Below, one piece after another: positions 1 through 64,000 of a DNA stretch of 64,000 bases (within the stretch, counting starts at the first letter, position 1; every line of letters starts with the position of its first letter). Below the pieces are notes generated by a model, which was given only the letters and a program-made list of their open reading frames with translations, did not search any database and was not told the origin of the DNA. Source of the DNA: Breoghania sp. L-A4 (lineage in GTDB: Bacteria > Pseudomonadota > Alphaproteobacteria > Rhizobiales > Stappiaceae); assembly GCF_003432385.1 (NCBI RefSeq), contig NZ_CP031841.1, positions 1,713,579 through 1,777,578 of the forward strand. Direction: 5' to 3'. Both the position numbers and the translations under genes were made by a program.

Positions 1-184
1 GCCAGCCGACGATCAGCGGAAACTGGGTGCCGAAGACCGGCACCGAATAGAACACGAGGCTGACAATCGGATTGACGATCGGGGCGACGGCGTCGCTGAT
101 CGCCTGGTCAATGCTGGATTGCGCGTGCGCGAATTGGGTCGTCAGGAGCAGGCTCAAGGCCGCTGTGAGGATGCGTACGGACAT
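1..184 (-). CDS. Na+/alanine (AGCS family) symporter, N-terminus only
   Basis: Only the first 61 codons are present; the gene runs off the left edge. It starts at ATG 184. Residues 1-21 form a hydrophobic signal-like segment ending AHAQ, followed by a stretch ending VFGTQFPLIVGW. This resembles the N-terminus of AGCS amino-acid carriers, where a short leader precedes the first membrane helix. Family members import alanine or glycine with sodium across the inner membrane. It lies downstream of the universal stress protein gene in the same direction, about 60 bases away. The call rests on N-terminal resemblance only, so another membrane carrier is possible. Confidence 0.55.
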   Translation of the reverse strand, partial: MSVRILTAALSLLLTTQFAHAQSSIDQAISDAVAPIVNPIVSLVFYSVPVFGTQFPLIVGW

Positions 185-242
185 TATTGTCCCCCTGGAT
201 ACGGATTATTGAAAATCGATCATCAAATGGAGCGTCGCCGCC

Positions 243-673
243 CTAGGGCACGATCGTTACCGGGACGGGCGAACTCTGCATCAGGTTGATGGCCATGCTG
301 CCGAGAATCCGGTTCGCCAGGGCGGACGCCCCCTTGCGCCCGACGACAATCTGGGACGCGCCGGTGCTCTTGGCGATCTTGCACAACAGATCGGCGGTGT
401 CGCCGTGCCGGGCCTCGCTGGTGACCGCCTGTCCGGCCTTGGCCAGCGCGTCGACGGTGGGCTGCAGCAGCTCCTGCGCGCGCGACAGCTCCTGCTCGCG
501 CCGCATGTGCCGCTCCGCGAGTTCTTCGGGGAGTGGAAACTGTAGGGCGACCATTCCAGCACATGCACGAGGTGCAGGGCGGAGCCACTGCGATCCGCGA
601 GGGCCTTCGCGAAGTCCACTGCCCGTTTCGATGCGTCCGAGCCGTCGAAGCCGACGACGATGGTATCGGTCAT
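243..673 (-). CDS. universal stress protein (UspA family), one-base frameshift
   Basis: ATG 673 has a strong AGGAGG six bases upstream (plus-strand CCTCCT at 680-685). The start MTDTIVVGFDGSDASKRAVD is the classic Usp beta strand and loop. The second half, in the next frame, holds the ATP-binding signature VVGRKGASALANRILGSMA and ends PVPVTIVP, the usual Usp C-terminus. The halves join at 528-531, a run of four G on the plus strand. Adding one base gives a continuous protein of 143 residues, the normal length. The G-x2-G-x9-G(S/T) nucleotide loop suggests an ATP-binding Usp. A sequencing error is more likely than a true pseudogene, because seven other genes here show the same defect. Confidence 0.85.
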
Positions 674-1151
674 TGCAGTCCTCCTGAGTGCGCCGTCGTT
701 TCGCAGGCAGATGGAAGGATAGTCTCGCGAGCTTCAAGTGACGCGGATGCAATTTGCGCGAAAGAACGGATATCAGATCAAAATTGATCCTTCCGTTGAG
801 CAGCATAGGGGCAAAGTCCGCTTGCCGGCTCAGAGATACGTATAAATTCGTGAAAATCGTTACGTCAGGGCGTGACGTTGTGGAAAACCGGCTTCATGTC
901 CCGTTGCGTAAGCGCGGTGGACAGGGCAATGCAGTCCCGGATTTATGAAACCGGAGGGCTCGAGTCCCGCGCGGCGCAGAGGATCGCAGGATGTTTGCTT
1001 TGGGAGTTGGCGTGGGCGCTGGTCAGGATGCCCGGGCCGACGTTATGGAGATCGCCGGCCTGACGGGACATGCGTGAGCGCCCGTCGACATGGACGCCGG
1101 ATCGCTCGTGGCGGAATATTGGGGTAGGGCGGCCGGGACGCCCTTTATGGG
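674..1151. other. non-coding gap upstream of uspA and downstream of the chemoreceptor
   Basis: About 480 bases with no convincing gene. The short open frames here have neither ribosome-binding sites nor recognisable protein features. Two small dyads are visible. GATCAAAATTGATC at 776-789 is a perfect 14-base palindrome about 100 bases upstream of uspA and may be a regulator site. ACGTCA-N5-TGACGT lies at 862-878. No terminator with a T-run is evident for the chemoreceptor gene that ends at 1152. Confidence 0.5.
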
Positions 1152-2312
1152 CTAGCCGACCTTGCCGATTTCGGCGAGGAAGCTGTTCATCTCCTCGCGC
1201 AGGGTCTGCAGGCTGCGTTCCTGACGCGACAGCGCGCTGGCTGAGTCCAGGACGCGGGCGGAGACTTCACTGGTCTCGCTGGTGGCCATCTGCACGGACA
1301 TGATGCCGGAGCTGACGTTGCGGGTGCCCTTGGCGGCGACCTCCACATTCTGGGCGATTTCGCTGGTGGCCGCGCTCTGCTGCTCGACCGCCGAGGCGAT
1401 GGCCGCGGAGATGTCGCTCACCTGCTCGATGGTCGTGCTGATCTGCGCGTTGGCCTCCACGGCCTTGGTCGTGGCGCGCTGCAGACCCTCGACCTGGGCG
1501 GCAATATCCTCGGTCGCGGTGGCGGTCTGCCCCGCGAGGCTTTTCACCTCCTGCGCCACGATGGCGAAGCCCCGGCCCATCTCGCCCGCGCGCGCCGCCT
1601 CGATGGTGGCGTTGAGCGCCAGCAGGTTGGTCTGCGCCGCGATGGCGTTGATGAGATTGACCACCTCGCCGATCTTCTGGGAGGCGCCCGACAGGCTCTC
1701 GATGTCCTGGCTCATGTCGCGTGACTGCGCCACGGCCCCGGTGGCGATCTCCGCCGACTGGCGCACCTGCCGGTTGATCTCGCCGATCGAGCCGGTGAGT
1801 TCCTCGGTGGCGGAGGCGACGTTCTGCATGTTGGCGGATGCCTCTTCCGCGCCGGAAGCGACGATCAGCGACTGTTCGTTGGCGGTGTTCGACGCCTTGG
1901 TGACGCTGTCGGATGCCGACTGCAGGGTGACGACGGCGGTGGAGACGTTTTCCACGATGTCGCCCATCTGCGTCTCGAAGGTCTCGGCCATGTGGCGGAA
2001 GCCGTCTTGCTTGGTCTTGATGGAGAGCGTCGCCGTGTTGATGCTGCGCGCCGCATCGCCGAAGCTGCCGACCATGCCTTTTTCGGAGATCAGGCGGAAA
2101 TACTGGTTGCGGCTGACGTAGTCGAGACAGGCTTTCGACTCGCGCAGGTAGGCGTCGGTGCGGTCGATCATCAGGTTGATCGCGTGCATCAGCTCGCCCA
2201 TCTCCCCGGTTTCGCGGATGTCGATGATGCGTTTTTCGAAGTCGCCGGCAGCCACCGCGTTGCAGACGTCGATGGCTTTGCGGATCGCGGCTTTGTTGCT
2301 TCTGAACGCCAT
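1152..2312 (-). CDS. cytoplasmic methyl-accepting chemotaxis protein
   Basis: Chemoreceptor signalling protein of 386 residues. The highly conserved hairpin tip reads [20 protein letters not shown], followed by [20 protein letters not shown], which binds CheA and CheW. The N-terminal 110 residues look like a HAMP-type or poly-HAMP linker ([20 protein letters not shown]). There is no signal peptide and no membrane helix, so the receptor is soluble. ATG 2312 was preferred over the in-frame TTG at 2321, because the weak GAG motif upstream fits its spacing. The gene lies 85 bases downstream of a PAS-domain gene in the same direction, which probably supplies the sensory input. The C-terminus ends without an NWETF-type CheR tether. 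Confidence 0.93.
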
Positions 2313-2396
2313 GGTTTTCAACTCAGGTTTGGATGCCGGCGGAACCGGTCGTGTTCACAATATCGGGGCTACCGCGCCGGACGGCCGGTTGCGCCG

Positions 2397-2924
2397 TCAA
2401 GCGGCGAGGGTCGCGACGAATTCGTCGTAGGCCAAACCCTTTTCCGCCAGCAGGTCGGCGATGGCGCGTTCGGAGGCCGCCAGACCGTCCTTGCGGCTGG
2501 CGGGCGCGTCCTCGATCGCCTTCAACTGGCGGTACAGCGGAATGATCTGGCTCTCAAGAATCGCGCGATCGGGCACCCGGCGGTTCGAGTGATAGCTGAC
2601 GATGCGGCCCTGCGCGTCGAAACTGGGGGTTACATGCGCGTAAACCCAGTAGTGATCGCCGCCCTTGGTGCGGTTGACGACGTAGGCGTAAATCTCGTGT
2701 CCCGCCTGGACCGTATCCCACAGGGTCTTGAAGATGCAGCGCGGCATGTCGGGGTGCCGGATGATGCTGTGAGGCTCGCCCAGAACCTCGGCTTCCCTGA
2801 AGTCGGCGATCTTGAGAAAAACCTGATTGGCGTAGGTGATCCGGCCCTTGAGATCGGTCTTGCTGACGATGATGTCGTTGTCATCGAAGAATCGTTCAAC
2901 GCCTGTGAGAGGCACGTCGCGCAT
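2397..2924 (-). CDS. PAS-domain sensor protein, Aer-like
   Basis: Protein of 175 residues with one N-terminal PAS domain. It starts at ATG 2924 behind AGGTGA. The segment from DLKGRITYANQVFLKIADF to HPDMPRCIFKTLWDTVQAG, then WVYAHVTPSFD, follows the FAD-binding PAS domain of Aer aerotaxis receptors (the HPDMP and WV-x-ANV-x-P motifs). The last 50 residues are helical, with no methyl-accepting signalling hairpin and no membrane segment. The next gene downstream is a soluble chemoreceptor lacking a sensor domain. The two therefore look like an Aer-type receptor divided over two genes. Flavin or haem as cofactor is inferred from the family, not shown. Confidence 0.85.
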   Translation of the reverse strand: MRDVPLTGVERFFDDNDIIVSKTDLKGRITYANQVFLKIADFREAEVLGEPHSIIRHPDMPRCIFKTLWDTVQAGHEIYAYVVNRTKGGDHYWVYAHVTPSFDAQGRIVSYHSNRRVPDRAILESQIIPLYRQLKAIEDAPASRKDGLAASERAIADLLAEKGLAYDEFVATLAA

Positions 2925-3186
2925 GGCGTTTCACCTGGTTTTCCGGGCGTCCAAGGGACGGTCGGGCAGCCTGTCGCGGGCGGCCCGTCTGTTTCGGATG
3001 CATAAAGGGTATGGCGAACTTCGGCGCGTTTCGTTAATTCGAGATGAACGCGGGCATCCGGTAAAACAATCATTTGAGGACCGTGGGCGGACGCGGGGTA
3101 ACCTGACCTATCTGTTTTTGTCTCGATATTTTTTACAGGGGCCTGCGCGCGCAAGATCCGTCGCGCCGGCCCCCGATTCAGCCATG

Positions 3187-3951
3187 TTACACGGCAAAAA
3201 GATCGCGGATCGGCGGCCACTGCGCGCCCGGGTGGGCGGCGGCGATGGCGAAGGTCTCCTCGAGAAAGCGGAAGCTGTCGTCTTCCATCGCCAGATGGTG
3301 GCTGAGGATGCCGATCGGCTCACTGGGTGCGTTGCGCCGCCGGGTCATCTGCAGGTCGAAACGCATGGCGGCCGCGGGCCAGCCGATGAAGCGGCGGCCC
3401 TTCTTCCACTTGATCATGTCGATATGGGTCTGCAGCCGGTGCGGGTCGGGCGCATGGAACCAGGTGAAGCTGGAAATTCCCTTCAACCCGATGGCCTGCG
3501 CGCCGCGGGCGATCTCCGGAGACAGTCTGTTCCAGGGCGGCACGAAGGCGGGAATGAAGGCCTCGCCGAACAGCGCTTCCAGTCGCGCCTTGCCGCGGCG
3601 CAACTCGTCGATCGCTTCCGCGGGGTTCCGGCGGGAGCCGAATTCGGCCGCCTTTTCCCCCAGATCCTTGCGCTGGTGGTTCTTGTGCCGCCAGCCGTGC
3701 AGCAGCACCTTGGCGTAAGGCTCCTCGCGCAACCGGTCGGCCAGTGCCTCGGTCGCCGGCTCCGGGATCACAGCGAGGCCGACTTCAACCTTGTATGTGT
3801 TGGCGATGGAGAGCAGCCGGTCGAGCGCCGGGGACGGCTCGATGGCGTCATCGTCGCGCCACCAGAAGCGCGCGGATTTGCCGCGCTCTGCGAACCAGTC
3901 GAGATGCGCGGTGAGGGCCGCGCGGAAGATGTGCAGCTCCCGTGTGCTCAT
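3187..3951 (-). CDS. polysaccharide deacetylase-fold protein
   Basis: Protein of 254 residues of the NodB-like/YdjC-like deacetylase superfamily. Visible motifs are WWRDDDAIEPS near residue 33 (metal and catalytic acids), LLHGWRHKNH (histidine pair) and FVPPWNRLSP (the third carbohydrate-esterase 4 motif). It probably removes an acetyl group from a sugar made by the glycosyltransferases encoded upstream. ATG 3949-3951 overlaps the upstream TGA by four bases (ATGA), so translation is coupled. This is the last gene of the glycan operon. No signal peptide is seen, which argues for action on a cytoplasmic, lipid-linked or nucleotide-linked intermediate. The precise substrate is unknown. Confidence 0.85.
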   Translation of the reverse strand: MSTRELHIFRAALTAHLDWFAERGKSARFWWRDDDAIEPSPALDRLLSIANTYKVEVGLAVIPEPATEALADRLREEPYAKVLLHGWRHKNHQRKDLGEKAAEFGSRRNPAEAIDELRRGKARLEALFGEAFIPAFVPPWNRLSPEIARGAQAIGLKGISSFTWFHAPDPHRLQTHIDMIKWKKGRRFIGWPAAAMRFDLQMTRRRNAPSEPIGILSHHLAMEDDSFRFLEETFAIAAAHPGAQWPPIRDLFAV

Positions 3952-5114
3952 CGGCTTTCCTCCCATGCGCGCAGCAGCAGCTCCGCGCTTGTCTCCGCGC
4001 CGCGCATCTGCGCTTCGTGCCCCACCCGCTCGCGTCCGCGCGGCAAGGCCATGGCCGCGTCGACAGCCTGCGCGAGCGCCTCGGGCGTCAGCGTCTTCTC
4101 GTCGGCGATGGTTGCCAGGCCGCGGCCCGCCAGCGCCTGGGCGCGGTGACTCTGCTCCGTTTCGAGCACTTGCGCGAAGGGGATGAACACGGCGGGGACT
4201 TCCGCCGCCAGCACGTCGAGCACCGTGTTGTAGCCGGCCTGGCTGACCGACAGCCGCGCGCGTTTGAGAAGGCCCGGGAAGTCCGGCCGCGCGCGTTCCG
4301 CGATCACGCCTTGGGGCAGCGTCGCGCGCAGGGCCGTGAAGCGCTCTTCGGGCACGTCATGACCGACAAGCAGCCGCCACGTGAGATCGTTCGCGGCGCG
4401 GCTGACGGCCCGCGCATGCACGGCCGTATCCAGCAGATGCGTGCCCACCGCGCCGCCGCCGCAGGACACGATCACCTCGTTGTCGCCCTCGCCGGACGGT
4501 GGCTCCGCGCGTGTTCCGGTGTGCACGAAGCCGGTGTATCGCAGCAGGTGCGCGACGCGGTCGGTGAAGGGAAAGCTGTCCTCCAGCCGCACATAGTCGG
4601 GATCGGAATGCACCAGCACCAGATCGTAGAAGCGGTTGGCGATCTCCGCCATTGTCTCTTCCTTGCGCGGATCGGGCTTGCGCACGAGGATGTCGCGGAT
4701 GGAGGAGGCGATCAGCGGCGGCGTGGCGCGGGCGCGCGCAGCCTGCAGCAACGGCAGCATCTCGAAGGCGAATTTGCGCCGGCCAAACGGATAGGTTTCG
4801 CTCAGCAGGATATCCGGGCGCACGTCATTGAATGCCTTCAGCAGCAAGTCGCGCCGATTGTCCCGCCAGGCGTCGTCGATGGGCGCGTCGGTCTCGTCGA
4901 GAAATTCCTTGAAATGGGCGTCGCGTGCGCGCACGGGCGGCAGGCAGACGACGTCGAGCCCGCGTGCGTCGAGCGTCGGCGGCACGGTGTTGCCGCAGAC
5001 CATCGTCACCGGGACGCCGAGATCCACCAGTGCCCGGCCGATGGCGGCGGCGCGCACCACGTGGCCGGTTCCGAGCAGATGCTGGACATGGATGAGCGCT
5101 GTGGGGGCTGTCAC
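3948..5114 (-). CDS. MurG-like (GT28-type) glycosyltransferase
   Basis: Protein of 388 residues with a GT-B fold like MurG. Residues 7-20 (LIHVQHLLGTGHVV) form the N-terminal nucleotide-fold loop with its glycine-rich turn and GH pair. The C-terminal half has VIVSCGGGAVG and LSVSQAGYNTVLDVLAAEVPAV, the sugar-nucleotide-binding region of GT28 enzymes. It starts at GTG 5114, overlapping the previous stop by four bases, and its own stop overlaps the next start by four bases. It probably transfers an N-acetylhexosamine-type sugar during envelope or exopolysaccharide synthesis. Donor and acceptor cannot be deduced. Confidence 0.88.
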   Translation of the reverse strand: MTAPTALIHVQHLLGTGHVVRAAAIGRALVDLGVPVTMVCGNTVPPTLDARGLDVVCLPPVRARDAHFKEFLDETDAPIDDAWRDNRRDLLLKAFNDVRPDILLSETYPFGRRKFAFEMLPLLQAARARATPPLIASSIRDILVRKPDPRKEETMAEIANRFYDLVLVHSDPDYVRLEDSFPFTDRVAHLLRYTGFVHTGTRAEPPSGEGDNEVIVSCGGGAVGTHLLDTAVHARAVSRAANDLTWRLLVGHDVPEERFTALRATLPQGVIAERARPDFPGLLKRARLSVSQAGYNTVLDVLAAEVPAVFIPFAQVLETEQSHRAQALAGRGLATIADEKTLTPEALAQAVDAAMALPRGRERVGHEAQMRGAETSAELLLRAWEESR

Positions 5115-6262
5115 GTGCGGGGGATCCGTTGGTTGCGGCGTGCGGCGTGTCTGGCGGCGGCGGATTGCAGGAAGGCGTCGAGTTGCGGCACGGCGGCGGC
5201 GATATCATGGCGGTCGCGCACATGGGCGCGCGCCGCCTGGCCCATGGCCTCGAGTGTATCCGCGCCGTTGATCGCCTGCCGCAAGGCGCGCGCGAAGGCG
5301 TCCGTGTCCTCGACCGGCACCAGCCAGCCGGTCTCGCCGTCGCGCATGATATCGGGCACGCCTCCGGTGCTGCCGGCGATCACCGGCAGGCCGGCAGCCT
5401 GGGCCTCGAGAAACACAAGGCCAAAGGCCTCGCGGATCGCCGGCCAGACAAACAGATCGGCCTGCGCATAGGGGCGCGGCATGTCTTCCGGCGCCAGCCG
5501 TCCGAGCCAGGTGATTCGGGATGCGGGAAAGAGCGCAAGAACCGCGTCGCGCATCGAGCCGTCGCCGACCAGCGTCAGATGCCAGTCGAGATCCGCCACC
5601 TGCGCGAGCGCCTCGGCCAGCAATCGGTGCGAGCGCATCTTGTCGCCCTCGCGCATCATCGCAACCGTGAGGAGCCGCACCGGCGCGCCGGCCGGGCGGG
5701 GCTGTTTGGGTTGAGCGAAGGGGCTGGCGTCGATAAACGGCGGCAGGATGCGCAGGGCGCCGGCCGGCACGATGGGCTCCAGCCCTTCCGCATCCGCGGC
5801 GTGCATGGCGGCGACGGCATCAGCGCGGACGAGTGCCGCGTCGGCCGCGGCGAAACCGTGTTGCCACGGTCCGCTCTTGCGTTTCATCGCGCGGCTCGCC
5901 TCGATCACCGCAAAGGGGATGTCGAGCGCGTCGGCGACGGCGGGACCGACCCAGTCCGGCGCCTTGTGATACAGATGATAGGTCAGCCAGGCATCCGGGC
6001 ACGGGGCCGTGCCGCTTTGAAACGCCTCGACCAGCCGGTCCGCTTCCGCAAGTGCGGCGCGTTCGAGATCCTGTTGTCGTTCGATGCCGCCATCCCGGCA
6101 CCAGCTTCGGAAGCGGCTTGGCTGGACAACCGCGCGGCCGCCGCGTTCCAGCGCCTGCACGATCAGCCGGCCCACCTGGCGGTCGCCGGAGGGCACAGGG
6201 TCGTCAAGCGGCTTCATCGGCGCGTAGACCGCAACGGTCTCTATCCCCAAAACGCTGGTCAC
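5111..6262 (-). CDS. GT4 family glycosyltransferase
   Basis: Protein of 383 residues starting at GTG 6262, overlapping the upstream stop by four bases. The C-terminal half is typical GT4 (GT-B, retaining). It has RLLTVAMMREGDK, VGDGSMRD, ITWLGRLAPEDMPRPYAQAD, then WPAIREAFGLVFLEAQAAGL, whose E-x7-E pattern binds the nucleotide sugar, followed by GGVPDIM-x-DGETGWLV. The N-terminal part holds a transferase acceptor domain (MKPLDDPVPSGDRQVGRL). It acts in the cytoplasm or at the inner membrane face, building a glycan with the other three transferases of this operon. Confidence 0.9.
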   Translation of the reverse strand: MTSVLGIETVAVYAPMKPLDDPVPSGDRQVGRLIVQALERGGRAVVQPSRFRSWCRDGGIERQQDLERAALAEADRLVEAFQSGTAPCPDAWLTYHLYHKAPDWVGPAVADALDIPFAVIEASRAMKRKSGPWQHGFAAADAALVRADAVAAMHAADAEGLEPIVPAGALRILPPFIDASPFAQPKQPRPAGAPVRLLTVAMMREGDKMRSHRLLAEALAQVADLDWHLTLVGDGSMRDAVLALFPASRITWLGRLAPEDMPRPYAQADLFVWPAIREAFGLVFLEAQAAGLPVIAGSTGGVPDIMRDGETGWLVPVEDTDAFARALRQAINGADTLEAMGQAARAHVRDRHDIAAAVPQLDAFLQSAAARHAARRNQRIPRT

Positions 6263-7494
6263 GCGGCGGCGGTCTCCACAAGCGGACGAAAGCGCTCGGC
6301 CAGACGGGCTATGCCGGGCTGGGAGGAGAATTTCGCGCGCACGTGTTCGGCGGCGCGGGTGCCCAGACGGGCGCGCAGGGCGGGATCCTCGATCAGCCGG
6401 GCGAGCGCCTGCGCCAGTTCCGAAGAATCGTCCGGGGCGACCAGCACGCCGGTCTCCCCGTCGTCGATCAGCTCCGGGATCGCCGAGACACGGGTCGACA
6501 GACAGGCGAGCCCCATGGTCTGGGCTTCCATCAGCACGTTGGGCAGCCCGTCGCGGTCGCCCGAGGCGGCGATGGTGCAGGGAAGCACGAAGAGATCGGC
6601 GTCCGCGTAGGCTTCAATCACCGTGTCGCGGGCCAGCGCGCCGCGCCAGTCGATGCGGCTCGACAGTCCAAGCGCGTCGGCCTGCCGCTTCAGCGCGTCC
6701 AGCAGCTCGCCGCCGCCGATGTGGCTGAACCGCCAGTTGAGCGCGGGTGGCAGGGCGGCCAGCGCCTCGAGCAGGACGCCATAGCCTTTTTTCTCCACGG
6801 CGCGGCCGACGGAGACGATGCGCACCGGATCCGCTGTTCCATCGCGCGGCGGACGCTGCGCGGGCGCGGGAGGAAACCGCGTCATGTCGAGGCCGTGGTA
6901 GACAAGCTCGACCTTGTCGGGGCGGTCGGCGAGCCCGTTGAGGTATTCGGCGTTGAGCCGGGTGCAGGTGACCCCCCAGGCGGCGTCGGCGAGCTTGTCG
7001 CGCAACTCCCATTCCTCGGATGTCCAGATGTCCTTGGCGTGCGCCGAGAACGACCACTGCATGCCGCGGATGAGTGCCGCGTAGCGTGTGACCGACGCCG
7101 GCGTGTGCAGGTAGTGGGTGTGCAGCCAGGTGATGTCTGAGGGCAGTTCGTGCGCCATCACGCAGGCCTGTCCCCAGCGGCGGTGGCGGCCATCGGAGGC
7201 ATCGCGGGCAAGATCGGCTTCAAACGCCGCGCGCGCCGCGGCGTGGCCAGGTTGTGCCCCGGCCCAGCGTTCGGCTGCGGCGACGCGCGCGGGATCGTCC
7301 TCGAGGTATTCCGGCAGATAGAGCACCTCGGCCTGGATCTCGCGGTGCATGTCGTGCACGTGCGGATCGGTCGGATGGCGCAGGGAGACGATCAGCTGCT
7401 CGACGCCGAGGCGTTCCAGGCCCAGGATTTCCTGGGCGATGAAGGTTTCCGAAAGGCGCGGATAGCCTTTGACGACGACGGCGACGCGGGACAT
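6259..7494 (-). CDS. GT4 family glycosyltransferase
   Basis: Protein of 411 residues. ATG 7494 is chosen because the conserved start MSRVAVVVKGYPRLSETFI is typical of colanic-acid-type transferases (VxxxFPxLSETFI). An upstream in-frame extension lacks family similarity. C-terminal GT4 motifs are RIVSVGRAVEKKGYGVLLEA, SHIGGGELLDAL, WRGAL, then SGDRDGLPNVLMEAQTMGL with the conserved glutamate, and IPELIDDGETGVLV. The similarity to WcaL/AmsK-like enzymes suggests extracellular or capsular polysaccharide assembly. The gene overlaps the next by four bases and lies 93 bases downstream of the first operon gene. Confidence 0.9.
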   Translation of the reverse strand: MSRVAVVVKGYPRLSETFIAQEILGLERLGVEQLIVSLRHPTDPHVHDMHREIQAEVLYLPEYLEDDPARVAAAERWAGAQPGHAAARAAFEADLARDASDGRHRRWGQACVMAHELPSDITWLHTHYLHTPASVTRYAALIRGMQWSFSAHAKDIWTSEEWELRDKLADAAWGVTCTRLNAEYLNGLADRPDKVELVYHGLDMTRFPPAPAQRPPRDGTADPVRIVSVGRAVEKKGYGVLLEALAALPPALNWRFSHIGGGELLDALKRQADALGLSSRIDWRGALARDTVIEAYADADLFVLPCTIAASGDRDGLPNVLMEAQTMGLACLSTRVSAIPELIDDGETGVLVAPDDSSELAQALARLIEDPALRARLGTRAAEHVRAKFSSQPGIARLAERFRPLVETAAA

Positions 7495-7587
7495 GGGCGG
7501 CTCTTGGTTCGGTGATTGGCTGTCAAGCGGCGCGCCTGGCGGTCGCCCCGCGCACATCAGCCGCCGGCCGGTCCGGTCAAGGCCCGT

Positions 7588-8859
7588 TCAGGGGCCGGAA
7601 TAGACCGGCGCGGACACGGCGCTTTCGGGTTCGTGCAGGACGCGCTCTCCAGACAGGATCGTCTCGACCCGGGCATTGATGTTGTCGAGCCCGTCGAGCA
7701 GTCCCGCGTAGCCGGCCGTCGCGGGCGGCGCGGAGTACGGCAGCTCGGCCAGCGCACGCGACATCTGCGACACGTCGGGATAATCGTCGATCGGCAGCAC
7801 GCGCACCAGACCGCAGGCCTCGGCCCGCTTGGCGCGGATGGCCTGTTCGCGGCGCGGCACGATACGCGGCACCAGCAACGTCGGCTTGTCGAAGGACAGG
7901 ATCTCGCAGAATGTGTTGTAACCGCCCATTCCGACGATCGCCGTCGCCTGATCGAGGAACGGCTCCATGTGCGGTGTGAATCGGATGATGTGCACATTGT
8001 CCATCTTGTCGGCACGGGCGATGAAGTTCGCTTGCGCCTCGGCGGGCATGAACGGACCCAGGATCACCAGCGCGGGCAGAAGCGTGTCCTGACGCGCCTC
8101 GTAGCTGCGCAGCACCCAGTCGACCAGTTCCACCCCGTCGCCGCCGCCGCCCGGCGTGACCAGGATATGCGGCTGGTCCATGAACGGGAACGGCTCGAGA
8201 ATGCTCGGCGTGCGTGGCAGCGAGCGCTTGAGGTAGCCAGTGTAAAGCGCCTTGTCGTGCACCGATTGCGGCAGCCCGAGGCCGGCGAGCGAATCGTGGA
8301 TGCCGGGTAGGCCGTAGACCCACAATTCGTCGTACAGCTCCTCAAGCGCGGGAAACACGTTCTTGCGTTCCCATTCCTCACGCAGGATGTCCGGATCGTC
8401 CATCACGTCGCGCAGACCCAGCACCAGCCGCGTGTTGGTCTGCTTGAGCTGCTGCAGGGTGGCGTGCACCTCGCCGCGCAGGCCCAGCGGTTCCTTGTCG
8501 ACAATGAAGATATCAGGGCGGTAGATCTTGGCGGTGTGCTCGATGATCGAGGAGCGGATCGCCAGTGTCTGCTCGATGTCGATATGCAGCCCCAGCGATG
8601 TGTATTCGCCGTTGCGCAGCTTGATGACGCCGGGAATGCGCACGAAATCCACGCGGCTGCGGAAATCGAAGCTGCCGATGATCGGCGAGCCCGACAGGAT
8701 CAGAACCGACAGGTTGCTGAACTCGTTGACGAGCGAATGGGCGATTGCGCGGCAGCGGCGCAAGTGCCCCAATCCGAAGGAGTCGTGGCTGTAGATAAGG
8801 ATTTTCGGCTTTTCAGTTCGCATCGTGCCCGTCTTGCCCGTATTGGAATTCACAGGCAT
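7588..8859 (-). CDS. MurG-like glycosyltransferase, first gene of glycan operon
   Basis: Protein of 423 residues. The N-terminus (KILIYSHDSFGLGHLRRCRA) is a GT28/MurG-like Rossmann loop, and ILVTPGGGGDG with AIVGMGGYNTFCEILSFDKP forms the nucleotide-sugar site. ATG 8859 is preferred because GGGAG lies about ten bases upstream (plus strand 8870-8874). The conserved region itself begins only at the ATG at 8823, so the true start may be there. The two MurG-like enzymes of this operon share the layout and may have arisen by duplication. It is transcribed away from the ABC/cyclic-nucleotide operon that starts 226 bases away. The family often appears annotated only as glycosyltransferase, and no specific reaction is known to me. 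Confidence 0.88.
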   Translation of the reverse strand: MPVNSNTGKTGTMRTEKPKILIYSHDSFGLGHLRRCRAIAHSLVNEFSNLSVLILSGSPIIGSFDFRSRVDFVRIPGVIKLRNGEYTSLGLHIDIEQTLAIRSSIIEHTAKIYRPDIFIVDKEPLGLRGEVHATLQQLKQTNTRLVLGLRDVMDDPDILREEWERKNVFPALEELYDELWVYGLPGIHDSLAGLGLPQSVHDKALYTGYLKRSLPRTPSILEPFPFMDQPHILVTPGGGGDGVELVDWVLRSYEARQDTLLPALVILGPFMPAEAQANFIARADKMDNVHIIRFTPHMEPFLDQATAIVGMGGYNTFCEILSFDKPTLLVPRIVPRREQAIRAKRAEACGLVRVLPIDDYPDVSQMSRALAELPYSAPPATAGYAGLLDGLDNINARVETILSGERVLHEPESAVSAPVYSGP

Positions 8860-9084
8860 TCGGACGGATCTCCCGAATTCGATTGCCGTGCAAATGGGTG
8901 ATTGCTCCCGCACCATGCATTGCATGCCGGAATTACTCAATATCGTTTTGGCACCACCATGTGAGCAAATTTGTCCCGGCCTCTATGAAAATCCGGCGGA
9001 TCGGCGATAGTGTGTGTCCAATCCTGGCTGATTTCAGGTTTCAAGTATTGACGATCATGTGACAATTCGCTTGGGCGCCTTTGA

Positions 9085-11699
9085 ATGGAATCGACCCTCT
9101 TTCGCTTCATCTGGAAATACAGCGCCCGGCAGCAGCTCTATATCGTTTTGATAACGGTGCTGTCGTTTCCCGCGCTGTACACCATGCTGGAAGTGCCCAA
9201 GCTGATCGTCAACGATGCGATTCAGGGCGGGCCCGGCCCCCGCACGTTCTTCGGCATCGAGTTCGCTCAGGTTCCCTATCTGATGGCCTTGTGCCTCGGC
9301 TTCCTGTCGTTGGTGGTGATCAACAACGCGGTCAAATACGTTCTCAACGTCTACAAGGGCCAGACCGGCGAGCGCATGCTGCGCCGCTTGCGCTTTGACT
9401 TGTTCCAACGTGTGCTGCGCTTCCGGCTGCCGCAGTTCCGCCGTGTCTCATCGAGCGAGATCATTCCGATGATCACGGCCGAGGTCGAGGATCTCGGCGG
9501 CTTCATTGGCGATGCGGTGGCGGTTCCGGCGTATCAGGGCGGCACCTTGATCGTCTACATCACGTTCATTTTCGCGCAGGACCCGCTGCTCGGCGCGGCC
9601 GCCATCTCGCTGTATCCGGTGCAGGCCTACATCATTCCGAAGCTGCAGAAGCGCGTGATCCAGCTGTCGCGGATGCGGGTGCGCAATGTGCGCGCCGTGG
9701 CCGACAAGATCGGCGAGAGCATCAACGGGGCGACGGAGATCCACGCCAACGACACGTCGGTTCTGCATATGGCGGAAGTGTCGGCGCGGCTGCACACCAA
9801 CTACGACATCCGCTACGCGATCTTCAAACGCAAATACATGATCAAGTTCGTGAACAATTTCATGAACCAGCTCACGCCCTTCTTCTTTTACTCCATCGGC
9901 GGATATCTGGTGATTCGCGGCCAGATCAGCTTCGGCGCGCTGGTGGCCGTGCTCGCCGCCTACAAGGACCTGGCGGGACCCTGGAAGGAACTGCTGGCCT
10001 ACTACCAGATCCTCGCGGACGTGAACGTCAAGTATCAGGCTGTGATCGAGAATTTCGATCCGCCCGATCTCTACAAGGTGGAACGGCTGACGGCCGACGA
10101 GGTGCTGGCGCTACAGGGCGATCTGTCGTTTTCCAGCGTCACGTTTTCCGGCGGCGCGGCGGGCCAGGAGGTCAACGGGGTCTCGTTCAAGGTGCCGCAG
10201 GGAACGGCTGTGGCCATCGTCGGAGAGGACGGCTCGGGCCGCTCGGAAACCCTGCAGCTTGCCGCGGGAATTCTGAGTCCGGCCTCGGGACGGGTGGAGA
10301 TCGGCAAGAGCAACCTGGAGGATCTGGGCGAGGCGACGCTCGGGCGGCTCATCTCCTATGTCAACGCCGCGCCGCATATCTTCAGCGGCACCATCCGCGA
10401 CAATCTGTTCTACGGTCTGCGTCACCGGCCGCGCGGGATGTCGAGGCGACGGGCGCGGAGGCCGAGTACAAGCGCCGCGAAGCGCTGCAGACGGCCAATT
10501 CGCCCTTCGATCCGGAACTGCCCTGGGAGGATCTTGTGGCGGCCGGCGTGAACAGCCCGGCGGCGCTGGACGAGCGCGCGCTGTCCATCGTCGACGCCGT
10601 GGGGCTCGGAGACGACGTCTACCGCATGGGCCTGCAGGCGCGGCTGGATCCCGACGTTCATCCTGGCGTGGCCGAGCATATTCTGAAGGTGCGCAAGGCG
10701 ATCGCCGAGCGCGTGTCGTCCGACACGAAACTGCAGCATGTGGTCGAACTGTGGAACATCGAGACGTTCAACCAGTCCGCGACCCTGGGCGAGAACCTGC
10801 TTTACGGCGTGCCGGCGGATATGGACATGACGATCGAGAAGATCGCCGCCAATCCCCGGCTTGTCGCCTTTCTGAAGCGGCAGAGCCTGTACGACCGCTT
10901 CGTGGCGATCGGCATCAAGATCGCGGATACGATGATCGAATTGTTCGCCAGCGTCAGCGCCGACTCGGTGCTGCTGGGCGCCTACTCCTTCATCACGCCG
11001 GATGAATTGCCGGAGTTCGAGAAGATTCTTCGAAAGACGCGCGCAGCCGGTGCGAGCGCGCTCTCCGAAGCGCAATGCGGGCGGCTGATCGGCCTGGCTT
11101 TCAAGCTGGTGCCCTCCCGCCACCGTCTCGGCGTTGTCGATGACGCACTGGCCGCCGACATCGTGACCGCGCGCAAGCGTTTCCACGAGGAGATCATGGC
11201 CACGTCGAAGCGTTACGTCATTCTGGATATCGACCGTTACATCGGCCCGCTGACCATCGAGGAGAACCTGTTGTTCGGCCGGCCGCGGGTCGACCGGCGC
11301 GACAGCCGCGAGCGCATCGACCAGCTTATCGGTGCGATGGTCGACGAACTGGATCTGCGCGAGCCGATTCTCAGCGCCGGCCTGGATTTCCATGTCGGGG
11401 TCGCGGGCTCGCGCCTGACAGGCGGCCAGCGGCGCAAGATCGCGTTGGCGCGCGGGATCATGAAACGCCCGGAGATGATGATTCTCGACGATATCGCCGC
11501 CGGGCCCGGAGCGGAAGACGCGCGGTTGCGCGCGATGATTCGCCGTGAACTGGTCGGCAAGACAGTGCTGTTCGGGATCTCCGATCAGCAGGTCGCAGCC
11601 GAATTCGACATGGTCCTTAGAATGACCGGTGGCAGTCTTGCCCGGAGTCAGGTGACAAATGGTGAGCGGCCGGTTGAGATGTCGGCGGGCGAGGCGTGA
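9085..11699 (+). CDS. ABC exporter-like protein with degenerate, expanded ATPase domain (one-base frameshift)
   Basis: Reads as two frames joined between about 10421 and 10438. One added base gives 871 residues. Residues 1-320 are an exporter-type membrane domain (several hydrophobic helices, intracellular loops with NVRAVADKIGESINGATEIH). The nucleotide-binding domain is odd. The Walker A region reads GEDGSGRSE at about residue 380, with Arg for Lys. The Q-loop has Ala for Gln (VNAAPHIFSGTIRDN). The signature LTGGQRRKIALARG comes only at about residue 778. Walker B ends LDD instead of LDE, and the switch histidine is replaced (LFGISDQQ). About 390 residues separate Walker A from the signature, where about 100 is normal, and the segment TIRDNLFYGL recurs as TLGENLLYGV and TIEENLLFGR. 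It lies upstream of cNMP-binding and cyclase genes. It may be a non-hydrolysing transporter-like protein. Confidence 0.82.
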
Positions 11700-11820
11700 A
11701 TGACGCAGCGCGGCCGGCCATCTGGGCGAAGGGTTGGCGTGAGCCACGCGCCGGAGCGTCTGACCGGTGATCGGGCGGGGCGATACGGGGTGACGGTGAT
11801 CAACACAGGGAGCTGCCACG

Positions 11821-12288
11821 ATGTCGTTGGAAACTGAAGTGGATGCCCTGCGCAAGGTGCCGCTTTTTCGCGGAATCGACGCCGGAAAATTGCGTCTGCT
11901 GGCCTTTATCAGCGACCGGACGCAGTTCCACGAGGGTGAGCATTTGTGCGAGCAGGGCGATACGGGCGACAGTGCCTATATCATTCTGCAAGGCTCCGCC
12001 GATGTCGTCGTGGCGACGGATCGCGGAGAGCGAACGGTCGCCACCATCGGGGCCAATGATATTGTCGGGGAGATCGCCATTCTCTGCGACGTACCGCGCA
12101 CGGCCACGCTTGTGGCGAAAACGGATCTGGATGTGCTGACGGTGTCCAAGGAAAACTTCCTCAAGCTTCTCGAGGAGTTCCCGGAAATGGCGCTGGAGGT
12201 GATGCGGGTGCTGGCCCAGCGGCTGGAAAAGACAACACGCGACTTGGCGATTTCCAAGGCGCAAGCAACCGGGCCGGCGACCGGCTGA
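11821..12288 (+). CDS. stand-alone cyclic-nucleotide-binding protein
   Basis: Protein of 155 residues made almost entirely of one cNMP-binding domain. The phosphate-binding cassette reads VGEIAILCDVPRTATLVAKT and keeps the Glu and Arg that hold the ribose and cyclic phosphate. The preceding GDTGDSAYIILQG is the conserved beta-barrel strand. There is no DNA-binding helix-turn-helix, kinase or channel part, so it is not a Crp-type transcription factor. It probably acts as a free cAMP or cGMP-responsive subunit on a partner, plausibly the ABC protein encoded 120 bases upstream or the hydrolase downstream. ATG 11821 follows an AGGGAG-type site. Confidence 0.9.
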   Translation: MSLETEVDALRKVPLFRGIDAGKLRLLAFISDRTQFHEGEHLCEQGDTGDSAYIILQGSADVVVATDRGERTVATIGANDIVGEIAILCDVPRTATLVAKTDLDVLTVSKENFLKLLEEFPEMALEVMRVLAQRLEKTTRDLAISKAQATGPATG

Positions 12289-12301
12289 GGAGACTGACCG
12301 C

Positions 12302-13126
12302 GTGACGCGTGACTTTTCGGTGCGATTTTGGGGGGTTCGCGGTTCCACGCCAACCCCGGGCGAGGATACGTTGCGCTACGGCGGCGAAACAACGGCGCTT
12401 GAGATTCGTGCGGGCGAGAGGCTCATCCTTATTGACTGCGGATCCGGCGCGCGCCGCTTCGGTCAGCAGCTCATGGCGGAGAGTCTGCGCTCCTTCGATC
12501 TGCTCTTCACCCACACACATCTTGATCACATATGCGGGCTGCCGTTCTTTTCGCCCGCCTATGACAAGAACTTCCAGATCCGCTGCTGGGCGGGGCATTT
12601 TCCAGAACCCTCGGGCCTGCAAAACGTCATTTCCCGCATCATGTCGCCGCCGATTTTCCCGGTCGCGGCCGACACGCTGAACGCCGTGACCTTCAAAGAG
12701 TTCAAGGCCGGCGGTGCTCTGGCGCTCGGTGACGATGTGAGCGTCCGCTCCATCAAGCTGAACCATCCCGGAGGCGCCTGCGGCTACCGCGTCGACTTCG
12801 AGGGACGGGCGCTTGCGGTGATCACGGATCACGAGCACGGCGATGCGGCGATCGATGCCGCGATCGCCGCGTTCGTGCAGGGTGTCGATGTCATGGTCTA
12901 CGACAGCATGTACACCGACGAGGAACTGCCGCGGTACATTGGCTGGGGGCATTCCACCTGGCAGGAGGCGACGCGGCTGGCCCGGCGCGCCGATGTCGCG
13001 CGGCCGGTGCTGTTTCACCACGATCCGTGCCGGACCGATGACCAACTGGATGTGATTGGGGCCGCGGCGCGGGGCGAGCATGCGGGCGCGCTGGTGGCGC
13101 GCCAGGGCATGGTGCTGACCCTGTAG
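12302..13126 (+). CDS. metallo-beta-lactamase-fold hydrolase, possible cyclic nucleotide phosphodiesterase
   Basis: Protein of 274 residues starting at GTG 12302, 13 bases after the cNMP-binding gene. The N-terminus VRFWGVRGSTPTPG is the typical opening of the PhnP/class II phosphodiesterase-like branch. Metal ligands are visible in FTHTHLDHICGLPFF (HxHxDH), LNHPGGACGYRV, AVITDHEH and LFHHDP. This branch includes cyclic-nucleotide and cyclic-phosphate phosphodiesterases. Placed between a cNMP-binding protein and a nucleotide cyclase, a role in degrading the messenger is attractive but is inference from context. No membrane segment is seen. Confidence 0.87.
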   Translation: MTRDFSVRFWGVRGSTPTPGEDTLRYGGETTALEIRAGERLILIDCGSGARRFGQQLMAESLRSFDLLFTHTHLDHICGLPFFSPAYDKNFQIRCWAGHFPEPSGLQNVISRIMSPPIFPVAADTLNAVTFKEFKAGGALALGDDVSVRSIKLNHPGGACGYRVDFEGRALAVITDHEHGDAAIDAAIAAFVQGVDVMVYDSMYTDEELPRYIGWGHSTWQEATRLARRADVARPVLFHHDPCRTDDQLDVIGAAARGEHAGALVARQGMVLTL

Positions 13127-13272
13127 CGGCCGCAAGGGCGCAAGACGCACGGGGACATCGGCCGGTGCCGGGGTGATATCCGGATGGGTATCGCCGTTGG
13201 TCCGGCGCCGGTGCATCAATTGGAATTCGTTTGAAATCAACCTGAATTTCTTTTGAAAGAAGGCCAAGCATC

Positions 13273-14619
13273 ATGGCGCGATTCAAGCAGCTCTGGCAGC
13301 CGTCGCCCAGCCGGATGGTGGTGCCCGTGCGCATCCGTGATGAGATTCACCGCCGTGACGCGGCCGCCGAACGGCTCATCGGCTGGGTCCAGCTTGGGGT
13401 GGTGCTGTTCTTCGCGCTGCTTTATTCGCTGGCGCCGCGCGCCGAGGGCACGCAGGGGTTCAATTTCGTTCCCTTCGCCCTGAGCACCTATTTCCTGTTT
13501 ACGATCATACGCTTGTACATCTCCTACCAGCGGGAATTGCCCGACTGGTATCTGATGATCTCGATCGTCGTCGACGTCTGCCTGCTTGTCGGCATCATTT
13601 TCTCGTTTCACATCCAGTACGGGCAGCATCCGACCTTCTACCTGAAGGCGCCGACGCTGATGTATGTGTTCCTGTTCATCTCCCTGCGCGCGCTCCGGCT
13701 TGATCCAAGCTTCGTGCTGACCACGGGGCTCGTTGCCGCCGCCGGCTGGTTCGGCCTCGTCGCCTATGCCGTGATCGCCGACATGGACGGCATGCATGTG
13801 ACCCGCAACTATGTGGAGTATCTGACCTCCAATTCGATCCTCATCGGCGCCGAGCTCGACAAGCTGATCATCATTCTGGCGGTGACGGGTATTCTCTCCG
13901 TCAGCCTGTACCGGGCGCGCACGATCTTTTTCGAGGCGATCCGCGACCATGTCGCGGCGGAGGATCTGAAACGGTTCTTCGCGCCGGAAGTGGCGCAGTC
14001 GATAACCGGCGCCGATGTGGCGCTCGAAGCCGGGCAGGGGGTGTCGCGCACCGCCGCCGTCATGGTCGTCGACATCCGCTCGTTCACGACGGCGGCCGAG
14101 AGCCTGCCGCCGGAAACCGTCATGCGCGTGCTCTCGCGCTACCAGGAATGCGTGGTGCCGATCATCCAGCGCAACAACGGCCGCATCGACAAGTTCCTCG
14201 GCGACGGCATTCTGGCGACCTTCGGCGCGGTGCAGGCCTCCGAGACCTACGCCGCCGACGCGGTCGCCGCGATGCGGGACATTTCCGAGCGGATGCGTGC
14301 CGTCGCCGCCGAGTTCGTCGACGAGGGATGGCCGGAGCCGCTGCGCGTTGGCGTCGCCGCCGCCTGCGGTCCGGTCACCGTGGGTGTCATCGGCACCGCG
14401 AGTCGGCTGGAATACACGGTGATCGGGTCGCCGGTGAACCTCGCCGCAAAGCTCGAGGACGCCAACAAGGCGCTGCGCACATCGGCGATCCTCACCGCCG
14501 ACTGTCTGCGGATTGCCCGCAGTCAGGGCAGTCTGGTCGGTGATGTGGAGATGCGCCCCGGCGTGACGGTCGCCGGTATCGCGCAGCCGCTGGACATCGC
14601 GGTGCTCGCCCGGTCTTGA
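13273..14619 (+). CDS. membrane-bound class III adenylate/guanylate cyclase
   Basis: Protein of 448 residues. About six hydrophobic helices occupy residues 35-230, followed by a linker (DHVAAEDLKRFFAPEVAQSI) common to CyaA-like bacterial cyclases. The catalytic domain has both metal aspartates: VVDIRSFTTAAESLP and IDKFLGDGILATFGA. It also has the substrate region LEYTVIGSPVNLAAKLED. Lys in IDKFLGDG and Thr in EYTVIG favour ATP over GTP. The enzyme makes cyclic AMP at the inner membrane. It is the last gene of a set with a cNMP-binding protein and a candidate phosphodiesterase, so synthesis, sensing and breakdown may be co-encoded. ATG 13273 follows a GAAAGAAGG site. Confidence 0.93.
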   Translation: MARFKQLWQPSPSRMVVPVRIRDEIHRRDAAAERLIGWVQLGVVLFFALLYSLAPRAEGTQGFNFVPFALSTYFLFTIIRLYISYQRELPDWYLMISIVVDVCLLVGIIFSFHIQYGQHPTFYLKAPTLMYVFLFISLRALRLDPSFVLTTGLVAAAGWFGLVAYAVIADMDGMHVTRNYVEYLTSNSILIGAELDKLIIILAVTGILSVSLYRARTIFFEAIRDHVAAEDLKRFFAPEVAQSITGADVALEAGQGVSRTAAVMVVDIRSFTTAAESLPPETVMRVLSRYQECVVPIIQRNNGRIDKFLGDGILATFGAVQASETYAADAVAAMRDISERMRAVAAEFVDEGWPEPLRVGVAAACGPVTVGVIGTASRLEYTVIGSPVNLAAKLEDANKALRTSAILTADCLRIARSQGSLVGDVEMRPGVTVAGIAQPLDIAVLARS

Positions 14620-14768
14620 CCGCCGCGCGGCAACCTGCGACCTCTCCATTTCGAGATTGGCCAGGGGCACGCGGGCATCACCGCGGTGACTCCGGCCGCT
14701 ACCGGGTATGGGTGCGTCCCGCCGCTTGCTAGAAGGCGCCGCGGCGGGCGCGAGGGAGATTTGGATAC

Positions 14769-15536
<768 letters not shown>

Positions 15537-15575
15537 GGCTCCGTTCAAGCAACGACTTTCGATTTCATGCGGTCC

Positions 15576-15608
15576 GGCGTCTGCTTCCCCAGAGGCAGAC
15601 GCCGTTTT
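15576..15608 (+). terminator. rho-independent terminator after the SDR gene
   Basis: GGCGTCTGC at 15576-15584 pairs with GCAGACGCC at 15595-15603, leaving a 10-base loop, and is followed by GTTTTG. It lies 40 bases past the SDR stop. Confidence 0.8.
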
Positions 15609-15849
15609 GCGGCCCGGAGGCCGGCATGCCACTCGCGGATGCTGGAAATCATATCGTCTCTTATTGATTTGTGATTTAATGATATCTTTCGGCGGGGTGG
15701 ATTTCATAACGCTCTTGCCAAATGCCATTCGGAGCGCTGGTCAACAGGCGCCAAGCGGATGGCGCGGGGCGGATTTGCGGCATTTCTGTCACAAATGAGG
15801 ATTTGTGACCCGAGCAGCGCCCTGCTGTGCGATGTATCGGGGGCGGTCC
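15609..15849. other. AT-rich intergenic stretch before the lipoprotein gene
   Basis: About 240 bases without a gene. The part around 15645-15700 is clearly richer in A and T than its surroundings (for example TTATTGATTTGTGATTTAAT) and probably carries the promoter of the lipoprotein-protease pair. No unambiguous -35/-10 pair was identified. Confidence 0.4.
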
Positions 15850-17232
15850 ATGCGTTTTTTCGTTTCGACGATTGTTTCAGTCAAGATGTCATCCCACGAC
15901 GTTCGGGCATTGAATGTCGCTGGCAAGCCAGGCGCCAGGCGCCGAGTTCGCGACCGCCGCCCGTGGCTTCGTGGCGCCGCCGTTCTCGTGGCCGCGGGGC
16001 TGGGCGGCTGCGCCTCGGTTACCAGCGTTGACGAACTCAGTGAGCAGAACCGCCGCAACACGTCTTTCGCCTACATGCTGCCCAAGGCGGTTTTGCCGGT
16101 TCAACTGCTGGAAAGCCGCGGCAACTTCATCATCAATGCGGGCGCGCCGGCCTATGTCGGTGACCCGCGCCACACCTATTACGTCAGCTACAGGCCAAAC
16201 CCGCTGAGTTCCGACACGGTCGATGTGACGGTCGGCGACAACGGCCTGCTGAAGACCGTGAATGTGGCGGCCGACGACAAGACAGGCGACTTTTTGATCA
16301 ACCTCGCCAAGTCCTACGGCGCGATCAAGTCGTTCGGCAAGGAATCGAGCCTGCAGGGCGCAACGCTGATCGCCCAGGTCGATATCGATCCAGACGACCC
16401 TGTCACCATGCGCGCGGGTGAGGACGCCATCGCCGCCGCCATCAGGATCCGGACGGCCGCCGGCATTCGCGACAATTGCGGCGCCGCCGCCGCCAAGGAC
16501 GAGGACAAGGTGAATCTGTGCGGCGTCTACCGCTCCCTGAGGGCGACGCGTCCGAGCGTCAAGCTGACGGCCTTCGCGCCGGACCTCGTTCCGCAAGCCA
16601 CGCTGCCCGATTGCCGGATCGGCGTGTGCTACCGGCTTCCCGTTCCCTACCGGATATCCGCCGGTTTCAAGATCGGCGGCGACGTGGCGGTCAGTTCCGT
16701 CATCGTGCCGCTGCCCAATGGCGGGCCTGTCGTGGCGACGGATTTCTCCCGTACTCCGTTCGTCAACAAGGTGATCAATGCCGGCTTCACCAATGGCATT
16801 CTCACCTCGCTGAAGGTCGAGAAGCCCAGCGAGGCGGCGGCCGTGGCGCTGTTGCCCGCGACCATCATCGAGGCGTTGTTCGCCTCGATCGCCGACACGT
16901 TCACGAGCCGCGAGTCGGCGCTCAAAGCGGAAGTGGCCTATGTGAATGAGATCCAGAAGTTGGAAGAGGCGAGGAGCAACAAGGAGACGTCGCTGCTCGA
17001 CGGCAGGACGTCGATCATGAGTGTCGGCATGGGAACGTCCGAGAAGCTGCAGGGCGGTGACGGCGGCGTGACCAACCAGGCGGAAGCATCGAACGACGGT
17101 GCATCGGGCGGCGGCGCATCTGGTGGGGGAGCATCTGGTGGGGGCGCATCGAGCGGCGGCGCGAACCCCGAAAGCGGCCCCTTCGAGAACCAGACCCCGG
17201 ACTGCACGCGGGGCGACTGCTCCGGCGATTGA
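15850..17232 (+). CDS. predicted lipoprotein of unknown function with C-terminal ASGGG repeats
   Basis: I do not recognise the family. From ATG 15850 the protein has 460 residues; ATG 15886 is also possible. An Arg-rich stretch is followed by LRGAAVLVAAGLGGCAS, a lipobox (LGGC) predicting lipidation at Cys and export. The body contains NPLSSDTVDVTVGDNGLLKT, a pattern seen in cell-surface proteins with YARHG- or DUF4831-like strands, and two Cys-rich turns (DNCGAAAAK, CRIGVCYRLP). The tail has four ASGGG-type repeats (17101-17160) and ends with two Cys, possibly an exposed flexible linker. Its stop is only 7 bases before the V8-like protease start, so the two are co-transcribed and may be partners. 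Confidence 0.65.
   Translation: MRFFVSTIVSVKMSSHDVRALNVAGKPGARRRVRDRRPWLRGAAVLVAAGLGGCASVTSVDELSEQNRRNTSFAYMLPKAVLPVQLLESRGNFIINAGAPAYVGDPRHTYYVSYRPNPLSSDTVDVTVGDNGLLKTVNVAADDKTGDFLINLAKSYGAIKSFGKESSLQGATLIAQVDIDPDDPVTMRAGEDAIAAAIRIRTAAGIRDNCGAAAAKDEDKVNLCGVYRSLRATRPSVKLTAFAPDLVPQATLPDCRIGVCYRLPVPYRISAGFKIGGDVAVSSVIVPLPNGGPVVATDFSRTPFVNKVINAGFTNGILTSLKVEKPSEAAAVALLPATIIEALFASIADTFTSRESALKAEVAYVNEIQKLEEARSNKETSLLDGRTSIMSVGMGTSEKLQGGDGGVTNQAEASNDGASGGGASGGGASGGGASSGGANPESGPFENQTPDCTRGDCSGD
17101..17160 (+). repeat. four tandem 15-base units encoding ASGGG
   Basis: Four 15-base units follow each other: GCATCGGGCGGCGGC, GCATCTGGTGGGGGA, GCATCTGGTGGGGGC and GCATCGAGCGGCGGC. They encode Ala-Ser-Gly-Gly-Gly with one variant (ASSGG). 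The repeat lies in frame in the tail of the lipoprotein gene and could vary in copy number between strains. Confidence 0.9.
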
Positions 17233-17239
17233 GCGAGGC

Positions 17240-18274
17240 ATGGCCATGGCGAGGAAGAAGACGCCGGGAAGCACATCGAAGCGGTTGCCGGAGATGGTCG
17301 AGATTGATCTCGGCGGTCTCGAGCGCGGCGAGGCCTTTCCGGAAGGTTATTTCGGCCCGGCGCCGGCGGGCATCTTTGGACCACGTAGCCTGCGCGACCC
17401 GCTCGAGCTCTACGCGCCCTGCTACATGGACGATATGTTCGGCGCCGGGATGATCGAGCCATCGCACCGCGCGGCGCGGGCCGCCGTGACGGGTTCGCTC
17501 CTTCCGCCGCCGCTTCCGCGTCCCAAACCCGCGGCTATGCCGGACGATGCCGCGAGCCAGGCCGATGGCGAGGGCGGGCCACCCACCGACACCAAGCAGA
17601 AGATCATCTTCGATCCGAAGGATGACCGGGTGCCGGTCGACAACACGCTCTCGCCGCCGCACCGCTGCATCTGCCGGCTCAGGACGGTGATGACCACCGG
17701 CGCCGTCGCCTTCGGCACGGGCTGGTTCGCTTCGCCCAACATTGTGGTGACTGCCGGCCACTGCCTGTTTCCCAAGGAGGGGCACACGCCGCTCGAGATC
17801 TACGTGACGCCCGGTCTCAACCGCAGCCAGGAGCCTTTCCAGTCGCAACGCTCCAAGGTGGTGCGCGTTCCGACGCAATGGACGAAGGCAAAGGACGACC
17901 GGTTCGACTACGGCGTCATCGTGCTGCCCGACAAGCACATGGGCAGCCAGACCGGCTGGTTCGGCTATGCCTCGACGAAGGATTCTCATCTGGACAACAT
18001 GCGCATCAACAGCCTCGGCTATCCGCAAGACGGCGGCTACGTGATCCAGGTGTCCTGCCCGGGCCGCATCCGGGCTTTCGCCGATGACTATCTCTGGCAC
18101 AGCGTCGACACCAAGGAAGGCCAGAGCGGTAGCCCGATCTTTCACACTTCGACCGACGGCAAGCGCACGGTGATCGGCATTCACACCGACGCCGATGGGA
18201 GCCTCAATCGTGCGGTGCGGATCACGCCGCAGATTTTCAAGGAGATTCTCGATGCGATAAACGACAACGCCTGA
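17240..18274 (+). CDS. V8-like (glutamyl endopeptidase type) serine protease
   Basis: Protein of 344 residues. The trypsin/V8 fold is indicated by the catalytic triad: His in NIVVTAGHCLF, Asp in DDRFDYGVIVL and Ser in KEGQSGSPIF. The oxyanion region and the final VIGIHTDADGS-N-A are also typical of S1B proteases. The first 120 residues are a low-complexity Pro-rich pro-region (LLPPPLPRPKPAAMP) with no obvious signal peptide at ATG 17240 (MAMARKK). Export therefore is unclear. The gene follows the lipoprotein gene by 7 bases. The protease may process or be tethered by its lipoprotein neighbour; this is inference. Confidence 0.85.
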   Translation: MAMARKKTPGSTSKRLPEMVEIDLGGLERGEAFPEGYFGPAPAGIFGPRSLRDPLELYAPCYMDDMFGAGMIEPSHRAARAAVTGSLLPPPLPRPKPAAMPDDAASQADGEGGPPTDTKQKIIFDPKDDRVPVDNTLSPPHRCICRLRTVMTTGAVAFGTGWFASPNIVVTAGHCLFPKEGHTPLEIYVTPGLNRSQEPFQSQRSKVVRVPTQWTKAKDDRFDYGVIVLPDKHMGSQTGWFGYASTKDSHLDNMRINSLGYPQDGGYVIQVSCPGRIRAFADDYLWHSVDTKEGQSGSPIFHTSTDGKRTVIGIHTDADGSLNRAVRITPQIFKEILDAINDNA

Positions 18275-18489
18275 GCATGGGGATCGTCACGCGACCGCGT
18301 GCGGGACACGCCAGGCGGGTGTCTGGCCGTCATTGGAGACCCCCGATAGGTGTCCGGGCGGCGTTCTGTCAGGCTTGCAGGGTCCCCGCCGCGCCGCATT
18401 GCGGCACATCGCATTGTATTTGCCGGTGGAATACGCTTTTATCTGTGGCAATCGGGAACGGCGAAACGCCGATCGATAGGGGAGTTCCA

Positions 18490-19653
18490 ATGAAGCGTAT
18501 CATTTCCACCGCAGTCGCGCTTGGCGCGCTCGGGCTCATGGGTCTGCCGGCATCCGCCGAGGGCCTGAAGATCGGTTTTCTGGCAACATTGTCGGGTCCG
18601 CCGGCGGTCCTCGGCCAGCACATGCGCGACGGCTTTCTGCTGGGCGTCAAACAGGCGGGCGGCAAGCTCGGCGGCATGGACACCGAGGTCATCGTGGTCG
18701 ATGACGAGCTGAAGCCGGACAGCGCGATCACCAAGGTGCAGGGTCTGCTTGAGCGCGACAAGGTCGACATCATGGCCGGCGTTGTCTTCTCCAACGTGAT
18801 GATGGCCGTCTACAAGCCGATCATCGAAAGCGAGACGATCTTTGTCGGCGGCAACGCCGGACCCTCGCCGATCGCCGGCAAGGGCTGCTCGAAATACTTC
18901 TTCACCACCTCGTATCAGAACGACAACAACCACGAGGTGATGGGCAAGCACGCGCAGGACGCGGGCTACAAGCGCATGGTGGTGATGGCGCCGAACTATC
19001 AGGCGGGCAAGGATTCCATCGCCGGCTTCAAGCGCTTCTTCAAGGGCGAGATCGTCGACGAGATCTACACCCAGCTCGGCCAGCTCGATTTCTCCGCCGA
19101 AATCGCCAAGATCGCCGCCGCCAAGCCCGACGCCATCTTCACCTTCATGCCCGGCGGCATGGGCGTGAATCTGGTGCGCCAGTACGCGCAGGCGGGCTTG
19201 TCCGAAAGCACGCCGTTCCTCTCCGCCTTCACCGTGGATGAGACGACGCTGCCGGCGACCAAGGACGCGGCCGTGGGTCTGTTTGCCGGCGCCGAATGGG
19301 CGCCCAGCCTCGACAACGACGCCAACAAGGCCTTCGTTGCGGCCTTTGAGGCGGAGTACGGCTACGTGCCGTCGCTCTACGCCGCGCAAGGCTATGACGC
19401 GGCGCAGCTCATCGACGCCTCGGTCAAGAAGGCCGGCGGCGTTGCCGACAAGGGCGCGCTGATCGCGGCGATGGCCGAGGCCGACTTCGCCTCCGTGCGC
19501 GGCGACTTCAAGTACAACACCAATCACTTCCCCATCCAGGACTTCTATCTGGTCAAGGCGGTGAAGCGGGCGGATGGCAAATACGCCACGGAAGTCGTCG
19601 AAAAGGTCTTTGACGATCACTCCGACGCATACGCGGCGTCCTGCAAGATGTAA
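18490..19653 (+). CDS. Liv-type ABC transporter substrate-binding protein
   Basis: Protein of 387 residues with a clear signal peptide (MKRIISTAVALGALGLMGLP, cut near ASA-EG). The mature protein is a type I periplasmic binding fold (LKIGFLATLSGPPAVLGQHM, then VDDELKPDSAITKVQGLLE). It captures a ligand in the periplasm for the LivHMGF transporter encoded downstream. Ligands of this family include branched-chain amino acids, amides and aromatic acids, and the specificity cannot be read here. ATG 18490 follows GGGGAG. A stable stem-loop separates it from livH, consistent with higher expression of the binding protein. Confidence 0.92.
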   Translation: MKRIISTAVALGALGLMGLPASAEGLKIGFLATLSGPPAVLGQHMRDGFLLGVKQAGGKLGGMDTEVIVVDDELKPDSAITKVQGLLERDKVDIMAGVVFSNVMMAVYKPIIESETIFVGGNAGPSPIAGKGCSKYFFTTSYQNDNNHEVMGKHAQDAGYKRMVVMAPNYQAGKDSIAGFKRFFKGEIVDEIYTQLGQLDFSAEIAKIAAAKPDAIFTFMPGGMGVNLVRQYAQAGLSESTPFLSAFTVDETTLPATKDAAVGLFAGAEWAPSLDNDANKAFVAAFEAEYGYVPSLYAAQGYDAAQLIDASVKKAGGVADKGALIAAMAEADFASVRGDFKYNTNHFPIQDFYLVKAVKRADGKYATEVVEKVFDDHSDAYAASCKM

Positions 19654-19664
19654 CATGACGGATT

Positions 19665-19700
19665 GGCCGCGGCGCGCCTCGCCAAGGGCGCGCCGCGGCC
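19665..19700 (+). terminator. intra-operon stem-loop between binding protein and permease genes
   Basis: GGCCGCGGCGCGCC (19665-19678) pairs perfectly over 14 bases with GGCGCGCCGCGGCC (19687-19700), with an 8-base loop, and is followed within ten bases by CTTTT. Its place just after the binding-protein gene suggests a partial terminator or an mRNA 3'-end stabiliser. Confidence 0.7.
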
Positions 19701-19801
19701 TGTCGCTTTTCCGGAGTGGCCCTCCCGCCGCTCCTCGTCCGACAATCTGAGGTGGATCGACCCGTGCGCACGCCAGAGGTCCGATCCAAACGGTCTTTCC
19801 A

Positions 19802-20725
19802 GTGAGCGCGACCCTTCTTGCCGTCCAGACGCTGAACGGGCTTCAGCTCGGCATTCTGCTGTTTCTGATTGCCGCGGGCCTGACTCTGGTCTTCGGCGTG
19901 ATGGATTTCATCAATCTCGCGCATGGGGTGCAGTACATGCTCGGCGCCTATCTGGCCGTGGCCTTCTACGGTCCCACGGGCAGCTTCTGGGCGGCGCTGC
20001 TGATGGGCATGGTGGCGGCGCTGGTCTGCGGGCTGGCGCTCGAGTTCCTGATTTTCCGGCATCTGTACGACCGAGACCATCTCGACCAGGTGCTGGCCAC
20101 CTTCGGCGTGATCCTGTTCATCAACGAGGCCGTGAAGATCGCCTGGGGATCGGCGCCGCTGTCGCTGCCGATGCCGGATATGCTGTCAGGCTCCTTCGTG
20201 CTCATGGACGGGCTGCTCTATCCGGTCTACCGCATCGCGCTGATCGTCGCGGGGCTGGTGGTGGCCGCGGTCCTCTATGTGCTGGTGAGCCACACCCGCA
20301 TCGGCATGCTGGTGCGCGCGGGCGCCTCCAATGCGCCGATGGTGGCCGCACTCGGCATCAACATCCGCGCGCTTTTCATGGTGGTCTTCGGCTTCGGCGC
20401 GATGCTGGCGGGGTTTGCTGGCATTCTCGCAGCGCCCCTGTTCTCGGCGGAGCCGGGCATGGGCGACAACCTGCTGATCCTGGCCTTCGTGGTCATCGTC
20501 ATCGGCGGCATAGGCTCCATCCGCGGCGCGTTCCTGGCGGCGCTCATCATCGGGCTTGTCGACACGCTGGGCCGCTCGTTCGCCACCGACATCGTCAAGC
20601 TGGTGCTGCCGCCCGCGGCCGCCAACGACGTGGGACCGGCGCTGGCCTCCATGCTGATCTATATCTTGATGGCCGGCGTTCTGTTCTTCCGTCCCTCCGG
20701 GCTCTTCCCCGTCAAGGCCGGCTGA
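19802..20725 (+). CDS. livH: Liv-type ABC transporter permease, LivH-like
   Basis: Membrane permease of 307 residues, mostly hydrophobic, with the typical LivH opening LNGLQLGILLFLIAAGLTLV and FGVMDFINLAHGVQYMLGAY. The EAA-like cytoplasmic loop region GASNAPMVAALGINIRALFM contacts the ATPase. It starts at GTG 19802, 148 bases after the binding-protein gene. It pairs with LivM to form the inner-membrane channel. Confidence 0.93.
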   Translation: MSATLLAVQTLNGLQLGILLFLIAAGLTLVFGVMDFINLAHGVQYMLGAYLAVAFYGPTGSFWAALLMGMVAALVCGLALEFLIFRHLYDRDHLDQVLATFGVILFINEAVKIAWGSAPLSLPMPDMLSGSFVLMDGLLYPVYRIALIVAGLVVAAVLYVLVSHTRIGMLVRAGASNAPMVAALGINIRALFMVVFGFGAMLAGFAGILAAPLFSAEPGMGDNLLILAFVVIVIGGIGSIRGAFLAALIIGLVDTLGRSFATDIVKLVLPPAAANDVGPALASMLIYILMAGVLFFRPSGLFPVKAG

Positions 20726-20729
20726 GCCC

Positions 20730-21707
20730 ATGGCAAGCACCAACACGAGCCCGGCGCCGCGCCGCGCGATCCTGCTGCCGCTGGCGTTGTTCGCCGCCTT
20801 CGCGCTGGTTCCGCTCTTGGCCCATCTTTCCGACGACCGCTTTCTGATGCTGTTCGTCACCCGCATCATGATCTTCGCCATCGTCGCGTTGAGTCTGGAT
20901 TTCATTCTCGGCTACGGCGCGCTGGTTTCCTTCGGCCACGCGGCCTTCGTCGGCATCGGCGCCTATGCGGTCGGCATTCTGGCGGAAGGCGGCCAGGCCG
21001 AAGGGCTGGTCGCCTTTCCGGTGGCCATCGCGGCGGCCGGGATCTTCGCGCTGATCACCGGCGCGATCAGTTTGAAGACCCGGGGCGTCTATTTCATCAT
21101 GATCACCCTGGCGTTCGGTCAGATGGCCTATTTCACCGCGACCTCGCTGTCGGCCTATGGCGGCGACGACGGGCTGACGATCTGGGGCCGCAACAGCGTT
21201 CTGGGCGCCGATCTGCTGAGCGATGACCGGACCTTCTTCTACGTCGTGCTGGCCGCGCTTGGGGCTTGCTACCTGATGTGCCGAATGATCATCGCCTCGC
21301 GCTTCGGCCGGGTGCTGCGCGCAGCCAAGCAGAGCGAGAGCCGGCTGGCCGCCATCGGCATCAATCCGTTCGGCTACCGGCTCACCGCCTATGCGATCGC
21401 CGGGATGATCGCGGGGCTGGGCGGGGCGTTTCTCGCCAACCACACGGAGTTCGTCTCTCCCGCCTACATGAACTGGCACCGCTCGGGCGAACTGATCGTC
21501 ATGGTGATGCTGGGCGGGATGGGCACGCTGCACGGCGCGATCCTGGGGGCGGCGGCCTATCTGCTGCTGGAGGAAAATCTCTCGCAGGTGAGCGAGCACT
21601 GGCGGGTGGTTTTCGGCCCGTTCCTCATCGTGGTGGTGCTTTACGCGCGCGGCGGGCTGACGGGATTTCTCAACAGCCTGCAGGCGGGGAGGCGCAAGGA
21701 TGACTGA
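20730..21707 (+). CDS. livM: Liv-type ABC transporter permease, LivM-like
   Basis: Second permease, 325 residues with about ten hydrophobic helices. Family motifs are ALSLDFILGYGALVSFGHAA near residue 55 and AAKQSESRLAAIGINPFGYR, the coupling loop. It starts 4 bases after livH ends, and its last 8 bases overlap livG, so translation is coupled. Together with LivH it forms the translocation path for the ligand delivered by the binding protein. Confidence 0.93.
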   Translation: MASTNTSPAPRRAILLPLALFAAFALVPLLAHLSDDRFLMLFVTRIMIFAIVALSLDFILGYGALVSFGHAAFVGIGAYAVGILAEGGQAEGLVAFPVAIAAAGIFALITGAISLKTRGVYFIMITLAFGQMAYFTATSLSAYGGDDGLTIWGRNSVLGADLLSDDRTFFYVVLAALGACYLMCRMIIASRFGRVLRAAKQSESRLAAIGINPFGYRLTAYAIAGMIAGLGGAFLANHTEFVSPAYMNWHRSGELIVMVMLGGMGTLHGAILGAAAYLLLEENLSQVSEHWRVVFGPFLIVVVLYARGGLTGFLNSLQAGRRKDD

Positions 21708-22448
21708 CCCGATCCTGCGGCTCGATGGCCTGTGCAAGCATTTCGGCGCGTTGAACGTCACCGATCACGTGTCGCTCGACGTGCGCGAGGGTGAAATCCA
21801 TGCCATCATCGGTCCCAACGGAGCGGGCAAGACGACGCTGATCGGCCAGATCTGCGGCGCGCTGCCGAGCGATCAGGGGCGGGTGACTTTCAAGGGCCGG
21901 GACATCACCGCGCTGCCGGTGCACAAGCGCGCGCGCTGCGGTCTGGCGCGGTCGTTCCAGATCACCAACGTGCTGCCCGAGTTCACGGCGCTAGAAAACG
22001 TCGCGCTGGCGGTCCAGGCGCAACAGGGCCACTCGTTCCGGTTCGTCCGGCGCGCGGCCTCCGACCGGGCGCTGAACAGCGAGGCCATGGCGTGCCTGCG
22101 CCGGGTCGGGCTCGAGGAGCGGACTCTTGTGCGCGCCCGCGGGTTGAGCCACGGCGAGCAGCGGGCGCTGGAACTGGCGATCGCGCTCGCCGCGCGGCCG
22201 AAACTGCTGCTGCTGGACGAGCCGATGGCGGGCACGGGCCGCGAGGAGACCGACAGCCTCATCGCGATGTTGCAGGACTTGCGCGGCCAGGTGGCCATGG
22301 TTCTGGTGGAGCACGACATGAGCGCCGTCTTCGCGCTGGCCGATCGCATATCCGTGCTGGTCTACGGCCGTCTGATCGCCACCGGCACGCCCGAGGAGAT
22401 CCGCGCCAACGCCGACGTCCAGGCCGCCTACCTCGGCGAGGAACCGGT

Positions 22449-22452
<4 letters not shown>
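21700..22452 (+). CDS. livG: Liv-type ABC transporter ATPase, LivG-like
   Basis: ATPase of 250 residues with Walker A IIGPNGAGKTTL, Q-loop region RSFQITNVLPEFTALENV, signature LSHGEQRALELAIALA and Walker B LLLLDEPMAGTG, then H-loop VEHDMSAVFALAD. The signature has His-Gly-Glu rather than the common Gly-Gly-Glu; this LSHGE form is frequent in LivG proteins. It couples ATP hydrolysis to transport with LivF. Its stop overlaps the livF start by four bases. Confidence 0.95.
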
Positions 22453-23159
<707 letters not shown>

Positions 23160-23250
23160 ACCACGTCACCTTCGGGAGGCCCCGCGAAGATGACGTGGTG
23201 GGTGTGATCGCGTTTCTCACGCCACCGCGCGTTCGCGGCGTTGCGTCCTG

Positions 23251-23754
23251 TCAAAGACCGGTGATGCCAATTGCGCCCGAAACATCCCGCTCGATCCTGA
23301 ACTGGAAGCAGTTGTTCGTCGACGAGCGCGCGTGCACGAAGGCGATGCGGCTGTCGTCGAGCAGGTTGCGGGCCACTGCCGTGATCTGTGGAACCGGCAC
23401 GACCTGACCCGTGCCGTAGACGATGCGCTCGTCCGCGCCATAGCCACGCAGGATCAGCGCGCCGCGACTGTCGTACATCTCCGGCAAACTGGTCCCGTCC
23501 GCACGGCGCTCGCAAGGGGCGGCGCACAGGAAGATCGGACCCACTTCGGCGTAGGGCTGGGTCATTGAAAATGGTCGATGCGCCAGGATGAGATAGTCCT
23601 GACCGGCCGGGACACCGCGCAGGCAATGGCGGCAGGGCACGCCGGAGCCATCGGATATATGGCGCTCGGGAGGCTGTCCGTTGGCGTCCAAGCCGCCAGA
23701 CTGGTAGGCGCGGGCGGTTTCGGTCGGCATCGCCTGAATAAGAATGTCGCTCAT
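23251..23754 (-). CDS. DUF1203 family protein
   Basis: Protein of 167 residues of the DUF1203 family, function unknown. Family features are CRHCLRGVPAGQDYLILAHRPF (a CxxC pair), then EVGPIFLCAAPCERR, and the C-terminal VHARSSTNNCFQFRIER. ATG 23754 follows AGGAGA. The paired cysteines might bind metal, but this is unproven. It lies downstream of the MFS gene in the same direction, about 80 bases away. Confidence 0.88.
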   Translation of the reverse strand: MSDILIQAMPTETARAYQSGGLDANGQPPERHISDGSGVPCRHCLRGVPAGQDYLILAHRPFSMTQPYAEVGPIFLCAAPCERRADGTSLPEMYDSRGALILRGYGADERIVYGTGQVVPVPQITAVARNLLDDSRIAFVHARSSTNNCFQFRIERDVSGAIGITGL

Positions 23755-23835
23755 GGGTGTCTCCTGTGTCGGGAGTTCATCCATGTCTCACGGGCCGCGA
23801 TGCCGCGACCCGTTTCCTGCGATTGGATGCGTTTC

Positions 23836-25053
23836 TCACGCCACCGCGTACCCCGGCCGGTCGCGAAAGATGGCGATCGCGGCATAGCCGCCAAGCGTCA
23901 TGATGGCGACAGCGGTCGCGAAGATGTCCGCGGTGGCGGGAATCCCAATCGCATTGGCAGTGAAGCCTGCGAGAATGGCGGGCAGGCACATCGACAGGTA
24001 GCAAATGATATAGAAGGCCGCGAGCAGTTCGGCGCGCTGGTCTGGCTCGGCGAGCGGCAGGATCATGCCGACGGAGGCGAGAAAACTCGACCCCATGCCG
24101 ATGCCTATAAGCAGGCTGGCGCCCAACAACACGGGCACATTGCCCATATGGATACCCCCAATCAGGATCGTGACACCGGTTACGATCGCGCTCGAGCCGA
24201 GTGTCAGGGTGCTGAACGGTGTCCGGTTGCGCTGCAGGTAGACTGCGACCGCGCCCGCCGACATCAACGCCGACACCACGAGAGCTCCAAGCAACGGCGA
24301 CTGGATGCCGGTGGATTTGCCGATCAGGGTCGGAATGAGGGACATGTAGAAGCCACCCAGGGTCCACAGCGCGATGATGATCGGCACGGTCAGCGCCAGG
24401 GCCCGGCGGGCCTGGACCGGCACCACCACGCGAGGTTTGAGCGAGGCGAGTGCGCCCGGACGCGGCACAATGGTTTCCGGGATTCGCCAGATCGCTAGCG
24501 CCAGCAGCAAATTGACGGCGAGCATCACGATGTAGATCAGCCGCATGGGAGCGGGCGCGAAGGTCACCAGCACGCCGGAGAGGGCCGCGCCGATCGCCAT
24601 GCCGATGAGGGGCGACAGGCTGTTGATCAATGGGCCGTGCCGACGGCTGGAGTCGACGAGCGCCGCGCCGATCGAACTTGCGGCCACGCCTGTGGCCAGA
24701 CCCTGAACAAGACGCGCCGCGAGCAGCGCCATGGTTGAGTCCGCTACGATGAAGACGGCCATGGTTGCGATTTGAAGCAAAAGCGCCACGAAGATCGTCG
24801 GGCGGCGGCCGACATGGTCGGAAATCGAGCCCCCGATCAGCAGAGCCGCCAGCAGGCTGACGGCGTAGACGCCGAAGATGGAGGTGATCATCAGCGGCGA
24901 GGCGTGCCAGTGCTCCTGATAGAGCCGGTACAGCGGCGTGGGCGCGCCGGCGCCGGCGAAGACCAGGATCAACGTCGCCGAATGAAAGACAAGCGCGGTG
25001 GGATGATCGACATCGGCCGGGGTGGCCGTTGCCGGTTTCGCAGTCGTTGACAT
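23836..25053 (-). CDS. MFS family efflux transporter
   Basis: Protein of 405 residues with about 12 membrane helices in two halves. The motif A-like loop between helices 2 and 3 is GGSISDHVGRRPTIFVALL, typical of drug-proton antiporters; VQGLATGVAASSIGAAL forms helix 5 (motif C-like). It lies divergent from a TetR gene, with two near-identical palindromic sites between them. This strongly suggests that the TetR protein represses the pump until its ligand appears. The substrate is unknown. ATG 25053 is preferred, although nearby ATGs in the same frame exist. Confidence 0.9.
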   Translation of the reverse strand: MSTTAKPATATPADVDHPTALVFHSATLILVFAGAGAPTPLYRLYQEHWHASPLMITSIFGVYAVSLLAALLIGGSISDHVGRRPTIFVALLLQIATMAVFIVADSTMALLAARLVQGLATGVAASSIGAALVDSSRRHGPLINSLSPLIGMAIGAALSGVLVTFAPAPMRLIYIVMLAVNLLLALAIWRIPETIVPRPGALASLKPRVVVPVQARRALALTVPIIIALWTLGGFYMSLIPTLIGKSTGIQSPLLGALVVSALMSAGAVAVYLQRNRTPFSTLTLGSSAIVTGVTILIGGIHMGNVPVLLGASLLIGIGMGSSFLASVGMILPLAEPDQRAELLAAFYIICYLSMCLPAILAGFTANAIGIPATADIFATAVAIMTLGGYAAIAIFRDRPGYAVA

Positions 25054-25068
25054 GATGATAGAGTGCCT

Positions 25069-25136
25069 TAAAAGCAAATGAATTGCGTTAGGTATATGTA
25101 GCGTAGCCTGCGGCTAAAAGCAAATAATTTGCGTTA
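25069..25136. promoter_or_regulatory. two operator copies between MFS and TetR genes
   Basis: Two 22-base sites at 25069-25090 and 25115-25136 are identical except in the three central bases (GAA versus AAT). Each begins TAAAAGCAAAT and ends TTGCGTTA. The second contains the palindrome GCAAATAATTTGC. They are offset by 46 bases and cover the promoters of both divergent genes, as expected for TetR autoregulation. Confidence 0.75.
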
Positions 25137-25141
25137 AGAAA

Positions 25142-25759
25142 ATGAGCTTGGCTCGAAAACGGGAGAATTCTGTGGTTTCGCATGGGCAGACTCGGCCAGG
25201 AGGGCGCAGCGCGCGGGTGCAGGCATCGGTGCACAAGGCGACGACGGAGCTTCTGGAGGAGATCGGCCGCGATGCGCTGACGATCCCCGCGATCGCTGAA
25301 CGCGCGGGCGTGACGCCTTCCACGATCTATCGCCGCTGGGGCGACCTTCAGGAACTTCTGGCCGATGTGGCCGTGGAGCGTTTCCGGCCGGAGGAGGATC
25401 CCAAGGATACGGGCGACGCGCGCAAGGATCTGGAATTGTGGGTCGAGGCGTTCGCAGAGGAATTCTCGTCCGCCCCGGGCCGGGAAATGATCCGTGACGT
25501 GCTGGCGGGCCGATCCGGCGCGGAAATGCCTGGCGCCGGCAAGCCGGGCAAGTGTTCCGCCTATACGAAGGTGCAGATCGAGGAGATCGCGGCGCGGGCC
25601 AAGGCGCGCGGCGTGCCGTTTCCCGACACCACCGCGATCATGGACCACGTCATTGCGCCGCTGGTCTACCGCATCCTGTTCTACGAACCGCCGTCCGCGG
25701 AGCTTGTCCGCTCCCTCATCGCCACCGTTTACGAACTGAGCCTGGAAACCGCAACGTAG
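25142..25759 (+). CDS. TetR family transcriptional repressor
   Basis: Protein of 205 residues. The helix-turn-helix is ALTIPAIAERAGVTPSTIYR-RWGDLQELL at about residues 45-75, a TetR N-terminal domain preceded by a basic arm. The C-terminal domain resembles the TetR_C ligand-binding part of the AcrR group (PLVYRILFYEPPSAELV). It is transcribed away from the MFS pump and probably represses it and itself through the two sites just upstream. Confidence 0.92.
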   Translation: MSLARKRENSVVSHGQTRPGGRSARVQASVHKATTELLEEIGRDALTIPAIAERAGVTPSTIYRRWGDLQELLADVAVERFRPEEDPKDTGDARKDLELWVEAFAEEFSSAPGREMIRDVLAGRSGAEMPGAGKPGKCSAYTKVQIEEIAARAKARGVPFPDTTAIMDHVIAPLVYRILFYEPPSAELVRSLIATVYELSLETAT

Positions 25760-25843
25760 GGTAGTTCCTGGCGGGCGGCATGCGGGCCGTCTCGAAGGCT
25801 TAGCGGCATGCGGCCGCCTCGCTCTTCCTTCGCGTGGACGAAG

Positions 25844-25872
25844 AGGGCTGCAAGCCTCGGGCTTGCAGCCCT
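25844..25872. terminator. convergent hairpin between tetR and trpEG
   Basis: AGGGCTGCAAGCC (25844-25856) pairs with GGCTTGCAGCCCT (25860-25872) across a three-base loop. It sits between the ends of tetR (plus) and trpEG (minus) and could stop transcription from both sides. No T-run follows on either strand. Confidence 0.6.
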
Positions 25873-25895
25873 CAATCCGGTAACCCCAGGCTGCC

Positions 25896-28072
25896 CTAGG
25901 CCACCGCGCGGGTCCGGCGTCTGGCCAGTTTCTCCACCACGTTACTGATGATGCGGTGACCGGCTTCCTGGTCCAGCGTCATGATGGACTCGGGGTGGAA
26001 CTGCACCGCGGCGACGGGCTCGGCGGCATGCTCGATCGCCATGATCACGCCGTCGTCGGTTTCCGCCGTCACCTTGAGCGCGCCGGGCAGCGTGTCCTTG
26101 TCGGCATAGAGCGAATGATAGCGGCCGACGGTGACGGGATTTTCCAGCCCGGCGAAGATGCTGCTTTCCGTGGAGACCGTGATCGGCGAGGGCTTGCCGT
26201 GCATCGGCACGTTGAGCTGCTTGAGCGAGCCGCCAAAGGCCTCGGTGAGCGCCTGAAGCCCCAGGCAGACGCCAAAGATCGGCAGCCCGCGGGCGCGGGC
26301 CCGGCCGATGGTGGCGGCGCAGTCGAAATCGCTCGGATTGCCCGGCCCGGGCGACATGACCACCAGATCGGGGTCGACGTCGTGGAAGATCGTGTCGGAC
26401 ACCGGCGAGCGGTAGGTGACGACCTCGGCGCCGGTCTGGCGGAAGTAGTTGGCCAGCGTGTGCACGAAACTGTCCTCGTGATCCACCAGTAGGATCTTCA
26501 CGCCTTCGCCGACGCCGGCCGCCTCATGCGCGACGGCCGCCTCATTGACCTTGCCGGCCTCGCGCACAGCCGCGAGCATGGCCGACGCCTTCAGCTCGGT
26601 CTCGGCTTCCTCGTCCTCGGGCACGGAGTCGTAGAGCAGTGTGGCGCCGGCGCGCACCTCGGCGATGCCGTTCTTGATGCGCACGGTGCGCAGGGTCAGG
26701 CCGGTGTTGAGATCGCCGTTGAAATGCACCACGCCGATCGCGCCGCCGTACCAGGAACGCGCGCTGCGCTCGTGGTTTTCGATGAATTGCATGGCCCAGC
26801 GCTTCGGCGCACCGGTCACCGTGACCGCCCAGGTGTGCGACAGGAAGGCGTCGAGCGCGTCCATGCCGTCGCGCAGGATGCCCTCGATGTGATCCACCGT
26901 ATGGATCAGCCGCGAGTACATCTCGATCTGGCGGCGGCCGATGACGCGCACGGAGCCGGGATCGCAGACGCGGCTCTTGTCGTTGCGGTCGACGTCCGAG
27001 CACATGGTCAACTCGGCCTCGTCCTTGGCGGAGTTCAGCAGCTTGCGAATCTGCGCCTCGTCCTCGATCGCGTTCTTGCCGCGGCGGATGGTGCCGGAAA
27101 TCGGGCAGGTCTCCACCCGCCGTCCGGCGCTGACGCGCACGTACATCTCGGGCGACGCGCCGACGAGGAACTCGTTCTGGCCGAGGTTGATGAAGAAGGA
27201 ATAGGGGGAGGGGTTGATCTCCTTCAGCCGGCGGCTGACAGCCGAGGGCAGGGACGTGCAGCGCTCGGTGAAGATCTGCCCCGGCACCACCTCGAACAGA
27301 TCGCCGCGGCGGAAATAGTCGACCGCCTCGCGCACCAGATCGGCGTATTCGCCCGGCGCATGGTCGCCGCGCCCCGGTTCGTGGTTGGCGGGTTCAAAGG
27401 CGGCGGACGGGGCGACCGAGGACAGCCCCTCGCTCGACTGGCCGCCGGCGATGAAGTCGTAGTTGTAGACGGTGGCGCGGCGGCCGTGGTGATCGAGGAT
27501 CAGGACCTCGTCGGGCAGATAGAGCACCACGTCGCGGTGATCCCCGGCGCGCTCCAGCTTCAGCTCGATAGGCTCGAACTGGAAGGCGAGATCGTAGCCG
27601 AAGGCGCCGTAGAGACCGAGATACTCGTCCTCGCAGTCAAACAGCGCGACGATGCGGCGGATGACGGAAAACACCGACGGCTGGCGCGAGCGCTCTTCCT
27701 CGGTAAACGCGCGCGACGGCTTGGCGATGACGATGTCGATGTGATCGCCCTCGGCCTGGCAGTACGCCACTTCCTCGATCTCCGAGACGGCCGCGCGGAT
27801 GGCCGGCAGCAGCACCGTGCCGCGCTCATTGAGCGCGGTGATGGTGACGCGGTCGGCCTTGCTTTCCAGCATCAGGGGCGGATTGACGAAGGCCATGTCC
27901 CATCGCGTGTAGCGGCCGGGATACTCGTAGTTGGAGGAGAGAACCGCACCGCGTTCGTTGTCGAGCCGGTCGAGCCAGGCGGAGGTGCCGTCTTCATAGT
28001 CGGTCGCGCGGGGCGGCGGATGATCTCGATACCGCCGCCGGTGATGTAGCGCTGTTCCGCCGAAAAACTCAT
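25896..28072 (-). CDS. trpE(G): fused anthranilate synthase TrpE-TrpG (one-base frameshift near start)
   Basis: The gene starts at ATG 28072 ([20 protein letters not shown]). After the frame is corrected by one base at 28010-28013 (four G on the plus strand), it gives 725 residues, the usual size of the rhizobial fusion. The TrpE half has [15 protein letters not shown] and [20 protein letters not shown], the chorismate-binding core. The C-terminal TrpG half has the glutamine amidotransferase triad region [15 protein letters not shown] (nucleophile Cys) and [10 protein letters not shown] (His, Glu). It makes anthranilate from chorismate and glutamine, the first step of tryptophan synthesis. 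It is preceded by a trpL peptide and attenuator. Fused trpE(G) is typical of Rhizobiales. Confidence 0.93.
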
Positions 28073-28168
28073 AGCCTCAAACCTCCACCTTCGCATCCCG
28101 CTCTCGTGCGGGCCCATGCGAATCGCCAAAATCCATACCGCCACAGTGTTCGGAAATTGGACCCCGAA

Positions 28169-28210
28169 AACGACAAGGCCGCCCGGGGGTCCCTGGGCGG
28201 CCTTGTCGTT
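28169..28210 (-). terminator. trp attenuator terminator hairpin
   Basis: A perfect 16-base stem (28169-28184 with 28195-28210) has a ten-base loop and is followed on the minus strand by TTTT. It lies 36 bases after the trpL stop and about 95 bases before the trpE(G) start, the place of a classical attenuator. Confidence 0.9.
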
Positions 28211-28245
28211 ACGATCTCATGCGCGCATGCGTCGTCACGGCCACC

Positions 28246-28293
28246 CTATGGGCGCCACCACCAGCCTGCCACTGCTTTGATCAAAATGTTCAT
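28246..28293 (-). CDS. trpL: trpL leader peptide, 15 residues with Trp-Trp-Trp
   Basis: This tiny gene encodes MNILIKAVAGWWWRP. Three consecutive Trp codons (TGG) near the end make ribosome stalling dependent on charged Trp-tRNA. When tryptophan is plentiful the ribosome passes on, the terminator at 28169-28210 forms and trpE(G) is not transcribed; when it is scarce, stalling favours an antiterminator. Sinorhizobium meliloti has a similar 14-residue leader with WWW, whose RNA (rnTrpL) and peptide also act in trans. Whether that holds here is inference. The start ATG 28293 has only a weak ribosome-binding site. Confidence 0.88.
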   Translation of the reverse strand: MNILIKAVAGWWWRP

Positions 28294-28369
28294 GGTCAGT
28301 TGGATAGCGCAGTCGCGCGCGCGTTGCAACGGTTGATCGCGATGCGATGATCGCGCCTTGAGAACGCCC

Positions 28370-29131
28370 TCAGCACAACCAGCAATCCTCGGGCATCTCC
28401 GGCTTGGCGACCTCGCCGCCGGACGCGATCCAGTCCATGATACCCTTCTCGACGTTGGCCACATTGATGAAACCGGCGCGCTCCGCCAGATATTTCGACA
28501 GCACGGAGCTGCGGCTGCCGGTCCGGCAGATGAAGACCACTTCCTGGGCGGGGTTGGCGATGACCGCCTGAAGCGCCGCGCCGAAACTGGGGTTCGCCTT
28601 GCCCTCCTTGTCGAAGAAGGTGATGAGATGGCTGCCGGGGATCACGCCCGTCTGCTGCCATTCGTCGGGGCGGCGGATATCGACGATCGTCGTGCCCGCC
28701 GCGATCCTGGCCTTCAGCGCGTCGTTGTCGAGGTCGGTGTAGCTCTTGGCCCGGACCTCGAGCAGCTCGACCTCGAATTTCAGCGTGGCGCCCGGCGGAA
28801 TCGCGTCGCCCGCGCCGCGCTCGCCGTAGGCGAGTTCCGGCGGAATGATCAGCTCGCGCTTGCCGCCGACCTTCATGCCCTCGACGCCCTGTTCCCAGCC
28901 GATGATGACGCGGCGCTCGCCCAGCGTGAAGGCAAGCGGCTGGTTTCGGTCGTGGCTGGAATCGAACTTGGTGCCGTCCATCAGCCAGCCGGTGTAATGC
29001 ACGATCACCGTCTCGCCGACATTGGCTTCCTCGCCGGTGCCAACGGTGATGTCGCGCGTCTGCACCTCCGCGGCGAACGCGGGCAGCAGGAAAAGGGCGG
29101 AAAACAGTGCGGCGAGCATTGATCTGATCAT
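28370..29131 (-). CDS. secreted FKBP-type prolyl isomerase fused to a rhodanese domain
   Basis: Protein of 253 residues. A signal peptide (MIRSMLAALFSALFLLPAFA) precedes an FKBP domain (VIVHYTGWLMDGTKFDSSHD, then AYGERGAGDAIPPGATLKFE), whose active-site residues are present. Residues from about 140 form a rhodanese domain (TTIVDIRRPDEWQQTGVIPG) with the active Cys in VVFICRTGSRSS. The C-terminus ends DCWLC, a CxxC-like pair. The first half folds proline bonds in the periplasm; the rhodanese half may handle sulfur or act as a protein-binding module. The two domains are rarely fused, so a coupled function is unclear. ATG 29131 is chosen because the signal peptide starts there. Confidence 0.88.
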   Translation of the reverse strand: MIRSMLAALFSALFLLPAFAAEVQTRDITVGTGEEANVGETVIVHYTGWLMDGTKFDSSHDRNQPLAFTLGERRVIIGWEQGVEGMKVGGKRELIIPPELAYGERGAGDAIPPGATLKFEVELLEVRAKSYTDLDNDALKARIAAGTTIVDIRRPDEWQQTGVIPGSHLITFFDKEGKANPSFGAALQAVIANPAQEVVFICRTGSRSSVLSKYLAERAGFINVANVEKGIMDWIASGGEVAKPEMPEDCWLC

Positions 29132-29243
29132 CGGGTCCTCACGGGTCGGGAGGGTCAAAGGGAACGTGTGCAAAAACAGAAGGCATGTGTGTGGCGAAGT
29201 CGCGACGAGGCACGGTTTTTCTTCAGAACGTGAAAACGCATCT

Positions 29244-29266
29244 GGCCCGCATCCGCTCTGCGGGCC
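29244..29266 (-). terminator. hairpin after the ROK gene
   Basis: GGCCCGCA (29244-29251) pairs with TGCGGGCC (29259-29266). It lies 11 bases past the ROK stop on the minus strand, with TTTT shortly after. A weak rho-independent terminator. Confidence 0.5.
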
Positions 29267-29276
29267 GGCGTGGCGT

Positions 29277-30179
29277 TCACGTCTCCCAAAGCCCCGCCGC
29301 GCCGCGCACGCCGGAGCTGTCGCCGTGTCGTGCCCGGACGATCGGCGTGTGCCATTGATCCGAGAACACGAAGGGCGCGATGAGATCCGGCAGGTCGGCG
29401 TAGAGTGCATCGATGTTGGACATGCCGCCGCCGAGCACGATGGCGTCGGGATCGAGGATATTGATCAATAGCGCCAGACCGCGCGCGAGCCGCTCGGCGT
29501 AGCGGCGGTAGGCGGCCGCGGCCTCCGCGTCGCCCGCTTGCGCGGCCTCGACGATGGCTTGCGGGGAGCGCGCGGTTCCGGTGGTCTCGAAATAGTCGCG
29601 CTCAAAACCCGAGCCGGAAATGAAGGTCTCCAGGCAGCCGTTCCGGCCGCACCAGCATCTAGCGCCCGGGTGTTCGTCAGCAGCCACCCACGGCAGCGGC
29701 ACATGGCCGAACTCGCCGGCGATGCCCTGGTGTCCCTCCAGCGCCTCACCATCGATCGCGATGCCGGAGCCGCAGCCGGTGCCGAGGATCACGCCGAGGA
29801 CGACATGCGCGCCCGCGACCGCGCCGTCGCGCGCCTCGGAGACTGCGAGGCAGTTGGCGTCGTTCTGCACCCGCACGGGCCGGCCGAAGGCGGACTCCAG
29901 ATCTCTTTTTAGCGGACGGCCGTTGAGCCAGGTGGAATTGGCGTTCTTCACCAGTCCGGTCGCGGGCGACAGCGTGCCGGGGATGCCGACGCCGATGCTC
30001 CCGGCAGTCGCGATCTCCCGCTCGATGCCGAGCACGAGATCGCGGGCTGAGGCGATGCACGCCGAATAATCACCCTTCGGCGTCGCCACGCGGCGGCGGA
30101 TCAGTTCCGCGCCCGTCTCATCGAGCGCGATGGCCTCGATCTTGGTGCCGCCCCAGTCGATGCCGATGCGGACCGTCAT
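29277..30179 (-). CDS. ROK family sugar kinase (fructokinase or N-acetylglucosamine kinase type)
   Basis: Protein of 300 residues. The ATP-binding loop is GIDWGGTKIEAIALD. Sugar-binding and catalytic residues lie in VQNDANCLAVSEARDG (Asp) and GHQGIAGEFGHVPLP. The zinc motif appears as HPGARCWCGRNGCLE. The 2-sugar-binding GVILGTGCGSGI is present. It phosphorylates a hexose, most plausibly fructose or a GlcNAc-type sugar. The gene starts one base after the aldolase stop, so the two form one operon and may act on the same sugar path. Two-domain size is normal. Confidence 0.88.
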   Translation of the reverse strand: MTVRIGIDWGGTKIEAIALDETGAELIRRRVATPKGDYSACIASARDLVLGIEREIATAGSIGVGIPGTLSPATGLVKNANSTWLNGRPLKRDLESAFGRPVRVQNDANCLAVSEARDGAVAGAHVVLGVILGTGCGSGIAIDGEALEGHQGIAGEFGHVPLPWVAADEHPGARCWCGRNGCLETFISGSGFERDYFETTGTARSPQAIVEAAQAGDAEAAAAYRRYAERLARGLALLINILDPDAIVLGGGMSNIDALYADLPDLIAPFVFSDQWHTPIVRARHGDSSGVRGAAGLWET

Positions 30180-30180
30180 G

Positions 30181-30906
30181 TCAGTCGCGCTGCACCGGAA
30201 CGTCGAAGGCCGCGTGCTCGCCGGGCGCGAAATCCTCCGGCTGCTTGCCGTAGGTTTTGAATTTTTCGAGGATTGTTTCCATCTCGGTGTCGTCGAGGAT
30301 GACCAGCGGGCGCCGAGCGGCCGCCGCGTGCGAGATGGCGATGGTGTACTGGCGGCAGAGCTCCTCGACTTCGCCGGCGAGCCACAGCGCCTTGGCGAGA
30401 TTCGCGCCGAAGGCGATCTGGCCGTGGTTGGCGAGCAGGCAGGCGGCGCGGCCTTCCAGCGCCCGGTTCATTGCCTCGCTCAGCTCCCCGGTGCCGAAGG
30501 TGGCGTAATCCGCGCAACGCAGCGTCGCGCCGCCGGTGACCGCGATCATGTAATGGAACGGCGGAATATCGTGGCGCAGGCAGGAGAGGGCGGCGGCGTG
30601 TGTGGAATGCACATGCACGACCGCGCCGGCGTCTTCGTGCTCCCGGTAGATGTCGAGATGCATGCGCCATTCGGAACTGGGCAGCATGTCGCCGGAATAG
30701 CCGCCGTCGAGGTCCATCTGCACGATCTGCGCAGGCTCCATCGCCGCGTAGGGCACACCGGAGGGGGTGATGAAAAAACCGTCCTCGTTGCGCGCGGAAA
30801 CGTTGCCCGCGGTGCCCTGGTTGAGGCCCGCCGCGTTCATGGCCCGGCACGTCTCGATGATCGCATGCCGCAGGGCCGTGTCTGGGTGATGGACAATTTT
30901 CGTCAT
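30181..30906 (-). CDS. class II aldolase family, L-fuculose-phosphate aldolase-like
   Basis: Protein of 241 residues. Class II aldolase/adducin motifs are NQGTAGNVSARNEDGFFITP-SG, SSEWRMHLDIY with the catalytic Glu, and the zinc histidines in VVHVHSTHAAALSC and LLANHGQIAFG. Such enzymes cleave sugar phosphates to dihydroxyacetone phosphate and lactaldehyde or a related aldehyde. It is transcribed with a ROK kinase, as expected for a sugar breakdown pair. ATG 30906 is preferred over the in-frame TTG 30912. Confidence 0.87.
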   Translation of the reverse strand: MTKIVHHPDTALRHAIIETCRAMNAAGLNQGTAGNVSARNEDGFFITPSGVPYAAMEPAQIVQMDLDGGYSGDMLPSSEWRMHLDIYREHEDAGAVVHVHSTHAAALSCLRHDIPPFHYMIAVTGGATLRCADYATFGTGELSEAMNRALEGRAACLLANHGQIAFGANLAKALWLAGEVEELCRQYTIAISHAAAARRPLVILDDTEMETILEKFKTYGKQPEDFAPGEHAAFDVPVQRD

Positions 30907-30965
30907 TCTCAAGCCTTAGGCGAGGCGACGAACGCGCGCAAGAGGCAGGGGGGCGGATCGCGCCG

Positions 30966-31661
30966 TCATGTCTCCCGCTTCGGCCGCCGTTCCATGGTGC
31001 GATAGAAGTCGGCGAGCGTCTTGCCGGGTTCATGGCGGAAGCTGTCGCCGCAGTCCCGCATCGTCTCGATCCGGTCGAGGCGGAACATGCGGAAATCCGC
31101 GCGCAGCTCGCACCAGGCGACGAGTGTCCAGACCTTGCCCCAGAACCACAGCCCCAGCGGCCGCACGGTGCGCTCGCTCGCGCGCGCCTCGGCATCCAGA
31201 TAGGACAGCGCCAGACGTGTGCGGGTCTGCACAGACCGCTCCAGCGCGTCGATCAAGGACCGCACCTCCGGCGTCATTTCCGGCGCTATGGCGTGCACCT
31301 CGACCTGATGGGCGCGAGCGCGTTCGGCGTCCGGCAGCACGATCTCGATCTTCACCAGCGCCTCCTCGGCCGCGCGCGCCATCGCGGCTCCGCCCCAGGC
31401 GCGGATCATCCGCGCGCCGGCTACCAGCGCCACGATCTCGTCATGGGTGAACATCAGCGGCGGCAGGTCGAAACCGTCGCGCATGATGTAGCCGACCCCC
31501 GCCGCGCCATCGATGGGCACGCCGGTGGACTGAAGATCGGCGATGTCGCGATAGATGGTGCGCTCGGACACCTCCAGCCATTCGGCGAGCTGCGCCGCGC
31601 GAACGAGCCGACCGCCGCGCAGATATTGCACGATCTGAAAGAGGCGGTCGGCGCGTCGCAT
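30966..31661 (-). CDS. WYL-domain transcriptional regulator (YafY/DeoR type)
   Basis: Protein of 231 residues. The N-terminal winged helix-turn-helix (LAEWLEVSERTIYRDIADLQ at about residues 25-45) and the WYL-type domain (LSYLDAEARASERTVRPLGL, then VWTLVAWCELRADFRMFRLD) are typical of the YafY group. It lies about 50 bases downstream of a VOC-domain gene in the same direction. A 24-base palindrome upstream of that gene may be its operator. WYL proteins sense small ligands or nucleic acids; the signal here is unknown. Confidence 0.9.
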   Translation of the reverse strand: MRRADRLFQIVQYLRGGRLVRAAQLAEWLEVSERTIYRDIADLQSTGVPIDGAAGVGYIMRDGFDLPPLMFTHDEIVALVAGARMIRAWGGAAMARAAEEALVKIEIVLPDAERARAHQVEVHAIAPEMTPEVRSLIDALERSVQTRTRLALSYLDAEARASERTVRPLGLWFWGKVWTLVAWCELRADFRMFRLDRIETMRDCGDSFRHEPGKTLADFYRTMERRPKRET

Positions 31662-31710
31662 GGTCTCTGTCCCCGACTATTCCGCGTTGAAACAGCCGCG
31701 GACACAGTAC

Positions 31711-32151
31711 TCACGCATCCTGCATACGATCAATTTCCGCATGGTCAATCGTCTTCGCCATGCGCGCACTTTCGAACAGGCCGATGGAATTGCCGTCGGG
31801 ATCCTGGCAGTAGGCGAAGCGGCCCGGCGGAATCGTGATCGGATCCGACAGCACCGTGCCGCCAGCGGCGTGCAGCCGGTCCATGGTTTGCTCCAGCGCG
31901 TCGGGGCAGGCGAGGTGGATCGTCGGGCCTTCCCCCCGGGCGGCGGGCTTGCCGGGATACAGGTGCCCGGCGACGCTGTCGGTGCCGGTGGTGGGGAAGA
32001 TGGCGATCGGGTTGGGCCCGGTGTCATCCACCTTCAATTCGGTTTTGAACACCGCGCCATAGAACGCGATGGCCTTGTCCATGTCGGTGACCGGGATTTC
32101 GGTCCAGACGGTGAAATGATCCGGGGTGAAAGGCTTCGATGCGGACGTCAT
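31711..32151 (-). CDS. VOC superfamily (glyoxalase/bleomycin-resistance fold) protein
   Basis: Protein of 146 residues with two beta-alpha-beta-beta-beta repeats. Conserved pieces are FTVWTEIPVTDMDKAIAFYG, TIHLACPDALEQTMDRLHAA and RFAYCQDPDGNSIGLFES, the metal-ligand positions. It could be a dioxygenase, isomerase or resistance protein, and the substrate cannot be assigned. It is the first gene of a unit with the WYL regulator, a common pairing in Rhizobiales. Confidence 0.85.
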   Translation of the reverse strand: MTSASKPFTPDHFTVWTEIPVTDMDKAIAFYGAVFKTELKVDDTGPNPIAIFPTTGTDSVAGHLYPGKPAARGEGPTIHLACPDALEQTMDRLHAAGGTVLSDPITIPPGRFAYCQDPDGNSIGLFESARMAKTIDHAEIDRMQDA

Positions 32152-32195
32152 GGCGTCTCTCCTCAGTGATGCAACGGTTGCAGTCTAGGAGAGGC

Positions 32196-32219
32196 CTCCT
32201 GACAGCCTTCTGTCAGGAG
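32196..32219. promoter_or_regulatory. 24-base palindrome upstream of the VOC gene
   Basis: CTCCTGACAG-CCTT-CTGTCAGGAG is a perfect inverted repeat with ten-base arms, 45 bases upstream of the VOC start and 28 bases past the pirin stop. No T-run follows on the minus strand, so an operator for the WYL regulator is more likely than a terminator. The TGACAG-CTGTCA core resembles sites of HTH_11/WYL regulators. Confidence 0.5.
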
Positions 32220-32247
32220 TGTTCCGCCGTGGCCATAAAAACTCCGG

Positions 32248-33162
32248 TCAGTCGGGCAGCGGGATATAATCCGCCTCGTCGCCGGGCACGATGTCGAAAC
32301 GGCCGCGGCGCCATTCTTCCTTGGCCTGCTCGATGCGTTCCTTCGACGAGGAGACGAAGTTCCACCACACGTAGCGCTGGCCGTCCATCGGCTCGCCGCC
32401 GAGCAACTGGAAGCGGGCATCCGTGCGCGCGGTGATCGAAAGCGCGTCGCCGGGTTTGAACACCAGCAGTTGGCCGGGACCGAAGGTGTCGCCGGCGATC
32501 TCGATGTCGCCCGACAGCGTGTAGACGCCGCGCTCCTCGTAGCCCGCGTCGAGCGGAATCGTGGCGCCGGCCTCCAGCGCCACGTCGGCATAGAACATGT
32601 CGGAGAAGGTCTTCGTGGGTGCCTTGGCTCCATAGAGTTCACCGGCGATGATGCGCACGCGCGCGCCCGGAGTCTCGATCACCGGCAGCGCCGCCTTGGC
32701 GTGATGGGTGAAGTCCGGCGCCGTTTCCTCGGCGTGTCCGGGCAGCGCCACCCAGCTTTGCACGCCGAACAGTTTCGAGCCGGTGGCCTTCACCTCGGGC
32801 GCGGTGCGCTCGGAATGGGTGATGCCGCGCCCGGCCGTCATCCAGTTGACGTCGCCGGGCTGGATCGGCTGCGCCGAGCCGAGGCTGTCGCGGTGGTAGA
32901 TCTCGCCGTCGTAGAGATAGGTGACGGTGGCGAGCCCGATGTGCGGATGCGGCCGCACGTCGATGCCTTCTCCGGTGATGAACTCCGCCGGGCCGACCTG
33001 ATCAAAGAAGATGAAGGGGCCGACCATCTGCCGCTTGGGCGAGGGCAGGGCGCGGCGCACGGAAAAGCCGCCGAGATCGCGCGCGCGCGGCACGATGATC
33101 GTGTCGATGGCGTTGCTGCTGATCGCATCGCCCAGGGTGGGATCGTCGGGCAGTCTGCTCAT
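32248..33162 (-). CDS. pirin family protein
   Basis: Protein of 304 residues in the pirin-like bicupin family. Metal-binding residues are visible in [15 protein letters not shown] and [22 protein letters not shown], then [10 protein letters not shown]. The second cupin starts near residue 170 and is less conserved, as usual. Bacterial pirins can cleave quercetin-like flavonols or modulate metabolic enzymes. ATG 33162 is used. It has its own transcription unit. Confidence 0.92.
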
Positions 33163-33529
33163 CTCGGCGTCTCGTGCTTGGGGCGCGGCCGTCGCGCGGG
33201 GCGCCCGGGGGACCGATACCGCATCAATACTGCTCCATGACAGTAGCGCCTTACCAAGGGTGAGAGAAGCATCGGGCCGTCGAACGCAGTGTTTCCAATC
33301 CTCTACCGGCGATCATGCATGAGGCTTTATCAATGCGCGGGATCAGCATATTGTGAAATCCGGACGTGCCTGCGTGCTGCGTCCGGCCAGGCCTGCCCGA
33401 ATGCTGCCACATGGAGTCGCTCATTTTGCGAAACCGCGTATTCGGCAAGCGTGGGTCGCGCTGTTCGGGCGCCGCCAGTCGGGACGGTTGCGCGGATGTT
33501 CTGGAGGGTTTGGGAGGACCCGCCGATTT
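33163..33529. other. divergent intergenic region between pirin and the MHYT-LytTR gene
   Basis: About 365 bases without a supported gene. It must carry the promoters of both neighbours. An in-frame upstream extension of the MHYT gene exists from 33353 but lacks membrane or family features and was discarded. No clear dyad or -35/-10 pair was found. Confidence 0.4.
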
Positions 33530-34714
33530 ATGCAATTTACCTATGACTATGGGCTCGCAATCCTGTCGGTCGTCATCGCCATTCAGGGCAGCTACGTAGG
33601 GCTGCTTCTGGCGAAGTCGCTGTCGGGCCATTCTGGCGCCGCCTGGAAGGTCAGGTTCGGCGCCGCGGCCGTTTCGCTCGGCGTCGCCATCTGGGCCATG
33701 CATTTCATCGGCATGCTTGCCGTCCGGCTGGATATTCCCGTGGGCTACGATGTGCTGCTGACGCTGGTCTCGGCCCTCGTGGCGGCGCTCGTGGTGGGCG
33801 CCGGCCTGTGCTGCGGCCGTGTGCTGCGGCTTGGCCGCTGGAGCCTGGGGATCGGCGGCGCGGCGATGGGCGCCGGCATCGCCGGCATGCACTACATCGG
33901 CATGGCGGCGCTGACCGGCGTCACCTGCACCTTCGATCCGGTCATGGTGTCCGCGTCGGTCGCCGTCGGCATGGGCTCGTCCATGCTGGGGCTGTGGCTC
34001 TTGTTCGTGCGTGGCCCGGGCCACAACGTGCTGACCTCGGCGGTGGCGCTGGGGGCGGCCATTTCCGGCATGCATTACACCGCCATGGCGGCGGCCACCT
34101 TCGAGCCGCTGTCCTCCGTGCAGCCGGTGACCGCGCCGGCCATGTCCAACGACATGCTGGCGATCATCGTCGCCATCATCGCCTTTGCCATTTCAGCGGT
34201 CTTCTTCCTCACTTTGCTTCCCGACGAGCCCGGCGAGGAGATGGACGCGCGCGAGGGTGCGGAGCATTGGTCCACGCGTGTCTTCGGCGACATGAACCAC
34301 GGCGAGCTTGCGGTGCCGCAAGGCATGGCCGGGGAGACGCCGCGAGGCTGGAACGCGGGCTCCTCCGCGGCCCAAGGCGGCGAGATGATCCGTATCCCGG
34401 TGAACAAGGACGGAAAGATCATCCTGCTGGCGCCCGAGCAGGTCTATGCCGCGCGCGCCGACGCGCATTACACGAGCATCTTTGACGGCGAGCGCACCTA
34501 TTTCTGTTCGCTGTCGATCTCGGAGCTGGAAGACCGGGTGCGCAGGGCCGATTTCGTGCGCGTCCACCGCAGCCACCTGGTCAACCTCCGCCACGCCCAG
34601 ACCCTGCGCCGCAATGGCGAGCAGGGCGTGCTGGAACTCGACGGCGACACCCCCTACCAGGTCCCGGTCAGCCGCACCCGTCTGAAGCCGCTGAAAGTGG
34701 CGCTGGGGGTTTGA
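33530..34714 (+). CDS. MHYT-LytTR membrane sensor/DNA-binding regulator (CoxC/CoxH-like)
   Basis: Protein of 394 residues. The N-terminal MHYT domain has seven membrane helices with the signature motifs WAMHFIGMLAVRL, GMHYIGMAAL and GMHYTAMAA, proposed to bind copper and sense O2, CO or NO. A linker of about 90 residues leads to a LytTR DNA-binding domain (IRIPVNKDGKIILLAPEQVY, then RVHRSHLVNLRHAQTL). This MHYT-LytTR layout occurs in CoxC and CoxH of Oligotropha. It is about 4.1 kb upstream of the cox genes here, beyond chrA, chrB and an Hsp70-like gene. ATG 33530 follows a GGGAGGA site. Confidence 0.9.
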   Translation: MQFTYDYGLAILSVVIAIQGSYVGLLLAKSLSGHSGAAWKVRFGAAAVSLGVAIWAMHFIGMLAVRLDIPVGYDVLLTLVSALVAALVVGAGLCCGRVLRLGRWSLGIGGAAMGAGIAGMHYIGMAALTGVTCTFDPVMVSASVAVGMGSSMLGLWLLFVRGPGHNVLTSAVALGAAISGMHYTAMAAATFEPLSSVQPVTAPAMSNDMLAIIVAIIAFAISAVFFLTLLPDEPGEEMDAREGAEHWSTRVFGDMNHGELAVPQGMAGETPRGWNAGSSAAQGGEMIRIPVNKDGKIILLAPEQVYAARADAHYTSIFDGERTYFCSLSISELEDRVRRADFVRVHRSHLVNLRHAQTLRRNGEQGVLELDGDTPYQVPVSRTRLKPLKVALGV

Positions 34715-34780
34715 GAGTCGATTGAACGCTCGCCGCGCCGCGCCGATTGGCGCTCGTCCAGGTCGGGCGACGTGTCTCCT

Positions 34781-36148
34781 TCACGTAATCCCGGCGAAGT
34801 TTAGCGCGAGCCCGGCCGCGGCACACCCGGCAAGGACTGAGACGGGTCCGGGACGGAACCGCAACACCGCGATCAGTGCGACCAGCACCAGAGCCGCCGC
34901 GGGGCCGTTGAGCGATGACAAGACGGGCATATCGAGACTGAGCCCGAACGACATGACGGTACGGACCTCGTCGAAGATGACATGCAGGCCGAACCAGACG
35001 GCGAGATTCAGGATAACACCCACAATCGCCGCCGTAATCGCGGTCAGCGCGGCTGACAGCACTTTGTTGTCGCGCAACCGCTCGATGAAGGGCGCACCGA
35101 GGAATATCCAAAGGAAGCAAGGTGTAAACGTTACCCACGTGGTTAGAAGCCCACCCAGCGTTCCCGCCACCAACGGCGAGAGCCCGCCCGCACCGCGGAA
35201 GGCCCCCATGAAGCCCACGAACTGTGTCACCATGATCAGCGGGCCGGGGGTCGTTTCCGCCATGCCAAGGCCGTCGAGCATCTCGCCTGGCGCGAGCCAG
35301 CCGAAGTTCTGTACCGCCTCCTGCGCCACATAGGCGAGCACCGCATAGGCACCTCCGAAGGTCACCACAGCCATGACGCTGAAGAAGGCCGCGATCTGCG
35401 CAAAGATGTTGGCAGGTCCGAACACGGCGAACAGCAGGGCCGCCGGAGTCAGCCAGAGGATGAGGAATACCGCTGATACACGAAAGGCCCACGCACGGTT
35501 GACCTGTGTGTGGGCAGGTGACTCTTCGCCCAGCAATGTGTCGGCGTCGTTGACCTGTATCGCGCCAACCTTGCCATGTCCGCCGCCACCCAGGAAGGCG
35601 GGCATACCTGCGCGGGCACCAAAAAGTCCGATCATCCCTGCGGCCAGGATGATCAGCGGAAACGGTACTGCGAAACCGAAGATCGCGATGAAGGAGGTCG
35701 CGGCAATGGCCCGCATCGCGGCATTTCTCAAGGCGCGCGACCCGATGCGGATCACGGCCTGTATGACGATGGCCAGCACCGCTGCTTTGAGCCCGAAAAA
35801 CAGCGCTTGGATGGGGCCGACGTTGCCATAAAGCGCATAGACCCAACTGAGCGCCATGATCGACACCACACCCGGCAGGACAAAAAGGGCGCCCGCTATG
35901 ATGCCGCCCAAGGTGCGATGCATTAGCCAGCCGATATAGACGGCAAGCTGCATCGCCTCCGGGCCGGGCAGTAGCATGCAGTAGTTGAGCGCGTGCAGAA
36001 ACCGCTTCTCGCCCAGCCAGCGTTGCTCCTCGACAAGGATACGGTGCATGAGCGCGATTTGCCCGGCGGGACCGCCAAAACTCAGCAGCCCGATCCGCGC
36101 CCAGATGTGAGTGGCCTCGGCGAGCGTGGGATATCGACGGCCCTTCAC
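34781..36148 (-). CDS. chrA: chromate transporter ChrA
   Basis: Protein of 455 residues, long-chain CHR family, about 12 hydrophobic helices in two homologous halves. Each half starts with the conserved phrase (FGGPAGQIALMHRILVEE and FGGAYAVLAYVAQEAV). The C-terminal half has GEMLDGLGMAETTPGPLIM-V, the CHR signature. It expels chromate from the cytoplasm. Its start overlaps the chrB stop by four bases. Transcribed minus, convergent with the MHYT gene. The flanking sequence is somewhat lower in GC than the cox genes, which may mark transfer. Confidence 0.92.
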   Translation of the reverse strand: MKGRRYPTLAEATHIWARIGLLSFGGPAGQIALMHRILVEEQRWLGEKRFLHALNYCMLLPGPEAMQLAVYIGWLMHRTLGGIIAGALFVLPGVVSIMALSWVYALYGNVGPIQALFFGLKAAVLAIVIQAVIRIGSRALRNAAMRAIAATSFIAIFGFAVPFPLIILAAGMIGLFGARAGMPAFLGGGGHGKVGAIQVNDADTLLGEESPAHTQVNRAWAFRVSAVFLILWLTPAALLFAVFGPANIFAQIAAFFSVMAVVTFGGAYAVLAYVAQEAVQNFGWLAPGEMLDGLGMAETTPGPLIMVTQFVGFMGAFRGAGGLSPLVAGTLGGLLTTWVTFTPCFLWIFLGAPFIERLRDNKVLSAALTAITAAIVGVILNLAVWFGLHVIFDEVRTVMSFGLSLDMPVLSSLNGPAAALVLVALIAVLRFRPGPVSVLAGCAAAGLALNFAGIT

Positions 36149-36969
36149 CGCTCTGCCTTTGGTGTGTTCGTGGGCCAGTTGTGGGTCTCCTCACTCGCGT
36201 CACGCGCCCAGCGATAGAACGCGTCGTAGAGCAGCATTCCGGCCTTGAGTTGCTCCAGGTCGTCTGAATACATCCGAGACAATCCCAGCGACGCCGCGAG
36301 CAGACCCGCCGCCTCAGGGGCGAGGTCGAGCCGGGCGGTATCGGCGCCGCGAACGATGGTCGCGAGCCTGTCGAGCGCGGGAATGGTCAGACCGAATTCC
36401 GCCAGCAGCACGTCGAAAGTGCATAGCGTCTCCCGGTGGCTCCAAAACACGTCCTCGATGTCGAAGGGAGTACCATTGTAGCGCTCGGCAACCGCGGTCA
36501 CTTCCGCGGGGGCTACAAACAGGAACACCGCGCGGGGATCAAGGAACCTGCGAATTAGCCAGGGGCAGGCGATGCGGTCGATCTTCGGGCGCGATCGCGT
36601 AACCCAGACGGTGCGGCCCTGGGCGTCGCGTTGCGGCAACTTGGCGGGATCGATCAATGGCAAACCGGCGGCGCGCCATGCCTCGAACCCGTCCTCGAGG
36701 TATTCCGAGACACAGCCCTCCGCGCGGAGCCATGCGGCTGTGCCCTGGCTGCGCCGGTGTCCGGCCTGGCAAACAGCAATGGTTGGCTGATTTCCCAACT
36801 GCGCGGCGAGATCGGCAAGCGCCTGGTCGTCAACTCTGGTCGCACCGGGCAGGAGCCTCGGGTCGGCCATGAAGTCGTCCTCAGAGCGGACGTCAAGCAG
36901 AATAGGTGTGCGTGGGGTTCCGATGATGCGGGCGAGCTTGTCACAGGAAATGGCATTGGGCGCAGACAT
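36145..36969 (-). CDS. rhodanese-ChrB domain protein
   Basis: Protein of 274 residues. Residues 1-115 are a rhodanese domain (PILLDVRSEDDFMADPRLLP) with active-site Cys in IAVCQAGHRRSQG. Residues 130-270 are the ChrB C-terminal domain (WVTRSRPKIDRIACPWLIRR and FDIEDVFWSHRETLCTFDVL). ChrB-like proteins sense or reduce chromate. It overlaps chrA by four bases, so the pair forms a chromate resistance unit. It lacks the PadR-like N-terminus of ChrB proper, so it is a ChrB2/ChrC-like variant. Confidence 0.85.
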   Translation of the reverse strand: MSAPNAISCDKLARIIGTPRTPILLDVRSEDDFMADPRLLPGATRVDDQALADLAAQLGNQPTIAVCQAGHRRSQGTAAWLRAEGCVSEYLEDGFEAWRAAGLPLIDPAKLPQRDAQGRTVWVTRSRPKIDRIACPWLIRRFLDPRAVFLFVAPAEVTAVAERYNGTPFDIEDVFWSHRETLCTFDVLLAEFGLTIPALDRLATIVRGADTARLDLAPEAAGLLAASLGLSRMYSDDLEQLKAGMLLYDAFYRWARDASEETHNWPTNTPKAER

Positions 36970-37161
36970 GTGCGTTCCTCCGTCTCCGGGGTTGATGTGG
37001 AACGCGATCTTCGGCTGGCGCCTCGTGGGGAGCTCGCAATCCCCATGCAGTCAGATAAGGAAATGAGGGAAGCGAAGTCAAGAACTCTATGCGCTTCAGC
37101 ACATTATACTGCCAACGGTTGCTGTGAGCGACTTGTAGGATCATGTTTGCGGTCCGGCCCG

Positions 37162-38421
37162 CTACCCGTAGCGCCGCTTGGCCTCGATCGCCAGACCCAG
37201 GCCGACGGAGCCGAAGCGGTCGCCGTCGATGACCTGGGCGTCGGGGAAGGTGTGCGTGATCGCTTCGCGGACGTTGGGGATCTGGCTGGTGCCGCCGGTG
37301 AAGAAGATGGCGGAAATCGCCTCCGGCGTCAGCCCCGACTCGGCGACGCAGGCGAGCGATGCGCCGCGCAGGCGTTCCCGCAGCCGCGCGGTGGTCCGTT
37401 CGAAGCTGTCGCGGGTCGCGGTGACGGTGAGGCCCGCCTCGATCCAGTCGAGCGCCGCTTGATACGCGGGCGCTGACGACAGGGCGATTTTCGCCGCCTC
37501 CACCTCGATCAGCATGCTGTGGCCCTTGCGCTCCTCGATGATATGGATCAGCCGATCGATGAACTCGGGCCGCTGCGCGACCTGCCGGGTGTGGCGGATC
37601 TCGATGAGTCGTTTGGGATCATAGAGATGGTGGATGTCGGCCCAGTTCGACAGGTCCCAGTAGGGGCCCGCCGGAATTTCCAGATCACCCCGTGTCTGCA
37701 GCGTCTCGTGGCCGAGCGTCGGCATGAAGGCGCTTATGCTCAAGGTTCGGTCATAATCCGTGCCGCCCAGGCGCAGGCCGCCGTTGGCGAGGATGTCGCG
37801 GGCGCGGTCGTCGGCGACGTTGCGATCGGGCGACAGACGCACGACGGTGAAATCCGAGGTGCCGCCGCCGAAGTCGGCGATCAGCACGATGCGTTCCCGA
37901 TCGATCCGGCGCTCGTAGTCGAAGGCGGCGGCGACGGGCTCGAACTGGAAGGAAACATCCGAAAAGCCGATCTCGCGTGCGATGCGCAGCAGGGTCGCCT
38001 CGGCCTGGGCGTCGGCCTCGTCCTTGTTGTCGACGAAATGCACCGGGCGGCCCAGCACCACATGATCGATGGGCGCCCCGGCGGCGATTTCCGCGCGCGC
38101 CTTCAACTCGGCGATATACAGGCGGATCACCTCCGAAAAGGCGATGCGGCGCTTGTAGACCTGCGTCCGGTCCTCGATCAGCGAGGAGCCGAGGATCGAC
38201 TTGAGCGAGCGCATCAGCCGTCCCGTCGCGCCCTCCACGTAGGCGCGCATGGCGGCGCGGCCCACCAGGAAGGCGTCCTGCGGTTCCGTGCCGAAGAACA
38301 CCGCACTGGGAATCGTTACCTCGTCGCCTTCCAGGGGCAACAGGCGCGGCGCGTTCTCCGCGTGGATGGCGAGGGTGGAGTTCGAGGTGCCGAAATCCAG
38401 CCCGCAAGCAAGGTGCGTCAC
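37162..38421 (-). CDS. Hsp70-like ATPase (YegD/DnaK-related)
   Basis: Protein of 419 residues covering only the Hsp70 nucleotide-binding domain. It has the phosphate-1 loop GLDFGTSNSTLAIH, phosphate-2 LIADFGGGTSDFTVVR and the adenosine loop FFTGGTSQIPNVREAI. There is no substrate-binding lid, as in YegD-type relatives. The gene is divergent from coxM across 385 bases; a role in CO dehydrogenase maturation is possible because CoxD and CoxE also act as chaperones, but this is only positional inference. Confidence 0.87.
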   Translation of the reverse strand: MTHLACGLDFGTSNSTLAIHAENAPRLLPLEGDEVTIPSAVFFGTEPQDAFLVGRAAMRAYVEGATGRLMRSLKSILGSSLIEDRTQVYKRRIAFSEVIRLYIAELKARAEIAAGAPIDHVVLGRPVHFVDNKDEADAQAEATLLRIAREIGFSDVSFQFEPVAAAFDYERRIDRERIVLIADFGGGTSDFTVVRLSPDRNVADDRARDILANGGLRLGGTDYDRTLSISAFMPTLGHETLQTRGDLEIPAGPYWDLSNWADIHHLYDPKRLIEIRHTRQVAQRPEFIDRLIHIIEERKGHSMLIEVEAAKIALSSAPAYQAALDWIEAGLTVTATRDSFERTTARLRERLRGASLACVAESGLTPEAISAIFFTGGTSQIPNVREAITHTFPDAQVIDGDRFGSVGLGLAIEAKRRYG

Positions 38422-38806
38422 GAGAATGCCTCTGTCGGTGTCGCCATGGCAGGGCGCGGGGAAAGCGCGTCCGGCGGGGATGGCGCGGATCGGAACGGTG
38501 CACGAAACCTGCGTGCGGTGCGCGGCCGGGAGCGCCTTCTACAGGGATCCGGCCCCGCCTGTCGAGCCCGGACGCGGCCGGCACCGCGAATCCGGCCTCC
38601 ACGGAACCACAAAGACGAGGCATTTCGCCGCTCATGCGGGCCTCCCGTCATTCGTGCGGCATATTCCGTCGTTCGTGCAAAACGCCTTGTCTCTCATGGA
38701 ATTGAGCACCGGGGCGCGGCGCGATCAGGCACCATGTTGTCGTATCGCACACCCGCTGATGGGGCTGAGGAGAGCACCGCGGCGGGCCGAAAATGGGAGG
38801 ACGATT
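38422..38806. promoter_or_regulatory. cox operon control region with paired direct repeats
   Basis: This 385-base divergent region holds CCGTCATTCGTGC (38645-38657) and CCGTCGTTCGTGC (38666-38678), a 13-base direct repeat with one mismatch and start-to-start spacing of 21 bases. That matches two DNA turns and the usual arrangement of LytTR binding sites. The repeats lie about 130 bases upstream of coxM. GGGAGG at 38795-38800 is the coxM ribosome-binding site. The rest holds no gene. Confidence 0.7.
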
Positions 38807-39670
38807 GTGATACCGGGAACCTTTTCCTACTACCGGCCGGATTCCGTCGACAAGGCAGTCGCCCTGCTCACCGAACTGGGTGAAGAAGCGCGGCCGCTCG
38901 CCGGAGGCCACAGCCTCATTCCGATGATGAAGCTGCGCCTGGCGCAGCCGGAGCATCTCATCGACCTCAGCCAGATCGCCGCACTGAAGAGCATCACGCG
39001 TGAGGGCGACACGGTCGTCATCGGCGCCATGGTGTCGCAGCACGACATGATCGACTCGGCCGAGATCGCCGCGAGCCTGCCGATTCTCATCGAGACCGCC
39101 AAACTGATCGCCGATCCGCAGGTCCGCTATGTCGGAACCATGGGCGGCAATGTCGCCAATGGTGATCCCGGCAACGACATGCCGGCGCTGATGCAGTGCC
39201 TGGGAGCCACCTATGTGCTGGCGGGTCCCAACGGCACCCGCGAGGTCGCGGCGCGCGACTTCTACGAGGCGGCCTATTTCACCAAGCTCGAGCCGGGCGA
39301 ACTGCTCACGCAAATCCGGATCCCGGCGTCGCCGGCGGGCCACGGCTACGCCTATGAGAAGCTGAAGCGCAAGGTCGGCGACTATGCGACCGCCGCCGCC
39401 GCCGTCGTGCTGACGATGAGTGGCGGGACGTGCGCCTCCGCGGCGATCGCGCTCACCAACGTCGGTGACACACCGCTGCTTGCTGAGGAGGCCGCCAGCG
39501 CCCTCGTCGGCACCGTGATCGACAAGGCGGCCATCGATGCGGCTGTCGCGGCGGCGGAAGGCATCACCGATCCTGCGTCCGACGGACGCGGCCCCGCGGA
39601 GTACCGCACCAAGATGGCCGGCGTCATGCTCCGCCGTGCGATCGAGCGCGCCAAGACGCGCGCGGCGTGA
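38807..39670 (+). CDS. coxM: carbon monoxide dehydrogenase medium (FAD) subunit
   Basis: Protein of 287 residues, the normal CoxM size. It starts at GTG 38807, whose first residues (IPGTFSYYRPDSVDKAV) match the conserved CoxM N-terminus, with GGGAGG six bases before. FAD-binding motifs are AGGHSLIPMMKLRLA and TMGGNVANGDPGND. CoxM passes electrons from the iron-sulfur subunit to the quinone pool. First gene of the cox operon; coxS follows after 27 bases. Confidence 0.95.
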   Translation: MIPGTFSYYRPDSVDKAVALLTELGEEARPLAGGHSLIPMMKLRLAQPEHLIDLSQIAALKSITREGDTVVIGAMVSQHDMIDSAEIAASLPILIETAKLIADPQVRYVGTMGGNVANGDPGNDMPALMQCLGATYVLAGPNGTREVAARDFYEAAYFTKLEPGELLTQIRIPASPAGHGYAYEKLKRKVGDYATAAAAVVLTMSGGTCASAAIALTNVGDTPLLAEEAASALVGTVIDKAAIDAAVAAAEGITDPASDGRGPAEYRTKMAGVMLRRAIERAKTRAA

Positions 39671-39697
39671 TCCGCGGACCAGGGAGAGGAAACATTC

Positions 39698-40198
39698 ATG
39701 GCTAAAACACACGTCAAGATGACCGTGAACGGCAAAGAGGTGGAAGCCCTCGTAGAGCCGCGCACGTTGCTCATTCACTTCATCCGCGAGGAGCTGTCGC
39801 TGACCGGCCCGCACATCGGCTGCGAGACCACCCACTGCGGCGCCTGCACGCTCGACATCGACGGCAAGTCGGTCAAGTCCTGCACGCTGTTCGCGGTGCA
39901 GGCCGACGGCGCGGACATCCGCACGATCGAGGGCATGGCGGAAGCCGACGGCAGCCTGCATCCGCTGCAGGAAGCCTTCCGCCAGCACCATGGCCTGCAG
40001 TGCGGTTTCTGCACCCCGGGCATGATCACCCGCGCCTACCGCCTGCTGCAGGAAAACCCCAACCCGACGGACGAGGAAATCCGCATGGGCATCGCGGGCA
40101 ACCTGTGCCGGTGCACCGGCTATCAGAACATCGTCAAGGCCATCCGGGCCGCCGCCGAGGTTATGAACGGCGCTGACGCGAAGGAGGCAGCGGAATGA
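39698..40198 (+). CDS. coxS: carbon monoxide dehydrogenase small (2x[2Fe-2S]) subunit
   Basis: Protein of 166 residues. Plant-type ferredoxin cluster ligands are Cys42, Cys47, Cys50 and Cys62 ([16 protein letters not shown]). The second cluster uses Cys102, Cys105, Cys137 and Cys139 ([11 protein letters not shown] and [11 protein letters not shown]). It relays electrons from the molybdenum-copper site in CoxL to FAD in CoxM. The stop overlaps the coxL start by four bases. Confidence 0.97.
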
Positions 40199-42615
40199 AC
40201 GACATGACATTGCCGCGCGAGGAGCGCGAAGCAAAACTCGAAGGCATGGGCTGCAAGCGCAAGCGCGTCGAGGATGTGCGGTTCACGCAAGGAAAGGGCA
40301 ACTACGTCGACGACATCAAGCTGCCGGGCATGCTGTTTGGCGATTTCGTCCGCTCGCCCTATGCCCACGCCCGCATCAAGTCGATCGACACATCGGCGGC
40401 CGAAGCGCTGCCGGGCGTCAAGGCGGTGCTGACGGCGGAAACGCTGAAGACCGTCAACCTCGCCTGGATGCCGACGCTGGCCGGCGACGTGCAGATGGTG
40501 CTGGCCGACGGCAAGGTGCTGTTCCAGATGCAGGAGGTCGCCTTCGTTATCGCCGAGGACCGTTACATCGCGGCCGACGCGGTGGAACTGGTCGAGGTCG
40601 AATACGAGGATCTGCCGGTCGTCATCGATCCGTTCAAGGCGATGGACGCGGATGCGCCGGTCCTGCGCGAGGATCTGGAAGGCAAGATGGAAGGGGCGCA
40701 TGGCCCCCGCAAGCATCACAACCACATCTTCGAGTGGACGGTGGGCCAGAAGGAAGAGACCGACGCGATCTTCGCCAGTGCGGCGGTCACGACCAAGGAC
40801 CTGATCTCATACCATCGCTGTCACCCGTGCCCGCTGGAGACCTGCTGCTGCGTCGCCTCGATGGACAAGATCCAGGGCGACCTGACCCTTTGGGGCACCT
40901 TCCAGGCGCCGCATGTGGTGCGCACGGTGGCGTCGCTCCTGTCCACGATACCCGAGCACAAGATCCGCGTGATCTCGCCGGACATCGGCGGCGGTTTCGG
41001 CAACAAGGTCGGCGTGTATCCGGGCTACATCTGCGCCATCGTCGGCTCGATCGTGCTCGGCCAGCCGGTGAAGTGGGTTGAGGACCGCATCGAGAACCTC
41101 GCGGCGACGGCCTTCGCCCGCGATTATCACATGACCACGGAACTGGCGGCCACGGCCGACGGCAAGATCACCGGCCTGCGCTGCCACGTGCTGGCCGATC
41201 ACGGCGCGTTCGACGCCTGCGCCGATCCGACCAAATGGCCGGCCGGCTTCTTCAACATCGTTACCGGCTCCTACGACATCCCGACGGCGCATGTGGCGGT
41301 GGACGGCATCTACACCAACAAGGCGCCGGGCGGCGTGGCTTACCGCTGCTCCTTCCGCGTCACCGAAGCAGCCTATGCGATTGAACGCGCCATCGATCTG
41401 CTGGCGCAGAAGCTGAAGATGGATCCGGCGGAATTGCGCCTGAAGAACTTCATCAAGGCGGCGCAGTTCCCCTATCAGTCGGCATTGGGCTGGGAATACG
41501 ACAGCGGCGACTACGAGACCGCCATGCGCAAGGCGATGGAGGCGGTGGACTATGCCGGGCTTCGCCGTGAGCAGGCCGAACAGCGCGCCGCCTTCGATCG
41601 CGGCGAAACGCGCCAGCTGATGGGCATCGGCATCTCGTTCTTCACCGAGATCGTCGGCGCGGGTCCGACCCGCAACTGCGACATCCTCGGCGTCGGCATG
41701 TTCGATTCAGCCGAGATCCGCATCCATCCGACCGGCTCGGCCATCGCCCGCATGGGGACGATCAGCCAGGGGCAGGGGCACCAGACCACCTATGCCCAGA
41801 TCATCGCCACGGAACTGGGCATTCCAGCCGACATGATCGACATCGAGGAAGGCGACACCGACACGGCGCCCTACGGCCTCGGCACATACGGCTCGCGCTC
41901 GACACCGGTCGCCGGTGCGGCGACCGCCATGGCCGCGCGGAAAATCAAGGCCAAGGCGCAGATGATCGCGGCGCACCTGCTGGAAGTGCACGAGGGCGAT
42001 CTGGAGTGGGATGTCGATGGCTTCCGCGTCAAGGGACTGCCGGAAAAGACCAAGTCGATGAAGGAAATCTGCTGGGCGGCCTACAACAACCTGCCGCCCA
42101 ACATGGAGCCGGGGCTGGAAGCGGTGAGCTACTATGATCCGCCGAACATGACCTTTCCCTTCGGCGCCTATTTCTGCGTGATGGACATCGATGCCGATAC
42201 GGGCGCGCACACCGTGCGGCGTTTCTATGCGCTGGACGATTGCGGCACGCGCATCAACCCGATGATCATCGAGGGTCAGGTGCACGGCGGGCTGACGGAA
42301 GGCTACGCCATCGCCATGGGCCAGGAGATCGCCTACGACGAGATGGGCAACGTGAAAACCGCCTCGTTGATGGACTTCTTCCTGCCCACGGCCGTGGAGA
42401 CGCCGATCTGGGAGACCGATCACACGGTGACGCCAAGCCCGCATCACCCGATCGGCGCCAAGGGCGTCGGCGAAAGCCCGAACGTCGGCTCCGTGCCGTG
42501 CTTCTCCAACGCGGTCAACGACGCCTTCGCCCACCTCGACGCCGGCCATATCCAGATGCCGCATGACAACTGGCGGCTGTGGAGCGTGAGCAAGCGGCTG
42601 GGATTGACGGGATAG
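40195..42615 (+). CDS. coxL: form I carbon monoxide dehydrogenase large (Mo-Cu) subunit
   Basis: Protein of 806 residues, the usual CoxL size. The active-site loop reads VAYRCSFR (residues 381-388; codon for Cys385 at 41347-41349), the AYXCSFR motif of form I enzymes. Form II relatives have AYRGAGR. Cys385 corresponds to Cys388 of the Oligotropha enzyme, which holds the copper. The molybdenum-site glutamate is in [15 protein letters not shown]. Together with CoxM and CoxS it oxidises CO to CO2 at atmospheric or higher concentrations. ATG 40195 is in an ATGA overlap with coxS. Confidence 0.97.
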
Positions 42616-42925
42616 AAAAATGGGAGCGGCGGCTATTGCCGACATGGCGCGGCCGCTCCCATCATGCCTTCCCACGCGGGCGGGGGGCGCTGAGACCTGG
42701 TGGTGGGCGCAATAGTGCCTCTTCCCGGTGTCATCCCGGCTGGAGCGTTAGCGGAAAGCCGGGACCCAGTAATCAACGCCGCCAGTGATCCCGCGAAACA
42801 ACCGACCCCAATGGTTACTGGGTCCCGGGTCTCGCTGCGCTCGCCCGGGATGACATCACGGGTAAAGTCGTTGATCGACTTCCAGAGATGAATTCAATGT
42901 CTGCGCCGAAGGAACGGACTTCCCC
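42616..42925 (+). repeat. palindromic dispersed-repeat-like element between coxL and coxD
   Basis: The 310-base gap inside the cox operon contains a large palindrome at 42730-42854. Outer arms are GTCATCCCGG and CCGGGATGAC; inner arms are CCGGGACCCAGTAA (42759-42772) and TTACTGGGTCCCGG (42815-42828), a perfect 14-base match. The stretch AGCGTTAGCGGAAAGCC before the inner left arm mirrors TCGCTGCGCTCGCCC on the right. This is the form of REP-like elements of alphaproteobacteria. It may be a spacer or mRNA-processing site. Confidence 0.75.
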
Positions 42926-43807
42926 ATGACCCTCGACAAGGCCGAAATCGCCACGCGTCTCGCCGGTGCCGGATATGTGGCGGACAGTGAACTGGGCACA
43001 GCACTCGTCTTGATGGACCTGCTCAAGCGGCCTCTGCTGCTGGAGGGCGAGGCCGGAGTCGGCAAGACCGAGGTCGCAAAGGCCTTGAGCGCGGTTCATG
43101 AGGCGCCGCTGATCCGCCTGCAGTGCTACGAGGGGCTGGATGCCTCTTCGGCGCTGTATGAATGGAACTATCAGCGCCAGTTGCTGGCCATCAAGACGCA
43201 CGAGCGCGACGGGCTCGCGGCCGAGGCGGTCGAGGCGCAGATCTTTTCCGAAGACTATCTGCTCGAGCGGCCGCTGCTGGCCGCCATCCGCTCCAAGACG
43301 CCGTCGGTGCTGCTGATCGACGAGATCGACCGGGCGGACGAGGAATTCGAGGCGTTTTTGCTGGAGATCCTGTCGGACTGGCAGGTCTCGGTGCCCGAGC
43401 TCGGCACCATCAAGGCGGTGACGATCCCGCGGGTGATCCTGACGTCGAACGGCACCCGCGAGCTCTCCGACGCGCTGCGCAGGCGCTGCCTGTATCACTA
43501 TGTCGACTATCCCGACGAGGCGCGCGAGACCCGCATCCTGCAGGCCCGGCTGCCGGACATCGACACCAGCCTGGCGATCGAGATCGCGCGCATGGTGGCG
43601 ATGATCCGCAAGGAGGACCTTTCCAAGGTTCCGGGCGTGGCCGAGACCGTCGACTGGGCGGCCGCGCTCGTCGGCCTGGGGGTCAAGCATCTCGCCGACC
43701 AGCCCGAAGTCATCCACGAGACCCTGCTGTGTCTGCTCAAGACCCGGTCCGACCAGGCGTCGATGACCCGCGAAGTCACCGACCGTCTGCTGGGAAAGGT
43801 GGCCTGA
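42926..43807 (+). CDS. coxD: CoxD-type MoxR AAA+ ATPase
   Basis: Protein of 293 residues. Walker A LEGEAGVGKTEVAKAL (residues 39-54) and Walker B SVLLIDEIDRADEEFE (Asp132-Glu133), sensor 1 RVILTSNGTRELS. CoxD-type MoxR ATPases unfold or remodel apo-CO dehydrogenase so that the copper and sulfur of the Mo-Cu cluster can be inserted. The start ATG 42926 follows AAGGAACGGACTTCCCC, a weak site. Its stop lies one base before coxE. Confidence 0.93.
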   Translation: MTLDKAEIATRLAGAGYVADSELGTALVLMDLLKRPLLLEGEAGVGKTEVAKALSAVHEAPLIRLQCYEGLDASSALYEWNYQRQLLAIKTHERDGLAAEAVEAQIFSEDYLLERPLLAAIRSKTPSVLLIDEIDRADEEFEAFLLEILSDWQVSVPELGTIKAVTIPRVILTSNGTRELSDALRRRCLYHYVDYPDEARETRILQARLPDIDTSLAIEIARMVAMIRKEDLSKVPGVAETVDWAAALVGLGVKHLADQPEVIHETLLCLLKTRSDQASMTREVTDRLLGKVA

Positions 43808-43808
43808 C

Positions 43809-45017
43809 ATGAACGCCGCGTCCGCATCGCGCGAGGCCGGTGAGGTCGGGGATGCCGCCGGCGCCGCCGTGCGCGCGCGCATGACCGGTTTTCTGAAGAC
43901 CCTGCGCGACAACCATTTCGCTGTGGGGCTGGATGAAGCACGCGACGCGCTGGTGCTGGCTGAGGCGGGTTATGGCCGCCGCGCGTCGGCGCTGCGCCCC
44001 GCGCTCCGGGCCCTTTTGTGCGCGCGCCCGGCCGACTGGCAGCGGTTCGAGGCGCTGTTCGACGCGCATTGGCTGGGTCGCGGCGTGCGTGCGGCAACGA
44101 TGATCGCGGGCCAGCCGCAAAAGGCGCCGGCCGGCGTCAACCGGGTGGCGGGAAAGCCCGGGGCGCAGGGCGCGCCCGACGGACTGCCGGACCATGTGGA
44201 GCGCGGCGGCGACACGGAAGCGGCCGGCGAGGGCGAGGCGACGCGCGGCGGCGCATCGCGCGCCGAGGTGCTGGAGACGACCGACCTGCGCCATGTGGCG
44301 GATCCGGACGCCATCGCCGAAGTCAACGCGCTGGTGGAGCGGCTGGCGCGGCGCATGCGCTACCGGCTGACCCGGCGCGAGCGGCTGCGCCGCAAGGGAC
44401 GGCGCATCGATCTGCGCGCCACCATCCGGCATTCGGTCGGGCGCGGCGGGGAGCCCATCGACCTGATGCGGCGCAAGCGCCGCGAGACGCCGCTGCGCAT
44501 CGTGGCGCTGCTCGATGTTTCGGCGTCCATGAGCCAGTACAGCGCGTTCTTCCTGCGCTTTCTGCATGGTATTCTGGATCATGTGCGCGAGGCGGACGCC
44601 TTCCTGTTTCATACGCGGCTGGTGCACGTCTCGCCGGTGCTTCGGGAAAAGGATCCGCAAAAGGCGCTGGACCGGTTGTCGCTGGTCGCGCGCGGTTTCT
44701 CCGGCGGCACGAAGATCGGCGAGAGCATCGCCACCTTCAACCGGCAGCATGCGGCGCGGGTGGTGCATGGCCGCACGGCGGTGATCATCATGAGCGACGG
44801 CTACGACACCGGAGACGCGGAAGGGCTGGCCGAGGCGCTGGCGAGTTTGCGCAAGCGCACCCGGCGCATCGTCTGGCTCAATCCGATGGCCGGCTGGGAC
44901 GACTACGCGCCGCTGGCCGCCGGCATGCAGGCGGCGCTGCCGTATCTCGATCTTTTCGCTCCCGCGCACAATCTCGAAAGCCTCGCGGAACTCGAACCCT
45001 ATCTCGCCCGTATCTGA
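43809..45017 (+). CDS. coxE: CoxE-type von Willebrand factor A protein
   Basis: Protein of 402 residues. The VWA domain has the metal-ion-dependent motif LLDVSASMSQYS (DxSxS) near residue 236 and RTAVIIMSDGYDTGD. The N-terminal 170 residues are helical (MoxR-partner domain). CoxE works with the CoxD ATPase, which by homology to MoxR-VWA pairs targets the enzyme for metal-centre maturation. The gene starts one base after coxD. Confidence 0.93.
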   Translation: MNAASASREAGEVGDAAGAAVRARMTGFLKTLRDNHFAVGLDEARDALVLAEAGYGRRASALRPALRALLCARPADWQRFEALFDAHWLGRGVRAATMIAGQPQKAPAGVNRVAGKPGAQGAPDGLPDHVERGGDTEAAGEGEATRGGASRAEVLETTDLRHVADPDAIAEVNALVERLARRMRYRLTRRERLRRKGRRIDLRATIRHSVGRGGEPIDLMRRKRRETPLRIVALLDVSASMSQYSAFFLRFLHGILDHVREADAFLFHTRLVHVSPVLREKDPQKALDRLSLVARGFSGGTKIGESIATFNRQHAARVVHGRTAVIIMSDGYDTGDAEGLAEALASLRKRTRRIVWLNPMAGWDDYAPLAAGMQAALPYLDLFAPAHNLESLAELEPYLARI

Positions 45018-45031
45018 ACGGGAGGACACCA

Positions 45032-45877
45032 ATGAGCGATCTCAAGGAAACCGTTCTCGACATGATCGACCGCCTGCGCCACGAGCGCAGGCCCTTTGCC
45101 GTGGCAACCGTGGTGCGCACCGTGGCGGCCACGGCCGCCAAGGCCGGCGCCAAGGCCGTGGTGCTGGAGGATGGCACCATGCATGGCTGGATCGGCGGCG
45201 GCTGCGCGCAAGGCGCCGTGGCCCGCGCGGTCAAGAGCGCGCTCGCCGACGGCCAGCCCCGGCTGATCTCGGTGCAGCCGCACGAGATCATGAGCGCGGA
45301 GGGTGTGGCCCAGGGCGAGGCGCGCGGCGGCGTGGAATACTATCGCAGTCATTGCCCGTCGAAGGGCACGGTGGATGTGTTCATCGAGCCGATGCGCCCG
45401 CGTCCTGTGGTGCTGGTCTGCGGCACGGCGCCGGTGGCGCGCGCCGTCGCCGATCTGGCGCCGCGCTTCGGCTTCGAGGTGGTGCTCGCCGCGCCCGAGA
45501 AGGACTGGGCGTCGGTGGAGACCGCCGACCGGCGGATCGACGGCTACGAGGCCAGCGCCCTGCCGCAGGGCGACGTGTTCGCCATCGTTGCGACCCAGGG
45601 GCGCGGTGATATAAAGGCGCTGACCGGGGTGCTCGCCAGCGACATGGCGCATGTCGCGTTTGTCGGCAGCCGCAAGAAGGCGCAAGCCCTGAAACGCGAT
45701 CTCGCGGATGCTGGTGTTCCCGAAGCCAGGCTTGCGTCGCTACATGCGCCCGCGGGTCTCGATATCGGCGCCATCACGCCGGAGGAAATCGCCCTGTCGA
45801 TCATGGCGGAGGTGATCCAGGTGCGTCGCGCCGCCACCCGGCGGAGCGGCGCGAATTCGCAGACGAGCGCGGCGTAG
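45032..45877 (+). CDS. coxF: CoxF, XdhC/CoxI family maturation protein
   Basis: Protein of 281 residues. ATG 45032 follows GGGAGG. The XdhC N-terminal domain (FAVATVVRTVAATAAKAGAK, IGGGCAQGAVARAV) and C-terminal Rossmann-like XdhC domain (VVLVCGTAPVARAVADLAPR, then VAFVGSRKKAQALKRDLADA) are visible. XdhC proteins bind molybdenum cofactor and help sulfurate it before insertion. It follows coxE by 14 bases. Confidence 0.92.
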   Translation: MSDLKETVLDMIDRLRHERRPFAVATVVRTVAATAAKAGAKAVVLEDGTMHGWIGGGCAQGAVARAVKSALADGQPRLISVQPHEIMSAEGVAQGEARGGVEYYRSHCPSKGTVDVFIEPMRPRPVVLVCGTAPVARAVADLAPRFGFEVVLAAPEKDWASVETADRRIDGYEASALPQGDVFAIVATQGRGDIKALTGVLASDMAHVAFVGSRKKAQALKRDLADAGVPEARLASLHAPAGLDIGAITPEEIALSIMAEVIQVRRAATRRSGANSQTSAA

Positions 45878-45927
45878 CGGATCACCGTCACTCCTTCAAG
45901 AACGGACCATCAACGAGGAAACGATCC

Positions 45928-46554
45928 ATGAAAATGTCTGGCGAAGAGCGCATCGCCGCTCCGCGCGAAGCCGTCTATGCGGCACTGAATGATCCCGATG
46001 TGCTGAAGGCCGCCATTCCCGGCTGCAAGGAGCTCAACAAGCTCAGCGACACCGAACTGGAGGCCAAGGTCGGGCTGGCCGTGGGGCCCGTGCGCGCCAC
46101 GTTCACCGGCGCCGTGACGCTGACCGATCTCGATCCGCCGAGGGGCTACCGCATTGTCGGCGAGGGCAAGGGCGGGGCGGCGGGTTTCGCCAAGGGCGGC
46201 GCCACCGTCACGCTGGAAGAGGACGGGAATGCCACGATCCTGCGCTACGATGTGGATGCGGATGTGGGCGGCAAGCTTGCACAGCTCGGCTCGCGGCTGA
46301 TCGATTCCACCTCGAAGAAACTCGCCAAGCAGTTCTTTGAGAAGTTCGGAAGCATGGTCGAGGAATCCCAGGGCGTGGCTGCCACGCCGGAAGCCACCGG
46401 CGGCACGTCCGAACCCGCGTTGGAAGGGGCCGCGATCCCGGCTGCCGATGCGGCGGCGGCACCTGAGCCCAAATACTGGTACCAGGGCCCTCTGGGGATC
46501 GTCCCCGTGGCCGTGGCGCTGGCCGTCATGGTTTATTTCTGGTTCGGCCGGTAA
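45928..46554 (+). CDS. coxG: CoxG, SRPBCC-domain membrane-anchor protein
   Basis: Protein of 208 residues. Residues 1-145 are a CoxG/SRPBCC lipid-binding fold (MKMSGEERIAAPREAVYAAL, IPGCKELNKLSDTELEAKV). A Pro/Ala-rich linker leads to one C-terminal membrane helix (GIVPVAVALAVMVYFWF). CoxG recruits CO dehydrogenase to the cytoplasmic membrane for electron transfer to the respiratory chain. Last gene of the cox operon, convergent with a LysR gene. Confidence 0.92.
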   Translation: MKMSGEERIAAPREAVYAALNDPDVLKAAIPGCKELNKLSDTELEAKVGLAVGPVRATFTGAVTLTDLDPPRGYRIVGEGKGGAAGFAKGGATVTLEEDGNATILRYDVDADVGGKLAQLGSRLIDSTSKKLAKQFFEKFGSMVEESQGVAATPEATGGTSEPALEGAAIPAADAAAAPEPKYWYQGPLGIVPVAVALAVMVYFWFGR

Positions 46555-46598
46555 CGCGACGGGCAGGGCGGCCCCCTCAAGGGGGATGGCCGGCGCGG

Positions 46599-47480
46599 CT
46601 ACTCGAAAATAGACCTGCGCGCGGCGACGGCTTCACAAATGAAGTCCGCCGCCGCGCGGACCCTTCGCACGTCGCGCAGGCTCTCGTGATAGGTGATCCA
46701 GTAGGCGCGGCGGATGGTGATGTCCGGCAGCACCTGGACAAGATCCGGATCGCGCCGCGCGATGAAGCCGTGCAAGATGCCGATGCCCGCGCCGCCGCGC
46801 ACGGCCTCCGTCTGGCCCAGCGCCGAGGCGATCTCGAAACGCGCCGACCAGTTCCGGTCGATCTCGGCGGCGTAGTTCAGCGAAGGCGCGAACACCAAGT
46901 CATCCACATAGCCGACAAGTTGATGCGCGCCCAGCTCGGCTGTGGACCGCGGCGCGCCGTGCGCCTCGACATAGCCGCGCGCGGCATAGAGGCCGAGGGA
47001 ATAGTCCACCAGCTTGCGCGCCACCAGCCGGCCGTGCTCGGGACGGCTGACGGTGACCGCGATGTCCGCCTCGCGCCGCGACAGCGAGAAGGAGCGCGGC
47101 ACCGGCACCAGTTGCACCGTGAGATCGGGATAGTGCGCGGTGAGCTCACCCAGGCGAGGCGCCAGGAAGGCAACACCGAAGCCGTCCGGCGCGCCGATGC
47201 GCACGGTGCCTGAAACCTCCACGTCCGTGCCGCCGATCGCCGCGCGCGCGGCCAGCATTTCCGCTTCGATGCGCTCGGCCGCCGGCAGGAACCGCTCGCC
47301 CGCCGCCGTCAGCACGCAGCCGTTGGTGCGCCGCTCGAACAGCTTGGTCTGCAGCGCCTCCTCCAGCGCGGTCAGCCGCCGGCCCACCGTGGCGTGGTTC
47401 AACCCCAGCCGTTTGGCCGCCGCCAGGATCTGTCCGGAGCGCGCGATGGCAAGAAAAATCCGTGCGTCGTCCCAGTTCAT
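46599..47480 (-). CDS. LysR family transcriptional regulator
   Basis: Protein of 293 residues. The helix-turn-helix spans SGQILAAAKRLGLNHATVGR (residues 15-34), and the effector domain starts near residue 90. It is divergent from the methylmalonate-semialdehyde dehydrogenase gene across 177 bases that contain a LysR-type dyad, so it is the probable regulator of that gene. Convergent with coxG. Confidence 0.93.
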   Translation of the reverse strand: MNWDDARIFLAIARSGQILAAAKRLGLNHATVGRRLTALEEALQTKLFERRTNGCVLTAAGERFLPAAERIEAEMLAARAAIGGTDVEVSGTVRIGAPDGFGVAFLAPRLGELTAHYPDLTVQLVPVPRSFSLSRREADIAVTVSRPEHGRLVARKLVDYSLGLYAARGYVEAHGAPRSTAELGAHQLVGYVDDLVFAPSLNYAAEIDRNWSARFEIASALGQTEAVRGGAGIGILHGFIARRDPDLVQVLPDITIRRAYWITYHESLRDVRRVRAAADFICEAVAARRSIFE

Positions 47481-47542
47481 GGCATGCTTTCAGATTGAAC
47501 GTGAGGGTCAAAATGCGCACATCGGATGCGCTAAGTCGAGTA

Positions 47543-47567
47543 TTGTGTTTCAAAAATTAAAGCACAA
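47543..47567. promoter_or_regulatory. LysR-box-like inverted repeat between lysR and mmsA
   Basis: TTGTGTTT (47543-47550) and AAGCACAA (47560-47567) form an inverted repeat with one mismatch and a nine-base spacer. The T-rich to A-rich form and the position midway between the divergent genes fit a LysR operator. Confidence 0.45.
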
Positions 47568-47657
47568 AATGCCAGCCACAGAGAATCCGGCCGCGTGCCG
47601 GAGGCGAAACACGACGCGGCTCTAAGCCGCTTGGCGAAACAATTCAGGGAGGTCTCC

Positions 47658-49157
<1,500 letters not shown>

Positions 49158-49180
49158 GGGTGTTGGCGGATAAACCGGAA

Positions 49181-49207
49181 AAGCATCGCGGCGCGCCCGC
49201 GATGCTT
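49181..49207 (+). terminator. hairpin downstream of mmsA
   Basis: AAGCATCGCGG (49181-49191) pairs perfectly with CCGCGATGCTT (49197-49207), loop of five bases, 24 bases after the mmsA stop. Few T residues follow. Confidence 0.7.
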
Positions 49208-49247
49208 GTGTGCTGCTCCAATAAACAAGTAAGCGATAGGGCTTGTT

Positions 49248-49661
49248 TTATCTGGGTCTCAGCTTGATATGCGTGAATTGATACCCGGTCCCGAATTTGT
49301 TCTTAACATAGTATGAGAGGACGAAATCGTCTTTTCCGGAATATCCCTTTTTCGGAGTATATTCGAAATAGCTTTTTTGGGTCCTGACTTTCCCTTTCAG
49401 AGGCTTGTTCAAAAGCTCGGCCTTCAGCATGGTCGCGGGAAAATCGCGCGATGACAGCTCGATGATTTGACGGCATCCCTTGCCAGGTTTGTACACGCCG
49501 CTGTAGACGCGGACGTCATATCCCGCGACCTTTTCGATGCCTTTGTATTGGACGTTGCACGGCGGCATCGCCGTGCCGGCGGAAGCGGAGCCGATGCTCG
49601 CAAACAGTGCGGAAATCACAAGTGCGGGGAAAATCACAAGTGCGGGGAAAATGGGCCGCAT
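49248..49661 (-). CDS. small secreted protein of unknown function, low GC
   Basis: Protein of 137 residues starting at ATG 49661, with GGAGG five bases before. A signal peptide (MRPIFPALVIFPALVISALF, cut near ASA) contains the hexapeptide FPALVI twice, from a perfect 18-base tandem duplication. The mature part ends with PKKGYSGKDDFVLSYYVKN, an Ig-like strand pattern seen in bacterial extracellular beta-sandwich domains. GC is visibly lower than in neighbouring genes (runs such as GAATATCCCTTTTTC), suggesting recent acquisition. Two Cys residues may form a disulfide. Function unknown. Confidence 0.75.
   Translation of the reverse strand: MRPIFPALVIFPALVISALFASIGSASAGTAMPPCNVQYKGIEKVAGYDVRVYSGVYKPGKGCRQIIELSSRDFPATMLKAELLNKPLKGKVRTQKSYFEYTPKKGYSGKDDFVLSYYVKNKFGTGYQFTHIKLRPR
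49613..49648 (-). repeat. 18-base tandem duplication in signal-peptide region
   Basis: AAATCACAAGTGCGGGGA occurs twice without gap (49613-49630 and 49631-49648). In the minus-strand gene it duplicates six residues (FPALVI) of the hydrophobic core, keeping frame. Confidence 0.95.
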
Positions 49662-49843
49662 ATTACCTCCGAAGTTGGAATCAATGGAATAAATATCGCA
49701 ATTAATACTGAGGCCTCCCGTCTGGAATAGCAATCTGTGCAGTTCCGTCCCAAATCCGTCTGGGGCATTTACGTGCTGCCGCGGACCCCAATAGGATGCT
49801 TCAAACAGGACGGACGCGTTGCGCGTCTCCGTGGGAGGAAAGC

Positions 49844-51031
49844 ATGTCCAATCGTGAAGTCGTCATTCTCGCCGGCGCCCGCACCGCCATCGGCACCTTC
49901 GGCGGGGCGCTGAAGGACGTTCCGCCCTCGGCTCTGGCGGCGCTGGTGACGCGCGAGGCGATGGGCCGCGCGGACGTGGCGCCGGATGCTGTCGGGCATG
50001 TGGTCTTCGGAAACGTCATCCACACCGAGCCGCGCGACATGTATCTCTCGCGCATCGCCGCCGTCGAGGCGGGCATTCCGGTGGAGGTTCCGGCGCTGAC
50101 GGTCAACCGGCTGTGCGGCTCCGGCGCGCAAGCCATCGTCTCAGCCGCGCAGACGATCCTGCTGGGCGACGTCGAGGTGGCGGTCGCGGGCGGCGCGGAA
50201 AGCATGAGCCGCGCGCCCTATGCCTCGCTGGATGCGCGTTTCGGCCAGAAGATGGGCGACGCGACGATGGCCGACATGATGCTGGGCGCGCTGAATTGCC
50301 CCTTCGGCACCGGCCACATGGGGGTTACGGCGGAAAACGTGGCCCGCGACTGGAACATCTCCCGCGCGGATCAGGACGCGTTGGCGCTGGAAAGCCAAAA
50401 GCGCGCGGCATCCGCCATCAAGGACGGCCGTTTCAGGGAGCAGATCGTTCCGGTCGAGGTCAAGGTCCGGCGCGACACGGTTTCCTTCGACACCGACGAG
50501 CATGTGCGTGGCGACACCACGGCCGAGACGCTGGCGTCCCTGCGCGCCGTGTTCCAGAAGGATGGTTCGGTGACCGCAGGCAATGCCTCCGGAATCAACG
50601 ATGGCGCCGCGGCGGTGATCCTGATGGACCGCGAGCGGGCCGAGCGCGAGGGCCGCAAGCCCATGGCGCGGATCGTCGGCTACGCGCATGCGGGCGTGGA
50701 GCCCAGCGTGATGGGCGTGGGCCCGATTCCGGCCGTGCGCAAGCTGCTGGAAAAGACCGGATTGTCGGTCGCGGATTTTGACACGATCGAATCCAATGAG
50801 GCCTTTGCCGCCCAGGCCTGCGCGGTGGCGAAGGATCTCGGCCTGCCGGCCGAAAAACTCAATCCCAACGGTGGCGCCATCGCGCTCGGCCATCCGGTCG
50901 GTGCCACGGGCTGCATCGTCACCATCAAGGCGATGTACGAGCTCAAGCGCATCGGCGGCCGCTTTGGTCTGATCACCATGTGCATCGGCGGCGGCCAGGG
51001 CATCGCGATCGCGATCGAGAACCTCGCGTAG
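49844..51031 (+). CDS. acetyl-CoA acetyltransferase family thiolase
   Basis: Protein of 395 residues. ATG 49844 follows GGGAGG. The nucleophile Cys is in LTVNRLCGSGAQAIV; the His in GGAIALGHPVGATG; the second Cys in MCIGGGQGIAIAIE. The size and the GHMGVTAENVARDW region fit biosynthetic or BktB-type thiolases, which join or split 3-ketoacyl-CoA and acetyl-CoA. It may serve fatty-acid breakdown or polyhydroxyalkanoate synthesis. Confidence 0.92.
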   Translation: MSNREVVILAGARTAIGTFGGALKDVPPSALAALVTREAMGRADVAPDAVGHVVFGNVIHTEPRDMYLSRIAAVEAGIPVEVPALTVNRLCGSGAQAIVSAAQTILLGDVEVAVAGGAESMSRAPYASLDARFGQKMGDATMADMMLGALNCPFGTGHMGVTAENVARDWNISRADQDALALESQKRAASAIKDGRFREQIVPVEVKVRRDTVSFDTDEHVRGDTTAETLASLRAVFQKDGSVTAGNASGINDGAAAVILMDRERAEREGRKPMARIVGYAHAGVEPSVMGVGPIPAVRKLLEKTGLSVADFDTIESNEAFAAQACAVAKDLGLPAEKLNPNGGAIALGHPVGATGCIVTIKAMYELKRIGGRFGLITMCIGGGQGIAIAIENLA

Positions 51032-51071
51032 CCCTTCCGGCGATTCGTCGTCGTAATTTTACTGACCACAC

Positions 51072-51107
51072 GCCCGCTTGCCCGTATCATTGGTCGGGCA
51101 AGCGGGC
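51072..51107 (+). terminator. hairpin downstream of the thiolase gene
   Basis: GCCCGCTTGCCCG (51072-51084) pairs with CGGGCAAGCGGGC (51095-51107), perfect 13-base stem with a ten-base loop. It lies 41 bases past the thiolase stop and before the SMP-30 ribosome-binding site. No T-run follows. Confidence 0.7.
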
Positions 51108-51128
51108 AGAACCAATCGGGAGCGAGGC

Positions 51129-52054
51129 GTGCAGAAACTGGGTCAGGTGTCGCAATGGCGGGCGGTCGACTGTGGCGCTGTGGTCAAAACGGACAGCGGC
51201 GTGCGGATCGCGGCCAACGTGGGAAACATTCTCGGCGAAGGACCCCTGTGGCATCCCGAGGCGCAGTGCCTGTTCTGGTTCGATATCCTGCGCTCGAAAC
51301 TCTACCGGATGGCGGGCGAGGGCGACGTCGCCGTAATGGACCTGCCGTTCATGGGATCGGCCGCGGGCTGGATCGACGCGGGCAACCTGCTGCTTGCCGG
51401 CGATGATGGCTTCTATGTGCTGGACATGGAAAGCGGCAGCCTGCATCCGCATATGGTGCTGGAGGACGACAATCCCGCAACCCGGTCCAACGATGGCCGG
51501 GTCGATCCCTGGGGCCGCTTCTGGATCGGCACCATGGGACGCAAGCTTGAGGCGGCGGCCGGCGCGCTCTACCGGCTCGACGGCGCCCGGCTGGAGGTTC
51601 TCAAGCAGGACATCAGCATCCCCAACTCGATCGCGTTCTCGCCCGACCGCGCCCGGGCCTATTTCGCCGACAGTCCCAGCCGCAACATCCTGGCGCTCGA
51701 TCTGAACCCGGAGACCGGGGATATTTTGCGCCAGCGGGTGTTCGCCTCGCTGGACGACAGCGACTCGGTGCCCGACGGCAGCGTGGTCGACAGCGAAGGC
51801 TATCTCTGGAACGCCCAGTGGGGGCGTGGCGCGTGGTGCGCTACGCGCCCGACGGCAGCATCGACCGGACCATTGAGCTTCCCGTTGGCCAGCCCACGTG
51901 CCCGGCCTTCGGCGGGCCGGATCTGAAGACCCTCTACATCACCTCGGCAAGCGAGGACCTCGATGAAGAGGCGCTGGAGAAGCAACCCTACGCGGGCGCG
52001 GTGCTGGCGATTGACGTCGACGTGCCTGGACAGGCGGAACACCGGCTGCGCTGA
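51129..52054 (+). CDS. SMP-30/gluconolactonase family lactonase (one-base frameshift)
   Basis: The frame breaks at 51820-51824 (five G). One added G gives 308 residues. GTG 51129 is preferred because GGGAG lies six bases before, while the longer reading starts inside a hairpin. Metal ligands of the six-bladed propeller appear as Glu in ILGEGPLWHPE, Asn in SIPNSIAFSPD and Asp in VPDGSVVDSEGYLWNAQW. The rest, in the next frame, continues WRVVRYAPDGSIDRTIELPV to the usual C-terminus. Likely hydrolyses a sugar lactone. Confidence 0.87.
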
Positions 52055-52108
52055 CGGGTTTTCACCCGTGCGTGCGGAACCGGCATTCACCAGGAGGGAG
52101 CGATCTCC

Positions 52109-53103
52109 ATGAAATTGCGCTTGGCGATCCTTGCCCTGACGGCTTGCTTTTTGCACGCCGCAGCGGCGAAAGCGGAAGACCCTGGCGCATGGCGGTCGCA
52201 GCATTTCACCGCGCATCCGCTTGTCGGACGGATCTATTCCGCGGCGCTCGAGGCCTTCGTCAGCGAGGACGCGCTTGTCCGTGACGCGGCAGCCGCCCGC
52301 TATGTGCTGCTGGGCGAAACCCACGACAACGCCGATCACCATCTGTTGCAGGCGCGTGTGATCGCGGCACTCGCCGCGGCCGGGCGCGATCCCGCTGTGG
52401 TCTTCGAGATGGTGTCCGTAGACAAGGCGCAAGCGCTCGCGGACCATCTGGCGGCGCATCCCAACGATGCGGCGGGGCTCGGCGAGGCGCTCGGCTGGAG
52501 CGCCAGCGGCTGGCCCGCGTGGCCGTTCTATGAACCGGTGGCGCGAGCCGCGCTCGATGCCGGTCTGACGCTTGTTGCCGGCGATCTGGATCCATCGCAG
52601 CGCAAGCGCATCGGCACGCAGGGGTTTGATGCCGTGCCGCCGGAGGAGCGCGCGGAATTGGCCCTTGATCAGCCGTTGAGCGAAGGCGCTGCCGCCGATC
52701 TGGAGAACACGTTGCGGATCTCTCACTGCGGCATGCTGCCCGACGCCGCGGTCAGCGCCATCTTCAAGGTGCAGAGGGCGCGCGATGCCGCGCTGGCACG
52801 CGCCATGCTGTCGTCGGGGGAAAGGCCGGCGCCGTGCTTATTGCCGGCGGCGGTCATGCGCGCGCGGACTATGCCGTGCCGTGGTATCTGCGTGCCCGCG
52901 ATCCGGAGGCGACGATCATCAGCATCGGATTCACGGAAGTGGAACCGGACGAGGTCGATCCGCGCGCCTACCTGCCGGGGCAAGACGGTGCGGGGTTCGT
53001 TGATGGTATCGCGCCGTTCGATTATCTTTGGTTTACGCCCAAGGGAAACGTCAGCGATCATTGCGCGGACTTGAAGGAACGTTTCAGCAAGCCCGCCAAA
53101 TAG
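52109..53103 (+). CDS. ChaN-like haem-binding/erythromycin esterase-like protein (one-base frameshift)
   Basis: ATG 52109 begins a signal peptide (MKLRLAILALTACFLHAAAA). The first frame contains ARYVLLGETHDNADHHLLQA, the conserved ChaN/DUF399 motif. The frame breaks at 52816-52820 (five G); an added G joins it to LIAGGGHARADYAVPWYLRA and gives 331 residues ending ERFSKPAK. ChaN-type proteins bind haem in the periplasm and are linked to iron uptake. There is no lipobox Cys at the expected site, so it may be soluble. Confidence 0.83.
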
Positions 53104-53170
53104 CCGTTCCCTGACGATCCTTCCGTCGGTGAGCTGTGGGAGGGCGTGCGACACTCTTGCGGGGAACGCC

Positions 53171-53548
53171 ATGCTTGAAATCGGAAATCTGGACGCCGAG
53201 TTCGCCAAGATCACCGACTATTGGTCGCCGCGTGTCATCGCCATGGCCAACGGCCAGTTCGTCAAGCTGGCCAAGGTGAAGGGCGATTTCGTGCTGCATA
53301 GCCACGACGAGGAGGATGAGTTCTTCTTTGTCGTCAAAGGCACATTCGTCTTGCGCTATCCCGGCCGCGAGGACGTGACGCTGAAGCAAGGCGATTTCCA
53401 CGTGACGCCGAAAGGCGTCGCGCATCATCCCTTCGCGCCCGAGGAAACCTGGCTGCTTTTCGTGGAACCCGCCACGACGAAGCACACGGGAGACGTCGAG
53501 ACCGACATCACCCGATCCGTTGCGGAGCAAACCGCGCACCTTCCGTGA
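53171..53548 (+). CDS. cupin domain protein
   Basis: Protein of 125 residues. The two cupin motifs are HSHDEEDEFFFVVKGTFVL and GDFHVTPKGVAHHPFAP, with His and Glu ligands for one metal ion. ATG 53171 is chosen because the conserved strand starts soon after (MLEIGNLDAEFAKITDYW). Function unknown; a small enzyme or sugar-binding role is possible. Convergent with the hybrid kinase. Confidence 0.88.
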   Translation: MLEIGNLDAEFAKITDYWSPRVIAMANGQFVKLAKVKGDFVLHSHDEEDEFFFVVKGTFVLRYPGREDVTLKQGDFHVTPKGVAHHPFAPEETWLLFVEPATTKHTGDVETDITRSVAEQTAHLP

Positions 53549-53567
53549 GATGGCGCCGCCGGCGGTA

Positions 53568-55996
53568 TCAGCCGCCGGCGTCAAGCGCCCGCCGGATGGC
53601 CCCGGCCAGTTGCCTGCGGTTGTAGGGTTTGCTCAGCAATTCGCTGGCCAGCTTGGCGATAAACGTCTCATCGCCGCTGGTCGAGTGTTCGCGCCGCTGC
53701 GTGTAGCCGCTGGTCAGCAGGATCTTGAGTTCCGGGAACATCTTGTGCGCCTCGACCGCGAGCTGATAGCCGTCCTGTCCGCCGGGCATGACGACATCGC
53801 TGAAAAGCAGGTCGATGTACGGATTGGTTCTCAGGATTTCGAGCGCCTCGCTGCCGTTGCTGGCGCTCAGCACGGTGTAGCCAAGGAAGCCGAGGTTGTG
53901 CGCGGCGATGTCGGTGAAATCCGCCTCGTCGTCGACGATCAGGATCGTTTCGGTGCCCCGGAGCATGGCGACGGGCGTTTGTGCCTTGGGGCTGGCCTCG
54001 GCGACTGTCCGGCGTGCGCGGGGCAGGTAGATGCGGAAGGTGGCGCCTTTTCCGGGATGCGTCTCGACCTTGATGTGGCCGCCCGAGCGCTGGACGAAAC
54101 CATAGACCATGCTCAGGCCCAGACCGGACCCCTTGCCTTCACCCTTTGTGGAAAAGAACGGCTCGAAAATCTTGTCGACGACATCCGGCTCCATGCCGAC
54201 GCCGGTGTCTGCGACGGAAATCATCACGAACTCGCCTTCACGGGCCAGCGGGTTCAGCTTTACGTATTCGGCATCCAGTTTGGTGTTCTCCGCGGCAATG
54301 ACCAGCGACCCGCCCTCGGGCATGGCGTCCCTGGCGTTGAGCGCCAGATTGATGAGAGCGTCCTGGAACTCTCCCGGGTCCACGTCGACCATCCACAGGT
54401 TGTCGGCAAGCCGGTTCTCGACCGTAATCGCCGCCGTCAGCGATCGGGAGATCAGCTCCTGCATGTTGTCGATGATGGCGTTCAGCGACGTCAGCTTGGT
54501 GGCCTGCGTCTTCTGGCGCGAGAAGCTCAGCAATTTGTGGGTAATGCTTGCGCCGCGGTTGACGGACTTGAGGGCCAGTTCGATCCGCTCCGAAATTTCC
54601 GGCCGGTCGGCGGCCATGTCCTGAACCAGTTCCAGGTTGCCGATGATGATGCCGAGAATATTGTTGAAGTCATGCGCGATGCCGCCGGACAGCTGGCCGA
54701 CGGCCTCCATCTTCTGCGCGCGCATCATGGCGTCCTCGGCCTGCTTGCGCCCGCTGATGTCGTTGACCATGACCAGGAAGGACGATCTTCCTTCCCATCG
54801 GATCGCGGTCGCCATCGCCTCGACAACGCGGCGGTTGCCGTCGGCGTCGACGACCGTGTTGACCATCCTCGGCCGGGAGCCGCTGCCTTCATCCACCAGA
54901 CTGTCGATACGCTGCTGTGCCGCCGCCTGGCCTTCCGGCGGGTAGAAGGACATCACGCTCTTGCCGACGATCTCCTCGGGGCTGGAGAGGCCGACGATCT
55001 TGGCGCCGGCGGGGTTGGTGAAGGAGTATTTCTCCTTGTCCGCGACATAGATGCCGATCGGCGCGAGCTTCATCACCTCGCGGAGCTTCCGCTCGCTTTC
55101 GGCGAGCCGCTCGGTGTCGCTGCGGCTCTCGGCGATGACGGCGGCCGACGACAGGGCGCTGACCGTGGCGATCAGCAGGAACACCCCAAGCGCGCCGACA
55201 TCGGCGAGACCGTCTCCGGTACCCGCCGCGACGAAGCTTGTGTCGAACCAGAGCGCCACGAGAGAAAATGTCAGGCAGGCCAGCGCCGTCGTGCGCGGTC
55301 CCAGCCGCAAGGCGCTCCAGATCAACAGCGCGAAGGGCAGAAAGCTGTAGGAGGGGAGCGCCGTCCCGGGTGAGGCGCCGTAGGAAAATATCAGAATGGT
55401 TGTCGTGGTGAGGGCGACGAGCAGAGCCGTCACCTCGACCCAGAAGACGCGATTTGCCTGCCGGATGCGTGACACGCTGTCGTCGGTCAGCAGCAGCAGC
55501 ACGGCCGGGTCACCGTCATGACTTGCAAGCAGTTGCCGATCAGCCACCAGATCCAGCCGTCATAAGGCAGGGCGTTGAAGGAATTGCTGGCAACCATCGA
55601 CGCGGGAACGCCGAAGACCGCTGCGGGCAGAATGCCGCCCCACAGCAGCAGCGCCATGACGTCGTGAAGGCGTTCGAAGCGCAGATCCAGCCTGTGGAAG
55701 CGCTGTATCAGCAGCGCGGCAACGATGGCCTGACCCGAAGAAATCAACGGAAAAATGGCGACTGCAAGGGCCGGGATCCGGCCGATCAGCGTCAGGACGA
55801 CAACATCGCAGGCGACGATGGCGGGCACGAGTATCCACCAGTGCCGTCGCGGCGTCGCCAGCAGCGCGGCCAGGAACACGCCCGTTGCGGGCCAGACGAT
55901 CGGAATGTTCTGTGATGTCGGGAAAAACAGAAAAGCCCCCGCTGCGCACAAAGTGTAGAGGCTGCAATACCGAATAATAGTGAGCGTGATGCCCAT
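53568..55996 (-). CDS. MASE1-PAS hybrid histidine kinase with C-terminal receiver (one-base frameshift)
   Basis: Frames join at 55507-55509 (three G); adding one base gives 809 residues. Residues 1-300 are a MASE1 membrane sensor (IPIVWPATGVFLAALLATPR). A PAS domain (ERKLREVMKLAPIGIYVADK) is followed by HisKA with phospho-His in GQLSGGIAHDFNNILGIIIG, HATPase with NALNARDAMPEGGS-like N box and GSGLGLSMVYGF, and a receiver domain (ILIVDDEADFTDIAAHNLGF, Asp in LLFSDVVMPGG). The receiver may pass phosphate to a separate regulator that is not next to it. Confidence 0.9.
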
Positions 55997-56257
55997 GGTC
56001 CGTGCCCGTTCCGCGCCGCACTCCCAAGGAAACGGCCCAAAGTCAATTCGAATCAGCGCAATTTTGACAATATGTTTGGCTGAATCTAGTCGCGTGGGCC
56101 GTTCAGAGGCAAATGATTCTGCCGCTGCAGTCCATTTTTCACCAGTGTTTCCGAAAAGTTGCGCGAATGACTTGTTAAGCGTTGCGGTCGCATCGAGGTG
56201 CGCGCCCTCCGCAGCCGGCCGGCCCGAATGATACGGGTCCGGCCGGCTGCGATTGTC
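55997..56257. terminator. gap with glcB terminator-like hairpin
   Basis: CGCAGCCGGCC (56210-56220) and GGCCGGCTGCG (56241-56251) pair in an 11-base stem whose inner bases continue to pair (CCCG with CGGG). It lies just after the glcB stop on the minus strand. The rest of the 260-base gap up to the kinase start shows nothing else. Confidence 0.65.
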
Positions 56258-58414
56258 TTAGCCCTGCATCGCCTTCAGTTCCAGGCGGCGGGCGTGAAGC
56301 ACCGGTTCGGTGTAGCCCGACGGCTGCTCGCGGCCCTTGAAAACCAGATCGCAAGCGGCCTTGAAGGCCGGACCGTCGAAGGCCGGCGCCATGGGCGTGT
56401 AGGCGGGATCGCCCGCGTTCTGGCGGTCGACCACCTCGGCCATGCGCTTCATGGTCTCCATCACCTGATCCCCGGACACCACGCCATGGTGCAGCCAGTT
56501 GGCGATATGCTGCGAGGAGATGCGGCAGGTGGCGCGGTCTTCCATCAGGCCGACGTCGTTGATGTCGGGCACCTTGGAGCAGCCGACTCCCTGGTCGACC
56601 CAGCGCACGACATAGCCGAGGATTCCTTGCGCATTGTTTTCGATCTCGGCGCGCACCTCGTCGTCCGACCAGTTGGCGCCCTGGGCCACCGGGATCGTCA
56701 GGATATCGTCGAGCGAGGCGCGGCCGCGGCTTTCCAGCTCGTCCTGGCGCCTTTGCACGTTGACGGTGTGATAGTGCGTCGCGTGCAGGGTGGCGGCGGT
56801 GGGCGAGGGCACCCAGGCGCAATTGGCGCCCGCCTGCGGATGGCCGATCTTCTGTTCCAGCATGGCGTGCATCAGGTCAGGCATGGCCCACATGCCCTTG
56901 CCGATCTGCGCATGCCCGCGCAAGCCGCACTCGAGCCCGATGTCGACGTTCCAGTCCTCATAGGCGATGATCCACGGCTGGCTCTTCATGTCCGCCTTGC
57001 GCACCATGGGGCCGGCTTCCATCGAAGTGTGGATCTCGTCGCCGGTGCGGTCGAGGAAGCCGGTGTTGATGAAGGCCACGCGGGATTTCGCCGCCCGGAT
57101 GCATTCCTTGAGGTTGACCGTGGTGCGGCGTTCCTCGTCCATGATGCCGATCTTCAGCGTGTTCGGCGCAAGCCCCAGGAAGCCCTCGACGCGGCCGAAA
57201 ATTTCGTCGGTGAAGGCGGTTTCCTCCGGGCCGTGCAGCTTCGGCTTGACGATGTAGACGGAGCCCGCGCGCGAGTTGCCAGGGCCGTCGTTCTTCAGGT
57301 CGTGAATGGCGATCAGCGAGGTGAAGGCGGCATCCAGCAGGCCCTCGAAGGCCTCGTCGCCGTTCCGATCGAGCACGGCCGGATTGGTCATCAGGTGGCC
57401 GACGTTGCGCACCAGCATCAAGGAGCGGCCGTGCAGCGACAGGGCGGATCCGTCGGGTGCCGTGTACACACGGTCGCCGTTGAGTTTGCGGGTGAAGGTC
57501 TTGCCGCCCTTGGTCACCTCTTCGGTCAAATCGCCCTTCATCAGGCCGAGCCAGTTGCGGTAGGCGACGACCTTGTCCTCGGCGTCGACGGCCGCGACCG
57601 AATCCTCGCAGTCCATGATCGTCGAGATGGCGCTCTCGAGAATGACGTCCGCGACGCCCGCCTTGTCCGACGCGCCGATGGTGCTGTCGCGGTCGATCGT
57701 AATCTCGGCGTGCAGTTCGTTGTTGACGATCAGCACGGCAGACGGATTGGACGCCTCGCCCCGGTAACCGGCGAACTGCGTCGGATCGGAAAGCCCGGTC
57801 TCCGTGCCGTCCGCCATTGCGACGAAAAGCCCGCCGTCGCGCACGCTGTAGGCCGTCACGTCGGCATGGCTGCCGCCGGCCAGGGGTGCTGCGCCGTCGA
57901 GAAAACTCTTGGCCCAGGCGATGACGCGGGCGCCGCGTTCGGGATCGTAGCCGCCCGGCTTGGGCAGGTCGCCCAGCGCGTCGGTGCCGTAGAGCGCGTC
58001 GTAGAGCGAGCCCCAGCGCGCGTTCGCCGCGTTGAGCGCGTAGCGGGCGTTCATCACCGGCACGACGAGCTGCGGACCCGCGATGATCGAGATTTCCGGA
58101 TCGATCCTGTCGCTGTCGACGGAAAACTCTCCGCCCTCGGGCACCAGATAGCCGATGTCGCCGAGGAACGCCTTGTAGGCGGCCATGTCCTGCGGCTTGC
58201 CGCCTGCGTGCCAGGCGTCGATTTTGGCCTGGATCGCCTCGCGCTTGTCGATCAGCGCCTTGTTCTTCGGGCCAAGGTCGTTGACCAGCGCGCCGAGGCC
58301 ATCCCAGAAATCCCCAGGCGCGACGCCTGTCCCCGGCAGCGCTTCCGTCTCGATGAAGTCGTAAAGCTCCCGGGCGACCTTGATGCCGCTGATGTCGACG
58401 CGGTTGGCTGTCAT
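56258..58414 (-). CDS. glcB: malate synthase G
   Basis: Protein of 718 residues, the normal G-isoform length. Starts [20 protein letters not shown]. Typical regions are [20 protein letters not shown], the active-site acid region, [20 protein letters not shown] and the C-terminal CLEFDGGxSxIKQ-like end replaced here by the family [20 protein letters not shown]. It condenses glyoxylate and acetyl-CoA to malate in the glyoxylate bypass and glycolate use. No isocitrate lyase is in the window. Confidence 0.95.
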
Positions 58415-58613
58415 GTTCTGGTTCCTGACGTTCGGCAGGCCCGGGCGCGCCTGGCGCGCATGCGGACGTGTGTCTGCGGACGGGAGATCCCGATCCTGTG
58501 AGCAGTCAGATAGCAGCTTGCCGGTGCGGCTTTAATTGGGGAAGTGGAAAAGCTGTCTTTCCAAACGGCATGGGACGAAAGTGGGAGAGGGCGCGCGGTG
58601 ACGTTTGTCTCGC

Positions 58614-58874
58614 TCAGCGCTGCTGCTTGCTTTGCATATAGGCGCGCAAGATCGCGTTCATGCGGCTCTGGTAGCCCTTGCCTTGCGCCTTGAACCAGTC
58701 GAGCACATCCGCGTCGAAGCGGATCGTGACCTGTCTTTTTGTCGCGGGACGCGTCAGCTTCGCGGCCTCGAAGAAGGCATCATCGAGTTCCGGAATGTCG
58801 CTGTGGTCGATCTGCTCGTCCGGCAGCGCGGCCAGTTCCTCAAGGCTCAGTTCTGCGTTGTAACGCTTCTTCAT
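58614..58874 (-). CDS. brnA: BrnA-type antitoxin
   Basis: Protein of 86 residues with a ribbon-helix-helix-like C-terminus: TKRQVTIRFDADVLDWFKAQ followed by GYQSRMNAILRAYM, the BrnA signature. It neutralises the BrnT ribonuclease and represses the pair. Its start overlaps the end of brnT by 35 bases. Confidence 0.92.
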   Translation of the reverse strand: MKKRYNAELSLEELAALPDEQIDHSDIPELDDAFFEAAKLTRPATKRQVTIRFDADVLDWFKAQGKGYQSRMNAILRAYMQSKQQR

Positions 58875-59130
58875 AGTGTTTCCGTTCCTTGCGGCTGGCA
58901 GGGCGTGCGGAAATCAGTCGGATCCGGTCAGCCCTGTCCGTATGGGCAACTGTTAGGATCGCAATTCCGTCGATAATGCCAATGGAAATGAAGCGTCTCT
59001 CTCCATAGTCGAAACGCCGGTCTTCAGCCGTCAGGACGACGCCCTCGAATATTCGGCATGCGGTGCCGAAACCCACGCCATGCTTGGCAATATTCAAACG
59101 GTTTTTCGTCTCGTCCCACTCGAATGGCAT
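58840..59130 (-). CDS. brnT: BrnT-type ribonuclease toxin
   Basis: Protein of 96 residues. The BrnT fold opening FEWDETKNRLNIAKHGVGF and the catalytic basic residues of RRFISIGIIDG-x-ILTVAHTDR and RLISARPASRKERKHYEE are visible. The toxin cuts RNA when BrnA is degraded under stress. Toxin first, antitoxin second, in the usual brnTA order. Confidence 0.92.
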   Translation of the reverse strand: MPFEWDETKNRLNIAKHGVGFGTACRIFEGVVLTAEDRRFDYGERRFISIGIIDGIAILTVAHTDRADRIRLISARPASRKERKHYEEALQRRTEP

Positions 59131-59235
59131 GGTCGAGTGTAACTACAAATGTCGTTATAATCAAGGGCGCGGAGCGTGCCGGCTCGTCATCAGAAATCTT
59201 TGGAACCGGCAGGAAGGGTCATGGATGCCGATGTA

Positions 59236-60813
<1,578 letters not shown>

Positions 60814-60949
60814 GATGTCTTTTCGGAGCCGGTCGGGAACGCGAGCCTGTCGCCGCGCTCGGAACGTGCCGTGTCTCGCCCGAAGCGATGGCTTTGTCAA
60901 ATGGGATTGCTGCCGATGCGCGGCCAACGGTCTGCCGTGGGGAGCCGGT

Positions 60950-61665
60950 TCAGACGTCGGTGATGGTGTCGTCCGCGGCAAGATCGTTGATGAAATAGTT
61001 CGGCCAGAGATCCCGGAAAATCGAGAAGTCGAGCCTTAGCTTGTTCAGATGTTCGTTCATGTTCGCGACCGCCGTGTCCGCATCGCCCGCGGCGATGGCG
61101 TCCAGCACCGCGCCGTGCTCGCCGACCACGAGCTGCATGCGGCCGGCCTGGGGCAGGGTGAGGCGGCGGTAGCGTTCGGCCTGCACCCGGATCTGCTGGA
61201 TCATGTCCCAGAAGCCGGGGAAATGGCCGGCTGCGGCAATGGCGGCGTGAAAGTCCTCGTCGGCCCGGTGGAAGGCTTCCTCGTTACCTGCATCCGCCAT
61301 TTCCTGCTGACGCTGGATCAGGGCCCGCATCTGCATGATCTGGCTTTCGCTGGCGCGGCGGGTGGCGGCACGAACCGTGACTTCCTCGAGCGCGCGCCGG
61401 GCGACCAGGGCTTCCCGCAGGATCGATAGCGGAATCCGGGCGACGAACGTGCCGGACTTGGGGACCACGTCGATCAGCCGTTCCTCGGCGAGGCGCAGCA
61501 CCGCCTCGCGGACCGGTGTGCGGGAGATGCCATATTTCTCGGTCAGCGCCTTCTCGACGATCGGCGCGCCCGGGGGAGGGTCATGGCGATGATCGCGTTT
61601 TTCAGATCGTGATAGACCACCTCCGAATTCTTGGCGGCTCGAGGAATCCGCGCATGATCATTCAC
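60950..61665 (-). CDS. FadR-type GntR transcriptional regulator (one-base frameshift)
   Basis: The N-terminal frame (DLKNAIIAMTL) and the remainder are joined at 61572-61576 (five G on the plus strand); adding one base gives 238 residues starting at GTG 61665. The winged helix reads ALTEKYGISRTPVREAVLRL. The FCD ligand-binding domain contains the metal or acid-binding histidines in EAFHRADEDFHAAIAAAGH and the later VGEHGAVLDAIAAGD, ANMNEHL. Divergent from the TRAP genes, so it probably controls them; FCD regulators bind small acids. Confidence 0.9.
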
Positions 61666-61851
61666 CCCGGCGGTGCATTGCGCGCACGGGGCTTGCGTGT
61701 CTTCTCGGGAAGCGCGGCAGCGCGCGGGGATTTGGCCGTCATTGTGTCGTCCAGCCGCGCCGCCATGGGCGCGTGCCCTGTTCAGTCCTGTGCTGATTGC
61801 AAGCACGATTCTCAGGCGTGTGTCCGGATCACTCTTGATGTTTCCCCAACG

Positions 61852-61881
61852 CTAGTATATCAAATACATCTAGTATACTAG
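61852..61881. promoter_or_regulatory. GntR operator-like palindrome upstream of dctP
   Basis: CTAGTATACTAG (61870-61881) is a perfect 12-base palindrome, and the half-site CTAGTATA also occurs at 61852, 18 bases away. It lies in an AT-rich part of the 277-base divergent region. The TNGTATAC-type core suits FCD-type GntR regulators, here the product of the divergent gene. Confidence 0.65.
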
Positions 61882-61942
61882 TTATTTTGATAACAAGAAG
61901 CGACCGGATCGCGTCGCGCGGGCGGGCGCAAGGGAGGACGAG

Positions 61943-62914
61943 ATGATCGGAAGACTGTTCAAGGCGGCCGCGCTGGCCGCCGCTTTCGCCATGGCGTCGG
62001 CTGGTGGCGTTTTTGCTGCGGAACTCAAGTGGGCCCACGTTTACGAAGAGGGGTCCGACTATCACAAATGGGCGCTCTGGGCCGCGGAGCAGGTCAAGGA
62101 GAAGACGGATGGCCGGGTGACCATCAATGTCTATCCGGCCTCCTCGCTCGGCAAGGAAGTGGAGATCAACGAAGGACTTGGCATCGGCTCGGTGGACATC
62201 ATCTACACGGGCCCCAGTTTCGTGGAGCGCTACTACGGACCCATCGCCATTTCGGATTATCCGTTCATCATGCGCGGCTGGGATCACTGGAAGAGCTATC
62301 GCGAAAGTGATCTCTTCAAGGACCTGTCGGCCGGCTACAGGGACGCCACGGGCCACTCCGTGATGGCGCTCGTCTACTACGGCCAGCGGCATGTGACCTC
62401 GAATTTCCCGATCCTGAAGCCGGAGGACATGAAGGGGCTTAAGATTCGGGTGCCGAACTCGCCGGTCATGCTGATGTTCCCCAATGCGGTGGGCGCCAAC
62501 CCCACTCCGATGGCGTTCTCGGAGGTCTATCTGGCGCTTCAGCAGAAGGTGGTGGACGCTCAGGAAAACCCACTGCCGACCATCAAGTTCAAGAAGTTCT
62601 ATGAGGTGCAGTCCAACATCAACCTGACGGGGCACCTTTTGAACTCGCTGCTCATTATCGCATCCGACAGCGCCATGGATAAGCTCGGCGACGACGCTCC
62701 GGTCGTGGAGGGTGTGCTCAAGGAGGCTTCGGCCAATGTGTCGGACGCCATCCACCAGGCCGAGACCGATCTGATCGGCTGGTTCCGCGACCAGGACGTG
62801 CAGGTCAACGAAGTCGACCGCAAGCCGTTCCAGGACGCGGTGTTGCCCAAGCTCACGGACTGGGACAAGGTACCCTATACCAAAGAGCAGTTTGAGCGGC
62901 TTCAGGCACTCTGA
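61943..62914 (+). CDS. dctP: TRAP transporter substrate-binding protein (DctP)
   Basis: Protein of 323 residues with a signal peptide (MIGRLFKAAALAAAFAMASA, cut near FAA-E). The mature part has LKWAHVYEEGSDYHKWALWA, LKPEDMKGLKIRVPNSPVML with the conserved Arg that binds the ligand carboxylate, and ALQQKVVDAQENPLPTI, typical of DctP proteins. It captures an organic acid (for example a sugar acid or dicarboxylate) in the periplasm. First gene of the TRAP operon, controlled probably by the divergent GntR protein. Confidence 0.95.
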   Translation: MIGRLFKAAALAAAFAMASAGGVFAAELKWAHVYEEGSDYHKWALWAAEQVKEKTDGRVTINVYPASSLGKEVEINEGLGIGSVDIIYTGPSFVERYYGPIAISDYPFIMRGWDHWKSYRESDLFKDLSAGYRDATGHSVMALVYYGQRHVTSNFPILKPEDMKGLKIRVPNSPVMLMFPNAVGANPTPMAFSEVYLALQQKVVDAQENPLPTIKFKKFYEVQSNINLTGHLLNSLLIIASDSAMDKLGDDAPVVEGVLKEASANVSDAIHQAETDLIGWFRDQDVQVNEVDRKPFQDAVLPKLTDWDKVPYTKEQFERLQAL

Positions 62915-62937
62915 AGACCGCAAGGCCGAGACGACAC

Positions 62938-63527
62938 ATGAGCACTTCGTCCGAAGACGATGCAGCGCAACCGGAGCGCGCGACGGATCCCGCGCGCTCC
63001 GTTTTCGTTGCGGATGACGAACAGCGGCCGCTCGACATCAAACTCGTCGACATGCCAGGGCTCATCGCGCTCTGGGGACTGGCCGCGATCGTTTTCCTGC
63101 AGTTCTTCACCCGCTACGTTCTGAACGACAGCCTGGCGTGGACGGAAGAGATCGCCCGCTACGTGCTGATCCTCGTGACGTTCCTTGGCGCGGTCACCGT
63201 GAGCCGCAAGGGCACCCACATCTTCCTCGAGTTCTTCTACCGCTTCATTCCGCCGCGCGCGGGCAAATGGCTGTCCGTCGCGATGGAAGGCCTCACCATG
63301 GCCTTCTATGGCTACATGGCCTTTGTCGGGGTGCAGCTTGCGCTCAAGACGAGAACCAAGATGGCGTCAGCCGACATCCCGAAGAGCCTCGTCTACTGGG
63401 GCGTCGTCGCCGGATTGGCCGTGATGGCGCTCTATTCGCTTGTCTGGCTGGTGCGAAAACTCCGGCAAAGCCCGCGGACGTGGTGCGCGACCTCAAGGCG
63501 CACGCCTTGTCTGACCTTTCCGACTGA
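62938..63527 (+). CDS. dctQ: TRAP transporter small membrane subunit (DctQ), one-base frameshift near end
   Basis: The protein has four membrane helices (the first near GLIALWGLAAIVFLQFFTRY) and the DctQ phrase SLAWTEEIARYVLILVTFLG. After the last helix the frame shifts at 63471-63473 (three C). With one added base the end reads PADVVRDLKAHALSDLSD, with 196 residues, stopping at 63527, 18 bases before dctM. Without it the frame runs on to 63561 and overlaps dctM. DctQ joins the large subunit in sodium-driven uptake. Confidence 0.85.
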
Positions 63528-63545
63528 TCCTGGGGACCAACCGGC

Positions 63546-64000
63546 ATGTCGCTCGCCTTGATGTTTGTGTTGCTGTTCGTGCTGCTGGTTGCGGGGGCGC
63601 CCGTGGCTGTGGCGCTTGGCGTCGCGTCGCTGTTCTTCATTTCCACCACAGGCATGCCGAACCTTGTGGTGCTTCACAACATGGTCAACGGCATCAATTC
63701 CTTTCCGCTGATCGCCGTGCCGTTCTTCATCATGGCCGGGCACTTGATGAACACGGCCGGCATCACCAACAAGATCTTTGCCTGCGCGCGCGCCGCCGTC
63801 GGCTGGATGCACGGCGGTCTCGGCCATGTGAACGTCGGCGCTTCGGTCATCTTTGCCGGCATGTCGGGGGCCGCGACAGCGGATGCGGGAGGGCTCGGCA
63901 ATATCGAAATCAAGGCCATGCGCGACGCGGGCTACGACACGGACTTCTCCGTCGGGATTACCGCGGCGTCGTCGACCATCGGCCCGATCATCCCGCCGTC
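63546..64000 (+). CDS. dctM: TRAP transporter large permease (DctM), 5' part
   Basis: About 151 residues are present; the gene leaves the right edge. ATG 63546. It begins LMFVLLFVLLVAGAPVAVAL and has GINSFPLIAVPFFIMAGHLM, then GHVNVGASVIFAGMSGAATA and GITAASSTIGPIIPPS, the hallmark of DctM. It forms the ion-coupled translocation channel with DctQ. Confidence 0.95.
   Translation, partial: MSLALMFVLLFVLLVAGAPVAVALGVASLFFISTTGMPNLVVLHNMVNGINSFPLIAVPFFIMAGHLMNTAGITNKIFACARAAVGWMHGGLGHVNVGASVIFAGMSGAATADAGGLGNIEIKAMRDAGYDTDFSVGITAASSTIGPIIPP

Follow-up and report, generated by a model that had tools for sequence, protein, structure and literature searches.

An exporter-fold protein family of Alphaproteobacteria with an eroded ATP site, a repeat-containing insertion and a cyclic-nucleotide-type partner

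What might an ABC exporter do for its cell once the site that should power it has eroded? This question is raised by a locus of Breoghania sp. L-A4, which we analysed within a stretch of 64,000 nucleotides (hereafter the window). One protein is encoded there in two overlapping frames of the plus strand, 9085-10551 and 10440-11699, which are separated by one frameshift at about 10425-10440.

9085..10551, plus strand: first ORF piece, encoding a membrane domain of the exporter type (from residue 1 to about 344) and the beginning of the nucleotide-binding domain (NBD); Pfam ABC_membrane 1.6e-14, ABC_tran 2.3e-10; 62-72% identity to orthologues from the same taxonomic family or near it
10425..10440, plus strand: frameshift zone; relatives have intact copies
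10440..11699, plus strand: second ORF piece, with the rest of an insertion, the helical subdomain, the signature and the Walker B region; Pfam ABC_tran C-terminal part 5.3e-6

The family reading of the first piece stops near 10431, past which its frame is shifted, and orthologues are single ORFs of about 860-1130 aa. The protein begins directly with its transmembrane domain (TMD), which is of the exporter type according to Pfam and to whole-model Foldseek matches, all of them exporters; no Pfam peptidase match indicating a C39 peptidase was found in it or in its relative L166. As the window copy carries one frameshift, and a second copy (G001) is broken too, in an assembly with several split genes at the locus, the oddities described below might be artefacts of frameshifts or signs of a decaying gene. 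We give this explanation next to no chance: every feature recurs in well over 100 relatives with an intact single ORF, which rules it out for the family and also disposes of the refuting case foreseen in the original prediction, namely that more than one indel had created the oddity.

The motifs of the ATP site are altered throughout the NBD.

10222..10248, plus strand: degenerate Walker A, GEDGSGRSE, Lys replaced by Arg
11415..11429, plus strand: signature-like LTGGQ; family consensus LSAxQ
11478..11492, plus strand: degenerate Walker B, MILDD, Glu replaced by Asp

In addition, the Q-loop Gln is replaced by Asn (ISYVNAAPHIF) and the switch-His column holds Ser. The protein thus lacks the canonical combination of Walker A GxxGxGK[ST], Q-loop Gln, LSGGQ, Walker B Asp-Glu and switch His, and all ATP-site motifs are intact in three canonical exporters of the same genome. 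To see how far this extends, the Walker A Lys, Walker A Ser/Thr, Walker B Asp and Walker B Glu were scored as core residues in 118 distinct aligned members: none of them is retained in 27 members, one in 27, two in 57, three in six and all four in one, and a complete canonical motif set was found in none of the 118. The single member with all four (L157; Walker A K/S, Walker B D/E) has Asn at the Q-loop position, lacks the switch His and carries VSQTL replacing LSGGQ; this fused member possibly lies near the ancestral state. Among 93 members, the commonest pattern is that of the window protein (Arg, Ser/Thr, Asp, Asp; 23 members), followed by Lys with a non-Ser/Thr residue, Asn and Glu (13 members). 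Which catalytic residues are lost differs from branch to branch, as relaxed selection on hydrolysis would give. Judged by the alignment, the family has lost the ordinary ATP-hydrolysis site, although ATP could still be bound without being hydrolysed. The loss of the Walker A Lys, Q-loop Gln, Walker B Glu and switch His had been predicted from the window alone, and all four losses are real; the wider claim of a degenerate ATPase holds as well, given that close relatives with complete canonical motifs and no insertion, which would speak against it, were not found and that the insertion occurs in every aligned member.

This insertion is the second peculiarity of the protein.

10390..10416, plus strand: ENL motif 1, TIRDNLFYG, after the Q-loop with its replaced Gln; Asn in 114 of 118 members
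10417..11252, plus strand: family-specific insertion with the remainder of repeat 1 followed by repeat 2; belongs to no known Pfam family
10782..10808, plus strand: ENL motif 2, TLGENLLYG; Asn in 118 of 118
11253..11279, plus strand: ENL motif 3, TIEENLLFG; Asn in 118 of 118

Walker A and signature lie 396 residues apart in the window protein, compared to 104-109 in the three canonical exporters of its own genome and a usual spacing of about 100-110. About 280 residues are inserted family-wide between Q-loop and signature, and Pfam gave no consistent match to a known domain there. Profiles of the three repeat units match each other (u2-u3 E 3e-11, u1-u2 2.6e-6, u1-u3 1.4e-5), while control comparisons of the units with membrane-domain segments gave E-values of 0.2-0.5. 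Each unit ends in a helix with an invariant Arg (1.00, 1.00 and 0.99), which is followed by a strand, and this helix-strand pair is clearly shared by repeats 1 and 2 (E 4.8e-13). We also asked whether it equals the signature helix and Walker B strand of repeat 3, but the sequence match failed (E 0.23 and 0.13), so that this equivalence would rest on topology and the one invariant Arg. Of what had been read from the window sequence, the gap of about 390 residues, the three ENL-YG segments (kept across 118 relatives) and an internal duplication of part of the NBD were thus all borne out; the notion of three copies of an ABC core subfold stands as far as the ENL part and the helix-strand pair of repeats 1 and 2 are concerned, and lacks significant sequence similarity where repeat 3 would have to supply the third such pair. 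In a PDB sequence search with the insertion, the best E-value was about 0.26 and six of seven matches fell on CydC 411-475, which unit 2 weakly resembles (E 0.26). We take this segment to be the Q-loop-to-signature region of CydC.

An AlphaFold model of the NBD, built with 77 sequences (mean pLDDT 90.8), superposes on canonical NBDs with Z-scores of 24-26 (ComA: Z 25.8, rmsd 2.5, 214 residues aligned). The NBD is accordingly predicted to keep the ABC fold, with the insertion left over as extra mass. In the models, about three rounds of strand, ENL helix, helices, long helix and strand follow one another, repeat 2 having additional helices, and the insertion as a whole appears large and protein-interaction-like. 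The full-length model is weaker in its membrane part, and Foldseek searches with it returned generic exporters only.

Conservation is unevenly spread over the two halves: of 6903 pairs of family members, 6531 are more alike in the TMD than in the NBD, and 21 close relatives share on average 67% pairwise identity in the TMD versus 45-49% in the NBD parts. The order is opposite in 27 canonical exporters of the same genomes, where the NBD leads with 64% versus 47% mean pairwise identity and the TMD is ahead in only six of 351 pairs; since this set mixes orthologues with paralogues and the pairs are not independent, the exact figures are rough, but the sign of the difference is clear. At the sequence level, the membrane domain of the family is thus strongly conserved. 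These data also bear on the possibility that the protein is still an ATP-driven exporter with a rearranged site, in which residues of the repeats replace the lost ones. Part of the site is indeed kept in many members, the set of Lys, non-Ser/Thr, Asn and Glu being a common one, L157 retains K, S, D and E, and the signature Gln and the last Walker A Gly are conserved. We nevertheless consider such an exporter unlikely, because the branches differ in the catalytic residues they have lost, the Q-loop Gln is missing, often along with the switch residue, and conservation is lower in the NBD than in the TMD. Relatives without an NBD exist, too: proteins of 412-434 aa with the family membrane domain, from Roseobacter litoralis and Phaeobacter plasmids, are about 40% identical to the protein of the window (E 2e-83 and 8e-83). 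They carry an extra N-terminal segment and sit in copper-handling or copper-resistance clusters (L163:9773-11011 and L164:9773-11077); in the tree they fall within the family, close to L040, at support values that are weak to moderate (0.365 and 0.844). Their existence suggests that the family membrane domain can be useful without an NBD.

The family is widespread within its class. A first search found a close relative in all 25 genomes of the same taxonomic family, own genome included, with the G001 copy broken into two pieces. In this strain of the same genus (L168), the glycosyltransferase, ABC and cyclase genes of the locus all contain frameshifts, which looks like assembly error there. 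A genome-wide scan yielded at least 569 relatives, and a profile of the insertion only matched in 131 of 385 genomes of the class (118 of 315 good-quality ones), i.e. in roughly one third of the sampled alphaproteobacterial genomes. In a sample of the phylum it matched in 31 of 398 genomes, every one of them inside Alphaproteobacteria; a few metagenome bins labelled Gammaproteobacteria or Anaerolineae hold relatives, for which mis-binning is possible. Rhizobium, Sinorhizobium and Azospirillum carry the gene on large plasmids, where it is annotated, if at all, as 'ABC transporter ATP-binding protein' or similar. Neither the insertion nor the family is covered by a Pfam or NCBIfam model, and a literature search found no mention of the family, which is weak evidence of absence as most subscription papers were out of reach.

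Which genes accompany such a protein? In the window, its surroundings comprise a putative sensor, two enzymes that might handle the sensed signal and a divergent cluster.

3187..8940, minus strand: divergent cluster with two GT28-type and two GT4-type glycosyltransferases and a polysaccharide-deacetylase-like gene
11821..12288, plus strand: cNMP-binding-domain protein, 155 aa; Pfam PF00027 1.4e-22; phosphate-binding cassette GEIAILCDVPRTA
12302..13126, plus strand: MBL-fold hydrolase with HTHLDH metal motif, RNase Z-like or cyclic-nucleotide phosphodiesterase-like, under curated cut-offs
13273..14619, plus strand: class III adenylate/guanylate cyclase; both metal-Asp motifs present

In 106 of 125 loci, a cNMP-binding gene lies directly downstream of the ABC gene; in ten more (116 of 125 in total) the two are fused, with the cNMP domain at the C terminus of the protein, and several of the remaining nine loci gave a tblastn match at the same place. 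Fusions occur in at least two separate branches of the TMD tree (L114 with L157, and L166 with L141-L146). The neighbour in the window has both the domain and the cassette, the latter in the form commonest in the family; the cassette is canonical in most partners, but not in the fused f32-family members. L141-L146 come from one taxonomic family with up to three diverged copies, all with a fused cNMP domain and a non-canonical cassette. The link to the cNMP-binding neighbour drawn in the original prediction is thereby confirmed as an association. The genes for the MBL-fold hydrolase and the class III cyclase occur mainly in Stappiaceae-type loci; together with the cNMP gene, those of the window possibly form a complete set to make, sense and degrade a signal. 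An anti-phage system was considered and rejected, since the PADLOC matches reflect only generic cNMP-binding and ATPase domains.

With each of two glycosyltransferase queries, relatives were found close to the ABC gene in 103 of 125 loci; some loci have none in the flank examined, including all six f32-family loci. In Stappiaceae, the glycosyltransferases are transcribed divergently from the ABC gene. On Rhizobium etli p42e and Rhizobium johnstonii pRL11 (L161:643-15280 and L162), one strand carries, in this order, three glycosyltransferase genes, the ABC gene and the cNMP gene downstream of an Opp-type peptide importer, with a nucleotide cyclase gene upstream of the importer on p42e. Elsewhere in the window, a PAS-type ORF (2397-2924, minus strand) directly precedes a chemotaxis-type ORF of the methyl-accepting kind (1152-2321, minus strand); both are possibly one aerotaxis gene (1152-2924) split by a frameshift. 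In what we regard as the main rival explanation, the protein transports nothing and instead gathers the glycosyltransferases at the membrane as a scaffold or regulator responding to the cyclic-nucleotide sensor. The lost ATP site, the gene neighbourhood and the large, protein-interaction-like insertion would all suit such a role, but the exporter-type membrane domain is the most conserved part of the protein, beyond the needs of a mere anchor, and we therefore rate the scaffold as rather doubtful.

How does the family relate to known systems? With type I ABC exporters (MsbA, Sav1866, ComA/PCAT, CydDC, TmrAB) it shares the Pfam ABC_membrane domain, the canonical NBD fold (predicted here) and the domain order. 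It differs from them by its lost ATP-site motifs, the ENL-repeat insertion of about 280 residues, a TMD better conserved than the NBD and the constant cNMP partner. Gated or regulatory ABC proteins are known from sulfonylurea receptors (ABCC8/9) and CFTR, which retain one working site; they have no tandem helical-subdomain repeats and serve as an analogy of how the protein might work, with no membership claimed. Heterodimeric exporters with one degenerate site, such as TAP, TM287/288, TmrAB and BmrCD, are common and resemble the family in their replaced catalytic residues (PMC7756269). The protein could accordingly be the degenerate half of a heterodimer whose canonical partner is encoded elsewhere, and several canonical exporters are indeed present in the genomes. 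This appears improbable to us: a canonical exporter-like ORF was found in the flank examined in only one of 125 loci, whereby a partner next door is rejected, the cNMP protein is the sole constant partner gene, and degenerate halves normally retain much of their site and lack a 280-residue insertion, so that the loss in the family is the more extensive one. A neighbour annotated 'ABC transporter ATP-binding protein' in Rhizobium was likewise rejected as canonical partner, as it is the ATPase of the Opp-type importer. Without a canonical partner encoded nearby, both sites of a family homodimer would be degenerate. An ABC exporter is joined to a cNMP-type domain also in HetC, a cyanobacterial peptidase ABC exporter with a C39 peptidase, in which export is ATPase-dependent and the ATPase Glu essential (PMC10986499). 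Its N-terminal cNMP-type domain binds ppGpp, i.e. such domains need not bind cAMP or cGMP (PMC10986499). In contrast to HetC, the family has lost the ATP site, and its cNMP domain is a separate gene or lies C-terminally.

Taking together the eroded ATP site, the repeated block, the cNMP sensor alongside or fused and the nearby glycosyltransferase genes, the protein is probably no ordinary pump driven by ATP but a membrane device under the control of a signal. More specifically, we suggest, with even chances of being right, a pseudo-ATPase protein of exporter fold that is controlled by a cyclic nucleotide, works independently of hydrolysis and serves a surface-glycan pathway. The motor domain would have turned into a pseudo-NBD that grew by tandem copying of its helical subdomain; of these copies, the ENL repeats are seen in the sequences and the remainder is in part reconstructed. 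The adjacent or fused sensor would be dedicated to the ABC protein and act with it, presumably through physical contact. As a dimer, the protein would most likely form a translocator or gate for a lipid-linked or surface glycan made by the glycosyltransferases, with opening or assembly brought about by the sensor and not driven by ATP turnover. In the window, the neighbouring cyclase could produce the sensed signal, which the MBL-fold hydrolase could then remove. Only tentatively do we extend this to the whole class, as a family that gave up ATP hydrolysis and turned into a translocator or channel, gated by a cyclic nucleotide, for a glycan or a glycolipid; tandem duplication of the helical subdomain would have rebuilt the NBD into a gating module.

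The family occurs, usually in single copy, in the tractable Rhizobium etli, Rhizobium johnstonii 3841, Sinorhizobium and Azospirillum, and is thus directly testable. If our proposal is true, a large exporter family annotated 'ABC transporter ATP-binding protein' would not be driven by ATP in the usual way and would provide a bacterial system for asking what the ABC fold does without hydrolysis. It could also serve to study the action of cyclic nucleotides outside transcription in Alphaproteobacteria and the control of a conserved glycosyltransferase pathway.
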